From Craspedostauros australis (lineage: Eukaryota > Bacillariophyta > Bacillariophyceae > Mastogloiales > Achnanthaceae), in assembly GCA_026770025.1 (NCBI GenBank), contig JAMXDE010000015.1, positions 1,612,001-1,676,000 on the forward strand: 64,000 bases of DNA. The letters run 5' to 3'. Position 1 is the stretch's first letter. The number at the start of each line of letters is the position of its first letter. The notes under the pieces were generated by a model. That model was given only the letters and a program-made list of their open reading frames with translations, had not been told where the DNA came from and ran no database searches. This document shows positions 1 through 64,000 of this stretch, in pieces. Made by a program: the position numbers and the translations under genes.

Positions 1-584
1 CACAACATCAAATAGGATCCAAAGTTTCTACCAATCCTATTCGCTTTCGCACGAACGATGATCGGATAACCCAGCGCATGCACGCAAGATGGTGAAGAAG
101 CTGTGGAGACTGGTTAAGGGAAAACGATGGCTGTCATAATACGATGAGAATGTGGAGGGCGGGAACGATTTGCATGCAACGCCAAAGCAGGACGCCTTCA
201 TGACTGCGCTGGCGTACGCTTTCATGTTCATGACGTTGTCAAAGAATGCCAAAAATTCAGCTGACGCGTAATGGACGGGGTTTGGATTGATGCACGCCGT
301 GGTCTAATCGTGTATCATACCATACATAGCAAGCACATGTGCAAATTGAGTAGATGCACGGCGATGGTGGTTCCATAGTGCATGTCAAGATCGTAGCAAC
401 CAATAATATTAGAACCACTCTATACATACCAACAACAACTTCCTCTCAGAATCCCTGTGGACATGCGGCTACTGCAGTTGATATCGTCACAATGAGAGTT
501 AATGATATCAATGTTACATAGACTAATACTATATCAATGAAATGCATGTGAGTAGTGTTGGCTTACTTGCGGTTGTCGTCAGGA
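1..584. other. no gene recognised
   Basis: The longest reading frame is a 71-codon minus-strand frame without recognisable features. The stretch just downstream of the 585-3620 gene is AT-richer (about 400-560) and may be its 3' flank. Nothing else is supported. Confidence 0.5.
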
Positions 585-3500
585 TCAATCATCGGAAGGC
601 AGCAGATTGCCAGCAATCACATCAGCATCCTGCCCGTCGTATGGGCGATCATCCAGAACCTGCTCTTCGTGCGCTTCTTCGCTTTGAGTGTTCTCCTTGG
701 ATGCCATGATCCGCAGTTCATGCATCTCGTTCAGGTGCTCTTCACATTCCTCGTCATCCAAGAAGCCATTGTTCTCCAGGTATCTCTCCGCTCGACCGTC
801 AGGAGCTGCCAGGAAGCATTTGAGGTATGTGATGTCCACCTTGATCCTCTGCTCCCAATCAAGCAAGAAAGGCCCGGCCATCAGCTCTTCATGAAGCACA
901 TGAGCGCTCCTCCTCGTGTCTGGGCTCCTGCAAGCAATCGCAGCATCGCACACAATCTGCGCCACTTGTTTCGACATGGACGGTACCTTGGTTGCTGGAG
1001 ATGCTGATGGATCCTTCTTTCGTGAGGTGGCTTTGTCTGGGTGACAGATCGCCCATCCCTGCCTGATGGATTGAGGGAAGTCCACTGTGGCATTTCGTTC
1101 ACAATTTGCCGTTTCTGCTGCTGCCGCTGCTGGTTCCAGAACACGCGAAGTGAGAATGCGCTTGAACATGTCGGTCTTGTTGGTGCTCTTGTTTGTTGTT
1201 GATGTGTGTCGTCGTTCAGTCGGTTGTGAGCCGCGGATATTCTGTGGATCCATCACGAATGCCGGTGGGACCTCGGTGATGTCCTCATCATTGCAAGTGA
1301 CATCGAGATGGAGAATGTCGAACTTGTCGATCTTGCCCTGAGTGATAGTCTCTGGATGTGTCAAGCCCGATGATGCTGTGACCTGGATTTTGTCATCGAT
1401 CAGATCAATTTGATGGGTGGCGCGAACGGAAACTCGGTTGGTCGCGAATGCTTTTTCCTTTCCGTCCACACCACAGATGATGGCATGTCCCAATCTGCTC
1501 AGATCCAACAGAAGTGTTGTTGTCCCCTTGATGTTGGCAGCTTGTAGCACTTTGAAAATATCGCCTTCGGTGGCAATCTTTGCATCCCTGGCACTATCCA
1601 CAAACAACCTGAGTTGACGTGAGACGAAACCGAAGTGTCCGTCCAAAGCACTCTTGCCAGCTTGTGCCTCAGTGTACAGCCATTGGATGATTTGGAGTCG
1701 CGGTTTGGGAGGGCGGGTTCCGGTGTCTTCCTGTGCTTTTGCCTTCGTGGATGATGCAGCCTTCGCGTCATGATAAGATGACTGTTCTGTGTTGATTTTG
1801 GGGGCAGGCGGAGATTTAGCCTTGTCCTTGTGCTTGCCCTTGTTCTTGGCTGTCGTCTTCCGCTTCTTCTTCTTCTCTGGCATCTTGTATTCAACTTCAA
1901 CCTCTCCTTGGTTCAGTCCATGCATGTACCTCATCAGTGCTGGACTTGCAAAGCAACTGGCATTGTCACTCTGGAATACAACCTCTTTGACCCCCTTGTG
2001 AAGCTTCGGAAGCACGGTGGAATGAAGAATCTTGATCGCACCAGCAACTTGGACATGATCCTGCTTGTTCCGCCCCTTCATCACCATGTCAATGAATCGA
2101 TACTCGAACTTGCCATTCTTGTATTGGATTGTCATGACACCAAGGAGAGACATTCCGTTCTTGCCAAAGAACGCTTTCTGAGCTTCCTGATTCTCCGTTG
2201 GGAGGATGCGTTGCTTGTGATCGAGCACAGCAATGATGCGATCTGGGTGGTCCTTGAGGCGCTCCTTTTCCTCCTTGATCTTCTGTGCTTGTACCTTTCG
2301 TCTCACTTGGTGGGCCATGTACTGGCGCAGTGCGTCATCACACAGGTTAATTGCTGCAGCCATGCGATCCAATTCGAACGTGTTGCCAGTGATGTTGTTG
2401 GTGGCAGTTCGCATGAAGTTGCGAACGCGAATCGGGAAGAATGTCATGACATCTGCACATTGCTTGCATGCTTGGTTCACAAATGGGAGGGAGCCATTTG
2501 TCAGTGCAAACTCTGCGGAATGTAGATTGTCCGCGGTTGGCTTCACCTGGATGTGCTTGTTTGCATATTCCCATTTTGCAAATGAAAGAACAGAATCGCT
2601 GTCCGTGATGATGGCCTGTGCCTCGTTGAGAAGCTCAGACACGAGCTCTTTGTCTTGATGTTCCTTGTTCTGAGTCCGAAGCAGTTCCATGACTCTCCTG
2701 ATCATGTGTTGGAAGTGCATGAATACAGTCAGAGTGTCTGTGTAGAAGGAGGACAGGCCGGTTTGACACTTGCCACGTCGCGTGAGCAATGTCAGGATAC
2801 TCCTGAAGGCAGGCATACCAACTGGGTCATCTGTTGCGTTCTTGTACTTCGCAAAGAGTTCTGCGATAGATGATGATCCGCGAATGAAGATGGGCAGGTC
2901 TGGGAACAGAACACCAGCCAACTTCACGCTCCTTGTGATGCCTGGTCGGTACTGGAACATGGAGGTGAGAAATGAGATCACTCCCTGGAGGCTAGATTCC
3001 TTGACACAGTACTTGTAGTCTGTGTGTGGGAACTGGCCTCCAGCAAGGATCGCATCACCAGCGTGCGACAGTCTCCTGTGTGCTGCACGAGACATGGTTC
3101 GGCGTTGCGGCATGACCTTTGCCTTGTCTCCTTTCGACAGGCTGCTGTAGTGCACAGCCAGGATTCGGGTGCAGCGCCTGGAGTCACAGGTCATTGCCAA
3201 AACCGCACGAGCAGTCAGTGACAGGTCCCTATTCCCCCAGAAGGCTAAATGACAGAGAGTCTGCTCCAGCAACACAGGAGGGAGCTGTTTGCGATGTCGC
3301 ACGAAGGTCATGGCTTCCCAAAGTTGAGGTGGGGGTTTCGCGCCAGGGAAGATTGCATGCTCGGATGTTCCATTACACAGCTCTTTCCAGATTCGTTTGA
3401 TGACACTCCAGCGATGCTTGGCTCCCCTTGGTGGGATGCTTCCGAATCCACTCACAGGGAATTTCGTAATTGCTCGAATGTCAATGCCTGCTGATTTGAA

Positions 3501-3620
3501 GATAGATGTGAGTAGTCCTTTTCGATTTACAGCATCCTCTGCTTCTGGAACGTACTCGACATCGGTGTCATCGGCACTGCTCATACTTGCACAATCCGGC
3601 TCGCGCTCTTCCATAGACAC
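585..3620 (-). CDS. putative DDE/D (RNase H-fold) transposase-like protein
   Basis: This is an uninterrupted 1011-residue ORF. I do not recognise a named family, but the middle looks like an RNase H-fold nuclease. A strand with LDHKQ (Asp467) is followed by 'LLGVMTIQY', then VVFQSDNASC (Asp552), and after a Lys-rich insertion (about 583-605) GKSALDGHFG (Asp660) at the start of a helix. That D-D-D order and spacing matches uncharacterised animal and protist transposase-like proteins in which a QSDNA strand precedes a K-x(3)-D-x-HF helix. The N-terminal 440 residues are helical and carry a Cys pair (CKQC, 386-389), with a charged helix at 440-460. The C-terminus is acidic. It starts 10 bp below the stop of the 275-aa ORF on the same strand, so the two could share a transcript. 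No terminal inverted repeats were found. The ORF looks intact. A domesticated gene is the alternative. Confidence 0.6.
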   Translation of the reverse strand: MSMEEREPDCASMSSADDTDVEYVPEAEDAVNRKGLLTSIFKSAGIDIRAITKFPVSGFGSIPPRGAKHRWSVIKRIWKELCNGTSEHAIFPGAKPPPQLWEAMTFVRHRKQLPPVLLEQTLCHLAFWGNRDLSLTARAVLAMTCDSRRCTRILAVHYSSLSKGDKAKVMPQRRTMSRAAHRRLSHAGDAILAGGQFPHTDYKYCVKESSLQGVISFLTSMFQYRPGITRSVKLAGVLFPDLPIFIRGSSSIAELFAKYKNATDDPVGMPAFRSILTLLTRRGKCQTGLSSFYTDTLTVFMHFQHMIRRVMELLRTQNKEHQDKELVSELLNEAQAIITDSDSVLSFAKWEYANKHIQVKPTADNLHSAEFALTNGSLPFVNQACKQCADVMTFFPIRVRNFMRTATNNITGNTFELDRMAAAINLCDDALRQYMAHQVRRKVQAQKIKEEKERLKDHPDRIIAVLDHKQRILPTENQEAQKAFFGKNGMSLLGVMTIQYKNGKFEYRFIDMVMKGRNKQDHVQVAGAIKILHSTVLPKLHKGVKEVVFQSDNASCFASPALMRYMHGLNQGEVEVEYKMPEKKKKRKTTAKNKGKHKDKAKSPPAPKINTEQSSYHDAKAASSTKAKAQEDTGTRPPKPRLQIIQWLYTEAQAGKSALDGHFGFVSRQLRLFVDSARDAKIATEGDIFKVLQAANIKGTTTLLLDLSRLGHAIICGVDGKEKAFATNRVSVRATHQIDLIDDKIQVTASSGLTHPETITQGKIDKFDILHLDVTCNDEDITEVPPAFVMDPQNIRGSQPTERRHTSTTNKSTNKTDMFKRILTSRVLEPAAAAAETANCERNATVDFPQSIRQGWAICHPDKATSRKKDPSASPATKVPSMSKQVAQIVCDAAIACRSPDTRRSAHVLHEELMAGPFLLDWEQRIKVDITYLKCFLAAPDGRAERYLENNGFLDDEECEEHLNEMHELRIMASKENTQSEEAHEEQVLDDRPYDGQDADVIAGNLLPSDD

Positions 3621-3629
3621 AGCGACATC

Positions 3630-4457
3630 TCATCGCGCGAGCACATCATCTCCTGCCTGTTGATGTGGTGTCCTGCGTCTGTTTGCTGATGATTTGCGCT
3701 TGGGACGTGTGGGCACAGGAGCATCACTACGAGTCCCAACGGAGAACGAATTTGCCTGTGGCACAAAGGCATTCACACCTGCGTGACGTGCACCTCCGCC
3801 GATGGATGACGCACAGTTTGGGCAAAATGGTGGCCTACTGTAGTGACTGCAGAACAGGGTCAGACATTGCTTGCAAGGCATAATGCCAAAACGGTTGGGC
3901 CCCATGTAGTTGGAAGTGGGAGTTGCTATGCTGTTGTTGGGGTGGAATGTTGAGTATGGTAGACCACCCATGCCTGTACTGATGTAGCTGGGGATGCAAA
4001 AGGAAGGAGGTTGTGCATTGGGAGGGACATGATGATTCGCAACCATGGGGAGAGGAGGGCTGTGGATGCTGCCATGGTCGTTCGGCCCGACAGGTGCAGA
4101 GTATTGGTACGATGCGTAGTGCCCATGAGGTGGTTGGTGATGGATGGATGTGCCAGCATTTGCTGTTCGACGTTGCACCTTTGATTGGGATGGATTGGGA
4201 TCGATGCTTGAATCCTCACGTGGATGGGTCATGATGCGATAGCGGTAGTGGCTTGGTGGCTGATGGACGATGCGAGTGGGGGGAAGGCACGGATGATTCT
4301 GAATGATCTCGATGTTGGGGAGCACTGAGTGTTGTGCTGACATTGCAGATAGGAGAATGCAGCAGACAGCGACAACAACACTCAACAAGCCAAAGCAGCA
4401 CATGCCTATTTGTTCACAACAGCATGGGCGCTGTGTTTGTGCGGAGATCGGCGGCAA
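3630..4457 (-). CDS. Pro/His-rich protein with Cys motifs, function unknown
   Basis: A 275-residue ORF immediately upstream of, and collinear with, the transposase-like gene; its stop is 10 bp before the next start. The N-terminus is Cys-rich (RPCCCEQ) and runs into one hydrophobic stretch (about residues 19-40, GLLSVVVAVCCILL) that could be a membrane segment or signal anchor. Residues 50-190 are low-complexity Pro/His/Ser/Tyr. Near residue 200 there is a probable zinc-binding cluster, PCKQC followed by FCSHY and FCPNC. The tail is basic (RPKRKSSANRRR), like a nuclear localisation signal. No family is recognised. Its position suggests a companion protein of the downstream gene, but this is inference only. 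The hydrophobic segment argues against a plain DNA-binding role unless translation starts further in. Confidence 0.45.
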   Translation of the reverse strand: MPPISAQTQRPCCCEQIGMCCFGLLSVVVAVCCILLSAMSAQHSVLPNIEIIQNHPCLPPTRIVHQPPSHYRYRIMTHPREDSSIDPNPSQSKVQRRTANAGTSIHHQPPHGHYASYQYSAPVGPNDHGSIHSPPLPMVANHHVPPNAQPPSFCIPSYISTGMGGLPYSTFHPNNSIATPTSNYMGPNRFGIMPCKQCLTLFCSHYSRPPFCPNCASSIGGGARHAGVNAFVPQANSFSVGTRSDAPVPTRPKRKSSANRRRTPHQQAGDDVLAR

Positions 4458-7400
4458 CAGCTCAACGGTCGCTCATTGGTGCATACGTGGTTGTGATTGG
4501 AGAATGTATGTGCAACTGTATGCGATATTTATTTTGGCGAATGAGTGAGTGTGACGCAGCGCCAACACAACGAGAGAGCAAGTGCAAGAGAGAGAGAGAG
4601 AGAGCAACAAGTGCTACATCAATCCGTCTGTCCATTCATTCTCTATTGATTTTTACTTTTTATTCTCATCGATTGTAGCCTCAATTTCTCATCATTTGCC
4701 TTGGCATCGTGAGAGACGATCGAGTGTGTAATGATTACTTCCCTGGTGGCCGAACGCAACACGGTAGAATACAATCGATCTGTTCTTCGTTGGCTGCCAT
4801 TTGGAGTTGTGTTGGCTGTCGGCGCCGATCGTCTCAGATGCGACGATTGAAGCATCCGCAGTGAATGGGAAAGAGCATAGTCGTTGGGTGTGCGATGTGT
4901 GATGTGAGTTTGCTGGGGGCGGACATTCTGTTCTGCTTGTTGCTTTTGATTGGTGCGTCGGAGATTGGGTGGTTGGTACACGAATCCATCATTGGTGATC
5001 TCGTCGTGTCGTTTTCTTGATTTTCGGACATACTTTGGCTCTTCGTTGTTCGTTTGTTAAATGTAGTTTGTCCTTGCGAGCAACAAACGACATTTGCACT
5101 TAACCATTGATGATTCCCATCCAATCAGATTCGACCGAAGTGCGCCAATTTCACACCCACATTTTCGATCAAGACAACAAAACTGGATCGGGCATCGACC
5201 AAGGCATGCAGTGTATTGTCGAGTATGAGACAAGTAGACGACGCCAAGTCGATCTTCGAACCATGATGGAACCACAAAAGCGCAGCGCTCACAATGGTGC
5301 AGGAGCGTGTCCGTAGTTTCACATATTTCGGGAGCCGCTGCAATTTGTCCACTGCCGTCGCTGATCGTCAATTCTGTTGCTTGAGTCGTTGGCCTCGTGA
5401 TGCCAAGCGGTAGGAAATCATGCCCCGCACCATCTCCAGCATCCGCGTCATCCGCAAACCTGCGCAACCTGATGTATGAATGTCATGTTCATCTCCTTCC
5501 ATTGGTGGAATTCGAAAAGGCCAACACCACACGGATCCGCGAGCAATTGAAAGTCAACAAACTGTCTGCCGGAGTCCGGAGCCCTCGCAAGAGGATTGCG
5601 AGCAACATCAATTCGGAGCGTGTAGATCGCTCAGGCCCAACCTCCCCTTTCCCATCAGCCAAACACCATACAGTATTGAGCAATATGAATGGTTGATGCA
5701 ACTGGAATGGCATAGACTCACCTCAATCGCGGCAATCGTGCATGACACTGACGATGCCCTCCAGAAGGTGCATGACGACGGAGAGGAATTTGCATGGGTA
5801 TGGATTTGGTGGGATAGAAATAGCACCAGACGGAATTGCGAAATAACAATTGGACGACTACAAAGTAAACAATGAGGCGGAGGGGACGAGAGTGGTTCGT
5901 CCCTCCAGACGTCGAAACTGATAGAATGCGTGATGGAAACGTTCAGGTGAGGGTGCAAAAATGTTAGTGCGAAGAATAACACGGGGTCCCCGACATAGGT
6001 ATGCTTTTGTTGGCATAGGAATAGCACCAGGCGGAATTGCGAAATAAAATTGAGCGACTACAAAGTAGACGACAAGACGAAGAAGACGACGGCAGTCCGG
6101 GCATGTGGCTGTCGAAACCGATGGAGTCCGTGAACGCAGCGGAAAGGGGGAGATATTGCAACTTTATCGTGAGAAATAACACGAGAGAAAACGAGAATCC
6201 GGCAACACAACGTGCCGAACTAAAAATAGCACAGGGTGAATCGCATGCATCGTATTGGTGGGTAGGTATGTCGGCAGCGTTGAAATCAAGGTATGGAGTT
6301 CATCCAACGGAGAGGATCGTGCAAAGGATGAATGCAGTAATGTTTGCAAATGCGCTACCCACGCAACAACATCGTATACCACTATTGACAAATTCAGTAG
6401 ATTGATTTGGGAGAAAATCGGGGAACCAGAAATTGGATACGGAGGACCCAAGGCAAACAAGGAGTTGGCACGGCACAACTCCAGGTTGTGGCTCTCACAC
6501 TCCTGTTCAAGCCAGAGTGGTATGATGGTGCTGTCGTACACTGTCTAGTGTATGAGCACACCTGTCTTTCAATGATAAGAATGTAATCAGTGGATTGCTA
6601 GAGTAGGCACAAGGGGGCACCTGCAGAATTGCCACAGAATGCTACCTGGACACCATCGCTGCTGACAGCAAGCGGTATGCCGAAGGGAGTAAGATTCTTG
6701 AATGATCGATCCCAAATGCTCTGCTCCAAGTACAATGTAATCTCCATGATGCTGGTAACATTGTCTGGTACAAATGGACTGACTCCAAGAGCAAAACTGC
6801 TGCCTTCTGCCCATGAGCTAATCAGTGGCTTGCGCCAGGCTGCTTTCACAGTTGCGTGTAGCAATTTGTGGCTGCACGTACCGGCGTTTGCTCCGCGTAT
6901 CTGCCTGCGATGGTACCAATACGGCGACTATGGTTCGTCGCCAAGTGTGTCGATACGGTATCCTTGGGATGATCACAGCTCGCTCCATCCATCCATTTGT
7001 CAATCTATCCAATACGTATGGTACTGGTATCAGTAGCATGTCGTGTCATGTCGTGTCGTATCGTATCGGAAAGTCACGAATGTATTCTGGAGTGTGCGCG
7101 ATTTGTCGCTCGGCTTGTGAATCGGGATGCGCAGTTCTCTTGCAAATGGACACCAGTTCTCGGCGCAGAGCAGTGGCTCACATTTTGCTCTCACGCGGAC
7201 ACAAGTCAATCGCGGCGAGAGGACGAGTACACGCCATCAATTCGAAAATGTTTGTGCTTGCGAGGAAATCGGAACAAGCTCTCAGCCTCATCCACACTAC
7301 CTCGTCCATTAGTATGGCACTATTGTTTCATTGCTCAGAACATCCCACCCATCTGCCCTGACGCTTTCCGTACAGATGATCACCACCAGCTTCTCGTCTA

Positions 7401-8976
7401 TCGCTAATCCAACAACCGCTGGGGGAGACAACAAATCGCATCCGCCTGTGGAACAGCGTTCACCGATCATCAACCGCCAGTGCCATTCATGGTTGGCGCC
7501 GGCTGTTGCTTGCTCTGTGACCACCCAGACTGCCACGAACGGCCCCAGCAGACAACGGAGAATGATGACGATCAGCGAGAGCGAGTGATGATACCAAATC
7601 CATGGGCGCAAAAAAAAAAAGACACACGATGGTATCGATGTCTTCGCGTGGAGCAAAATTGTCATCGTATGACCCCATTCAGGATACGATAGTATACAAA
7701 TGCGGATTTTTAGTATTTTTACTTGAATCATCCTATTATGTTGCATATAGTATATGGGTGAAGTTACAATCTTCTGGGCCTTGTAGTTAAAAAGTTTATA
7801 TTTTTCGCATTAGTCTACGACTACACACGTGAGGCATGCGAACGTAGAGGGGCAACTTGGATTCGAAATTCTCAGTCGTGTTTTGACCAATGTCCAGTCG
7901 TGTCCTTCATCGACACACTCACATTTCGCGTGGGTGAGGCAGGTTGTTGCGAAACAATGTCGAGGATTGGGCAGTGGCAGTGGGCATGCTGAAGTTGCTG
8001 CTTTATCTGGGCTGTGGATCAGTTGTCGAGATCCAGAGTTGTGGGTTGGTGTGTAATCCAAAGCCTGACCACCACCAAGACTGTCACACTGCCTTGTTCT
8101 CGGTTCTGCCACCGTTCATGGCCCAACAGGTTGAGCTTCGTCCACGTCCCATTCAGCACACATTGGCTTCCCTCCATGTACCCACTCAATTGTACAGCCT
8201 CATCCTTGCTTCAGGTCTATTCCCTGCCTGTGTGCTTGGACCTCCTCTCTGCTGGTCGTCACGAACAGTCATTGTTGGCTTCTGGCTGTTGTTCATCTGC
8301 TCTCCTCTCAACTTCTTGTTTCAGTGTCAGTGAACCTGCAAGCACTCACATCACAACACCAGAAACAACAAGTAAAACCACTGCCACCACCAGTCTCTTT
8401 CCACACCATGCCAACGGCTCAGTAGATGGCCTTGGCGTCCCATGTCCATGGGAGCAAAGCAGGTTCAGCAGGACTTTGTATTTACAAACAAACCTATGTC
8501 TTCAATAAAATATATTTTGCATACCAAAGGATAAGTCACTGTGCTTCATTGCACTATATATATAACCCATGGATTAAGCTTATTAGTGTGTGCCCAGCCT
8601 GCGCCGTAGACTTTTTTATGCCACCCGCTTTTATCTCGTGTAGGGCACGAGGCAGAACGGCTATCAAGTCAATATGTATGCACGCTCAGGGGATCACAAC
8701 GGCCTCCACCTATCCTGCTCTCCACTATTCGTGGCTCTCTGGAAATATGTAAGGTGTATGTATTTGTGTACTCATGCAGGGAAATCCAGGGACAGCCTCG
8801 TTCACGATGGCCAGCTACCGCCATCGGCGGAGCCAAGTTCGGACTTCAACAGGAACTTTATTGCCTGGTATCTGCAGCACTCGGTGCACTTGTCCAAACC
8901 ATATTTCGACCACTCCCATAGCTGTGGCTCCTTTGCCTGACAGCTGTAGTTGGGCCCACATAGCCATGCTTGCCCC
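4458..8976. other. gene-poor stretch
   Basis: All frames here are short, overlap on both strands and show no protein-like motif. A (GA)n run lies near 4590-4605, CA/GA-rich DNA extends to about 5000, and a degenerate direct repeat lies at 5800-6235. A poly-A run (about 7610-7620) and AT-rich DNA near 7690-7810 and 8500-8580 are the only other visible structures. No RNA gene was recognised. Confidence 0.4.
5800..6235. repeat. direct repeat, about 200-bp period
   Basis: The motif ATAGCACCAG, CGGAATTGCGAAATAA, CGACTACAAAGTA and, further on, AATAACACG occurs from 5820 and again from 6021, an offset of 201 bp. A weaker third start (AATAGCACAGGG) lies near 6226. The units differ at several positions, so this is an old tandem duplication. 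Confidence 0.65.
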
Positions 8977-9702
8977 TCATAGTTGCGCTGCGTCTTGCAG
9001 GGTTGAGCTGTAGTCTCGCACCACCTGCCTCATGTGAGCCTCTGGCCCCTCATCAGTGCGATGCATCGCCTGATTGCGTTGGTGCCAATGCTCCCATGCC
9101 ACCTTCCAGAGCTTGCGCACGATCCATGCTGCCCACCTTGCTGTGGACAGCCTGCGACCGATTTGCGCGTAGTACTGCTCCTGTAACTCGGTCCATGACC
9201 CCATGATCACGCCCGTGACCAGCCAATCCCATCCCGCCTCCTGTTGATCATCCATCAGCTTTGCCTCAGCCCAGTTCGCGCATATGCATCCAACAGGTCC
9301 CAGCCCTCTCAAAACTTGCTTGACATTGCTCAACCATATTTTCGCAATGGCAGGATGAGTCTGCATCTTCCGCATCGTGATCGTCAGTCGTATTCGCTGC
9401 ACTTTCCAAAACGCCATCGATTCCAGTGAGCAGCAGACCCAGAGGTGGCCGTGAGTTTCCATCTTGCTGCACCTGGGGCAGCTGTCACTTGTGTTTGCTT
9501 TCCACCAAACCATCTGCATTCCCACAGCCACCTCCTGTATTGTGAGCTCCATGGTGAGCACCCTCTGTGTATTGGTGAGCTTGCCCACCACCTGTCGTTG
9601 CACGCTTTTGTTGGCATCACCACCGATCACCTTCATGCCTTGCTCCCACCTGACCCTCGCCATGTCTGCCTCCACCACATCTCCAACGACACTGGCATAC
9701 AT
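8977..9702 (-). pseudogene. C-terminal zinc-knuckle domain of non-LTR pol
   Basis: The 241-codon open stretch contains CPRCSKMETHGHLWVC, a C-x2-C-x7-H-x4-C zinc knuckle of the type found after the RT or RNase H domain of non-LTR elements. It is followed by a Trp-rich helical tail (WVSW/WHQRNQ-like segments). It continues from the RNase H domain across frame changes between 9,700 and 9,850. The 3' end of the reading frame is intact. It is a remnant because the upstream parts are interrupted. Confidence 0.6.
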
Positions 9703-9769
9703 GATGCTCGACCTGCGAACGCCTTGTCTTGCAATGTGCCACGATCACGTCCCTGTGTTCTGGTGAGAG

Positions 9770-10548
9770 CTTCATGCATCGCCCTCTTCGAGCATTCGTC
9801 ATCGCTATACTGCGATCCGGTCCGTAATGACATTCATATGCTCCCACACATCAAGTTCGTCAGGCTTCTTGTGCTCGTCCTGATGCCCACGCACGTGTCA
9901 TCCCACAAACGTTGTACTCAGCTGGCTTCGGTCCCTCATGGCAGCCACCATCATGTCGTGACCAGGACTCGCCAGATCCGGTTCATGTACCCACTCCAGC
10001 ACCTTCAGGGCTTACAGGTTGTCACAGCTTCAGCGCCCCCGTCTGCCTTGTATTCCAAACCTCTCCTCCATTTCCCAAACCGTCATCGGCACACTGTAGA
10101 TTCCCGCAAACTCCGCTCGCTGGGACGATGTCAGGCCCTCCCTCCACGAAGCCTCAAAGGCTCCAAACACCATCACCTCCAGAGTCTCATCAGTGGCCAT
10201 CGTCCATGCCGCCATTCCCTTGCCATTTCTGGCAGACCTGTCGCTTCTGCCAACCGCCGTCTCTTCTCGTATACTCTGGGCCATATCTCTCCAGTCGACC
10301 TCGCATCTGATGTGTTTCCCAGCCCATGACTTGGCCTTGCCAAGATCTCCCCAGACATTCTCCATCCCCTGGGTATCTGCCACCACGGTATCATCCCATT
10401 CGCCAACTGTCAGCATCAGTATGCCATCTCCTTGCTTGTAGCCATCCACAGGGACCCTTCTCCATTTCCCACCACTCCCAGCACTTGCCAAAACAGCTTC
10501 CTTCTTGACTTCATTGGAACCTCCCTCCATTCCATCCATCCCATCCAT
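9770..10548 (-). pseudogene. RNase H domain of non-LTR pol, broken
   Basis: The 172-codon frame from 10,548 carries the RNase H catalytic pattern: an Asp in GRSDRSARNGKGMAAW and a Glu in SSQRAEFAG. Beyond the stop at 10,030 the neighbouring frame continues with WVHEPDLASPGHDMM, then an in-frame stop, then HVRGHQDEHKKPDELDVW, which is the His-containing C-terminal RNase H motif of these elements. The domain is therefore complete in order but broken by at least one frameshift and one stop. Confidence 0.65.
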
Positions 10549-10586
10549 CCATCGCCATGGACCTGAAGCCTCCCAGTTTGCTCATT

Positions 10587-11055
10587 CTACCTCATGGAGG
10601 CCGCACTGCCTGCACTGCTCCACTTGCCCAGCCGTAAACGATCCTGAAGCACGCTATTCTGACCCAGCATCTCCTTGAGCTTGGACCTCCATGTTGCCCA
10701 ATACGCTTGCTTGAGCCGCCCAACTGTAGGCACGTTCACTTCACTGGCTTCCACCATCGCTCCATCATCTTCAAGGACCGCCTTCAGAATGCCTGTTCCG
10801 TCCGCCGTAACGATCTCAGACATCCAGAACAACTTCATTGACCTTCGACACAGATTCACTTGTCGCATTTCCTCCCTGTTGCACAGCTCCGCAATGGCTT
10901 CCATTATCGGGCGATCACCCTGCCTCCTTGGTTGTATCAGATCCTCCACCGTTCGCACTTCCAGCTGTGCTGCAGATGCTTATTTGGCCACACTTGCCCA
11001 CCACAACTGTGGAACCACCATTGACCACTTGCTTCCTACCGCCTGGAAGATTTGC
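10587..11055 (-). pseudogene. post-RT connector of non-LTR pol
   Basis: The 123-codon frame (VEDLIQPRRQGDRPIMEA..., NLCRRSMKLFWMSEIVTADG) matches the linker that follows the RT thumb and precedes RNase H in diatom and fungal non-LTR elements. The same frame can be read upstream through a TAA at 10,980 into KWSMVVPQLWW, close to where the ORF1-like frame ends. No palm-domain motif is present between them, so RT was deleted here. Confidence 0.5.
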
Positions 11056-13480
11056 ATCATACCTGCACTTGTCGCCACAGCCTGGTAGGATGCTCGCAGG
11101 AGCCTCCACCATGCGTTGCTTCATGACCGACTTGATAGGCTTGTCGAGCGCCGCCCCTTTTCGACTGGTGTGCGTTGTGAACGAGTCTGCATTTTTGTCG
11201 TCAAGCGCCAGCAGTCGAAATGACGATCCTTCCACCACTTCGAGTCCTTTGATCTCGACATCCGGAAATTTGTCTGCCACCATCAACATCGATTCGATCT
11301 GGAGCACCACGTACTTCCCGGTCTCCTTGTCATACTGCACCTGATGCACCTTGGCTTGCTCAGTCAGAGTGAACCAGTTTGCGCTGGTGGCTCCCACTTC
11401 CCATGTGCACCTCGCTGCCAGGGTGTGTACGATCGCCTCTGCCCTCACCAGATGCTCTGGGAGCATGTATGCGTCGGCGATGTCGGTATTCCCATTCCAG
11501 GGCACCTCCTGCTTGTCAACGTGGATAAACACTGGCCTCTTTGTGATCAGATGCACCTGATTGGCAAGGTTCAGTCTCAGTGGTTCCTTGGATCCGTTGT
11601 GTCCAGCTCATCAAGGTCTTCGACCCCTCTGATTCGCATTTCCACCATCCTTCCCATTACCACTTTGTGTTTCTGTAGCATCTTCTTCATGGCTGCCACT
11701 CCATCTGGGCCCAACGTCATTGCCATTGGATGGGGGATGAATCTGTTGCAGAGTTCTCCTGGCCCAATCTTGGAGATGTCATTGAACATCTCACAGAGGA
11801 TTTTGGCGATTCTCACATGGAAGCAGCTGTCAGCTTCAAGCCTGAGAGCTTGCCAAGGTTGCACCTTGAAACTCCTCCCCATAGCTTTATGTGCATCTTG
11901 CCATTCCTGGCTGATCATGCCGTCCGCCCTGACTCTTCCCTCAACTTCGCCTTCAACTCCTGCAGCCTTCAGATGCTTGTTGATGATGGCGCATATAGCA
12001 GGCCCATTGGAAAAGTTCCCCATGTAGGTGAGCATTCCAATTTGCTTTGTGTACTCCGCTTCATCCAGCAGTCTCTTGTACAGAGTCTGTCCAGTCGACT
12101 GGTAGAAGAAACTCAGCTGCGATCCTGACTTTGACATGATGTCCTTTGGATCACATGTCATAGCAATACGCACTTGTGCCGCCACTGTTCGACCATTCAA
12201 TGTTGCCTTCATCCTGCTCACATACACCATCAGCTCCTTCTCAGTTGTTGGAAATTGGTTGGCTTTGCCGATCACCTCGGTGGTGTCTTGCACCTTCCAC
12301 ACCATGAGAAAGATTGTGTCGTCGTGATCCTTGAGCACCCCTAGCCATTTTTAAGTGGCTTCAGATACCTCTTCACTGGATTGCCGCCTGATTTGACCAG
12401 TACTGTCATGTCAAATCTCTTCACTACGATGCCTTTCTTCAGCGTATGCGTGGTCTTGCTCTCCACGGATGCATCACTATCACTGTCTTCATCCGTTTTT
12501 GCACTGCTTGTTCTCCCTTCACTCTTGCATGACTCCTCATCTTTGTCGGACTCCTCACTCTCACTACTTGTGTTGTGCTCCATCGCCTTTGCCAAACGCT
12601 GTCCCTCCACCTCTATCGCGGTTGGTGTGCTGATCATGAATTTGATTTTCTTCTGCTTGAGGTTTCTTGGTTGGACGATGTCGCTATCTCTCGTCTTTCC
12701 CTTCTTTCCGCTCCCTTCTGCGGTTGTGCTCATCATGCTGCTTTCGGTTTCCCCCATTACTGCATCTTTGCCTTGGGGAACGAATGTGATGTCTGGGTAC
12801 CGCGACCCCAACACATTCACAGCTGCTCTCCGCGCAATGGTGATCTCAGTCTTCCTCAGGAGCCCTCCTGAATTGGGAATCATCATGTCTTTCAGCACCA
12901 TGTTTGGATCTGTCATGCTCAAGTCAGCAGCAAGTTGTTGGATCTGCTGTCGTCATTCGTCTGTTTTGGGCACTTGCGCTACACCGAATTTTTTTCTTCC
13001 ATCGATGACCATGCTGATGAACACCTGCACTCCCTGCACCGGGATGGTGTGTCCTGTTTTTGCAGTTGCCTTCCCGGTCCACCCTTATTGTTGATTCATC
13101 ATCCTTTTCACCAGGATATGGATTGACCTGCCTTCCTCTGCCATCACTTCACAGTAGGAGAATGAAACAGCTACCTTGTGGATTTCTCCTGGCAGAGATT
13201 TCCACACACTTGTCGTTGTCTTACGTGCAATGGAGACTCCTGCCTCGTTTTCTCCTTCCACAAGTGTCAGCATCTTATCCCGTTTCTTGCTCCCAGCCTT
13301 CCTTGGCATGGTCTTGACAGCCCTTGTTTGTGACTGTTCTCCTCCACGTATGCTGTTGGCAGTCTCCTTATGATTTACCATAGCTTTGCCTGCCATTGTC
13401 GCTGCTGTTGGCCTCACTTCTGTATCTTTTCTACAGTTGACACCCGTTGACGTCGGTGCTGTTTCGGTGTTTGCATTCAT
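11056..13480 (-). pseudogene. ORF1/gag-like protein of the non-LTR element
   Basis: Four frames form one reading order. MNANTETAP... (13,480-13,085) ends in TAA but continues in the same frame (GWTGKATAKTGHTIPVQG) to a TGA near 12,955 and on into SMTDPNMVLKDMM (12,922-12,341). A one-base shift in an A-run near 12,350 leads to VLKDHDDTIFLMVW (12,338-11,577). A second shift near 11,580 leads to VHLITKRPVFIHVDK (11,556 to about 11,060). The middle contains an acidic Ser-rich segment (EHNTSSESEESDKDEES). I do not recognise a specific fold. The assignment to ORF1 rests on its position 5' of the pol remnants. Confidence 0.45.
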
Positions 13481-14549
13481 TTTGTAGAATACTATCTTTA
13501 CATGTTTCTACTGTGTTTGTTTTCCTGGTCCCTGGTGTTATGCTCCATAACACAATACTGTATTATTATATGATACTATATGATATAATATTATGCTGTG
13601 TCATATTCGCAAGTGTTGCTATTGCCGTGAACGTGGAAGTGGATGTGTAGGGATGCCACCACCAACACCGTGCTGTTTGACATCCCACGCACAAAGGAGG
13701 TAACGCACACCAGAGCCAAACCATCAACAACGCAAGGAATGAACGTGACACCGAACCTTTCACAACATCGCCATCGAGGCCGCTGGATACCATCTCAGTC
13801 TGGCATCGACCGTCGATGACGTCACCATTTTCGTCCACGGTGAGGACAAGCCAGCCATGTATTTGTGTCGTAGAAGCTAGCTAAATATATCTAACCCTAA
13901 TGGACAACACGAAAAATTGATATCTAAAAATATCACGTTTCAGTATCTCAAATCCGCAGAATAATACTCGACTTCGCTGAATGGGGCCGTATTGCCGCAG
14001 CGCCAAGAAGAATTGTTATTCTATGCGTCGCTGCTGTCAAATCAATACAATTACCCTAAACTCAATCCACAATATGGCGTCCAGATGGTCAGCACATCGT
14101 TGTTCTTCGTCTTTGATCCACAACAACTCTGGAGACGATAATGCACCATGGAACTGATCGTCATACCTATCTCATGAGGGTAACAATGCTGACAATCCTC
14201 GCGCTCCAAGTCTGCCTGCGCCGCTGACCACCAAGCGCGCCTTGTGGATGCAACACCATCGTTGACGGTTGGATTTGACGGTGGAATGTTGATTCTGCGG
14301 AAGTCAACCGATCCATCACAAGATCTAACCTGATCAGCCTCCGATGTGCAAATAATACAAATGTGGGCATGTACGATAAAAACAGATGTATTACATGATC
14401 TCCTGCTGTACTCTCCTTCTTGTGTTCAGTGCGGTACATCATTCTGTTGTCGCAGAGCCACTCCGCAGTTTTGTGGCGCTCCAGAAACGATTCCGTGGGG
14501 AATGTGTATCAACAGGCACAAAGCAGTCCAGAATTCGCGAGCGCAGTAT
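13481..14549. other. AT-rich intergenic DNA
   Basis: AT-rich DNA with runs of TATTATATGATACTATATG near 13,560-13,590. No coding frame shows protein-like features. It lies between the 5' end of the non-LTR remnant and the left inverted repeat at 14,550. Confidence 0.4.
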
Positions 14550-14682
14550 GACCCGGGTTCAACAGGATCGATGGATATTCCCCGATGATTCCAAATTGCT
14601 GCCTCTTAAACTTCACACATCGATAGCCCTATATGTGAGGACCCTACACAACCCTCAAGACTCCCCCCTATCTCCTTTAGTT
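14550..14682 (+). repeat. left 133-bp inverted repeat
   Basis: Perfect reverse complement of 19,140-19,272 by direct reading. Beyond the inner edge the similarity drops to short matches (AAGTTAT). Confidence 0.85.
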
Positions 14683-15572
14683 TATAAGTTATAAGAGGTT
14701 ACAGTTGGGTCATCGCGCCGGCCGGCCAAAAGATTTTCTCGCGATGCTCCGTGGTAAGATATTTAGCGTCTTCTGCGACACCGTTGAGATCGGCGGCAAA
14801 CATGGTGTTTAGATCCCAAACACGTTCAAACCATGGCAGGATCGGTGTTTGGACGTCCCGTCCATGGTGTGCTCGACGTCCCCCCTATGCTGTGTTCGAC
14901 GTCGCACCCATGGTGTGTTGGATGTCTGGTGATGTTCTCCGGACATTCTCCACAAGACTCCTTCCCGCGGCTCGTACGAAAGCAAGACGACCGATCCTGT
15001 TCTTCGTAGCATGTCATGACATTTCTTTTCTGTTCTTCGTGCAAAATTGTCTTGCTTTTCTTTCGAAGAAGCTCCTTCCGGTTCTTTTCGTTTCTTTCGG
15101 CATCCAAAATGGTTTGGTTCGATTCAGTCGTCGGCGTCAGCCGACCATTGCCATCCGTTGTTCGGACGTTACCCTGTGCTACAGGTTTTGCTGGCGTCAT
15201 CTTCTGTTGTATCGTTCGTTAAGTAGAATTGTGTCATTCTGCGTCACATGATGTCGTCGCACCGGCTTCTTCTCCAGAGTGGGAGAATTGTGTGGGGACG
15301 GGCAGACATATTCGATGGTGGTTTTGTTTGATTCATCATGGTGGCTTGCTCCTGTTGGCAGTCACCAAGTACCCTACTCCTGTGTGTGTGTGTGTGTGTG
15401 TGTGTGTGCTCTCCTCTGCGCACCGCACACAATCACCCCCTTCCTTTCGTCTCCTTCGCGCAAAAGCAGAATGCCAAAGGCACATGCCCTCTTGCGTTTC
15501 CATACAGCTCCGTGAGAGACGGGGGAGACAACACCGAGGTGCGGGTCGCTGTGGAGGGGGTGGCAAGAGACG
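14683..15572. other. non-coding segment with simple repeats
   Basis: Contains a degenerate tandem repeat (about 14,850-14,925; units with CCATGGTGTG and TCGACGTC, period about 26 bp) and a (TG)14 microsatellite at 15,381-15,408. Frames across it are low-complexity and overlapping. No gene is supported. Confidence 0.45.
15381..15408. repeat. (TG)14 microsatellite
   Basis: Uninterrupted 28-bp TG dinucleotide run. It translates into Cys-Val or Thr-His runs in overlapping frames, which are artefacts. Confidence 0.95.
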
Positions 15573-16565
15573 TCAGTTTGTCGTGGGCGATTCATCCTGT
15601 CGTTTACCGCTGCAGTTCATCGGGCAGCCTCTTGCAGTTGGTCTTTTGCAGACGTCTGCACGTCCCCCTTCAGACGAGAAATGATTCGCTAGTTGACCGG
15701 CCTTCGGCATCACAATACCATCTCTATATCGACATATCGTAGGTGCGGGACAGGCCAAATCGGGAGGCCATGGACATGCCAGCACCTCGAGTCCGTGCAC
15801 AGCATTGCCGTCAGAGGAACTTGGAGGATTATCGGATCCGAACTGGGGGTGAGTAGCAGGTGGCGTGAGATGCATCTGCAGTTGCATGTGCGAATGCTGC
15901 TGCAGTTGCGTGTCCACATATGGTTGAGCAAGTGAAGTATGTGGCTCTGCTCAGAGTGGGGATGGCGATAGTGGAGACCCACTGTATGCCAATTGCTGCC
16001 AATACGTTTGTCCAGCCACATATTGTGGTGCAGGTGGTGAAGAGTATGCGGTGTGATAATGTTGATCATGTGCTCTGCCACTGTACGCATACGTGCTCTG
16101 GGGTGGTGATGTCACAGGGTGCGAAGATCGTGGTGGCATTCCATACAGGTACGGCGGCGCCTGCGTGTGTGGCACCCCGTGCCATGGTGGAGGCAGGTAC
16201 TGTGGTGGCATCCGATGCTCTGGTGACGGCAGAGGAGGCATTGCAGGAGGGGAGAAGTACGGTTGAGAATCACGCAGGACAGATGCCCCAAAACTGGAGG
16301 CCTGTCTGTGGGGGGATGGTGTGTTGGTCTGGTACCCCGAGTGATGCTCAAAGGTACCATCGTGAGCACGATGTCGTTTGTGTGGCGGAGACCTTCTGCC
16401 ATAGTACGGTGCTCCTCCAAGTGCACGATTCATGGTGCGAAGGGGACGATTCCAGGTAGTTCGGTCTGTATGTGTGAAAGTAGATGGCTGTGCTGGTGGT
16501 GGTGGTGTGTGCTTGTGATTGTCTGTTGTTGCTGCTGGTGTTGCTGTTGGTGATGAATCATGCAT
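15573..16565 (-). pseudogene. Pro/His/Tyr-rich ORF with one in-frame stop
   Basis: A 204-codon frame (16,565-15,951) rich in Pro, His, Tyr and Ser (HHSGYQ, PPQYLPPPW, YSSPPAPQY) ends in TGA at 15,951. The same frame continues for about 125 codons with similar composition (QLQQHSHMQLQMHLTPPATHP) into a Cys-containing tail (ACPWPPDLACPAPTIC) and a stop at 15,573. Unchanged composition across the stop suggests one gene with a nonsense mutation, or readthrough. In style it resembles the Pro/His-rich ORF at 3,630-4,457, but I cannot align them. It lies inside the 133-bp inverted-repeat segment. Function unknown. Confidence 0.35.
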
Positions 16566-17605
16566 GGATCATCTCTAGCATCGTCCCAAACGAAAGCACT
16601 CCAGATCACCAAGTATCCCACGCTTCCCGTGGAAGCTAGTGTTGTACTTGACCTCTCACCAACATCGTGACTGGGTATCTGTCAACGTGGAAGCTCATGA
16701 CCAGAGAATCTGCCATGTTCGATGTGCCTGTTTGTCAGGGGGAAAAATCGATTGGTTGGGATAGCCAGCCCTGATCCGAGATTGGATGGATGCGAGCAGT
16801 TACTCGTAACGGCAGACAAGGCCCTTAGCCAATCGTATCGCTTGAAATACGTCAAGGTGAGGGGGAATTCCTAAATTCGAAGACAAAGTATCCAGTTGAA
16901 CCGAAGACATATGCACCCAAATTTTGTCTCCAGAATGTCTCAGTGATATCAATTGGGGGCCACTGCAACCCGCCAATTCGCTGCTCCGTGGGCGAAAGCC
17001 TCGTGGAACAACACCACACAAACAGCCCAGCCGATGTCGCTCGTGTGCATGTCGGAAGGAGACGAAGGTGCAGCTCTCCAATGGTGTCGCACACGAGGGT
17101 GACAACGAGAGAGCCAGAGACAACGAACAGCTTCTACACTCATCCTTGAGTGAGGCATCAGTCTGGTACATCAGCACTTGTCATCTCTCGACACCAGTGG
17201 GAAGCAAAGTCAACATCTACAACACGAATGACACAACCAACTCCGTGTCAGCACGCCCTCAACTGTAGGTTCGTGCAGCGGCTACGGCGACCGTTTCCAT
17301 CAGAGATGGAAAGAATGTCATCATCTCTGCGATTCAACGGGACCTCCTCTCACAGACCCAGACTTTCCACGCAGATCAGCACGAAGATGCATCCTGCAAC
17401 CCACCCTGGAGAGGTTTCCTGATGACACACCATATGACGAAACAGAGAGAGGCGAACGGAGGCAAGGTACATCGCCATTGCGAGCTGCGAAAACCAGTCC
17501 CTCGATTTCCCCCTAACACGCGAGTGAAGCAAAGCCCGAAGTTGACGAGAACGCGCTAAGAGGATGATAGGAACCATGTGGCAACCGTCATCCTCATCTC
17601 CACTT

Positions 17606-17627
17606 TCTCTCTCTCTCTCTCTCTCTC
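17606..17627. repeat. (TC)n microsatellite
   Basis: About 22 bp of uninterrupted TC dinucleotides. Confidence 0.85.
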
Positions 17628-18799
17628 ACGCAATTCGCACTTCAGGAGCCGCTTTCCATCCTTCCAGCTCCCTTTTCGTGCTGGCGTCGAAACTTCCCCT
17701 TGGCTTGGTATCTATCAGAAATCCGCATGTATCACCTCTTTGCAACATGCACACAGGGACGTGTGTGTACGACATGGTCGAATTCGGAATGCTACTCTGC
17801 GTGCCTGGACAAGCAAGTCGTGGCCCATGCCAGTTTGATCGGCGTCCTACAAGCGCGTCTACATAGACAAGTACTCTACGACCCCGAAAGTTCTACCAAC
17901 TCGCGTGATGGACATGGTGCCACATGGTACCATATGTCGGGAACAACGCCGACGAACCTCCATCGGACGCCTCAGAGGAGAAAGGAGAGGGCAACATTGA
18001 CAACCTGTTGGGAAAATGACTTCAAGCAAGAAAATAAGCGTCAAGCGGATCGGAACAGCAAAGGCATTTCCTACGATACGTACCTATTACAATTATTTAG
18101 TGTACCACAATACCAGGTAGATGCAACCAAGCCATTGTTACAGTAACAACATACAGATCTGGAATAATGTGCTGCAGTCTTCCACCAATCCTTCATGGAC
18201 ACATTCTGGGCGCATTGGTGTGCAGTGTCGTTGGTTGAATCAAAGGTGTGTTGTCCCCGTTTGCGGCAACCACACTGCGAACTGAAATGCTGCGCCACGG
18301 AAACGAACGGAAATGGAAACGATGCCGTCGTCTCGTTTGGCACTCCTATGCATCAGATATAACGTCTGGCCGCGGACCATACGAATATAGGCTGATAATC
18401 CATGAAAAATGATTGGTGCAAAGGGTTCCACGTCAGTGTCGCGATGATGTTTCCGTCGTCACAAGGCATGGGTACAGCGAATTGAAATGAAGGAAAATAA
18501 CGTTAACGTTAAATATTGCAAGAAACGATAGATATTTTTGTCAATGCAGTGTCAAATATGGTTGTAAGGCGTTAAATTCAAATCATCCAAAACACACAAG
18601 CTTCCAACAGCGGCAAGCAGCGAGTGCGTAGCAGCTTGGACGACCCAGAAGTCATCGTTAATTCTAATGATGCATGCTTTAATCTCCCCAATGATATAGC
18701 TAGAACGAATACGGGTACAATAGATATGAGAAACCCATTGTGAATAGCTAAGAACATGCTAGAATCATATGGACTAACGAGGTTAGACCCTCATGGACT

Positions 18800-18861
18800 G
18801 TTGGGGTTAGGGTTCTGGTTAGGGTTAGTACTGGGGTTAGGTTAAGGTTAAGGTTAGGGGG
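18800..18861 (+). repeat. degenerate telomere-like GGGTTA tract
   Basis: Variants of GGGTTA/GGTTA recur about seven times (GGGGTTAGGGTTCTGG, GGGTTAGTACTGG, GGGTTAGGTTAAGGTTAAGG). TTAGGG is the telomere unit reported for diatoms. The tract is short and mutated, so it is an interstitial copy rather than a chromosome end. Confidence 0.7.
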
Positions 18862-19139
18862 CTTGGGGTTCGGGATGCCACCACCAGGCAACATCAAATG
18901 AGCAGCGCACCGCTGTTCCGAAAGCCGAGCAAGTCGTGGAAACCATGGGCGCCAATTCTGCAACGGACAATGACATGTCGTGTTGGACTAGCTTCCCACT
19001 TTTTCAAACACTGATTGTCGAACGGGAACCCCAATCTTTCCCGAAATCCACGCTCAAAAGTATCAAAACAGTGACGTCTGTACGTCGCCTCCAAATTAGT
19101 TGTAGCCTTACCTCAAAACTAAAATTAAAATAACTTCTG

Positions 19140-19272
19140 AACTAAAGGAGATAGGGGGGAGTCTTGAGGGTTGTGTAGGGTCCTCACATATAGGGCTATC
19201 GATGTGTGAAGTTTAAGAGGCAGCAATTTGGAATCATCGGGGAATATCCATCGATCCTGTTGAACCCGGGTC
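19140..19272 (-). repeat. right 133-bp inverted repeat
   Basis: Perfect reverse complement of 14,550-14,682. Followed by GTAT, which also precedes the left copy. Confidence 0.85.
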
Positions 19273-19276
19273 GTAT

Positions 19277-20378
19277 CTGATTTGGTTTTGTTCCACGCAT
19301 GTTTCTACCAAAACACCACATCTCACGTCTGTCTGTCCACCGACATCTGAAAAAGTACAGAGCGATTCTCTGGGTGCGACATGGAAAAGAACCAGGAAAA
19401 GGAATGAAACGTGATCAAGAAAAGAGCAAAATGAACTCACAAACTTCCACAACAACAACGAGACACCGAAATCCTGTCTGAGAGGCGCAACGCGCGGCGA
19501 CTCGGCAACTCAGCAACTCGAGAAGAGCACAGCAGAGCACAGCAGCGTACATCAGGAATGTGCCGTAGTCGCCAGCTGACTTTATTTTGCAGAACGGGAC
19601 CCTTATCCTCCTGCACCTATCTTGTCACAGAGGCTCGTGCCCCTTGTATGAAATGAGAGACCACACGTGGAACGCGCGAGATCATGGTGCAACGAACCCG
19701 GCAGTGATCACAGTTCCCGCGCTCACGAAGTACTACCAGCATCAGCATCAGCAAAAGTAGCATCTCACTATACCTGGTGGAATATGCTGATAGCTCTGCA
19801 CCTTCATCCCATCCTAATGTCGTATGGCACAGCGCAGTGCACGTACGTACCATCGCATGCTGGTGCAGTTTTGCTCCTCCACACCTGTTCCGAGTCCATT
19901 CCGAGAAACTGCGTGCAATCAATTGGGCCAAAAACAACCGAAATGTGTGCCCGTTCGCACGACTGTAGACACGTCTGAGTTCAGCTTCAAGCGTCTTGCT
20001 GTGAGCCCGTCTGCGAGAGGAAAAAAGAACATTTTCGCCGCTCGCCAACATCAAATTTGGTGTCAGTGATGAGTCGCATCCATGTCGCATCCCAAAAACT
20101 GAATCTAATGCACGATACAACACGACAGAATAGGTACCTTCATGACCTCCTAAACCATCCAATATACGTTTTAAGAATGTAGTTCCTCTACATACATCTA
20201 AAGGAAGTATATGTTAAGGCCTCTTAAAGTTTATATCAGGATCGCAGATGCGACGCCAACTTGGGCGTAACCTTTTCGCTCACCGGGGTCTTATGTTGGG
20301 CTACAGTCGTGTTTCGTTGCAGACACTGTGACACTAAATTGATGGGTCTGCATGTGTGTCTGTTGGTGCGATTGGAGA
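19277..20378. other. no gene recognised
   Basis: A 181-codon minus-strand frame (19,617-20,162) spans the middle but shows no domain, and overlapping frames on the other strand are of similar quality. The last 220 bp are AT-rich and include a small hairpin, ATGTAG-TTCCT-CTACAT (about 20,178-20,194). They probably contain the 3' flank of the KOW gene. Confidence 0.4.
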
Positions 20379-20798
20379 CTACTTCATCGCCCCGTCATGC
20401 TTGATCGGCAAATCACTCTTGTCAACGGTGCGATACTCCGCGTCATCAAGAGCATGGAGTTTTTCGCCTTCTGTCGTCAACTTTTGGAGGAACAAGCTGT
20501 TGATGTGGGGAATGTCATGATCAGAAAACACGTTGCACTCGCAAAGCGCACGAGCTAGTTTGTCCATCATTTTATCAATGTCTGGATGCTGTTGCAACAC
20601 AGCTTCGGCAAGATTCGCGGGTGCCTTGCGGCGCTTCACGTTGTCCTTGTTCAGCCTGGTCTCCTTCAGTGATCCATCATCCATCTTGACGATCACAGGA
20701 CGCTGACACTTTGTCGGCTTCTTGTCCACATTCACCCAGCCAATGTGACCCTTGTACTTTCCTCCAGTGATGGCGATGAGCTTTCCCTTCGTGCCCAT
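20379..20798 (-). CDS. small KOW-motif protein
   Basis: A 139-residue ORF. Residues 3-27 (GTKGKLIAITGGKYKGHIGWVNV) fit the KOW signature: a small beta unit with an alternating hydrophobic pattern, an invariant Gly in G-G-K-Y-K-G, and a following strand, as in NusG/Spt5 and some ribosomal proteins. A second beta segment (RPVIVKMDDGSLKETRL, 33-49) completes an SH3-like barrel. The rest is helical (about 60-139) and unassigned. The start is preceded by CAA/CAG-rich DNA, which is also seen before the divergent transposase start. The two genes face away from each other across about 550 bp, which suggests a shared bidirectional promoter and perhaps one mobile element. Nucleic-acid or ribosome binding is inferred from the motif only. 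Confidence 0.6.
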   Translation of the reverse strand: MGTKGKLIAITGGKYKGHIGWVNVDKKPTKCQRPVIVKMDDGSLKETRLNKDNVKRRKAPANLAEAVLQQHPDIDKMMDKLARALCECNVFSDHDIPHINSLFLQKLTTEGEKLHALDDAEYRTVDKSDLPIKHDGAMK

Positions 20799-21350
20799 GG
20801 TGATGCTGCAATTGATGCTGCTGTTGTTGTTGTGGTGTTGGTGTTGGTGTTGTGATCTGATGAGTGATGTTGTGGGCTTGTCGTTGGATGTGTTGGTTGA
20901 TCAATCAGCGAACATCGGAAACGCCAGTACCAGCGCTCGCTGTGTTCTCCTTTCTGCCGTGGTGCTTCACGACAACGCAACACGAAACTGTTTCGTCATT
21001 TTCGCGTGTCTGGGTCCAGTCGCCAAATCACGACCATCATTCACATCGACAAACAAAGCACTCTCATTTTGCGTGAAAATACTTCTTGGTTCTGAGCACA
21101 TGCCATCACTATTCGCTAACTGGGCCTCGATCCATGACTGTTGTGTCGCCAAGTCGTTGTGCCGTGTTTGGTGAAGTGCTTGTTGCTGCAGGATTGGTCT
21201 CTTCGCGGACGAGATCGTCCCTTCTTGTGACAGACACGTTGCATGAAGAAACAACAACTGCATCATCAATCACAACATCAGCATCAGCATCTCATCATCA
21301 ATCACAACAGCAACAGCAACAGCAACAGCAACAACAACATCAGCCATACC
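20799..21350. promoter_or_regulatory. divergent intergenic region, candidate shared promoter
   Basis: Separates the minus-strand KOW gene from the plus-strand transposase. Both ends carry CAA/CAG/CAT repeats on the sense strand of the adjoining gene (about 20,815-20,880 and 21,247-21,345), like low-complexity 5' leaders. No TATA box could be assigned confidently. Confidence 0.35.
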
Positions 21351-22151
21351 ATGTTCCTGCGTCCTCATGATGTGCTGATGACAGGCCTCCAGTTGGTTGG
21401 GGTTCACCCATCAGCTCGGCAATCGAACGACACTGTTGCTGCGCTTTTTCGTCAGCACTACGGTTCCAGTCCTCTTGACATCGCCGAGATCTGGTTTGAT
21501 CTGTGTCACACAGAGATTCCTGAGGCCAACCTCAACACAAAAGATAAAACGATGAAGGGCTTTACATTCTTCATGATTGCGCACTACTTTCTGTGGCTTT
21601 ATCCCAAAAACTCCGGCGTCATTGCGTCTCGGTTCTGTGTGTGTGAGCGATACGCACGAGGAGAACACATCTGGCGATGGGTGAAAAAAATTGCCGCGCT
21701 TCGGACGAAAAAGATCGTGTGGGATTCGTCTCTGGACCACCCCGACTCCTCTGTTTTCGCCATCACGGTTGATGGCACTGATTTCCGCACTTGGGAAAAA
21801 AAGCACCCGACTCTGCCAATTGATCGCGCGCAGTACTCACACAAGTTTAACCACGGCGCGGTCAAGTACGAGATCGCGCTTTCTGTCTTCTCTTCCAAAT
21901 GCGTGTGGATCAGTGGGCCATTTCCTGGGACACCCGGCAAAATGGGTCGAATTAGTCTATCTTGGAGGCTACTGACCCAGCCAATCAAAACTCGTTGTTT
22001 TTGCGATGACAAAAGATCCCGCAAGAGGAATGTTCTCGAATCAAATTTTCGTTCTCAGGAACTCTTTGAAGGTCATAGCTTCCAGTTTTATTTATGGGTA
22101 TTTCATGGAGAAACTCCGAAAATGACTCTACAATACTGTGTCTTGATTTAA
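21351..22151 (+). pseudogene. PIF/Harbinger transposase, N-terminal part
   Basis: The frame from the Met at 21,351 (MFLRPHDVLMTGLQLVG) matches diatom PIF/Harbinger (DDE_Tnp_4) transposases: a helical N-terminus, the first catalytic Asp in ITVDGTDFRTWEKKHP, and 'YSHKFNHGAVKYEIALSVFS ... VWISGPFPGTPG'. After GTPG (about 21,939) it changes to unrelated residues and stops at 22,151. The second Asp and the Glu helix are missing here but occur in a separate fragment at 23,620-23,960. The frame is open from 21,243, but the first 36 codons are His/Gln/Asn/Ser repeat and look like a 5' leader, so I prefer 21,351. It recognises DNA ends and cuts them when intact; this copy is broken. Confidence 0.7.
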
Positions 22152-22180
22152 TCCCGACCAGTCGTGCGAAAACCGAACCC

Positions 22181-22353
22181 TTGATTTAAATAGCCGTCAT
22201 TCGATTTATTTATCCGTCATTCGATTTAAATATCCGTCATTCGATTTTAATATCCGTCATTCGATTTATTTATCCGTCATTCGATTTTAATATCCGTCAT
22301 TCGATTTATTTATCCGTTACTCGATTTAATTATCCGTCATTCGATTTATTTAG
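22181..22353 (+). repeat. iteron array 1, 20-bp unit
   Basis: About nine units in perfect 20-bp register, consensus TCGATTTATTTATCCGTCAT, with AAATATCCG and TTAATATCCG variants. It follows the truncated transposase frame by about 30 bp. Confidence 0.9.
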
Positions 22354-23160
22354 TTATCAATCCATTGTCTTCACGGGACACCATTGACACTATCGGACTA
22401 GTTCGACTAAACGAGGTTCTCGTCACATCGCGATTGATGAAACGGAAACAGACCAACAGACCACGAATACAAAGACGGGGCTTGACGAGAGCAACACATG
22501 ATGCTCCCGCGCTCGTTTCGGATGGCCAAGCCAGGCAAAACCACTCCACAACATCAAGTATCAACGTAGTGTAGCGAACGCGATACAAATGCAATACACA
22601 CCGATGCGCGCATGTGTTGCATCCTACATCGCTTTAGACCAGTGTGATGTCATGCTCATTTCGTCTGTTCTGCACTCGGTTTTGCGGTATCAGTGAAGGT
22701 GTCTCTTTGTTCGAAAGGTAGTCGCATTGTATTTCTCTGTGCATTGCTCACAAATCCTGCCGTTCGCCACAAACAATCGCCATGAGATTCCCCCCGCCCC
22801 ACGCTTCCTCCTTCCAACAAAGCAAAGCCGCTGGCACGAGCGGCAGCCATACCATTCCAATGGCTCTCTCCCGCTCCTCTTCTTCCAATACAGTACCAAA
22901 TGGACAACAGATCAGAACTCTTCAAGGTTGACCACGAACTCTTTGCACAGTCTGCTTCACATTTATACAATTGTAACCAAAATAAAACGTATATTAGACA
23001 ATAACACTCCAACTCCACACTCGTCTCTGTTGTGATCTGTCCAGAGCAGGGCAGAGTCGAGGAGAGCCACCATTTCGTGGTTTGTTTGTGTGACCAAGTG
23101 CACTTGATTAGTTCGATCACTTCCCGACCTTGTCTTCTTGGGTCACGAGTGACAAACTTG

Positions 23161-23374
23161 TGCGATTTATTTATCCGTCATTCGAAAATAATATCCGTCA
23201 TTCGATTTATTTATCCGTCATTCGAAAATAATATCCGTCATTCGATTTATTTATCCGTCATTAGATATATTTAGACGTTATTTGATTTATTTATCCGTCA
23301 TTCGATTTATTTATCCGTCATTCGAAAATAATATCCGCAATTCGATTTATTTATCCGTCATTCGATTTATTTAG
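23161..23374 (+). repeat. iteron array 2, 20-bp unit
   Basis: About eleven units in 20-bp register, alternating TTCGATTTATTTATCCGTCA with TTCGAAAATAATATCCGTCA. One unit is of the array-3 type (TTAGATATATTTAGACGTTA). Preceded by the transposase 3' flank copy. Confidence 0.9.
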
Positions 23375-23383
23375 AATTAGAAG

Positions 23384-23632
23384 CTGTTTGTCATCGGCAT
23401 ATACGGGACTCGATCAATTTGGCCAGCGGCATCAATGCCTCGGTTTGTTTCTCCGAAATAGGTCCAACAGAATTCCTCAGTAAGTTCTTCGAGAGGAGAT
23501 TCGTTCTTCGCCAATCGTGAAATGTCAATTGCGGGCTTCTTGTGTCTGAGTGACAAAATTGGTTTTGGATGTCAAAGTAGTCGTACTAGTCGAAATACGT
23601 TTCCGTTGCTTTTTGCCGGGTGTCCCTGGTGG
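23384..23632 (-). pseudogene. duplicated 3' fragment of an unidentified gene, copy 1
   Basis: The minus strand reads RHKKPAID, RLAKN, FCWTYFGE, RGIDAAG and DRVPYMPMT before a stop, broken by an internal stop upstream. A second copy lies at 24,317-24,580. Both end at the same CCGGGTGTCCCTG sequence. The protein family is not recognised. Confidence 0.45.
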
Positions 23633-23960
23633 CACCCACGACCGGGCTATTTTCCGTCATGGTCTCATGGACAAACTGGCAACAGGGAAACTTGCCATCG
23701 CCGATCGTGGATACCAAACCAGCGTGGCGGCTCAACGCGAACAACTGTCACTTCCAAGCGGTACCGACTCGTGGCGGCTCGCCAAGTTCAAAAGTCGGGC
23801 ACGATGTCGTCACGAAAGCTTCAACGGGCGGATCAAGAAATTCAAGTCGATGGACGACACTTTTCGCCATGGGTACGAGTGTCACATGCATGCTTTCGAA
23901 GCAGTGTGTGTCATCATACAGTACCAAATGGACAACGGATCAGAACTCTTTGCAGTGTGA
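23620..23960 (+). pseudogene. PIF/Harbinger transposase, C-terminal part
   Basis: From PGVPGGTHDRAIFRHGLMD the frame carries the second catalytic block (KLAIADRGYQ), 'KFKSRARCRHESFNGRIKKF' with the catalytic Glu helix, and the typical diatom Harbinger end 'FEAVCVIIQYQMDNGSELFAV'. It complements the N-terminal part at 21,351 almost exactly at GTPG/GVPGG. The frame is open from 23,550, but the upstream residues come from the antisense fragment. The transposase has thus been split by about 1.7 kb of duplicated and inverted DNA, or two different copies each lost one half. Confidence 0.7.
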
Positions 23961-24184
23961 CCACGAACTCTTTCTACAGTCTGTTTCACATGTATACAGT
24001 AGTCATTACATTAAAACGTAGACAACAACACTCCAACTCCACACTCGTCTCTGTTGTGATCTGTCCAGAGCAGGGCAAGGCCGATGAGGCCACCATTTTG
24101 TGGTTTGCTTGTGTGACCAAGCGCACTTGATTAGTTCGATCACTTCCCGACCTTGTCTTCTTGGGTCACGAATGATAAACTTGT
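23961..24184 (+). repeat. transposase 3' flank copy, direct duplicate of 22,930-23,160
   Basis: Shares long runs with the earlier block, including ACACTCCAACTCCACACTCG, TCTGTTGTGATCTGTCCAGA and ATTAGTTCGATCACTTCCCG. Each block leads directly into an iteron array, so the order tail-flank-iterons-antisense fragment is duplicated. Confidence 0.8.
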
Positions 24185-24318
24185 GCGATTGATTTAGACG
24201 TCATTAGATATATTTAGACGTCATTTGATTTATTTAGACGTCATTAGATATATTTAGACGTCATTTGATTCACTTAGACGTCATTCGAAATAAATAGTCG
24301 TCATTCGATTTATTTAGA
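24185..24318 (+). repeat. iteron array 3, 20-bp unit
   Basis: About seven units, consensus TCATTAGATATATTTAGACG or TCATTTGATTTATTTAGACG. Related to arrays 1 and 2 but with AGACG in place of ATCCG. It follows the transposase C-terminal fragment by 224 bp. Confidence 0.9.
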
Positions 24319-24580
24319 TTTAGGCGCTGATTGTCATCGGTATTGACGGGACTCGGTCATTTGGGCCAGCGGCATCGATGCCTCGTTGTATTTGTCCGAA
24401 GTAGGGCCAACAGGATGTCTCACTAAGTTCTTCGAAAGAACATCCGTTCTTCGCCAATCGTGGAATGTCAATTGCGGCTTTCTTGTGTCTGGTGACAAAA
24501 TCGTTTTTCGATGTCGAATTAGTCGTACTAGTCGAGTTTCCGTCTCCGCTGCTTTTTGCCGGGTGTCCCTGTGTGAGAGG
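24317..24580 (-). pseudogene. duplicated 3' fragment of an unidentified gene, copy 2
   Basis: The C-terminal 88 codons of a 170-codon minus-strand frame (GHPAKSSGDG..., RHKKAAIDIPRLAKN, CSFEELSETSCWPYFGQ, RGIDAAGPNDRVPSIPMT) match copy 1 at 23,384-23,632. This copy is open. Upstream of GHPAK the frame runs into unrelated DNA, so only the shared part is supported. Which protein it came from is unknown. Confidence 0.45.
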
Positions 24581-25399
24581 GTGCTGAGAGGAATCACACT
24601 GGATGAGAAGACACCACCCCAACGGCATGTGAAGCGACGCACGCTCCTGTTCCCAGCCACAGAGATGGAGCAAAACATTGCAATCACAATTGCCAATCTT
24701 TGGGCACGTCCGAATGGTCGCGGACCTACCCCCTCTTGTTTGGAGCGGAGATTTGGTGTTCGTGTGCAGTGCTCTCCCCAAGCGACCGAGTCGCTCCAGC
24801 CTTTCTTTAGATTTGAAACCGCAAGAATGCAAGCACCATACTCTCCGGTTGACACCATGCGTTCCTTGGTGGCACTGTTGTGGGTCTCCGAATTGAATCC
24901 AAATTCGAATAATACAACACTGTGAACGGCGCGGCGTGACTTTGGTTCAAGTTTTGCTCTCGCCCTGCTTGCAACCGTCCAGTCGTCGTGACGTGCCAAG
25001 GTCGTAGAGGAGATGTATCCGACACAAATACAGAAGTAGTACGGAAGAAATACGAGCCATTGAAGCATGATGAATCGCGTACTCGTGGAGTGGAGCAGCT
25101 CGTATGAGCAGCAGTGCGTCCAGAATGGTGGTACTCTACGAGCTATCATACAAGTTAGTCTCGAAAGATGACACTCGAGTGAGTCTTGGCGCGAACTTCA
25201 ATGCATGTAACATGAGGCCTCGAGTGTGCCTCGTCATTCGAATCAATCTCTGTGGCTGTTCCATTCACGAGACACTATTCACGTCCTACGTTATTCTACG
25301 CCACTCCTTTACAATGCCGAGATTAGAACACGACATTGAACATGGAGGAACCGCGGTCAGGCGAAACTTGTACCCATCCGTACTTGTGCATACGTCGCC
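24581..25399. other. no gene recognised
   Basis: Overlapping frames of 70-270 codons occur on both strands without motifs. It separates the Harbinger-derived locus from the glycosyltransferase gene and must contain the latter's 3' flank. Confidence 0.4.
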
Positions 25400-26851
25400 T
25401 CAGTTGGGCGGGAAGAGCATCCGCTCGAGGATCGAGGCAGCTTCTTGAGCGCCGGTGGATTGGATGGGTGGATACTTGGCCCAATCCTTGCTGTCCGCAC
25501 CCAGGAGTTCCTCGAAGTGCGCACTGAGGCTGCATCCGTGGGCGGTACCCGACTGCATGAGGCTGTCGAAGTCGTTGCGGTCGCAGCCAAACAGCTCGGC
25601 TGGCTTCCATTCTGAAAAGATGACAGGGCCGTGGGCGGAGTGCCATCGCTTCAGCGCAGCGTGTTCGGGCCAATCACGGCGCTCCATGCACAACGTTGGG
25701 ACCTGGTGGAGCACGGCTTCCGTCTGAGTTCCGTACCCAGTCTTCGTCATGATGCAGTCAACCGATGCGACGATATCGATGTACGGGATGGACCGTTCCA
25801 CGACGGATTGAGGAATGAAATCGGGTCGGCACTCATTGCGAGCACCTCGACGCGAGCTTGGAGATTTCAGCTCTGGATCGTTTCTTAAACCGTCTTGGTC
25901 GTGAGCGTCGGCGCTTTCGAACGCTGCCAATGCGGAATCTGGGAAGATGAACGCGGTGCCGTCGATCTTGGGCCATTGATTCAGGTACTCGGGAATGCCG
26001 TTGGACTTCAGCCCTCCGAGGCCAATCAAGACGAATTTGTGGAAACGGCATCCGGTTGCTGTGAACACGATGTCTCGCAGATCACGCCATGTGCCTTCGG
26101 ATACGATCGGTCCGATCTCCTGCGTGTTGCGCAAACTTGCCATATCCATGGAAGGGGTGGGTCGCAGGAAGATGTCCGCCTTGGAGTACGCGTTCAGCAT
26201 CTGCTCGTATGCCTCGGTCATGACTGTTCTATCGAACTGAGTCTCGTGCTCGACGAAGTAGCCGTGGAAGATGTCGGCCCAATTTAAGCTGCACATGGCG
26301 ACTGAAGGGATGCCCACGAGCGCTGCCGCTTCGATGGAGACGAAGGGTATGTTGCAGAACAGCACGTCCGGTTGGAGCTGCTCCAATTTGTACGCAGCCT
26401 CGGACACCCGCTGCTTGTAGTTCAAGTGATTGTCCAGATACCATCGGCCGCTGCTTTCGAGATCGCAAGTCATGGCATCGATCATGGATAGGCCGATATC
26501 TTGTTCATACGGAATCAGGCATAGGTTCGGGTCGGTCGTGCTGGTATGCCTTCCGTTTGCGCCAGGCTGATGTTCATCGCTGCTGGTGTTGTTGTCGCAA
26601 TCAACAGCTTGTTGGTAATTTGCAAAGGCATGCACGCGTTGCCGAATATTCTTGGTCTTATGGTTTGATCGGATGGTCAGCTTTAGGTTAGAGGGAGGAT
26701 GTTGTGGTGCTTGTGATGGTGCTTGCAGTTGTGATTGGATGGGTGCTCGCTGTTTTAGGTTGGCGCAGAGAGAATTGAGGACGGCAGATGTTTGAGCTAA
26801 GTGGCCGAGGCCGTGCGCGGAAAGATCTACACACAGGTGCTTGATGTTCAT
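25400..26851 (-). CDS. GT-B fold glycosyltransferase-like protein
   Basis: The protein is 483 residues from the Met at 26,851 (MNIKHLCVDLSAHGLGHLAQ); the frame is open 42 codons further, but those residues are low-complexity. The N-terminal SAHGLGHLAQTSAVLN is the nucleotide-sugar glycosyltransferase pattern HGxGH seen in GT28-like proteins and the glycosyltransferase-like half of arabinokinases. Next come PDVLFCNIPFVSIEAAALVGIPSVAMCSLNWADI (N-domain) and a C-domain with VDCIMTKTGYGTQTEAVLHQVP, the donor-side Gly-rich loop, and PEHAALKRW. Such proteins with 'HGxGHLAQ' and 'CSLNWADI' are common in proteobacteria, which suggests horizontal transfer. No signal peptide or membrane segment is visible; cytosolic action is likely. 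Donor and acceptor are unknown. Confidence 0.7.
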   Translation of the reverse strand: MNIKHLCVDLSAHGLGHLAQTSAVLNSLCANLKQRAPIQSQLQAPSQAPQHPPSNLKLTIRSNHKTKNIRQRVHAFANYQQAVDCDNNTSSDEHQPGANGRHTSTTDPNLCLIPYEQDIGLSMIDAMTCDLESSGRWYLDNHLNYKQRVSEAAYKLEQLQPDVLFCNIPFVSIEAAALVGIPSVAMCSLNWADIFHGYFVEHETQFDRTVMTEAYEQMLNAYSKADIFLRPTPSMDMASLRNTQEIGPIVSEGTWRDLRDIVFTATGCRFHKFVLIGLGGLKSNGIPEYLNQWPKIDGTAFIFPDSALAAFESADAHDQDGLRNDPELKSPSSRRGARNECRPDFIPQSVVERSIPYIDIVASVDCIMTKTGYGTQTEAVLHQVPTLCMERRDWPEHAALKRWHSAHGPVIFSEWKPAELFGCDRNDFDSLMQSGTAHGCSLSAHFEELLGADSKDWAKYPPIQSTGAQEAASILERMLFPPN

Positions 26852-27385
26852 CGTGCAAGTCAAGCGTAAAGGGACGTGTGGTGCGTGATGCGATGGGGGA
26901 TATGTGGCTTGTGAAGCGTCCCGTGATAGTAGTGCATAATCGCTCCTTCGCATGTCCAATGATGATGATTGCAACAATGAGTGGTAACCCTGGTCGATGC
27001 GTGGCCGATACCGACGACGTCGGAAGTGGTTTGTTGCCCGATGACGGCAGAGGTCGCAACAGCAACGGATGTTGTTCCTGTTGTTGCGCTTGTGCAGTCG
27101 GTGTGATGGTTGTTGGCGTCAGCGCGGCAGAGCGAGATCTTTTGGACGGGTTCTCATTCCGAATCCCTTCTCTTTTCGCCGATGCTGCCAAGTCAAACCG
27201 AACCCAAGCGTGGCAGACAACGATGCCATCGGCCAGGCAACGGAGGGGACGTACGCAGTCTACTTCTCTACTTGTGTCTTGTTGGATTGACCATCTCGTA
27301 ATTGTAAACTCCCACGCGTCCTTCCACCCATCCGCGGTCGCATGCTTCTTCATGGCTGCGAGTATAAAATGGTTGGGTACCACCA
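26852..27385. other. intergenic region between glycosyltransferase and methyltransferase
   Basis: A 250-codon minus-strand frame crosses this stretch (26,688-27,440) but overlaps both flanking genes and is low-complexity (TTSTITSTTTSS), so it is not called. The region should contain the glycosyltransferase promoter and the methyltransferase 3' end. Confidence 0.45.
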
Positions 27386-28516
27386 TCACTCCTTGAGTCT
27401 CGTAAAATGCAGCAGCCTGCAGTCCAGCTCCTTGCCCCATCGCAGAGCAGAGTGCTCTTCATAGACGCGGTCGGACACGTCGGCAACATCCCAACCATGT
27501 TCCTTCGACTTTTCAAAAAGCAATCGATACGAATCGGGACATCGCTCTTGCAAACACAGGTATGCCTGGGTTGCGGGATGCGATAGGTACGCCATGGTGC
27601 GCAAGAGCGGTTCCACCAACGACTGGGCAAAGATGACGTCCGTCCCGATGATGGTGTCAAATGCCGCTGGACGCAAGAGCGGATGGGCCGCCTTGGCATC
27701 TTCTTCGTACTTGGTCCAATCCAACGCGACGGCGTCGATGCATGCAAGCGAATACATGGCTTGTTTGGATGGATTCCTTCTCGATGCCTTGCTCATCTCA
27801 TCGTCGCGGTTGCGTTTCAAATTGCTTTGCAGATTTCTCAGCACTGGATGACATTCCGTCATGACGACACGATGCGCGAGTCCCGATCGATGCAGAACTT
27901 GACCCGCCAATCCGCATCCTGCACCCACTTCGCAGACGTCGCCAAGCATCGTGTCGCTTTTGCTCGTTGCATGCTGCTGCTGCTGCTGCTGTAAGAAGAA
28001 GTATTCGCACAGCAAGTACGATGTTTCCCAGACGATGCCGCCAGTGTGCTCGCCGCAGGCACCTTCCAGATCTTGTTCGATGGTGATGCGTTGGGTGGTG
28101 AGGGATGTCACATCGCGATTGCGATCGCTTGTCACGTTGGATTCGCTGATGCGATACTGAATGAGCGGTGCATTGGCGAGGTCAAAGAAGATGGATGAAA
28201 CATCCTGCTCTGCCTCTGCTTGCGTTTCCTGTGTTCTGTGGGATGCCATGAGTGTCTGAAAGCAGAGCGCGCTGTCATAGATGCCGCCAGCATTCTCGCC
28301 ATCGGCATCGCCACTGCTGCTGCTCATTTTGGATGCTTCGACTTGTATGTTCCCACGGCTGCTGCCGAGCTTCCTCTTTTTGCTTTTGCGGCTGTTGGCA
28401 TCAACGGCAGCGTGGGTGCGAGCATGAGCATGAACGAGAGCACCTGCGACCTCTGCTGTCCTCGATTTCCTGGGAACCGATTTGTTCCTGCGATCCTTCC
28501 GCTTTTTGTTCGCCAT
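27386..28516 (-). CDS. METTL21/FAM86-like protein methyltransferase
   Basis: The protein is 376 residues from the Met at 28,516 (MANKKRKDRRNKSVPRK). The frame is open to 28,810, but the added residues look non-coding and the Lys/Arg-rich start is a plausible nuclear or nucleolar signal. A class I SAM methyltransferase domain of the Methyltransf_16 type follows: GGIVWETSYLLCEYF (WE at 163-164), SAM-binding motif I DVCEVGAGCGLAGQ (about 193-206), acidic residue in VVMTECHP, and the motif IV region DTIIGTDVIFAQSLVEPLL (about 287-305). Relatives methylate lysines on chaperones, elongation factors or calmodulin; the substrate here cannot be told. A hexa-Gln tract (about 175-180) comes from a (CTG)n repeat on the plus strand. 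A later start at the Met 63 codons downstream (MSSSSGDADGE) is possible. Confidence 0.75.
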   Translation of the reverse strand: MANKKRKDRRNKSVPRKSRTAEVAGALVHAHARTHAAVDANSRKSKKRKLGSSRGNIQVEASKMSSSSGDADGENAGGIYDSALCFQTLMASHRTQETQAEAEQDVSSIFFDLANAPLIQYRISESNVTSDRNRDVTSLTTQRITIEQDLEGACGEHTGGIVWETSYLLCEYFFLQQQQQQHATSKSDTMLGDVCEVGAGCGLAGQVLHRSGLAHRVVMTECHPVLRNLQSNLKRNRDDEMSKASRRNPSKQAMYSLACIDAVALDWTKYEEDAKAAHPLLRPAAFDTIIGTDVIFAQSLVEPLLRTMAYLSHPATQAYLCLQERCPDSYRLLFEKSKEHGWDVADVSDRVYEEHSALRWGKELDCRLLHFTRLKE

Positions 28517-29400
28517 TGCGGTGGGTTGATCTCCGCCCACGTTTGCTGATGTGGTTGCTCCTGCGAATGGCGAGAATAACACTGTTGTTCTTGCTCGCAC
28601 TTGCTCACGCTTGCTGAAGAGAGTTGTGAGAGTCGAAACTTGCACCGTCAGCGCATAGCAATGGGGCACGGTCAATGGACACTGCGGAGAGGTGGCGTTT
28701 GGATCTGCCATGGAGAGCGCAGTTGTGTTCTTCCCATCTCGGAGACGAGCGTATTTTGTGTGGTTGTTGGCGCGAAGTTTCGGTCGCCATGCAGACGCAC
28801 ACAAGTCCACGCTCGAAGTCCAACTCGACCTCCTCCCTCCATGCTATCAACGACAATGTTACCTATGAAGCGTTGGAAGCACTGTCCACCTGTGGTTTTA
28901 TAAAGTGCACGATCAGTGCTCTGTACTATACTTGTGCCTACCCATGATAGAACTGAATAGACAAAAGTCGAGGAGAGGCGAGCAGAGCAGATTACCACGA
29001 CGGATGAAGGGATCAACGGTCCCAACAATTACATACACGTTGCTTTGCTTGATTGGCACGGATCCTCTTCTCCACTCGACTTTCCTGCATGCACATGCCA
29101 TGGCATCACGAGCACACCATACACTGTCGGGGAGACGGAGAGAGACGTGTCATCTCCAAATCGAACAGCCTGCTCTCTCTCTCTCTCTCTCTCTACAGAC
29201 CCAATGAAGGTTTAATACTATCTTCTATATTCAAGGAGGCTGACTACCTGATCTCTGGTCCTGGCATGCCTCAAATCTCCATCTTTCGCCATTCCTGAGG
29301 AGGCGGACTTCCAGATCCCTTCGATTGCGATAGAGCAAAAGCAACGACGGATGGAATATGAGAGTGCGTTTTTGGAGTGCGCTCCGCCGCTCGTCACTCT
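28517..29400. other. intergenic region, partly duplicated at 62.7-63.3 kb
   Basis: Contains the methyltransferase promoter and the 3' flank of the LRR gene. From about 28,822 onward (AACTCGACCTCCTCCCTCCA) it matches 62,713-63,306 in order, including ATGATAGAACTGAAT, GGACAAAAGT-like, a (TC)n run at 29,167-29,191 and CTACAGACCCAA. This marks the left edge of the LRR-locus duplication. Confidence 0.6.
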
Positions 29401-32400
29401 CTAGGGGATGCAGACGTCATCTCGGTCACAACACTGTGTGCAGCATGCGCACTCAGTCTCTGGAGGCAGGATGCCAGCGTCCGGTTCCTTGCAGTCTGAA
29501 ACAAACCGAACGAGTTGGGATGATCCATCGCAGAACACTTTGGTGAGGTTGCCTGTGATCGAATTGTTCTCCAATTCAAGGCTGTACAAGTTCGTCAGAT
29601 TCTCCCATTGGGGCGGGACCTCCCCGTTGATGGAGTTTCCTGAAACGGCGACGGAAACAAGCTGGGACAGATCACCAATCTCAGATGGTAACGCGCCTGT
29701 GAGCTCATTATCGTCGAGGTAGAGTTTCTCCAGTGCCAACAACCTCCCGAGCTCTGATGGGATTTCCTCCTTGAAGAAGTTCAAACTGAGATCGAGAAGT
29801 CTGAGACTCGAAAGGTCTCCATATTCCGTCGGGATCGCACCAAATATGTCGTTAGATGAGAGTTTGAGCTCCTCAAGCCAAGCCAGCTTTCCAATTTCTG
29901 TCGGGAGGAACCCCGAGATGTAATTGTCGGAGCAATCGAAGATGGTCAAGTTTTCGAAAAGAGCAATCTCGGAGGGAAGCTGGTCAGTGTCCACGTTTGA
30001 GTCTGAGAGCATGATGGAGGTGACGCAGCCCTCGGCGTCGCATTGGATACCTTCTTCCCCATTCCACCATTCGCAAACAGATGAAGGCGACATAACAGGA
30101 GCAGTCGTGTTCCAAGGCCCATTCATCACCGTCGCGATATAGAGCACAGCCAAGGCGTATCTCTCCACGACCACCTCATCTGCCGTGTTGGCGAGGTCGA
30201 GATCGAAGAGATCGTCATTTGCCAACCAGTCCAGCGCGCGGTATTGCGGGCTTTCGATATCATTGAACACCAACGGGTCCGTAAAGATTGGATCGCCTTG
30301 CAGATGTGGTTCCAATATGGTGAGTATGCTGTTCATCTTCTCGACATTCAAGATGGGACACTCTGTCTCAGTGCTGCAGCAGTTGCCCATGGCATCGCAG
30401 CAGTGCGAACAGCAGGAACATGTCGTTTCTGCTGGAATCCCACCATCGTCAGTGGCAACGCAATCTGAGGAGAAGGAAACAAGGTTGGGATGCGAGCCTG
30501 AGCAAAAGATTGGATCCAAGTTGCCCTGCAACCCGGTGTCCTCGATATAAAGAATCCGCAGGTTGGTAAGCTGGCCCCACTCGACTGGGACTGTCCCATT
30601 GAATCCGCTCCGAAAGATCAGGAGGCTCACCAGGGCTTGCATCTTACCGACCTCGGTGGGCAACGTGCCTGTCAGGGAGTTTTCGGAGATCTGCGCCCAC
30701 TGAAGTAATTGCAGGTTACCAATCTCGGACGGAAGCGTGCCAGTGAAACCGATGCTCCCAAGTTGAACTTCCTTCAAGTTGACCAGACGGCCGATCTCCG
30801 TGGGCATCGGGCCGGACATTGGGAGGAAGACGATGTGGAGCTCCATCAAGTTTGATAATAGACCAATTTCGGTCGGCAGCGTTCCAGTGATGACGTTGTT
30901 GGCGATGTACAAGCTGGTGAGCTGTTCAAGGAGGAAGAGCTCTTTCGGAATGGTGCCAGTCATGAAGTTGGACTCAAACCTTGCTCCAGTCACCCTACCA
31001 GCTTCGTCACACGAAACAATGCCGCCGAAGGTGTCAGCACTGACATCACGCCATTCGCATACGCTGCTCTTGGTAAGAAAGTTGAATTTGTTCCCCCACG
31101 TGGCCTCGCCTCCAGTCGTATAGTACAGAACGGCGAGTGCGTAGCGTTCGAGGAGTTCGGGTAGAGGAGCGGACATCATGTCAATACCCGCGGTGTCTTG
31201 ATTGGCGAGCCAATCCAATGCTCTGTACTGTTTAGTGGATCGGTCCTCCAGTACGTCGCGTCCAGTGTTTGCCGGTTCACCTTCCAGTATCTGCGCCAGA
31301 CGATTGACGAGCCTGTCGAATTCTGCGGTCTGCGGTGTGAAGGTCGGGCTCGGTGATGCGATGGAAGCTGCGGTTGGTGCCGTCATGCGAGATCTGTTGT
31401 CGCCTGATAGTGCCACGCCGATTGCAGTGCCGATCCCTGCCAGCACCAAAGCGACGAGGAAGCTAATGGACCTCCTGCGCCTGCTTTGACTGCCGGAGTT
31501 GCCGTTTTCGTCGTCCTTCGTGACCTCCACCGCTTCGGCGGCGACAACTGCGCCGTTGGTTGCTGCGCCCCCGCCAATGCGCGTTTGCTCCAAGCGCAAG
31601 CGCTCCTGTACCTGCGTCTCCATGCGCTCCGCGAACTCCTTCTCGAGACGCTCCTTGAAACGATCCGACACGTCTTCCTCGGTTGGAGCCAGCTGGGCTG
31701 TGATGGGGGTGGCAATAGTGTCGATGTTTCCGGTTTGGTCCATGGTGAAGGTGGAATCTGTGGACGGGCGCAAGTTGCCGCCAGCTGAAATGGCGCCTGG
31801 TTGGATCGGGACGGTCAGTGGCGGGTCATCCGTTGGCTGCAATAGTTCCTTGTCATCCTCCTCCTTCGTTTCAACTGAGTTGCGACTGGGCATAGCGGCC
31901 CTGCTGGGATTGGAATCCCGTTGCGGCGTCCGCGTGCCTCTGGGGTATCCAAACTTAGTCCTCTTGCGGGTTCCTGTGCCACCGGCGGTCCGTGTGCCAA
32001 TGGATGCCTCGGTGGTCCTGAGGGACGTAGGGATAGCCCCGCCCTTCTGCGACATCGCGTACGCATTGGACGAATTGGACGCATTGGACGCTGCGATGTC
32101 CTCTCTCGATGCGTCAACGCCCGGTACAGACACGGCTCCTGGTCGCCGCGGTGGCGGAGGCGAAACGACTGATGCTGATACTGACGCTCGTGGAGGTCCT
32201 GACTTCGGTTGCTCCGATCCAATGGGGGAGAAGGATCCACTGGTGATGGGGGTCATTTCGCTGGGTGAGAGCAGACCAGCGGCGCGCAGAGCTCCAGCCC
32301 TGGCCTTTGCCTTGGCGCCTGCGTTGGCAGCAGAGCTGATCCTGGTCGATCCACCGCTGCGACGTTGTCTAACTCGGTCTCGACCGATGTGGACCTCCCG

Positions 32401-32562
32401 ACGGTGGGCTGCAGGCTTTCTGTCTTCAGCAGCACTGGCGGCGTCATCGTTGTCTTCGTTTTCTTCGTTGTCTTCCTTCTCCATCACGCCATTGCCTTCC
32501 TTGTCATCGCCAGGGCTCCTTGGTGGTGGCTTGCGGTCGTCCATCACGGTGGCGTCTAACAA
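29401..32562 (-). CDS. diatom-type transmembrane LRR protein with two LRR modules
   Basis: 1053 residues. The N-terminal 360 residues are disordered, Ser/Pro/Arg-rich with an acidic stretch (EENEDNDD) and a charged coiled-coil-like segment (about 300-325). RRRRSISFLVALVLAGIGTA (361-380) begins a single membrane segment (about 366-386) with positive residues on the N-side, so the LRR part should be outside. Two homologous ectodomain modules follow: about 415-735 and 743-1053. Each has QYRALDWLAN, ERYALAVLY, a CEW.. cap, five or six LRRs of the plant-like form (TGTLPTEIGxLxxLxxL) and a Cys-rich tail (CSCCSHCCDAMGNCC; CACCTQCCDRDDVC). Diatoms have large families of such proteins, proposed to be receptors. 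No kinase domain is present. The Met at codon 7 is an alternative start. A partial paralogue lies at 63,307. Confidence 0.85.
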   Translation of the reverse strand: MLDATVMDDRKPPPRSPGDDKEGNGVMEKEDNEENEDNDDAASAAEDRKPAAHRREVHIGRDRVRQRRSGGSTRISSAANAGAKAKARAGALRAAGLLSPSEMTPITSGSFSPIGSEQPKSGPPRASVSASVVSPPPPRRPGAVSVPGVDASREDIAASNASNSSNAYAMSQKGGAIPTSLRTTEASIGTRTAGGTGTRKRTKFGYPRGTRTPQRDSNPSRAAMPSRNSVETKEEDDKELLQPTDDPPLTVPIQPGAISAGGNLRPSTDSTFTMDQTGNIDTIATPITAQLAPTEEDVSDRFKERLEKEFAERMETQVQERLRLEQTRIGGGAATNGAVVAAEAVEVTKDDENGNSGSQSRRRRSISFLVALVLAGIGTAIGVALSGDNRSRMTAPTAASIASPSPTFTPQTAEFDRLVNRLAQILEGEPANTGRDVLEDRSTKQYRALDWLANQDTAGIDMMSAPLPELLERYALAVLYYTTGGEATWGNKFNFLTKSSVCEWRDVSADTFGGIVSCDEAGRVTGARFESNFMTGTIPKELFLLEQLTSLYIANNVITGTLPTEIGLLSNLMELHIVFLPMSGPMPTEIGRLVNLKEVQLGSIGFTGTLPSEIGNLQLLQWAQISENSLTGTLPTEVGKMQALVSLLIFRSGFNGTVPVEWGQLTNLRILYIEDTGLQGNLDPIFCSGSHPNLVSFSSDCVATDDGGIPAETTCSCCSHCCDAMGNCCSTETECPILNVEKMNSILTILEPHLQGDPIFTDPLVFNDIESPQYRALDWLANDDLFDLDLANTADEVVVERYALAVLYIATVMNGPWNTTAPVMSPSSVCEWWNGEEGIQCDAEGCVTSIMLSDSNVDTDQLPSEIALFENLTIFDCSDNYISGFLPTEIGKLAWLEELKLSSNDIFGAIPTEYGDLSSLRLLDLSLNFFKEEIPSELGRLLALEKLYLDDNELTGALPSEIGDLSQLVSVAVSGNSINGEVPPQWENLTNLYSLELENNSITGNLTKVFCDGSSQLVRFVSDCKEPDAGILPPETECACCTQCCDRDDVCIP

Positions 32563-33594
32563 GTGGAGTTGAGTCGAGCGAAGTGGAGTTCTGCCCTTCG
32601 TCGTTTATGCTGGAGGTCGTCAACGTCGTTGTTGTTGTCGTTGTTGTTGTTGTGGGATGAAGAGTCCTCTCGCCTCAGGTATGTTGGAGTGTCAACCAAG
32701 TGCGATCTGCAGAGAGTTTTCGAGGCACTTTGAACAGGCTTCGCTGGTTTTGTGAAGGATTTTGGAGAATTCTGTGTTTTGTGTGTTGTTGTTTCGTCCT
32801 TCCATGTTTGTGCTGTGTCAACTGGTCTTGACCCGAACATCACCTGTACCCAGAAGTTGTTCGTGGCGTCAACAGGTTGCACTCGAGCAGTGAGATCGAC
32901 AAGTTGAAACACGATAGGACACGAAGAGAAGTGTCACAGGGAATCGTCGTGAAAGTCACAAAAAAGCAATTGAAGTTCACTAAAGAACAGACAACTATCC
33001 ATTTAGTGTGTCCAATGTCGTTGCTTGAAATTCACTTTTGGCGCGAAATCTTCCAACTTCGACAACAGGAAAATCCTCCTTTCTCTTTTCCTCCCTTTTC
33101 CATTCACGGATCATCACTGACTCAAATTGCACGATTGACTCGATCCAAGCCGTCCTGGGAACAATGTGCTCCCCTGAATCCTTGTATTGCAACTTGTCTT
33201 GATTCCCTTGTCAGCTATGACACCTACTTTCACTCCACAGCCTGTTGGCAAGTTCCGCTCACGGTAACCTACGATCGTGGAAGATGGTGGTGGTTGATAG
33301 TCGTTCGTTTGCTATTTCATTAGTTGGTTACTCCGATCCTCTTGGTGTACACCAGTTCTCTTGCCCGATGCTCTCAGCGCTTCAATCTGTTTCGTAGATT
33401 CGGTCTCCGACTATGAGTCAGTACAAGAGGTGCTCTCTTGCTTCTCTCTGTATTCTCTCTCTCTGTCTCAGCATCGTGTGCTCATACTACACGATACTCC
33501 GTGTTCGATGCGTACTCCGCATTCAACACTCCGTTCATTCAGTACTCGCTCCTACTCCGTGAGTACTTACCATTTGAAGTTCACCTTCTGTATC
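32563..33594. other. upstream region of the LRR gene
   Basis: GTT/GTC-rich DNA at about 32,620-32,655 lies close to the LRR start and may be leader or promoter. CT-rich DNA occurs at 33,430-33,470. The last six bases before Copia A are TGTATC, its target duplication. No coding frame is supported. Confidence 0.45.
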
Positions 33595-34390
33595 TGTTGG
33601 AAATCCGGGGTTATAGATATAGTCTAATGCTTATTAAACTGTACCGTTTCAGAACTGTGAGAACAACACACTCATTTCTCAAATCGTCAACTCGTTTGCC
33701 CATGATGATGTTGATGGCCTCCTGTAGTTGCCCCTCACAATCATCATTGCAGTCTCTCTCTCTCTGTCATGCCCATTTCATTGCTCATAACATGTGCATT
33801 TCACCATGCTCGTCCTGCTGAGATATCAGTCTACACTCCTGAGGTGCATGCATGCTGATGCTTGATTCATTCTCTTCTCATCAGGCATCCATCACTCATT
33901 CAGTACACTCTTCCGTGTTGTTCACTCACTCCTCTCACATGCTCACCGACAATCACACTTGCTCAGAACATGGAGTTCTGGCACGATCAGTCCAGTCCTT
34001 CGATGTTGTTCCAGTCCGCGCTTTGTTCTTCTTCGCTGGTTCTCTATTGGTCACGTAATCATGTTCTGGGTTCCGAGCGATTCAGTCCGTGATTGCGTCC
34101 TTGCATAGATGTTTCAAGTTAACCGGTCAACCCTCATGCTTGGAACACTTCGGTGTTCCAGTCTCCTTTTTACATCCATCGTTCGCCATACCAGTTCGTC
34201 AATCCACTAAAACCATGTCTCACGATTAGTCTGTCCGTCGTCCGTCATACTCTTGACACACAGAGGAGGAGGTCCACAATAGACTTGGGAGCGTGTCCGA
34301 CTTTGATAGATCGGTGAGTCTAATTTTGGTATTATGGGAGGTGCGGCAATCTAGGATAATACGACATAGTCGCACCCTCGATTCCTGACA
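33595..34390 (-). repeat. Copia A 3' LTR
   Basis: Reads TGTTGGAAATCC...CCTGACA on the plus strand. Contains a hairpin GGAACAC-TTCG-GTGTTCC at about 34,142-34,159. The 3' end block (GGGAGGTGCGGCAATC...GACATAGTCG) is shared with the Copia B and solo LTRs. Confidence 0.95.
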
Positions 34391-34400
34391 CCCTTCCATT
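34391..34400 (-). other. Copia A polypurine tract
   Basis: The minus strand reads AATGGAAGGG ending directly at the 3' LTR. The same tract adjoins the Copia B 3' LTR. It should prime plus-strand DNA synthesis. Confidence 0.75.
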
Positions 34401-34461
34401 GTCGCATCGACATCATACCATAGACTCCACACTCCATCACTCTCTTGCACCACCATCCCTC

Positions 34462-37400
34462 TCACTCTTCTCGGTCCACTGCTGACCGAGGCTGGATGAT
34501 ATCTCCCTTGTGTCTGTCGTAGATCTCCTTCTTCGTGTTCTTGGTGAAGCCGTCAGCGATGTTGTCTTCTGAACGTACGAACCGGGCTCTGGCCTCTTTG
34601 TTCGCAATCAGCTCTCGGATGAAGTGGTGTCGGATATCGATGTGTCTGGTTCTGGCCGATGTAGATGGGTTGGAAGCGATGAAGATTGCTCCCACGTTGT
34701 CAACCATCACGTCTGTCGGCCTGTGCATCTCCAACCCGATGTCACTCATCAATTGCGTCAGGAAGCGGATCTCCTTGCCTGCTTCCGACAGTGCAACGTA
34801 CTCTGCCTCCGTTGAGCTCAGCGTCACGCTGCGTTGTGCCTTCGATCTCCAGATGATAGGCACTCCCTGTAGTAGGACGAGGTGTCCTCCCACACTGATG
34901 CGATTGTCCTTGTCACCAGCGAACTCGCTGTCGGTATACACCACAATCTTCCATGCATCGTTCTCCAAGGGTTTCGGTCTCATCTTCAGACCGTACTCTC
35001 TCGTATCCGACACGAACTTCATGACTCTCAGCATCTCCTTGTATGCTGCGGCTGTTGGTCCGTCCAACACCTTGGTCAGTTCTCGCACTGCATTGGCGAT
35101 GTCGGGTCGTGAGTGTTTCACCAGGTATAGCAGCATCCCCACTCCGCTTCGGTAGTTGCTGTGTCGCTGCTTGTCGACCTTTGGTGAGTCACTCTCTCTC
35201 TGGATGCCTTGTCCTGGCGTCCCTGGTGTACCGTATCGTTGCAGCTTCATCACATCGTCCTTGAAAGTGCTGACGATGTTATTGATGATGTGCGGTTGGT
35301 TCACCCAGCAATTGGTCTCGTCGTGGTTGAAGTTGATCTTGCAACTGAGATAGTCTTCGAGATCTTCCTCCACCTTGATACCGAATCGCTTTGCCTTGAT
35401 GTCCCCCACGAGGTTCTTCAGCTCCTGTTCATCCCCGATGCACAGGCAGTCGTCGACGTAGGTTCCGATCAGTAGCATTCTCCCTTCCTGATTCCGGATC
35501 AGGAGGCATGGATCCACCTTGCTCTGTCTGAATCCCATTTCGATCAGGATGTCGACCAGCTTCTTATTCCACTGCCTGGCGCTCTGCACGAGCCCATAGA
35601 TCGTCTTCTTGAGCAGCAAGCATTCGTCGGCCTCGTGCCTCATGCCTTTCGGGCATTGCATGTAGATCTCCTCTTCGAGATCCCCATGCAAGAACGCTGT
35701 CTCGAAGTCGATGATGATGCAGTCCATTCGAAGAAGCATCTTCATGGTTAGCATCACTCGGTAGGTAGCGTCGTGGATCACCGGTGCATGGTGCGCTGAG
35801 AAGTCGACTCCTGCAATCTGGGAGTACCCACATGCAACCAGTCGGGCGCGGAACACGCCGTTCCTCTTCTCCTTGAACACCCACTTGGTCTTCACGCATC
35901 GTCGATCGTATGGCATCTCGCTCTTCTTGATCTTCTGCCATACTCCTCTTCTGGCCATGTCGGTGAACTCCTTGTTGATAGCTCCACGCCACTTCTCTCT
36001 CTTCTCGGGATCAGCATGATCCCAGCACTCCTTGAACGTCGTTGGATCCAACATCACAGCTGTGTTGGCTTGTTCGGACCATTCACCATTCCGTTCGTTC
36101 TCAACATCCTGACTCGCAGCGATGAAGTCGATAAGTCTCATCCTCCCTTGGGTAGTATCGATCATCATGCCGGCGACGTCCCTGTTGAACATCGACCCAT
36201 CTGTGTGGAAGCTGGGCCCTCCAGTAGCCGCGGGGACTATCATCGTCTCCTGCGCAGTGTCGTAGCCATCCTCATCCCTTGATGCTGATGCTTCGCCTGC
36301 CTCCGATTCCGAATCCGATTCTGATTCTCGTTCCCTCTCCTCTTGGGGAATCGGTGAGTTGTTATAGCCAGCCAGGCTACTCACCATTCTCGGTACGCGC
36401 GCCAATGGTCTCATGGGAGTGCGTGCATTCGATTGCTCAGTAGCCAAATCGATCTGCCCCGCACGGTCGTTGTCCCTTCCGGTTTCATCGTCCTTATCGT
36501 TGATCGATGGTTCTTCCCCTTGGGTAGGTAGCAAATTATCTTGCTCGTGAGCGGTGTCGTCTGTGTTTCTTGTTGTGTGTCCGGCTCTTCCGCTCCTCTC
36601 TGCGACGCCGATCTTCGCACTCCTTGCGATGTTCGAGCTTCGCCCCCAAGTCACTCTCTTTCTCTGGAATGCATCTCCAGTGTCAGAGTCGTCGTCTTCC
36701 AGATCATGTATCATCGATCTGTTGGCATTCTCAACACCCTTGAATTGCCCATACGACTGGTTCATCCATGTCACATCTCGCGTGATTAGGATCCTTGCCG
36801 TTGCGAGGTTCATCATTCGGTATACACCGCTCGCATGTGATTGTCCGTATCCGACGAACATAGCAGGCTTGGACCGGTCGTCCAGTTTTGCCTTGATCAC
36901 TCGGCCTCCGATGAACACCATGCCAATCTCGCCGAACAAACGCAGTCCGTCCACGTATGTGGGTGTCTGCCCATTGAATAGCACGCAAGCCGGTTCTCTC
37001 GACTTCGTTCCGATGATGTTCTCGAGTTGCGTCGCTGTTCTTGCTGCTTCAGCCCATAGCTTTCCTCGTAGGTGCTTTGGTAGGTGGGTCTGATTGAGCA
37101 TCGCCCTGACCTTTCCGTATAGCACGGCGAACTTTCGTTCCACGCGACCATTCTGCTGTGGAGTTGAAGCTGCCGTGTATTCGAACGTCGGGCCGAATCC
37201 CTCCTTGAGTAGCTGCGCCTCTGCGCTGTAGTTCTCGCCTGCGTTGTCACATCTGATATTCTTGACAGTCACGTTCTGATTCGCCTTGAGCCATCTCAAG
37301 AGCGACATCATCCTCGATCCCACTTCACTCTTCTCTTTGATGAAGTAGCTCCAGCAGTAGTCGCTGTAGTCGTCGATGATCAGGAGCCAGAATTTTCCGC

Positions 37401-40266
37401 GACCAAAACTGTACGTCTGGACACTGGAAGTATCCATGAACAGCCGTTCGCCAACTCTGCTCGCCTTCGCCAGTGACATTTTCGACAAACATTTTTGTCG
37501 AGATTTGCCGATTGCACAGTCCTCACATGGATTCATTCGTCCTATGACATTCCATCCGTATCGCGCAGCAGTGCGCGAGATAGTGTAAGTGTCAACGTGG
37601 CCTAACATTTTATGGATTTGATTGATGTCGACCGCCTTGCCGGTGGACACACCAATGTTTGCCATCTCATGTTCGGCTGGGACCGCCACCATGTTCACGC
37701 CGGAAACGAATCCGCTGTGAGTCGCCATGATGCGGTCGAAACGGATGCGCAGTCCGTTCTTCTCGAGAGCCATCACCACACCCTTGTTGCTGATGTCGAA
37801 TCCGCTTTCGAGTGCCTTCGTGATGCTCAGGAGATTGACCCAAAGCTTGGGGACGAACTTGACCGCCTTGAGGATGATGATGACTTCCGAGCCATCCTTC
37901 TGCATCACCTTCATGCGTTTGTCGCCCACCTTCGTTGCTTTGAGGTAGCGTCCGCTTCCCACCTTGACTGCAAAGCTCGCGAGGCGCACATTCGTCATGC
38001 CCTCGTCGCTGTTAGTGAGGTGGCAGGATGCTCCCGAGTCGCCAAGCCAGGTGTTTGCCTCGTGGCAATCTGGCGCGATGGTCTTCTTGCGTTCGCCGGC
38101 GTCGTACATGTCGCCGATCACCATGGCTAGCTCATGCGCATGGTGGTACCCGTAGATGGGCAACTCGTCGAACATGTGCCCGTCGCGCACGCCGTTGTCC
38201 GATGGATGGTGAATCCAGAGCAGGCGATCCGCGGCCATGGCGCTCATACGCGAGATCAGGTTCTTCGGGAGTGGCGGGAGACGATTCTCCTCAAGCAAAT
38301 CGTTGATGTCGATTGCCTTGCTCGCCACGTCGTATGCTCCGATCACGCCGATGGTCATCAGCATGAAGTACACACTCCGCACTTCCATGCGGTTCTCGTC
38401 GATGCCTTGGTATGCCTCCATCGCGTCATAGCAGATGAGCGAGAGGTCGGAACGAACATCGTTCGCAGGCATCACGTTGGACAGCGAGCATCTCACCGCA
38501 TAAGGAGGGCTGTCGCTTCCAAGGATTTGGCGCCGTTGGAGCTTCTCGGCTGGTGTCACAGGCACGTCTCCCTTTGGTCCTCCTGGGATGAGGATCAAGA
38601 ATGGGCAGAACGGGCAGTCAACACACCACGAGAACAAAGGCCCTTTGGTCAGGCACAGTGGGCACCACGCGTTGTCGTTGTCGCGCCGAGACGCAGTCTC
38701 GATCAATCCGTCCAAGTAGGAGCGGATGGGGCGCACGTTGTAGACCGGCTCTGGTCGCCTTGCTGAGGCCGTCGCGTGGAGGTCGATGCCGGGCATCGCG
38801 ATCTCGTTGCTTTCGGTTTTGTCAGCTTCGCTCTCATCAGACGAGAACAAGTTGTCGCTCATCATGCGATCCGCGTCGACTTGCGGTCCGTAGTAACCGT
38901 AGTCGTTCGGGCTGCGGATCCCAACCACTTCGATCGATCCCTCGTCGTTGTTGTTGTTGGTTCCGTTGTAGAACCCTGCAGGCAAGTCTCCGTCGACGAC
39001 CATGAGAGCCATGTCCTCCATGAGGTTTTCGATGTTGCTCTCCGTGTCGTGGATGCGTGTTGTCACGATTTCGTGGTCGGTGAGAATTTGTTTTTCGCTC
39101 ACATTTTTGGTGTTGCGCGCGATTTCTCCGTCCTCCGCGATTTCGTGACACAACATCACATCATCGACGCTGACCAGCGCGACGTCGTCCATGCCGTCCA
39201 TCCCGTCGGTAGCCACATTGGCTGAATCTGCGTCCTTCATTGCAGCTCTCAACTTGAAGCATTGCACGATCTTGTGGCCTGTCTTGCCACAGAACTTGCA
39301 CTTGCCGTTGAAGCCTCCGGCGCTGAAGTTGCCGTTGTTGCGGTTGCCATTGCCGCGGTTGCCGTTCTTCTTGGCGCCACCGCCTTGCTTGCCGTTGCCG
39401 CTCTTGGTTGGGGAGCGACAGTCCGCCTTCTTGTGCCCGTAGACGCCACAGTTGCGACAGTTGCCCTTGAACCCGCCGATCGCGGCCAAGGCCATCTCCT
39501 CCTTGCCATGGTTGCCTCCTTCGCGCTTAGAACCATGTTTGGTATGGTGGCGGTCGTAGGTGAGGCACACGGCCTCGCGGATGTCTTCAACTGTCATCTT
39601 GTCTTCTTTGCCTGCAAATTTGAGCTCTATGAGCTTCACGTCCATCTCGTAGTCTCTCCCGAGAGCGTTGAGCACAAGCATGTTGTATTGCTCGGCGTCC
39701 ATTTTCACGCCAGCACTCTCCAAACGGTTGCGGAGCACCTCCATGTCGGTGAGGAACGAATCAGGGCGCTCACCCTTCTTCAACCGCATTCCGTTGAGTT
39801 GAGCCAACAACTGCGCCTTCACTGGTGCAGTACGTTGCTCGTAGATGCGCTCGAGCGCCTTCCACGCCTTGCGTGGGTCACCTGCCTCGTAGGTACCGCT
39901 CTTGCATCCCAGCACAGCCATGAAGGCAACATTGCCTTCCGGAGTTTCATGGTTAATCGCCATGGTCAGTTCTTCAAACGCGTACTTCGCCAACGCCTTA
40001 CGGTACTCAGCCTTCTCCTTGTAGGACATGACTGATACCTTCTTGGGTTCCCCCGTACCCGAGTCTCCGCCCGTCGTCGGGGCAAGACCGGATGGTCCGA
40101 GAGGTTCATCCTTCACCACCACGGCATCCGCAGCTTGGAGGTAAAAGTTCCCGTAGCCCTTGCGTTCAGCGCGGGTGAGGAACTTAGCGCTCCATGCATT
40201 CCAGTTGGACTTCTTTCCGTCGAACACGATGGGGTAACGATCGGACTTGCCAAAGAGGGAACTCAT
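34462..40266 (-). CDS. Copia A gag-pol polyprotein
   Basis: 1,934 residues from the Met at 40,266, chosen because it aligns with the Copia B start (MSSLFGKSDRY against MTSFLGKTDRY); the frame is open 23 codons further. Order: gag (1-265); two CCHC zinc knuckles (270-283 CRNCGVYGHKKADC; 323-336 CKFCGKTGHKIVQC); an extra region of about 400 residues with WCPLC...CVDC (Cys at 535, 538, 548, 551); protease DSGA (743-746); integrase with H885, H890, C914, C917 and catalytic D945, D1007, E1043; RT with YVDD (1603-1606); RNase H with D1779, E1821, D1856, D1877. It copies element RNA to DNA and integrates it. Single-frame gag-pol is typical of Ty1/copia. The extra Cys region is not standard. Confidence 0.95.
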   Translation of the reverse strand: MSSLFGKSDRYPIVFDGKKSNWNAWSAKFLTRAERKGYGNFYLQAADAVVVKDEPLGPSGLAPTTGGDSGTGEPKKVSVMSYKEKAEYRKALAKYAFEELTMAINHETPEGNVAFMAVLGCKSGTYEAGDPRKAWKALERIYEQRTAPVKAQLLAQLNGMRLKKGERPDSFLTDMEVLRNRLESAGVKMDAEQYNMLVLNALGRDYEMDVKLIELKFAGKEDKMTVEDIREAVCLTYDRHHTKHGSKREGGNHGKEEMALAAIGGFKGNCRNCGVYGHKKADCRSPTKSGNGKQGGGAKKNGNRGNGNRNNGNFSAGGFNGKCKFCGKTGHKIVQCFKLRAAMKDADSANVATDGMDGMDDVALVSVDDVMLCHEIAEDGEIARNTKNVSEKQILTDHEIVTTRIHDTESNIENLMEDMALMVVDGDLPAGFYNGTNNNNDEGSIEVVGIRSPNDYGYYGPQVDADRMMSDNLFSSDESEADKTESNEIAMPGIDLHATASARRPEPVYNVRPIRSYLDGLIETASRRDNDNAWCPLCLTKGPLFSWCVDCPFCPFLILIPGGPKGDVPVTPAEKLQRRQILGSDSPPYAVRCSLSNVMPANDVRSDLSLICYDAMEAYQGIDENRMEVRSVYFMLMTIGVIGAYDVASKAIDINDLLEENRLPPLPKNLISRMSAMAADRLLWIHHPSDNGVRDGHMFDELPIYGYHHAHELAMVIGDMYDAGERKKTIAPDCHEANTWLGDSGASCHLTNSDEGMTNVRLASFAVKVGSGRYLKATKVGDKRMKVMQKDGSEVIIILKAVKFVPKLWVNLLSITKALESGFDISNKGVVMALEKNGLRIRFDRIMATHSGFVSGVNMVAVPAEHEMANIGVSTGKAVDINQIHKMLGHVDTYTISRTAARYGWNVIGRMNPCEDCAIGKSRQKCLSKMSLAKASRVGERLFMDTSSVQTYSFGRGKFWLLIIDDYSDYCWSYFIKEKSEVGSRMMSLLRWLKANQNVTVKNIRCDNAGENYSAEAQLLKEGFGPTFEYTAASTPQQNGRVERKFAVLYGKVRAMLNQTHLPKHLRGKLWAEAARTATQLENIIGTKSREPACVLFNGQTPTYVDGLRLFGEIGMVFIGGRVIKAKLDDRSKPAMFVGYGQSHASGVYRMMNLATARILITRDVTWMNQSYGQFKGVENANRSMIHDLEDDDSDTGDAFQRKRVTWGRSSNIARSAKIGVAERSGRAGHTTRNTDDTAHEQDNLLPTQGEEPSINDKDDETGRDNDRAGQIDLATEQSNARTPMRPLARVPRMVSSLAGYNNSPIPQEERERESESDSESEAGEASASRDEDGYDTAQETMIVPAATGGPSFHTDGSMFNRDVAGMMIDTTQGRMRLIDFIAASQDVENERNGEWSEQANTAVMLDPTTFKECWDHADPEKREKWRGAINKEFTDMARRGVWQKIKKSEMPYDRRCVKTKWVFKEKRNGVFRARLVACGYSQIAGVDFSAHHAPVIHDATYRVMLTMKMLLRMDCIIIDFETAFLHGDLEEEIYMQCPKGMRHEADECLLLKKTIYGLVQSARQWNKKLVDILIEMGFRQSKVDPCLLIRNQEGRMLLIGTYVDDCLCIGDEQELKNLVGDIKAKRFGIKVEEDLEDYLSCKINFNHDETNCWVNQPHIINNIVSTFKDDVMKLQRYGTPGTPGQGIQRESDSPKVDKQRHSNYRSGVGMLLYLVKHSRPDIANAVRELTKVLDGPTAAAYKEMLRVMKFVSDTREYGLKMRPKPLENDAWKIVVYTDSEFAGDKDNRISVGGHLVLLQGVPIIWRSKAQRSVTLSSTEAEYVALSEAGKEIRFLTQLMSDIGLEMHRPTDVMVDNVGAIFIASNPSTSARTRHIDIRHHFIRELIANKEARARFVRSEDNIADGFTKNTKKEIYDRHKGDIIQPRSAVDREE

Positions 40267-40341
40267 GATGATGGTGGTGATAAGGGTGATGGCGAGTGTT
40301 GCTGTGCTGATGGTAGTAGAAACGTAGGATTTCAATCGTAA

Positions 40342-40353
40342 CGTTTCGAAACG
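40342..40353 (-). promoter_or_regulatory. palindrome at the expected primer-binding position, Copia A
   Basis: CGTTTCGAAACG, a perfect 12-bp palindrome, sits where the primer-binding site should be, adjoining the 5' LTR. The following bases (TTACGATTG on the minus strand) are also shared with Copia B. No TGG-type site complementary to a tRNA 3' end is present. Confidence 0.6.
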
Positions 40354-41149
40354 TGTTGGAAATCCGGGGTTATAGATATAGTCTAATGCTTATTAAACTG
40401 TACCGTTTCAGAACTGTGAGAACAACACACTCATTTCTCAAATCGTCAACTCGTTTGCCCATGATGATGTTGATGGCCTCCTGTAGTTGCCCCTCACAAT
40501 CATCATTGCAGTCTCTCTCTCTCTGTCATGCCCATTTCATTGCTCATAACATGTGCATTTCACCATGCTCGTCCTGCTGAGATATCAGTCTACACTCCTG
40601 AGGTGCATGCATGCTGATGCTTGATTCATTCTCTTCTCATCAGGCATCCATCACTCATTCAGTACACTCTTCCGTGTTGTTCACTCACTCCTCTCACATG
40701 CTCACCGACAATCACACTTGCTCAGAACATGGAGTTCTGGCACGATCAGTCCAGTCCTTCGATGTTGTTCCAGTCCGCGCTTTGTTCTTCTTCGCTGGTT
40801 CTCTATTGGTCACGTAATCATGTTCTGGGTTCCGAGCGATTCAGTCCGTGATTGCGTCCTTGCATAGATGTTTCAAGTTAACCGGTCAACCCTCATGCTT
40901 GGAACACTTCGGTGTTCCAGTCTCCTTTTTACATCCATCGTTCGCCATACCAGTTCGTCAATCCACTAAAACCATGTCTCACGATTAGTCTGTCCGTCGT
41001 CCGTCATACTCTTGACACACAGAGGAGGAGGTCCACAATAGACTTGGGAGCGTGTCCGACTTTGATAGATCGGTGAGTCTAATTTTGGTATTATGGGAGG
41101 TGCGGCAATCTAGGATAATACGACATAGTCGCACCCTCGATTCCTGACA
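40354..41149 (-). repeat. Copia A 5' LTR
   Basis: 796 bp, same length as the 3' LTR, offset 6,759 bp, no mismatch found on reading. Both encode the same incidental frames. Should carry the element's promoter. Confidence 0.95.
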
Positions 41150-41480
41150 TGTATCCATGATGCTGATCCTCTTTGGTCATCGGATCTTCGCCTCCTGCTC
41201 TGACTTGGAGACAGATGTCGACGTGGTGACACGATGACATCCTGTCGACGTCAGTAGGCGTCCTTCTGCTCTCCAGATGTCACGTTCCATTGGTGATGCA
41301 GCAGTCTGTCGGATGATATCGTCATCTGAGGTTTAGTTGGGAAGTACCTTGAGATTCTCTTGGTACCATTGATGGATGGACGGACGATCTTCTAATTCTC
41401 TCAGAAATCGTTATTTGCAAATTTCCTCCAGAAATCTTGCTCTTTTTCGTGTGTTCCATTTCCGCTGTAATTCTGACGAA
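41150..41480. other. remnant DNA between Copia A and the old CoDi element
   Basis: Begins with the TGTATC target duplication of Copia A. The RNase H part of the old element is expected here in the minus orientation but is not recognisable, so the element is truncated or too decayed. Direct repeats of GTCGACGT occur near 41,215-41,250. Confidence 0.4.
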
Positions 41481-42294
41481 TCACAGCATACTATCGACAC
41501 GAATGTAGTTATACCGTCCAAATGCGTATGAGAGAATAGCAGGTGAACGATGCACATATACACGTACATCTCGACATATACTCACATGTACATCTCGACA
41601 ATTGTGGTCGGTGAGGTATTTCGTGACGATCTTGAGAGCGGATTTGATGTATTCTTGTGAACCCATGCTCCATTTGGGTTGGGACGTGACGGGTCGGCAG
41701 TGAGGTGAAATTGTGAGATGGTCGATCCAAGATATGTTGTTGGAGGGCCAATGGAACTCGGTTTGAGGAAGAAGTGTGAGTCAATCGCATCAAGGATGCG
41801 TCGCAGTTGTTTGGATACAGCCAGGATGTCATCGGTGTACACGAGCACGTATTCGTAATATTCTGACCCATCGCTCGCAACAGCAGGCTTCATCCAGACG
41901 TCGCTGTCAGCACGACAGGATGTGAATCCCAACGAATCGCGCAATGTCTCGACCAGGTGTGCTCTCCATGCTGCTCCACTTGATTTCAATCCGTACAGGG
42001 CCCGACAAATGATGGCGATCTTTCCCTGATCGGATCCGAACTCCGGACCGCATCGTGTGTATATGCGTTCCCAACATGGAGCATTGAGGTATGCATTCTG
42101 AACATCTGCGGCAAGGATGTCCAAGTCATTGAGTGCAGCAATCAAAAACGCAATGCGTACGCTTTCGCGTGACACCACACTAGCGTATGTAATGGTTGCA
42201 GGTGCTTCCGTCATGTGTCCCCCAGCGACAAGTCGCGCTTTTCTTGTGAGGTCCACCTTGACAGCGAATATCATGTGGCATTCCATGTATTGGT
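41481..42294 (-). pseudogene. old CoDi element: RT domain
   Basis: Reads CHMIFAVKVDLTRKARLVAGGHMT, SVVSRESVRIAFLIAAL, LAADVQNAYLNAP (first catalytic Asp) and VLVYTDDILAVSKQ (YTDD catalytic pair), followed by a C-terminal RT segment. A frameshift near 41,660 moves the reading into MGSQEYIKSALKIVTKYL, which is the expected next segment, then a stop at 41,481. RNase H is not seen. Confidence 0.8.
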
Positions 42295-43113
42295 TGTCAG
42301 GAATCGGGTGTTCTAAAACACCGAATTGCCGCACCTCCCAGGAGTAAGGAGCCGAATGTCATGATATGATACATTACCGCAACTCTCACCCTTGGATCTT
42401 TGTGACAGAAAAATGTGAGCTGCACGTGTTTCGGTGATGGAGAACGACACGTGCCGAATGCGAACCGTACCTTGGCGTTCGTGACCTCAATACAGGAATG
42501 CCAATCACACGTGAATGTCGCAGGGGGCAGGGATGTTGGAATCGTGACCAACATCACGACACGAGCGACTACGGCCCCCATGTCGCAACCAATGAGAAAA
42601 GAGTACTGGAGGAAGGCCGATGTCACGAAGTGTGAGATGGCCTATGAACGAACCTGGTATGAGGAACATCCAGGAAGCCGGTGAAGTGATCGGCGAAGTA
42701 AGCGGAGAAACGACAGGCGAAACATCGGAGATGATCGGAGATGTGTGATGGTCGAGGAGCTGAATGAGCTCCCAACCGAGGTGTTCCCGTGACAAATGGG
42801 AGACCATGATCTGGTTGAATGGACCGACCTGTGTGATGCCTACGACTCGGCGATGTCTAAAGCATCGAAACTATCGGTGGAGGACAACGTGCTTTTGTGC
42901 ACGAACATGGGACACTCGGTGGTGCACGCATGTCCATGATGAATTTGCAGTGAATGCAAGATGAATGCCTTCTAGACCAACAGAGGGACCCATGGTGATC
43001 TCAGGAGGAGATCGAACTTTGAGATTGAGAGCAATGAAGAGCTCACAATTCAGAGAAGTAGATTCTAACAAACGATTAGCTTTCTACTATCACACCACCC
43101 CGGATTTCCAACA
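42295..43113 (+). repeat. solo LTR of the Copia A/B family
   Basis: 819 bp in the opposite orientation to Copia A and B. The minus strand reads TGTTGGAAATCCGGGG... to ...GATTCCTGACA. Flanked by ATTGGT on both sides (42,289-42,294 and 43,114-43,119). The 5' part resembles the Copia B LTR (GAGCTC block) and the 3' part the Copia A LTR (GGGAGGTGCGGCAAT). A hairpin GGTGTT-CTAA-AACACC lies near its end. It is a product of LTR-LTR recombination. Confidence 0.9.
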
Positions 43114-43882
43114 ATTGGTAGCTCACAGGATCAGGAGTATCAAGCTCCTTGATGTCGAACGCTGGTCGCACAGCCTTCATCTCCTTTGCAATAGCTTGTC
43201 GCCACAGATCCGTGCCTGTGGCTGCGTCGATCGCGAGTGCGTGACGCACTGATGTAGGAAGCTCCACGCCAAACATTTCGTTCTTTTGGACGTGTCGCCG
43301 CTTCGTTGCCATGATGATGCGTTGTTGTTTGCACAGAGTGTGTGGCACCCACCACTTGAATGCGGGTTCGTTGACGAGCTTGTTATCTGCGGCATATTCG
43401 GCAACACGTACTGGATCAGCTTCTTTTGCATCGCGTAGATGGATCCAGGATGTGGACCCGTCCTTCCACCGGATGCAGAGCTTCCAGCCTTTTGTGGATT
43501 TGGAATGAGGAGAAGGAGAAGCAACAGAGGGCAAACGTTTGTGATCGATAATCTTGTCCATCAGCACAGTGGTGTATCCGTCGTCGTGGGAGAGAGGCAA
43601 AACAGAGGATTTGGAGACAACAACGCCATTGGCAGTGAGGATGTACGAGCACATGGCGTCACCAACAGAGCAGCTTGGCCCAAGATATTGGCCAAGTTGT
43701 TTGACGTTCATGGATGCATCTTGAATGTTGATGTACCAGACAAAACCAAACCAGCCAAATTCAGCGATGTGAGAGATGTCAGCAGTATCACCGGATAGGA
43801 TGGTTGCAGGTGTCTCGCAATGTAGATCATGGATGGCGAGTGCAGTATGACTGCGTATTTCGGCACAGTATTCGAAACAATA
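43114..43882 (-). pseudogene. old CoDi element: linker between integrase and RT
   Basis: Open frame with FKWWVPHTLCKQQRIIMATKRR, FGVELPTSVRHALAID and GTDLWRQAIAKEMKAVRPAF, the conserved block just before RT in CoDi elements. It ends in SYQ at the solo-LTR edge and resumes as YMECHMIF on the other side. At 43,882 it meets Copia B; the frame joins the integrase part across the ACAATA duplication. Confidence 0.8.
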
Positions 43883-46206
43883 TGTTGGAAATCCGGGGTT
43901 AGTGTTAGTAAGACCTAATTCGTTGTTAGACCGTACTATTCAGAACTGTGAGCTCATTCTCTTCAGCTCCTTTGCCTTTCGTTTCTCATATCCACAAGGA
44001 TTTTTCGTCGCACAAAAGTCGAAAAGTTGCGTCAGGACGCAACAGTCTCAGAAAATTTCGATTTCTTGCGTCAGGACGCAAACCGAGAATTAGCGTGGCA
44101 AATTAACACGACGAAAAAATTGTATCGACTAGTTGGACTGATGGCCTCAAAAACATCCTCCTCTTGTGCGGGCTTCCTTCGTGTTATTTTCTGAGCTTTT
44201 TTTCGTGTTGTTTTCGCGTAGTGTTCAGTGTTCTCTAGATCAAACACATACTCTAGAGGATGCTGCCATTTGCAGTGATCATGAGGATGCCAACTCTAGT
44301 TTGTTGGTACCATATTAGTAATAGCACTACCACAACAGCATAGACGTGGTGTTTTGTTTAGCTAGCCAGTGTCTTCATGTCTACTCGACTACGTGCATTT
44401 GTTGGTGTATCGATAGGACCTGCGGTCCTTTCCGTGCCTACTTCACATTGAGCAGTTCCTCTCCAGGCATCTTCACATGGAATCAGTGTCTATTTCATTC
44501 ATTTTGAGGTGAGATGTGCATCTTGGTTTGTGTTTGCATCTATTTTGCCTGGGTCCAACCTCATTGGATGATCCAATCGAATCAAGATCGCCATCCTTGT
44601 GCTTATCTTTTAAGCAAAGATTGCTTGGTACATTGAGAAACATGAATGTGTTAGTACTATCATGAATAAGAAGATGTACATATGTGATAGCAGGACGGCA
44701 ATCGGATTCACCCAGATTCTGGCCGCACGCATGACCGCCGCGAATGCAGTTGCTTTCCCACGCATTTGTTTCTGCCAACCAAAGGGATCTCACTTGACAA
44801 CAGTACAGATACATACTGGCAAACACCATCTGCTTCTATTGTTTCTATGCCTCATGTGGTCTTAGAATTGAACTCCGCACAGGAAGAACATCCATGCCTT
44901 CGTTGGTGCAAAATCTTGCGTGAGATTCTTGTTTGCGGCGGGGATGCGCCAAGTGTTGAAAGTCCAAACCCCGTAAGCACAAGCTTGAGGACAATTGACA
45001 GAGCATTGCATTTTATTTGAAGCGATGTGGAATGAAAGAGAGCCTTGCACTTGTGTAAAAACCAAGATTGTTGATGATCAATGTGCGGAGGCGAATTGTC
45101 GTGCAGAAGGCACGAACTATGTGCCCCGAACAGCACCACAGATAACACAGAGCTGATGGGTGAGCGGAAACACTCTTTTAACTGAGAAGGAGCAAACATA
45201 GGCAGCAAAGCTGGCAAAGAGAATGGTAGTTTCACAACAGGAAGGAGGACAACGGAGCCGGATGCGAAATATCTGGCTCCTTTCCTCCTCTACGCAAGCA
45301 GGAGAGTATGGAAGAGGCGAAGAATGTGATTTACAACACATAGAATCACTAATGTATGGATTGCAGCATTGAGAGAGTTGTTTCGATACTATTGTTGCTG
45401 GAAGTGGAGCGCAGATAAGATTTGCATCCATCAGTACAAAACAACACGGTAAAACACACAGTATTTGTCCCAAAGCACAGGCGACAAATGACGATATTGG
45501 ACGATTTGTGGAGCGAGTGTTCGAGTGAGTCATATTATTTTGCGCTCCGTGTTAAATCTCCACGATAAAGTCAATTTTGCGTCCTGACGCAAACTTATTT
45601 CGGGGTTGCGTCAGGACGCAAGAAAAGCCGTTTTTGCGTCCTGACGCAAGGGTTTTCTCCTTGTGGATATAGCATCTCCTGCAGCAGCATCGTGTTATAC
45701 TGTTGCATTCATGCATCTCTTCATCATGAATCATCGCTTGCATACATGAGATCGCATCCGCAGGCATCCTTTGTCATGCACATCGTCGTGCATATCCTTA
45801 TTCTACATTCCCTGCGGTACGATTCCACAGTCTTGCGTTTCGCTCTTGATCTCCTGACACCGAACTTTCCGATTGGTGTCATGATTGGTGTCATGGATGA
45901 TGCGCTTTCTGAGTTGTTCTAGTCCGTGGGTGACACGTGCCATGATCTCCAGATGGGGTGATCATCAATGTGTCGGTCATCATCTTCCTTCACATGATTT
46001 AGATATCGTGTCCTTTTCTTGATTCATAGAGGACAGACTTGTTTGCTTGGTAAGACTGAGGTCATTCCCGTGTGATTCGTGTCGTGGGTGGAATGGATAA
46101 TATTCAATGGTGTGACGAATAATATCCAAAGGTGTGACAAATAGTGTTGGGAGTTGCGGCAATCATGGGTATCTTTCCGACATAGTCGTACCCTCGATTC
46201 CTGACA
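43883..46206 (-). repeat. Copia B 3' LTR, interrupted
   Basis: The LTR halves 43,883-43,991 and 45,671-46,206 flank the nested DNA transposon. The ends TGTTGG and CTGACA are intact. Confidence 0.95.
43992..45666. mobile_element. 1,675-bp DNA transposon with clustered 16-bp quasi-palindromes
   Basis: Ends CCACAAGGA and its inverted partner TCCTTGTGG. Flanked by ATAT (43,988-43,991 and 45,667-45,670); the uninterrupted LTR copy at 52,313 has a single ATAT at this site, so the boundaries are exact. TTGCGTCAGGACGCAA or its complement occurs at 44,027, 44,066, 45,577, 45,606 and 45,634, all within 90 bp of an end. No protein domain is recognised inside, so it is probably non-autonomous. The superfamily cannot be assigned. 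Confidence 0.9.
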
Positions 46207-46216
46207 CCCTTCCATT
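46207..46216 (-). other. Copia B polypurine tract
   Basis: The minus strand reads AATGGAAGGG next to the 3' LTR, as in Copia A. Confidence 0.75.
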
Positions 46217-46281
46217 GTCGCATCGACAACACATCACTCACACTCTCACATTTTTCATAATTTCGCGTCCTCTTCTCTCCG

Positions 46282-49200
46282 TCACTGATCCATTGTGGAA
46301 CGCAGTTGGATGTAGTGATCCTTGTGTTTTTCGTAGGTCTCCTTTTTGGTATTCTTTGTAAAGCCGTCTGCGATGTTGTCTTCAGAACGCACAAATTTGG
46401 TTCTGGCTTCTCCGTTTGTGATCAGTTCTCGAATGAAATGATGTCGGATGTCGATGTGCCGTGTCCTGGCGGATGTTGATGGGTTGGACGCGATGAAGAT
46501 CGCTCCAACATTGTCAACCATCACATCTGCTGGCTTGTGCATCCTCAGTCCGATGTCGCGAATCAATTGTGTTGCGAAGCGAATTTCTTTTCCTGCCTCC
46601 GACAGGGCGACGTACTCTGCTTCCGTCGAGCTGAGTGTTACGCTCCGTTGTGCCTTTGATCTCCATATGATCGACACTCCTTGTAGTAGGACGATGTGCC
46701 CTCCTACGCTGATGCGATTGTCTTTGTCACCTGCGAATTCGCTGTCGGTGTATATTGCAATCTTCCATGCGTCTTGGGTCAGTGGACTTGGTTTCATCTT
46801 CAGTCCATACTCTCTCGTGTCCCATACGAATTTCATGACTCGAAGCATTTCCTTGTATGCTGCGGCCGTTGGTCCATCCAACACCTTGGTCAATTCTCGC
46901 ACTGCATTGGCGATGTCGGGTCGAGAGTGTTTCACCAGGTATAGCAGCATACCTACTCCGCTTTGGTATCTGCTGTGTCGCTGCTTGTCCACTTTGGGTG
47001 CGTCGCTTTGCCTTTGGATGCCTTGCCCTGGGGTCCCAGGCGTTCCGTATCGTTGCAGCTTCACCACATCGCTTCCGAACGTATCGATGATGATCTTTAG
47101 GATGTGTGGTTGGTTCACCCAACAGATCGTTTTGTTGTGGTTGAAGATGATCTTGCAACTCAGGTAGTCTTCGAGATCTTCCTCCACCTTGACACCGAAT
47201 CGTTCCGCTCGAATATCCTTCACGAGCTTTTTCAATTCCTGCTCCTCTCCAATGCAGAGGCAATCGTCCACGTAGGTGCCGATCAGTAGCAGTCTCCCTT
47301 CCTGATTCCGAATCAGCAGGCAGGGGTCCACCTCGCTCTGTCTGAACCCTAGTTTGAATAGGATGTAGACGAGCTTCTTATTCCATTGTCTCGCGCTCTG
47401 CACGAGGCCGTAGATGGTTTTCTTGAGTAGCAGGCATTCGTCGGCTTCGTGCCTCATACCCTTTGGGCATTGTATGTAGATCTCTTCATCGAGGTCTCCA
47501 TGCAGGAATGCTGTCTCAAAGTCGATGATGATGCTGTCCATGTGTAGTATCATCTTCATCGTGAGCATGATTCGATATGTTGCATCATGTATCACTGGCG
47601 CGTGGTGTGCTGAGAAGTCGACTCCTGCGATTTGCGAGTATCCGCATGCCACGAGTCTGGCGCGGAATACCCCATTTCTCTTTTCCTTGAAGACCCATTT
47701 GGTCTTCACACACCGCCAATCCTTCGGCATCTGATCCTTCTTGATCTTTTCCCATACTTTCCTTCTGGCCATATCATAGAACTCTTTGTTGATAGCTTCG
47801 CGCCATTTCTTTCTTTTGTTGGGATCCGCATGGTCCCAGCAGTCTTCGAATGTGGTGGGGTCTAGCAGCATAGCGACATTCGCATGTTCTGCCCCTCCCT
47901 CATTTCGTTCGTCTTTCAATGCCTGGTCCGCAGCAATGATGTCATCTAGTCTCATCATTCCATGAGGTGTGTCTATCATCGTACCTGCGATATCTCTGTT
48001 GAATATTGACCCGTCTGCGTGGAAGTCGGGTCCTCCTGTTTCCGGTGGAGTTGTGATGGTCTCTTCGGGCGTCACATATCCCTCGCTGTCATTAGTTTCT
48101 GACTCATCATTCGATTCGAGGTCTCGCTCCTCCTCTGGGATTGGGTCGTTGTTATACCCGGCGAGAGCACTCAGCATCCTTGGCATGCGTGTTACAGGTT
48201 CTGCGACAGGGGTATCTTTGGGCTCTTTCTCAGCTGCTTCGTCTGCATTCCCCTCGTCGTCCCTTCCGAATTCATCGTCGATCTCTTCGTTCGATTCATT
48301 TTCCCCTTGGGCAGGGAGCAAGCTATCTTGCCCTCGCGCAGCGTCATCAGTATCTTCTATTTCTTTGGCTCTGCTGCTGCGATCCGCGTCGTCGGCCTCC
48401 ATGCTCTTGATGGTCTCCGATCGTCGCTCCCAAGTTGTTCTCGTAGCTCGGGTGTTCATACCCGACGTAGAGTCGTCATCTTCTAGATCTATCAGCATAG
48501 ATCTGTTGGCATTCTCGATACCTCTGAATTGCCTGTATGACTGATTCATCCATGTCACGTCTCTCGTGATTAGGATTTTGGTTGTAGCGAGATTCAGCAT
48601 TCGATATACTCCTTTCGCGTGCGATTGGCCGTAGCCGACGAACATGGCTGGTCTGGATCTATCGTCCAGCTTAGCCTTTATCGTACGACCGCCAATGTAT
48701 ACCATCCCTATTTCTCCGAATTTTCGTAATCCATCCACGAATGTTGGGATCCGGTTGTTGAAGAGAACACATGCTGGTTCTCTTGTCTTTGTCTCGATAA
48801 TATTTTCGAGCTGAGTCGCGGTTCGGGCTGCCTCCGCCCACAATTTTCCACGCACTGTTCTCGGGAGATGCGTTTGGTTGAGCATGGAGCGGACTTTCCC
48901 GTACAATGTCGCGAATTTTCTTTCCACGCGACCGTTCTGTTGGGGAGTGGAAGCGGCAGTGTATTCGAACGTTGGGCCGAATCCTGCGCTGAGAAGCTGT
49001 TTTTCCGCGGCATAATTCTCTCCCGCATTGTCACATCTGATATTTTTCACATGTGCCTGTTGGTTGGAGTGAAGCCATCGGAGGAGCGTGATCAGCTTTT
49101 CTCCGACTTCACTTTTCTCTTTCAAAAAGTAGCTCCAGCAGTAATCACTGTAATCATCGATGACAAGGAGCCAATATTTTCCTTGTCCGTAGCTGTGCGT

Positions 49201-52200
49201 TTGAACACTCGATGTGTCAATGAACAACCGCTCACCAATTTCCTTTGCTTGGAGCTGCAGACGTTTTGTCATTGACTTCTGCTTCTGTTTTCCAATTGCG
49301 CAGTCAATGCATGCATGCAACTTGCCTGTGACATTCCAACCGTATCGTCCCGCTGTGCGAGAGATCGTGTAAGTGTCAACATGGCCTAACATTTTATGAA
49401 TTTGGTTGATGTCCACCGCGGACCCGGTGGACACGCCGACATTGGCTTGGTCCTCGTGGGGAGGGGCGCTGATCATGTTCACTCCACTCACGAAACCGCT
49501 ATGGGTTGCCATGAGTCTGTCGAACGTGATGCGTTGCCCGCGCTTCTCCAAGCTCATCACGACACCTTGGTTGCTGATGTCGAAGCCGTTCTCGAGAGCT
49601 TTGTTGATGCTCAAGAGGTTCACCCACAGGTTGGGCACGAACTTCACTTGCTTGAGCACGATGGTAGCTTGGTTCCCGTTCTTCTGCATCACGACCATGC
49701 GTTTATCGCCAACCTTCGTTGCCTTGAGGTATCGGCCGCTGCCGATCTTGATGGAGTGGTTGGCCACTCGCACGTTAATCATTCCCTCTTCGCTATTGGT
49801 GAGGTGGCATGAGGCACCGGAATCACCCAGCCAAGTGTTTGCTTCGTGGTGGTCGGGGGCGATGGTGTGGCGGAGTGCGCTTCCATTGTCGAGGTCACCG
49901 ATCACCATGGCCATGTCTGGTTGAGCTTCGGCGGCTCGGTAGATGGGGAGCTGGTTGAACTCCTCTGGGTCTCGGACTCCTTGGTCACCTGGATGATGCA
50001 TCCACATCAGCATCTCTGCGGCATGCTGAACCAGGCTGTCGATGAGCCCTCTGTGGATGGGTGGCAGGTTGAGCTCTTCAAGCCTTGTGTTAATGTGTTG
50101 CACGGCTTGCACCAGTTGCATTGGCGTGTACACGTCGATGCGGTGCATCATGTAGTAGAGCGTGCGAGGGTTCAGGCTTTCTCCTCCTCCTTCGGTGTAC
50201 GCGTGCGCCGCGTCGCAGCACAGTAGGGCGAGCTCAGAGCGCACTTCATCAGCAACCATCATGTTGCTGAGAGAGTATCTCATGGCGACATGCAGAAGTC
50301 CCGCAGTCCAGAGCTTCTGGCGGCGCGTCATGATGTCTTGGATCGTTGTTGGCGCCGCCCTTGCAGGGGGGTTTGCCAGTTGGATGAGGAACGGCGAGTT
50401 ACGGCAGGTCTTGCACATGGCGTAGAGAGGGCCGCGCTGAAAACACAGCGGGCACCATCCTGCGGTGCTCCCTCCGTTGCGGGACGACTCTTCGATCATT
50501 CGATCGACCAGAGTCCTTGGTTCGGTTCGAGAGTAGATGGTGGAGGTGACGCGATGGTCGACTCCAGGCATCGCTACTTCATTCTCCATGATGTCTCCGA
50601 CGTTGAGGGGTTCATCCTTGTAGACGATCCCTTCGAAGAGATTGTCTTCGTCGGTGTAGTCGTCTTCATCGCTTGATGGGAAGTGCTCGCGGTTGATGGT
50701 CTCAACTGCAGCAACTGGGGGTCCGTAGTATCCGTACACACTTGGGGTGTGGGCCTCTCGTTCCTCTTCAGAGTACTCGACCTCTTCTTCGAGGTCGAGT
50801 CCGGTCATGTCTTCGTCGGTGGTTGCGAGGGCCATGTCGTCGATGAACGACTCGTAGTGCGCCATGTTGGTGGTGTTGATTGTTTGGTTTTTCTTGATGT
50901 TCGTGATTTCGTCAATTGTCACGATTCTTGGGTTGGTCACATTTTTGACCTCAGCGGGGTCGGTTGCGAGCTCATCGATGGGGAAACACACCAATTCTTC
51001 GTTGTTGGCCGACTTGTCTTCGTCGGGCAACCACATTGATTCATCGGTCATCACGAGACCGATTTCGTCTTCTTCGTTGTTAGCGGGCATCCACATGGGT
51101 TCATCTACCACGACGAACGCGGTGTTGTCTGCCGCGGCGTCTTCGGGTAGCCACATCGGTTCCTCGACCATCACGAGGGCGACGTCGTCTGTTCCGTCCA
51201 TACCGTCGGTGGCCACGTTGGCGGCGTCGGCTGCTCTCATAGCTGCCTTCAACTTGAAGCACTCGAGGATCTTGTGTCCCTTCTTACCGCAGTACTTGCA
51301 GTTTCCGTTGAACTTGGTCTTGTCCTCAGTATCACTTCTCTTGTTTTTCTTCGTGGGCTTGCCTCCTTTGTTCTTTGGCGCAGAGCGGCAGTCAGCCTTC
51401 TTGTGCCCGTAGGCGCCGCAGTTGCGGCAGTGGCCCTTGAAGCCACCAGTGGCGGCAAGAGCCATTTCTTCCTTGCTATTGTTCTCGCGCTTACTACCTC
51501 CTTGCTTGATGTGACGTGCGTCGTAGGTTGCACTCACTGCTTCGCGGATGTCTTCGATAGTCATCTGCTTTTCGATGTTTTCGAACTTGAGCTCGATGAG
51601 CTTCACATCCATTTCGTAGTCTCTTCCGAGAGCGTTGAGCACGAGCATGTGGTACTGCTCCATGTCCATGTTAACTCCCGCGTGCTTGAGGCGGTTACGG
51701 ATCACCTCCATTTCGGTGAGGAAGGTATCCGGGTGTTCGCCTTTCTTCAATCGCATCCCGTTGAGTTGAGCCAACAACTTTGCCTTCATTGGCGCAGTGC
51801 GTTGCTCGTAGATGCGCTCGAGAGCCTTCCACGCCTTGCGAGGGTCTCCTCCCTCGTAGATGTTGCTCTCGCATCCCAACACAGCCATGAAGGCGACATC
51901 GCCTTCGGTGGTTTCATGGTTGATTGCCATGGTCAGTTCTTCAAACGCGTACTTGGCCAGAGCCATCTTGTACTCCGCCTTCTCCTCGGGAGACATGGCA
52001 GATAACTTCGAGGCCTTAAGCTTCTTCTCTTCGCTTCCCGCGATGGAAGCGAGAGGAGAGGGGTCAAAAGCCTCGGTCTTCACAATCACTTCACCCAAGT
52101 CCTTGAGATACAAGTCTCCGTAACCCTTGCGGTTGGCGCGGGCAAGGAACTTCGCACTCCAAGCTTTCCAGGAGGATCGCTTGCCGTCGAACATGATCAT

Positions 52201-52233
52201 GTAACGATCGGTCTTACCGAGGAAGGACGTCAT
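46282..52233 (-). CDS. Copia B gag-pol polyprotein
   Basis: 1,983 residues, uninterrupted. Gag (1-265), zinc knuckles CRNCGAYGHKKADC (269-282) and CKYCGKKGHKILEC (312-325), then an extra region of about 470 residues before protease DSGA (804-807). That region starts with three 20-residue repeats (about 351-410, each with a form of EPMWLP) and contains WCPLC...CKTC (Cys 594, 597, 607, 610). Integrase has H946, H951, C975, C978 and D1006, D1068, E1104. RT YVDD lies near 1654-1657. RNase H follows, with YTDSEFAGDKDN, SSTEAEYVALS and MVDNVGAIFIA. Strongly similar to Copia A throughout except the hinge before RT and the extra region. Coding capacity looks intact although the 3' LTR carries an insertion. 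Confidence 0.95.
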   Translation of the reverse strand: MTSFLGKTDRYMIMFDGKRSSWKAWSAKFLARANRKGYGDLYLKDLGEVIVKTEAFDPSPLASIAGSEEKKLKASKLSAMSPEEKAEYKMALAKYAFEELTMAINHETTEGDVAFMAVLGCESNIYEGGDPRKAWKALERIYEQRTAPMKAKLLAQLNGMRLKKGEHPDTFLTEMEVIRNRLKHAGVNMDMEQYHMLVLNALGRDYEMDVKLIELKFENIEKQMTIEDIREAVSATYDARHIKQGGSKRENNSKEEMALAATGGFKGHCRNCGAYGHKKADCRSAPKNKGGKPTKKNKRSDTEDKTKFNGNCKYCGKKGHKILECFKLKAAMRAADAANVATDGMDGTDDVALVMVEEPMWLPEDAAADNTAFVVVDEPMWMPANNEEDEIGLVMTDESMWLPDEDKSANNEELVCFPIDELATDPAEVKNVTNPRIVTIDEITNIKKNQTINTTNMAHYESFIDDMALATTDEDMTGLDLEEEVEYSEEEREAHTPSVYGYYGPPVAAVETINREHFPSSDEDDYTDEDNLFEGIVYKDEPLNVGDIMENEVAMPGVDHRVTSTIYSRTEPRTLVDRMIEESSRNGGSTAGWCPLCFQRGPLYAMCKTCRNSPFLIQLANPPARAAPTTIQDIMTRRQKLWTAGLLHVAMRYSLSNMMVADEVRSELALLCCDAAHAYTEGGGESLNPRTLYYMMHRIDVYTPMQLVQAVQHINTRLEELNLPPIHRGLIDSLVQHAAEMLMWMHHPGDQGVRDPEEFNQLPIYRAAEAQPDMAMVIGDLDNGSALRHTIAPDHHEANTWLGDSGASCHLTNSEEGMINVRVANHSIKIGSGRYLKATKVGDKRMVVMQKNGNQATIVLKQVKFVPNLWVNLLSINKALENGFDISNQGVVMSLEKRGQRITFDRLMATHSGFVSGVNMISAPPHEDQANVGVSTGSAVDINQIHKMLGHVDTYTISRTAGRYGWNVTGKLHACIDCAIGKQKQKSMTKRLQLQAKEIGERLFIDTSSVQTHSYGQGKYWLLVIDDYSDYCWSYFLKEKSEVGEKLITLLRWLHSNQQAHVKNIRCDNAGENYAAEKQLLSAGFGPTFEYTAASTPQQNGRVERKFATLYGKVRSMLNQTHLPRTVRGKLWAEAARTATQLENIIETKTREPACVLFNNRIPTFVDGLRKFGEIGMVYIGGRTIKAKLDDRSRPAMFVGYGQSHAKGVYRMLNLATTKILITRDVTWMNQSYRQFRGIENANRSMLIDLEDDDSTSGMNTRATRTTWERRSETIKSMEADDADRSSRAKEIEDTDDAARGQDSLLPAQGENESNEEIDDEFGRDDEGNADEAAEKEPKDTPVAEPVTRMPRMLSALAGYNNDPIPEEERDLESNDESETNDSEGYVTPEETITTPPETGGPDFHADGSIFNRDIAGTMIDTPHGMMRLDDIIAADQALKDERNEGGAEHANVAMLLDPTTFEDCWDHADPNKRKKWREAINKEFYDMARRKVWEKIKKDQMPKDWRCVKTKWVFKEKRNGVFRARLVACGYSQIAGVDFSAHHAPVIHDATYRIMLTMKMILHMDSIIIDFETAFLHGDLDEEIYIQCPKGMRHEADECLLLKKTIYGLVQSARQWNKKLVYILFKLGFRQSEVDPCLLIRNQEGRLLLIGTYVDDCLCIGEEQELKKLVKDIRAERFGVKVEEDLEDYLSCKIIFNHNKTICWVNQPHILKIIIDTFGSDVVKLQRYGTPGTPGQGIQRQSDAPKVDKQRHSRYQSGVGMLLYLVKHSRPDIANAVRELTKVLDGPTAAAYKEMLRVMKFVWDTREYGLKMKPSPLTQDAWKIAIYTDSEFAGDKDNRISVGGHIVLLQGVSIIWRSKAQRSVTLSSTEAEYVALSEAGKEIRFATQLIRDIGLRMHKPADVMVDNVGAIFIASNPSTSARTRHIDIRHHFIRELITNGEARTKFVRSEDNIADGFTKNTKKETYEKHKDHYIQLRSTMDQ

Positions 52234-52300
52234 GGTGATGATGGTGAGAGTCGTTTGTTGCTGTGTTGGTGATGATGGAAACGTAGGATTTCAATCGTAA

Positions 52301-52312
52301 CGTTTCGAAACG
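52301..52312 (-). promoter_or_regulatory. palindrome at the expected primer-binding position, Copia B
   Basis: CGTTTCGAAACG adjoins the 5' LTR, identical to Copia A. Confidence 0.6.
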
Positions 52313-52957
52313 TGTTGGAAATCCGGGGTTAGTGTTAGTAAGACCTAATTCGTTGTTAGACCGTACTATTCAGAACCGTGAGCTCATTCTCTTCAGCTCC
52401 TTTGCCTTTCGTTTCTCATATAGCATCTCCTGCAGCAGCATCGTGTTATACTGTTGCATTCATGCATCTCTTCATCATGAATCATTGCTTGCATACATGA
52501 GATCGCATCCGCAGGCATCCTTTGTCATGCACATCGTCGTGCATATCCTTATTCTACATTCCCTGCGGTACGATTCCACAGTCTTGCGTTTCGCTCTTGA
52601 TCTCCTGACACCGAACTTTCCGATTGGTGTCATGATTGGTGTCATGGATGATGCGCTTTCTGAGTTGTTCTAGTCCGTGGGTGACACGTGCCATGATCTC
52701 CAGATGGGGTGATCATCAATGTGTCGGTCATCATCTTCCTTCACATGATTTAGATATCGTGTCCTTTTCTTGATTCATAGAGGACAGACTTGTTTGCTTG
52801 GTAAGACTGAGGTCATTCCCGTGTGATTCGTGTCGTGGGTGGAATGGATAATATTCAATGGTGTGACGAATAATATCCAAAGGTGTGACAAATAGTGTTG
52901 GGAGTTGCGGCAATCATGGGTATCTTTCCGACATAGTCGTACCCTCGATTCCTGACA
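52313..52957 (-). repeat. Copia B 5' LTR
   Basis: 645 bp, complete; provides the empty-site reference for the nested transposon (CTCATATAGC). Confidence 0.95.
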
Positions 52958-52963
52958 ACAATA

Positions 52964-54142
52964 ATCCCACAAGTATTCCGGTGTATCTGTCGATGTCATC
53001 AAACGTCGGTAATGTTAGCGGAGTTCGCGGATGGTTTCTTCTGCTTTGTTCTGGTTGTGGATGTATGCCTCGATTGGACAGATGGAGACTTGTGCTCTGT
53101 GTAGCTTGCGACGGAATTCGCCAGCCACGAGCTCTTTTGCGTTGTCTGGAATAATGGTGTGTGGGATGCTGTGGTCACGAAACAGTTCGTCAAGTGTGCG
53201 ATGTGCTTCTTTGCGTTCCGCCATCAGGTACACCCGGACCCAGTGAAACGGTGTACAGTATATCATGGCACATTTGTTGCCACGAATCGACTTGGTCTTT
53301 GCGTGCATGGTGTCGGCGTAGAGTTGGGTGTTGAGCCGACGATATCGTAGTTGCATGGCGTATGGATTGAGAAGACGTGTTCCTGAAGCATGACGAAAGT
53401 CACGAATGGCCAGTTGCGTTGTTGCGTCAAGAGTACGTGATGCGGCTTCTGTTCCGATGCGCCAGCGTTGTGCAAGGACATCCGGTGTAATAGTCCCCTT
53501 TCGATTGGACGTGTGCGTGCCATGGATGCTGATGGATGATATGGTTCGTTGTGATGAGAGAGATGCACGGATGGCATCTTCGTCGTCCCCTGACAACCAT
53601 TGGGATGGGTCCCATGTAGCCTCTTGTGTCATCATGACATGGATGCAGTCACGATCGGATTGGACTTCTTGTTGTGTTGGCTTCCTCATGTGGAAGTAGG
53701 ATACAGTGCCTTGCAACCGTAGAGGAATGTGTAGGTCGTCGTCGAATGAGACCACGGAGTGGTCTTCCGGCTTCCGTTCGTGCTCTTTGATCATGAGCAG
53801 AGGAACATCATTCACGACTATACCCGCAGCCCTCATTTGGTTTGGACACAACAAAGGATGTTCAAGACGAGGAAAGTAGATCGATTGTGGAAAGAAAAGA
53901 ATGAATGTTTGATATGTAACTGGATCATCGTATGCTATCGCAGCTGTGACGATTGGTGCATTATCGATGGACCCAAGTGAGTCAATAAAAGGGGTTGCAG
54001 TGACGGTTTGGTCGGTCTGATGCACAATGTACACAGTGTCACCAAAACAACATGTATCCGCATGCAAATCGAGTTCTGCCCGTGGGGTATCAGACGACAG
54101 AGACATGCTAACAGATGTGAGCCGTCAAGTGTGACTTCGCAG
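52964..54142 (-). pseudogene. old CoDi element: protease and integrase
   Basis: Open from 54,106 to 53,015. Begins with the CoDi protease motif ELDLHADTCCFG, then a pre-integrase segment (GTRLLNPYAMQLRYRRL), then the integrase core with catalytic Asp in QLYADTMHAK, Asp in HTIIPDNAKELV and Glu in HNQNKAEETIREL. An in-frame TAA follows RELR near 53,003, and the frame continues as HYRRLMTS and PEYLWDYC up to Copia B. This is the typical order of a CoDi pol. Confidence 0.85.
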
Positions 54143-55635
54143 TCAGGAACGTCCTTGTTGGTTGTGACGAGTGGCCATGCTGCCAATACCAGCCTGATTG
54201 TTGGTACCCGTTTGACCGTTGCCTTGGTTCGTAGTATCGCGTGGTCCATAGTGACCATCTGTCTTGTCGTGGGAGCGTTTCGATGGCGTGTTTCTGCCCA
54301 CCGACATAACCCCACGGCGCTTGTCCCGTTCTGCACGCATCTCAAGTGCCTTGGTCTTGTGTGCAGACGACATGACCGACCATTCCTCTGGTGAGTAGTG
54401 GCGATCCGTAATGACCATGTCAGGGTCGTATTTCTTGGGTTTTTCTTGACCGCCGCGACCACCCTTGCTTGGTGTTCCATTGCGGTTGTTGCGACCGCCT
54501 TTGCCACGGCCCATTGAACCAATAGAGTGTCTGGGTGATGCGATTTGTTTGTGGTCAATGACTTTGCTCAGGACATTGATGGCACCCGGTAGATCTTTGT
54601 GAAGGGCTTCATTGATCTTGATAGCAACACATGCGCTGTCGAGACGCGAATCGCGGATACCATCGAGGAAGTGACGCACTTTCGCCGCGTTCACCAATGG
54701 TTCACCACATTGTGCCATGTCTTCCAATGCGCCTTTCATGATTTGTGTGTATCGTTCGAAAGAGAATTGACGCAATTTTCCGTCGTAGAAACTGGTTGCG
54801 ATTGTTTTGGATGCGGCTGCCTTGGTGCGTGCTTAGAATGAGTCGCCATGGTAATGTTCTTTGAGAGCGATGAATGCTGCACAACCATTGCGTGAGCGCT
54901 CAAAGCCTTGGACCCAAGCCCATGCAGGTCCTCCATGCGTGACATGACAAACCACTTGCCATACTTTGGCGTTGTCTGCGTCATATCGGATGCCTTCATG
55001 GATTGCGCGGTCAATCAATTCTTCTTTCATGGTAGGTACACCAAACCTGTTGTTGATGGCTGGTGTGCGATCCTCAGGTTTACGTGAATCCTCACGGATC
55101 ACATAGGAGAGTGGAGTGTCAAGTGCACCATGCGTGTTCTCCAAGTAGTTCTGAATGTCTTCAAGGCTGTCACAGATGCGGTCCACTTTGACCAGCCGTT
55201 CTGGCATGTCTGGCTCTGTTTCTTTCTTGACACGTTGTTCCTCCAAGAAGAGCTCCCACAGCGCGACGAGGCGGTCCATGGGCGCCTCTGCTGCCGTAAA
55301 GGGCGTTGGATACGTTGGAAGTGGAATCGTGCATAACGGAGTTGACGGAGCTTTGTCTCATGAACCCAACCAACACTGATGCCTGGGTCCTTGATTTGTG
55401 GTGGTATGTTGCCCTTGGCTCCTGCCTTGTATGCTGGGTTTTCGATGAACCCACTGCCATCGCAGATGCGCTTGCACAGGGCAGTAACACCTTTGTTGGT
55501 AATGGAGAGAAAGTTGTCGAATTTGGTCAAGCCTTGATCTTCCAAAGCATCGACGATGTCATCGTCAGGGAAGCTGAGTACATTCTTGCAATAGTCACGT
55601 ATCTCGTTCACGTTTGCATTTGCAGCGGCTGCCAT
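54143..55635 (-). pseudogene. old CoDi element: gag
   Basis: Starts at the Met at 55,635 (MAAAANANVNEIRDYCKNVL). A one-base frameshift near 55,290 (after FHFQRIQRP) moves to the frame continuing with MDRLVALWELFLEEQR. GDSF is followed by an in-frame TAA near 54,834, and the same frame resumes with ARTKAAASKTIATSFYDGKLR and the gag tail (FSFERYTQIMKGALEDM, FLDGIRDSRL). The end is Gly/Arg/Asn-rich (GRGKGGRNNRNG), nucleocapsid-like but without an intact CCHC knuckle. Confidence 0.75.
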
Positions 55636-56432
55636 GTTGATGATTTTCGTACGTAGTGGTGATAATGATGATGGTGAGAGAAAGAAGTGGAGAAAGGGGA
55701 GAGAGTTGTGTTGACAAGAAAACCACACTGGGACATGGTGTGTTTTCGTCGTGAAAAAATGGCTCAACGTGTGTTTTGCGGTAACAACCCGCGATGAGAA
55801 GCACGGACCGGGCAACAAGGCACACGATCTTTCCGCTGATGACAGCGCGTGTCGCAGTAGGGGTTTCCGTGTGACCATCTGCGTCAACACATCATGGTCA
55901 AAGAGGATGCAGCACAGTACAAGCAGTGCCGGCTTGGTGACGGTCCACCCTCGGAGCGGGGTCCCAGTATTATCGTCGCCTCTTCAGGCGGTCCCCGCAC
56001 GCTCGCACATGCCCGCATGAGCGGATGAGAATGATAAACCAAGTTTCGACACACGTGAAACCGGTTTAGAGCGAAAAAGAGTAAAGATGCAGATTATGAG
56101 TCTTATCGATGTCGTATGCGTCGGTGCAGTTGTCTCATTGCTATGTCGTCCATGATTGATAGTGGCGACTATCGTGTAACGCCATTTCAACGGTTTCATA
56201 CATATCCCGGTTTGCTTGCATCACGTTTTGCCTCTAAAACGCTAGGCTGACGCCATCATAAGTTTATAACCAAGGCCTGGACTCACTGTCTAACACTCCT
56301 ACCTTATTACCGATGTGTTGAAGTACATATGATTAAATTATAGTCTCTATAGGAGCCCATTTTTTTCAGGATCCTGTAGCGACCGTACGGTCATTGGCTG
56401 ACGTGGGTCAGAGATAAAAATTAAAATAAGGC
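55636..56432. other. flank of old CoDi element up to Copia C
   Basis: Should contain the 5' leader and possibly the LTR of the old element, but no LTR edge or partner was found. A 12-bp palindrome GACCGTACGGTC lies near 56,383. The last five bases (AAGGC) are the target duplication of Copia C. Confidence 0.45.
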
Positions 56433-56563
56433 TGTTGGCATACGTACGCAGGACAGACGTCCGCAGCCTCCGCCTCTGAAGAGTGACAACGGAGACAGTC
56501 TCCTCCCATAAATCCATCATTAGCACACACACACACACACATCCTCCCGTACAGATACTGACA
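56433..56563 (+). repeat. Copia C 5' LTR
   Basis: 131 bp from TGTTGGCATACG to AGATACTGACA, with a (CA)9 run in the second half. Unusually short for a Copia LTR. The next bases GGTTATGGCTTG are the expected primer-binding position. Confidence 0.95.
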
Positions 56564-56707
56564 GGTTATGGCTTGTTTCACGCTTTTGTGACTACATCCT
56601 CTCCGTCTCTTCGTGCTCTTCGTTTCAGGACGTTTCATTCCCTGGCTTCGAGCTGTATGCCCTCTCGTCACCCTCTCTTCGCTCCGCACTTCGTTCCTCT
56701 CTCTACC

Positions 56708-58426
56708 ATGGCTTCCGCTGACGACAACGCTCCGCCCGCTGCGACGGTGTCCACCGCTCAAACCATCTCTCTCCGCCTTGGGTGGAAGTGGTTCCCGGAT
56801 GCCATGGCCGATCTTCAGGTGCGCTCGGATGAGGAACTCTACGACCTCCTCTGCGCGCCTGATGATGGATTCCACGAGTGCCTCTGCGCGTGGTCCGCCA
56901 AGAGTCCGCTTCATGTGCGACACTTGTGGCGGCTCCGCGCGTGGTACCTGAAGACTGGCGAAGACGACGAGCATTGGGCGACCAGCCTCTCGGCGCGCGA
57001 GTTCCGTCCATTCATGCGCCTCGAGAATCCGATCCCTTCCGCATTCCGCTCCGTGCCCTCGTCGGTGGCCTCCATCGCTTCGCGCCATGACGAGCGCAGC
57101 CCTGGTGCGGACGACGCAGTCGTCGACATTTCCAAGGTTCGCGATCCCGCTGACGAGCCGCCGCCTGACGATGTTCGTGGGTCTGGCGATGGTGGTGTTC
57201 CTGGCGGTGGTGCTCCTTCTACTGCGCCTGCCGTGGACTCTCGTACTCTACCGCCTGACGATTTCACGACTCCTCGTCTCCCGGCAGAGGACTTCGACTA
57301 CGTCACTGACTCTGGAGTCGACTACTCTGTGGCCAACGCCAGCCCTGCGTTCCGGCGACACCGTACCTACGAGGTCCCGCCCGCTCTCGAGCGTCTGGAC
57401 TACGGTGTTGGTCAGGCCTGGGACAAGTGGCGTCTGCCCCTCAAGGATGACTCGCCCACCGCGATCTTCAACTGGTATGGCCAGTTCCAGGCTGCTGCTG
57501 CACGTGCGGACTTGCACTCTTGCCCGCTGAGTTCGTTCCAGCCGTCCTCTTCCGTCATTCCTCGCAATGCCCACGGTCACCGTGTCTTTGCCATGAATGA
57601 CCAGCTGGTGGTGAAGCTGCAGGCCGATGGTGTCATCAACCTGGAGCATGCCGCGCTTCGCCTGAAGTACACCAGCAGCATCGGCATCATGCCGCACCGG
57701 CTTTCCGCGTACGTCTTCATTCATACACTGCTCTCTGGCGCGTATGATGCCGTCCAGTCGCAGGTCCACAAGGCTCCAGCTTTTCAAGGGTCCGTTGCGA
57801 CGTACGCTGAACAGCTGTTCAGCTTCCAGCTTGTGGAGGGCCTCGTGTTTCGCCGACACATCTCCCAGCTGGAGCTCACGCGCCACTTCCTTGAAGAACT
57901 TCGTGGCCATGGGTACGAACTGGGGCACTTCCATACTGCCGTCCGTGGCGTTGCCGTGCCCAAGGACCTTCCCATCAATCTGCGCGTGGAGCAACTTGGG
58001 CAGGAAATTGCGGATCTTCCCCAGCAGCCTGCTCGAGGTGTCGCGCATCGTGTCAACACACGCAGTCAAGGACGCGGTGGTGGTGGTTGCCAAGGCCAAT
58101 GTCCCAAGAGGCGCCAGCACGCCTTTTACAAGCCGGTGCCTGGTGCCTTCTGTGAGGCCTGCTGCAACATGGGTCACACCAAGGACACGTGCAAGACTTT
58201 TGGGCGCCATGCGCACATGAACGAGTACGCTGCGTCGCATTCGGAGTATGCTGACGCCATGCGTGACAAGTTCCGCGGGCACTTCACCAAGCAGACCTTC
58301 ACGGCCAACGCTCGGGCCATCCAGCGCTACAGCGGGGATGAACATGAGTCCATTGCCAACCTCGTGGTGTCCAATGAAGTGCTCGAATCCGTTGACCAGG
58401 ATTTTTGGTCTGCCGGCCAGGAGTAA
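56708..58426 (+). CDS. Copia C gag
   Basis: 572 residues from the Met at 56,708 (MASADDNAPPAAT), preceded by ACC. The frame is open back to 56,483 inside the LTR, but those residues are not gag-like. Structure: an N-terminal Trp-rich helical part, a long Asp/Pro/Gly-rich linker, a central capsid-like region, and near the C-terminus a zinc knuckle CEACCNMGHTKDTC (C-x2-C-x4-H-x4-C) preceded by Arg/Gly-rich residues. It packages element RNA into particles. Pol overlaps its end in the -1 frame by about 30 bases. Confidence 0.85.
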   Translation: MASADDNAPPAATVSTAQTISLRLGWKWFPDAMADLQVRSDEELYDLLCAPDDGFHECLCAWSAKSPLHVRHLWRLRAWYLKTGEDDEHWATSLSAREFRPFMRLENPIPSAFRSVPSSVASIASRHDERSPGADDAVVDISKVRDPADEPPPDDVRGSGDGGVPGGGAPSTAPAVDSRTLPPDDFTTPRLPAEDFDYVTDSGVDYSVANASPAFRRHRTYEVPPALERLDYGVGQAWDKWRLPLKDDSPTAIFNWYGQFQAAAARADLHSCPLSSFQPSSSVIPRNAHGHRVFAMNDQLVVKLQADGVINLEHAALRLKYTSSIGIMPHRLSAYVFIHTLLSGAYDAVQSQVHKAPAFQGSVATYAEQLFSFQLVEGLVFRRHISQLELTRHFLEELRGHGYELGHFHTAVRGVAVPKDLPINLRVEQLGQEIADLPQQPARGVAHRVNTRSQGRGGGGCQGQCPKRRQHAFYKPVPGAFCEACCNMGHTKDTCKTFGRHAHMNEYAASHSEYADAMRDKFRGHFTKQTFTANARAIQRYSGDEHESIANLVVSNEVLESVDQDFWSAGQE

Positions 58427-61400
58427 GCGAGCTCTCTGGTGAACGGCCATCTTTCAACAATCGCAACAGCGGGAAACCAGCAGGTCATCACATTGATGAG
58501 GTTTCCGTGCTTGCTCTTCCTGCTCCCTCCGCCATCCAGCCACAAAAGCTTATGGGATATGCTGTGGTCAGGGCCTGCTGTGTTCACGCCGCTTGTACTG
58601 ATGGATCCGGCATTCGGGCCTGGAATCCTTATGGCGGTGTGGGTCAATGCGACATCGGTGCCAATGTGAGCGCGACTCCGTACAAGGAAGTCCTGAGGGA
58701 TTACCAGCCTTTCTCCTCACCTCTCATGCTGGCGGCAGCTGATGCTCTTGCTGAGTCCATGGTATGCCCGGGTGAAGGCTTCCTGGACGTTCCCACGTGC
58801 GAGGGGTCGACTATCTCAGTCTGGACCGCGCTTTGCCCCAACCTGGCTGAGACACTCATCTCGCCACAGTCCATCGTGCGACAGAGTGACAATGCCTTCC
58901 AGCGCTTCACATTTGCATCCACCCTACAAGGCGCCACGCTCACGTTCCATGGTGCAAGCGGTGACTGCTCTGCCTCTATGACTCAGTCCAATGGGTTGTA
59001 CTTCTTCAACGGCGACTCCACGCGGTCACCCATGGCGTTCGCCATTCAGACTTCGTCGCCGGCCTTGCAAGCGGAGCTATGGCACCTGCGCCTGGGACAC
59101 CCCGGCATGTCGCAGTTGGAGAAGTTGCCTGCGCATGTCACTGGCGTCCCTGGCAAACTACGGTCCAGCGCGCACCCGTTGCGACACTGCACGACGTGCA
59201 GCCAGGCTCACCGCCAGAAGGCCGCTCGCGGACCCAACGTGGACACTGTTGAACCACATCCGGGCGCTCGGTTCCATGCAGACTTCGGTTTCATGCGTGC
59301 CACCAACGAGGCATATGGTGCTGCAAAGCCACGCGGCCGCGATGCCAATCGCCGGGTTGTCCTATCCCTCGAAGGCTTCACGTCGTACCTCCTCATCACG
59401 GATGCGTACACACGATATACGTGGGTGTTTCCAACCAAGGACAGGTCGCCTCCAGTTGAGATATTCTCCAAACTTCTGGGTGATTTTGGCCGACGTTCGG
59501 GTCATCGCGCGGTGCGTGTCGATACAGGCGGGGAGCTTACTCGATCTGGAGCTTTCCAAGTGGCCGTCCGTGATGCTGGGTACAATCTCGAGCCCACTGG
59601 TGCTGGTTGCTCCTGGATGAATGGGAAGGTGGAGCGGCTGAACCGCACTTTTGGCGTCATGACGAGGGCCCTACTGTATTCCGCGGGTCTCAAGCCGCAG
59701 TTCTGGGCCCTTGCGCTCGTGCATTCGGTCTACCTGAAGAACCAGTTGTGGCATGTGTCCATCTCCAAGACTCCCTACGAGCTCCAACATGGGGTCAAGC
59801 TAGATCTCGGGCACCTACGTGTGTTTGGGTCTCGTGTCACTGTCCGGAAGCCAGGGCATCCGCCTGCCAAGCTTGACGTTCACACGTACAATGGCATCTT
59901 TGTGGGACACACGGCGACACCGACTCTCCACAAATACTACGACCTTGATTCTAGCCGCATCAAAACAGCTGGCAACATCGTCTTTGACGAGGTTCACTTC
60001 ACGTCCAGCAATCGGCCTCCAGGACCACAACTCCTGTTCGAACTGGGATTCCGTGACCCTCGAGGTGATGCAGCACTGGTCCCTACGAAGGACGGCGCAC
60101 TCAAGGGTGACAATGCGGATGCAGGGCGTACACCCGTTGAGTCCTGCGTTGCGTGTGGTGATTCGGAGTTACACGCCGCCGCTGCCACGTGCTCGTCCAC
60201 ACCTCATCGTTTCGTGCGGTCGCTGGAGATGACAAGTGAACCTTTCGGTTTTCCGTTCGCGCAGGACATTGAGGTGAATGGATCCGATCCATGTGCTGGG
60301 TTGGTGCTGGTGCCCGACGATGCTCGAGGGCGACTGCAGCTGCAAACGTGCAAGCCTGGCACTCCGGCCGCTCGCATTCCCCGGTGGCGATCGCGTCTTC
60401 GGTCTGCACATCTGCTTACCCTGGATGGCGACGACGTGTTGCGCGGTGATGATGTCGTCCGCATCGTTTCAAACGCGCGGCAGCGTCAGACGAATCCAAT
60501 CGTCGCCATCTTCGCTTTTGATGAGGCGCGCAATGCTCTCTCCCAACAAGGTGTTCCGCAGCTCTACTTCGACCAGCTTCGACATGTGAAGGACGTCATC
60601 CGGCAGATATCGCCACGCGCTCGCGCCGTTGCTGCTGCACCCAAACTCACACGGCGCAAGTTGCTGTTGGGCGATGACTGGGATGAGTGGCAAGCTGCGG
60701 AGTTCAAGCAGATGGAGCAATACCACCACCAAGGGATGTTCGGTGATCCAGTGGAGCCTCCGTCTGGCGCAGCTGTGTTCAACTGGGTCTGGGTGTATGT
60801 TGTGAAAACCCACGAGAACAATCGCAAGAAGGCCCGCGCGGTGTGTGATGGTTCCACCCGAGGAGGCAACGTCCGTGTATTTGGTCACACGTATGCTGCC
60901 ACGCCCGATCTCACCGAATTCCGCATTCTTGTGGCCATCGCCGCTGTCCAGCGCCTACTCATCTTTGGAGCTGATGTTGCCAATGCATTTGCTGAAGCTC
61001 CAGCCAGCGCCCAGCGATACTACATGAAGGTGGACGATCAGTTCCGTTCGTGGTGGGAACACAAACATGATGCTACCATTCCGCGTGGCCATGTTGTGCC
61101 TGTCCTCAAGAACCTCCAAGGTCACCCTGAGGCGCCTTGGCAGTGGAGCATTCATGTCAATGGAATCATGCGCCGCATGGGCCTGACGTCAACCACCCAC
61201 GCTCCATGTCTCTACACTGGGGTCGTTCAGAGCGAGCGCGTCTACATTTTGCGGCAGGTCGACGATTTCGCAGTGGCCACCGCCCGACAGAGCACCTACA
61301 TCGCGTTCTGCGACTTACTCGACAAGCAGCTCAACCAACCAATCACTCGACATGGGCTCTTCTCGCACTACAATGGGCTTGACCTCACGCAAGGAAGGTC

Positions 61401-62499
61401 GCATGTGACGGTACACTGTACTACGTATTTGAACAAGGTACTGCAGAAGCATGGTTGGAAAGATCTACGGTCGTCACAGCGACTTCCCATGCGTGCTGAC
61501 AATGGTTACATCAAGCAGCTGGACAATGCTGAGGTCCTGGCTACTGACGGTGAGCGACGGCAACTGCAGTCGACATTTTTCAATTATCGACAGGCCATCG
61601 GCGAGCTGATTTGGGCCATGGTGTCTTGCCGTCCCGACATTTCGTTCCCAGTGGTGAAGCTCAGCCAGTTCTCTATCAACCCGGCCAAGCTCCATTATGA
61701 GGCAGTCAAGTACCTCTTCCGCTACATAGCTGCCACACGAGAGCTTGGGATCACCTACTGGCGACCGTTGCCACTGCTTGACCTTCCTGATGTCCCGGTG
61801 CCCGTACCTCTTTCACCGCCTGAGGACGTTTCACATGACGTGGGTGGTCACACGACGGTCCGTTTCTCCACAGTCTATGGGTATGTGGATGCTGACTGGG
61901 GATCCGATATTCGACATCGGCGCTCTGTCACTGGCATCGTGTTCATGTTCGGCGGCGCTGCCGTCGCATGGAAGACCAGAGTCCAGCCAACCGTGTCCCT
62001 CAGCAGCTCCGAAGCCGAATTTGTTGCTGCCAGCGATGCTGGCCACATGGCTCTGTGGCTTCGCTCCATCCTCGATGAGATCGGGGTGCCTCAGCAGCAC
62101 GCAACTCTCATCTTCGAGGACAACCAAGGAGCACGCATGATGGCCAATGCAAGTCAGCCTACACGGAATTCGAGACATATTGATATCCGAACCTTCGCAG
62201 TCAGTGACTGGGTGGATCGGGATCTTATTCTTATCGAGGACGTCGCATCCGATCTCAACGCTGCAGATGCGTGTACCAAGCAAACGCCTTCGGTTCTCTT
62301 CTTCCGCCATACTGACTTGATCATGGGTCGCTTCCGCCCGTCTTACGCTCAAGACCATGATGGGCGTCGCTCTGTCAGAGCAATTTTTCCCGCTGGAAAT
62401 CTTCCAGCGTGGGGGGGGGGTGTTGGCATACGTACGCAGGACAGACGTCCGCAGCCTCCGCCTCTGAAGAGTGACAACGGAGACAGTCTCCTCCCATAA
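58396..62499 (+). CDS. Copia C pol
   Basis: The pol frame opens at 58,396 inside the gag end, in the -1 frame; a TTTTT run at 58,402-58,406 could allow slippage. Numbering from TTG at 58,405 gives 1,364 residues. Protease CDIGANVSATPYK (D83, with Ile in place of Ser/Thr); integrase zinc site H227, H232, C262, C265; catalytic D293, D373, E410; RT with GADVANAFAEA (D857) and RQVDDFAVA (DD at 953-954, Gln in place of the usual Tyr); RNase H with YVDADWGSD, SSSEAEFVAASD, FEDNQGARMM and SRHIDIRTF. The frame runs through the polypurine tract and ends 79 bases into the 3' LTR. Confidence 0.9.
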   Translation, partial: PGFLVCRPGVSELSGERPSFNNRNSGKPAGHHIDEVSVLALPAPSAIQPQKLMGYAVVRACCVHAACTDGSGIRAWNPYGGVGQCDIGANVSATPYKEVLRDYQPFSSPLMLAAADALAESMVCPGEGFLDVPTCEGSTISVWTALCPNLAETLISPQSIVRQSDNAFQRFTFASTLQGATLTFHGASGDCSASMTQSNGLYFFNGDSTRSPMAFAIQTSSPALQAELWHLRLGHPGMSQLEKLPAHVTGVPGKLRSSAHPLRHCTTCSQAHRQKAARGPNVDTVEPHPGARFHADFGFMRATNEAYGAAKPRGRDANRRVVLSLEGFTSYLLITDAYTRYTWVFPTKDRSPPVEIFSKLLGDFGRRSGHRAVRVDTGGELTRSGAFQVAVRDAGYNLEPTGAGCSWMNGKVERLNRTFGVMTRALLYSAGLKPQFWALALVHSVYLKNQLWHVSISKTPYELQHGVKLDLGHLRVFGSRVTVRKPGHPPAKLDVHTYNGIFVGHTATPTLHKYYDLDSSRIKTAGNIVFDEVHFTSSNRPPGPQLLFELGFRDPRGDAALVPTKDGALKGDNADAGRTPVESCVACGDSELHAAAATCSSTPHRFVRSLEMTSEPFGFPFAQDIEVNGSDPCAGLVLVPDDARGRLQLQTCKPGTPAARIPRWRSRLRSAHLLTLDGDDVLRGDDVVRIVSNARQRQTNPIVAIFAFDEARNALSQQGVPQLYFDQLRHVKDVIRQISPRARAVAAAPKLTRRKLLLGDDWDEWQAAEFKQMEQYHHQGMFGDPVEPPSGAAVFNWVWVYVVKTHENNRKKARAVCDGSTRGGNVRVFGHTYAATPDLTEFRILVAIAAVQRLLIFGADVANAFAEAPASAQRYYMKVDDQFRSWWEHKHDATIPRGHVVPVLKNLQGHPEAPWQWSIHVNGIMRRMGLTSTTHAPCLYTGVVQSERVYILRQVDDFAVATARQSTYIAFCDLLDKQLNQPITRHGLFSHYNGLDLTQGRSHVTVHCTTYLNKVLQKHGWKDLRSSQRLPMRADNGYIKQLDNAEVLATDGERRQLQSTFFNYRQAIGELIWAMVSCRPDISFPVVKLSQFSINPAKLHYEAVKYLFRYIAATRELGITYWRPLPLLDLPDVPVPVPLSPPEDVSHDVGGHTTVRFSTVYGYVDADWGSDIRHRRSVTGIVFMFGGAAVAWKTRVQPTVSLSSSEAEFVAASDAGHMALWLRSILDEIGVPQQHATLIFEDNQGARMMANASQPTRNSRHIDIRTFAVSDWVDRDLILIEDVASDLNAADACTKQTPSVLFFRHTDLIMGRFRPSYAQDHDGRRSVRAIFPAGNLPAWGGGVGIRTQDRRPQPPPLKSDNGDSLLP
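62411..62420 (+). other. Copia C polypurine tract (G10)
   Basis: Ten G in a row directly before TGTTGG of the 3' LTR. It lies within the pol reading frame. Confidence 0.85.
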
Positions 62500-62551
62500 A
62501 TCCATCATTAGCACACACACACACACACATCCTCCCGTACAGATACTGACA
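62421..62551 (+). repeat. Copia C 3' LTR
   Basis: 131 bp, identical to the 5' LTR, followed by AAGGC. Confidence 0.95.
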
Positions 62552-63306
62552 AAGGCATTACAGCAAAATCGGCGTCCACTATGATTCTTATATTTCTTTC
62601 TAGTTTATGAACATGTGGGTGGCTGGGTCGAAAGCCCCGTATCTTCGCACCCCCCCCCCCCCCCCCCCCCCCCCCAGGACCGACTGCAGGTCCCGTCACT
62701 CAAGTGGGTCCTAACTCGACCTCCTCCCTCCATGTTACCCACAACAACAGGATGAAGCGATGGAAGCACTGTCTACCTGTGTGTTTTAGATTGCACGACC
62801 AGTACCCTGTGCTACACTTGTGCCTACCTATGATAGAACTGAATGGACAAAAGTTGAGGAGAGGAGAGTAGATTGGAAAAGAGTACTCCAGGGTGAATGT
62901 TGACAAGACCATGACGGATGAAAGGATCAACGGTTTCCCGCAATTACGTGCACGTTGCTTTTCTTGATTGGCGCGGATCCTCTTCTCCACTCACGACTTT
63001 CATGCATGCACCTGCCATGGCACCACGAGCATACTATACACAGTCGGAGAGAGAGAAACGCGACATCTCCAAATCAAACTGCCAACTCTCTCTCTCTCTC
63101 TCTCTACAGACCCAACGAAGGTTAAAGACTATCTTCTAAATTCAAGGAGGTTGACTACCTGGTCTCTGCTCCTCGCATGCCCCAAGTCTCCATCTTTGAC
63201 CGTTTGCCAATGTGGTCTTCTGGTGCCCTGCGCATCTTACCGTCCATCCTGTCGCGCCCTGTTGTGTCAATGACAGACGGTGCGGTGGACGAGGCGTCAT
63301 CGCTCT
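62552..63306. other. 3' flank of the second LRR gene, duplicated from 28.8-29.4 kb
   Basis: After the target duplication and a C26 run, from about 62,713 it aligns with 28,822-29,400: CTCGACCTCCTCCCTCCATG, GATAGAACTGAATGGACAAA, a (TC)n run (about 63,085-63,108) and CTACAGACCCAACGAAGG. Several small differences and indels. No gene is supported in it. Confidence 0.65.
62650..62675. repeat. C26 homopolymer
   Basis: Twenty-six C in a row, about 40 bp left of the duplication edge. Length in the assembly may be unreliable. Confidence 0.85.
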
Positions 63307-63999
63307 CTAGGGGACGCAGACATCATTTCGGTCACAACACTGTGTGCAGCATGTGCAATCGGTCTCCGGAGGCAGGATGCCGTCGCCTGGTTCCTTGCAG
63401 TCTGAACTAAACAAAGAGAATTGGAATGATCCATCGCAAAACATTTCGGTGAGGTTGCCTGTGATCGAGTTCTCCTCCAATCGAAGGCTGTCCAAGTTCG
63501 TCAGATTCCCCCATTGGGGCGGGACCTCCCCGTTGATGGAGTTTCCTGAAACGGAGACGGCAACAAGCTGGGACAGATCACCAATTTCGAATGGCAACGC
63601 GCCTGTGAGCCCATTGTAGTCGAGGTAGAGCTCCTGCAGTGCCAACAACCGCCCGAGCTCTGATGGGATTTCCTCCTTGAAGAAGTTCACACTGAGATCG
63701 AGAAGTCTGAGACTCGAAAGATCTCCAAATTTCGTCGGGATCGTGCCAGATATGTGGTTGGACGAGAGGTTGAGCTCCTCAAGCCAAGCCAGCTTTCCAA
63801 TTTCTGTCGGGAGGGACCCGCGGATGAAGTTGTTGGAGCAATCGAAGATGGTCAAGTTTTCGAAAAGAGCAATCTCGGAGGGAAGCTGGTCAGTGTCCAC
63901 GTTTGAGTCTGAGAGCATGATGGAGGTGACGCAGCCCTTGGCGTCGCATTGGATACCTCCTTCCTCATTCCACCATTCGCAAATGGATGAAGGCGACAA
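63307..63999 (-). CDS. diatom-type LRR protein, partial (C-terminal 230 residues)
   Basis: The frame enters from the right window edge and ends at 63,307. It corresponds to residues 825-1053 of the 29,401-32,562 protein: CEWWN..GIQCDA.GCVTSIML, six LRRs (LPTEIGKLAWLEEL, IPSELGRLLAL), and the Cys-rich tail CTCCTQCCDRNDVC. By eye about 80-85% of residues are identical, with most changes on variable LRR surface positions. The N-terminal part, including any membrane segment, is outside the window. It and its 3' flank are a duplicate of the first LRR locus in the same orientation. Confidence 0.85.
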   Translation of the reverse strand: MSPSSICEWWNEEGGIQCDAKGCVTSIMLSDSNVDTDQLPSEIALFENLTIFDCSNNFIRGSLPTEIGKLAWLEELNLSSNHISGTIPTKFGDLSSLRLLDLSVNFFKEEIPSELGRLLALQELYLDYNGLTGALPFEIGDLSQLVAVSVSGNSINGEVPPQWGNLTNLDSLRLEENSITGNLTEMFCDGSFQFSLFSSDCKEPGDGILPPETDCTCCTQCCDRNDVCVP

Positions 64000-64000
64000 A

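Follow-up and report, generated by a model that had tools for sequence, protein, structure and literature searches.

PiggyBac transposons are recognised by a TTAA target, tips that read CC[C/T]T and terminal inverted repeats (TIRs) of 12-19 bp, according to the passages available on them (PMC2872659). The C-terminal domains of the T. ni piggyBac transposase pair on a palindromic 19-bp repeat at bp 17-33 of one end, and the CRD recognises TGCGT/ACGCA (PMC7351741, PMC8086355). The excerpted account of piggyBat indicates that both the CRD fold and the palindrome can vary within the superfamily (PMC11707139). Nucleases occur in other DNA transposons. ISL2EU, of the PHIS group, encodes a YqaJ exonuclease as a separate ORF, duplicates AT within an A-AT-T target, has a THAP-bearing transposase and usually GG tips, and the hosts in which it has been found are animals, as described in the relevant passages (PMC4482050). 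KolobokP and KolobokD are DDD/E transposons that gained a nuclease, a His-Me finger in the former, which also bears long terminal direct repeats, and a DEDDh nuclease in the latter (PMC9587614, in excerpt). Among diatoms, transposase elements of P. tricornutum and T. pseudonana were described in 2009 as 'weakly related to piggyBac', in passages that give no target, palindromic words or nuclease (PMC2806351).

Here we describe a lineage with piggyBac-like ends, an ATAT target and a nuclease-like insert in its transposase, a combination not found in the paper listings and passages searched, which were drawn largely from openly accessible literature. In the window, the 64,000-nucleotide stretch of DNA analysed, it is represented by a non-autonomous element (Table 1), whose limits, length and 9-bp TIRs, as drawn in the first-pass annotation, proved exact on re-reading. 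Both tips read CCACAAGGA, and the two ends diverge from the tenth base on. The element interrupts one LTR of a retrotransposon, and once it is removed the two LTRs differ at 2 of 645 positions. The empty site, in the 3' LTR, reads ...TCTCATATAGCATC... with a single ATAT; the filled site reads ...CTCATAT followed by CCACAAGGA at the left junction, and TCCTTGTGG followed by ATATAGCATC... at the right. The net gain of 1,679 bp at the filled site is all that this comparison demonstrates, because the ATAT sequence is palindromic and hardly varies across the family. The 4-bp ATAT duplication proposed in the first-pass annotation is thus retained as the simplest reading, short of proof, over a 2-bp duplication or none, in which AT would be the element's own. 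A tblastn search with transposases from six loci detected no coding remnant in the element at E up to 1; its sole two matches (E 0.22) fall in loci L006 and L007.

The host LTR belongs to an LTR retrotransposon with 645-bp LTRs at 43883-52957 of the window, which is young because its LTRs differ at two positions; the DNA element arrived later. A second related element is apparent from direct repeats between 36685-40372 and 48469-52331 (73-92% identity, spacings of 11.8-12.0 kb), and a Harbinger-type DDE_Tnp_4 match (E 1.2e-6) lies at 23571-23915 (C13:1635571-1635915).

Table 1. Features of the non-autonomous element and its host LTRs, in window coordinates.
Feature	Position	Strand	Remark
Retrotransposon LTR hosting the element	43883..46206	.	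645 bp without the element
ATAT, target copy on left	43988..43991	.	
Non-autonomous transposon, 1,675 bp	43992..45666	.	boundaries exact
Left TIR CCACAAGGA, two-word end	43992..44000	+	
Word 1 TTGCGTCAGGACGCAA	44027..44042	.	bp 36 from left tip
Word 2 TTGCGTCAGGACGCAA	44066..44081	.	bp 75 from left tip
Word 3 TTGCGTCCTGACGCAA	45577..45592	.	bp 75 from right tip
Word 4 TTGCGTCAGGACGCAA	45606..45621	.	bp 46 from right tip
Word 5 TTGCGTCCTGACGCAA	45634..45649	.	bp 18 from right tip
Right TIR CCACAAGGA, three-word end	45658..45666	-	
ATAT, target copy on right	45667..45670	.	
Sister LTR	52313..52957	.	intact, empty site with ATAT at 52418-52421

Five copies of the element were found, the one in the window among them; identity is 95-100% over at least the first 1,460 bases, and three copies are full length. 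In the copy at L005 (C4:1853923-1860900), the element is split by several kb of intervening DNA that contains long open frames. Searching the genome for ATATCCACAAGGA with up to one mismatch gave 71 + 74 sites (control, 4 + 8); some of this surplus is unrelated, for example in actin genes. The variant ATATCCGCAAGGA was dropped, since inspection by eye placed it inside actin genes at both places inspected. Exact ATATCCACAAGGA at both ends bounds two partners of 5.3-5.4 kb, C6:840076-845465 (L038) and C11:540752-546095 (L037), each carrying a transposase gene with matches to all three exons of the enzyme at L008. In a third gene-bearing copy, at C55:118298, one exact end adjoins the gene, and 22 kb separate it from the next exact site. 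The three-word end of the window element is 98% identical to the C55 copy and 97% identical to the C6 copy, both over 94 bp, and 97% identical over 37 bp to the C11 copy, which retains one of the three words there; the two-word end is 82% identical to C6 and C11 over 125 bp. The interior of the window element resembles that of ~2.6-kb elements with CCACGGTGA tips (79-83%, four copies on C2 and C4).

Autonomous copies at L008, L054, L056 and L057 define sister subfamilies, with tips, words and enzyme present in each. The tip is CCATAGTGA in L008/L055 (one tip being lost in L055), CCACGGTGA in L057/L039, CCATAATGA in L054 and CCACGAGGA in L056/L041, and the TIR of L008 is longer than the 9 bp of the window element. 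Across all fetched loci, 50 distinct ends were identified by the proximity of a tip-like motif to a word; ATAT lies directly outside 48 of them, and flanks 42 of 44 once six ends found only by an ATAT-bearing pattern are excluded. Both exceptions are the two ends of a single decayed copy, L014. A CCCTAATGA tip, read as decayed, is present at 2 of the 50 ends, and no base preference beyond ATAT was seen among all recognised ends. Three internal places without ATAT (L009, L039, L057), picked up by a looser tip pattern, are not ends and are omitted by the stricter one. At L054, a neighbouring element with CCATAATGA tips and a further word type (TTGTCTCCACAGGCAA-like) abuts the autonomous copy (L054:8597-9353). 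Further copies, autonomous partners with a three-exon transposase and a target preference at ends chosen independently of ATAT, matters that the first-pass annotation had left to a genome-wide search, are all in evidence.

The L008 transposase comprises 1,510 aa encoded by three exons, separated by two GT-AG introns; intron 1 has a TACTAAC branch site. The three coding blocks are also present in L055, L037, L038, L039, L041 and L053 (L034 and L035 are the same places as L008 and L055), and a protein search with the transposase returned 107 matching stretches in the genome. The L037 and L038 alignments each contain two stops, which, by comparison with L036, we provisionally assign to intron 1. 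The first acidic landmark (D1, 'TLDDDK') is invariant in 7/7 exon-A rows and the second (D2, 'DxGY') in 7/7 exon-B rows, where it is followed by a mostly conserved 'GT..R...PF'; 'WN..KGGSD' is invariant in 5/5 exon-C rows. Near the C terminus, eight His/Cys residues arranged as H-x4-C-x6-CxxC-x7-CxxCH-x3-C are likewise invariant in 5/5 exon-C rows. These motifs suggest an enzyme with DDD-type landmarks and a C-terminal cysteine-rich domain of zinc-binding type. PDB searches by sequence and with exon-B and exon-C profiles gave no relevant match, and no relatives were confirmed in the viral and prokaryotic collections, from which records near this genome may be absent.

As far as the passages on piggyBac (PDB 6x67/6x68) and piggyBat (9c0f) describe those systems, the lineage shares with them unequal ends, a CC tip and a 4-bp, AT-only palindromic target, and its transposase appears to have the same order of DDD landmarks and a similar C-terminal domain of putative zinc-binding type. 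A palindromic CRD-type site near the tip of unequal ends is also found here, as judged from its sequence and position: the half-site is that of T. ni piggyBac, TTGCGTC starting at bp 18 of the right tip compared with bp 17 in T. ni, with a half-site spacer of 4 bp rather than 7 bp. The first-pass annotation knew of no superfamily with the element's combination of features; the layout and the TGCGT/ACGCA half-site are in fact those of piggyBac, whereas the ATAT target, the CCA tip and a nuclease-like insert do set the lineage apart. ATAT takes the place of the TTAA duplication, and the tips (CCACAAGGA, CCATAGTGA, CCACGGTGA, CCATAATGA and CCACGAGGA) begin CCA rather than presenting a CC[C/T]T tip with a 12-19 bp TIR. 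By the published TTAA, CC[C/T]T rule, as given in the passages available, the element cannot be filed as a piggyBac member (PMC2872659). The piggyBac transposase model PF13843 (DDE_Tnp_1_7) is absent from the three ORFs of L008 at E up to 10 and from seven exon-B and five exon-C rows at E up to 1, yet elsewhere in the same genome it matches 160 stretches, many in long open frames (best E 1.8e-42).

The silence of PF13843 would suit a separate superfamily not derived from piggyBac, with another DDE/IS4-type core, that had converged on a CC tip, an AT-rich 4-bp target and TGCG palindromes. Consistent with such convergence, DDE_Tnp_1 is the Pfam model that fits the catalytic part best (E 1.2e-4; 22.4 bits, cut-off 23), with matches in 2/7 exon-B rows, and the initial hhalign comparisons with piggyBac were not significant: the first gave E 0.26, and the next E 0.061 with a score of 23.6, which both one of 40 shuffles (25.9) and the reversed control (24.7) surpassed. 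Against it, a second try, with the cores trimmed and piggyBat, T. ni and the L077 sequence added, gave E 0.0033 under one gap rule and 0.044 under another, at low 'probability' (9.8 and 1.2); in both settings all 200 column shuffles scored lower, as did the reversed control. The alignment is colinear over nearly the whole core, pairing D1, D2, 'GT.R..P', 'V..ST' and 'YN..mGGVD'/'WN..KGGSD'. The word position and half-site shared with T. ni piggyBac also count against convergence, which we regard as unlikely; homology to piggyBac is the reading we hold with good confidence.

The five words of the window element, TTGCGTC-NN-GACGCAA, contain no mismatch and all lie inside 90 bp of the tips, two on the left and three on the right, as first annotated. 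Allowing up to three mismatches, the window holds nine matches, and none of its 100 dinucleotide-shuffled versions reaches that number. The element contains five perfect 7-2-7 palindromes, against 0 or 1 per shuffle (20 shuffles), and the 74.8-Mb genome contains 225 occurrences of the word, against 1 of the reversed control. The shuffles and the genome count against this control rule out chance or simple repeats as the source of the words. At complete ends, the words of one end start 17-18, 45-46 and then 75-76 or 85-86 bp from the tip, and those of the other end 36-37 and then 75-79 bp, or 94 bp in the CCATAATGA subfamily; similar word-to-tip distances recur in five subfamilies. Fewer words are present at 7 of the 50 ends, at some because the fetched stretch stops. 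The presence of words at ends is partly selected, because tip and word were required together, whereas their exact positions are unselected. In the L056/L041 subfamily the word is TTGTCTC-NN-GAGACAA, both arms being altered together (48 genome-wide, 0 in the control), and the words of the L054 subfamily (CCATAATGA tip) have a CG centre. At L006, L007, L009 and L021, in the end near the + strand CCACGGTGA tip, the second word is a hybrid, TTGTCTC-CT-GACGCAA, with one half-site of each type, as if between two CRD specificities.

The words look like paired protein-binding sites, a resemblance read from their sequence and position, and binding by the CRD is their probable role. The first-pass annotation had called the locus a DNA transposon whose words look like dimer-binding sites: the transposon is real, and for the words the recurrent offsets and the co-changed arms give the look of paired sites. 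The words might instead be mainly regulatory, serving as promoter or silencing sites for a host factor, given that autonomous copies have one set on the upstream side of their transposase gene. We find this improbable: the words are present at both ends, at similar distances from the tip, even in copies that lack the gene, and in one subfamily the two arms have changed in step.

Between the second and third acidic landmarks, before the third D, the transposase contains an extra domain, which has no counterpart in the passages on piggyBac. In 8/8 inserted domains G..E, S-V-D, E-x-K and Q-L-L are invariant, and the conserved nuclease-type G..E, D, ExK and Q positions, which we take to define the RecE/YqaJ-type PD-(D/E)XK fold, are present; the nuclease motifs are kept in 7/7 exon-B rows. 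The profile matched most often is phrog_434, a RecE-like exonuclease, in 5/8 domains (E 0.002-0.086); PHROGs of unknown function are weakly matched as well. Pfam gives weak matches to two PD-(D/E)XK-type models in 1/8 domains, unrelated weak matches in 2/8 and none in 5/8. We read the insert as a putative RecE/YqaJ-like nuclease, and our most likely guess at its role is the trimming of donor or target DNA ends in the course of repair.

The nearest precedents for the insert, in the passages covered, are the separate YqaJ ORF of ISL2EU and the nuclease genes of KolobokP and KolobokD. Kolobok elements target TTAA. KolobokP and KolobokD resemble the present lineage as DDD/E transposons that gained a nuclease, but their nucleases have other folds, and KolobokP differs further in its long terminal direct repeats. 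Membership of the PHIS group, through ISL2EU-like autonomous elements with a YqaJ protein and an AT duplication, would account for a YqaJ-type nuclease and an AT-favouring target but is highly improbable, as the nuclease-like domain here lies within the transposase, the target is ATAT and the tips are CC, with no separate YqaJ ORF, A-AT-T target or GG tip, and as hhalign against a Harbinger DDE of this genome scores 12.5-13.4 over 88-142 columns, a weak control with one of its two rows in the wrong frame.

We conclude that the window element is non-autonomous and probably moves by cut and paste, using in trans the transposase of the 5.3-5.4 kb partners that share its tips, an enzyme that would work like piggyBac. 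In the proposed mechanism, the C-terminal cysteine-rich domains of the transposase would pair on the 16-bp palindromes, the outermost 18 bp from one tip, and the two- and three-word ends would be synapsed asymmetrically. The DDD catalytic core would then cut at the CC tips and join the element to ATAT, leaving ATAT on both sides; excision may proceed through a hairpin or be seamless. The lineage is probably a deep relative of piggyBac that works like it with a different tetranucleotide. The 2009 diatom elements, compared by description only, may be an earlier sighting of this or of another piggyBac-like lineage. In the present genome, the silicon-transporter family PF03842 has 88 matching stretches, 32 covering at least 483 of 513 profile positions, and the light-harvesting family PF00504 has 61; from these counts we infer that the host is a diatom. 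The silicon-transporter family is very large, although assembly or haplotype duplication is possible.

A bolder proposal, which we put forward tentatively and at somewhat less than even confidence, is that the lineage forms a distinct superfamily, sister to piggyBac, marked by a lambda-exonuclease/RecE-type nuclease inside the transposase, an ATAT target and subfamily-specific zinc-finger/palindrome pairs at near-fixed distances from the tip. If so, it would to our knowledge be without precedent among DDD transposases in having a recombination-type exonuclease within the catalytic domain, and excision might be coupled to end resection. PiggyBac is a genome-engineering tool defined by TTAA, and a relative with the same end design and an ATAT target is a natural system in which to test how the four target bases are recognised. 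The evolution of CRD specificity could be traced through the subfamilies, whose words and zinc domains are matched, and the built-in nuclease-like domain poses the question of what a cut-and-paste enzyme gains from an exonuclease.
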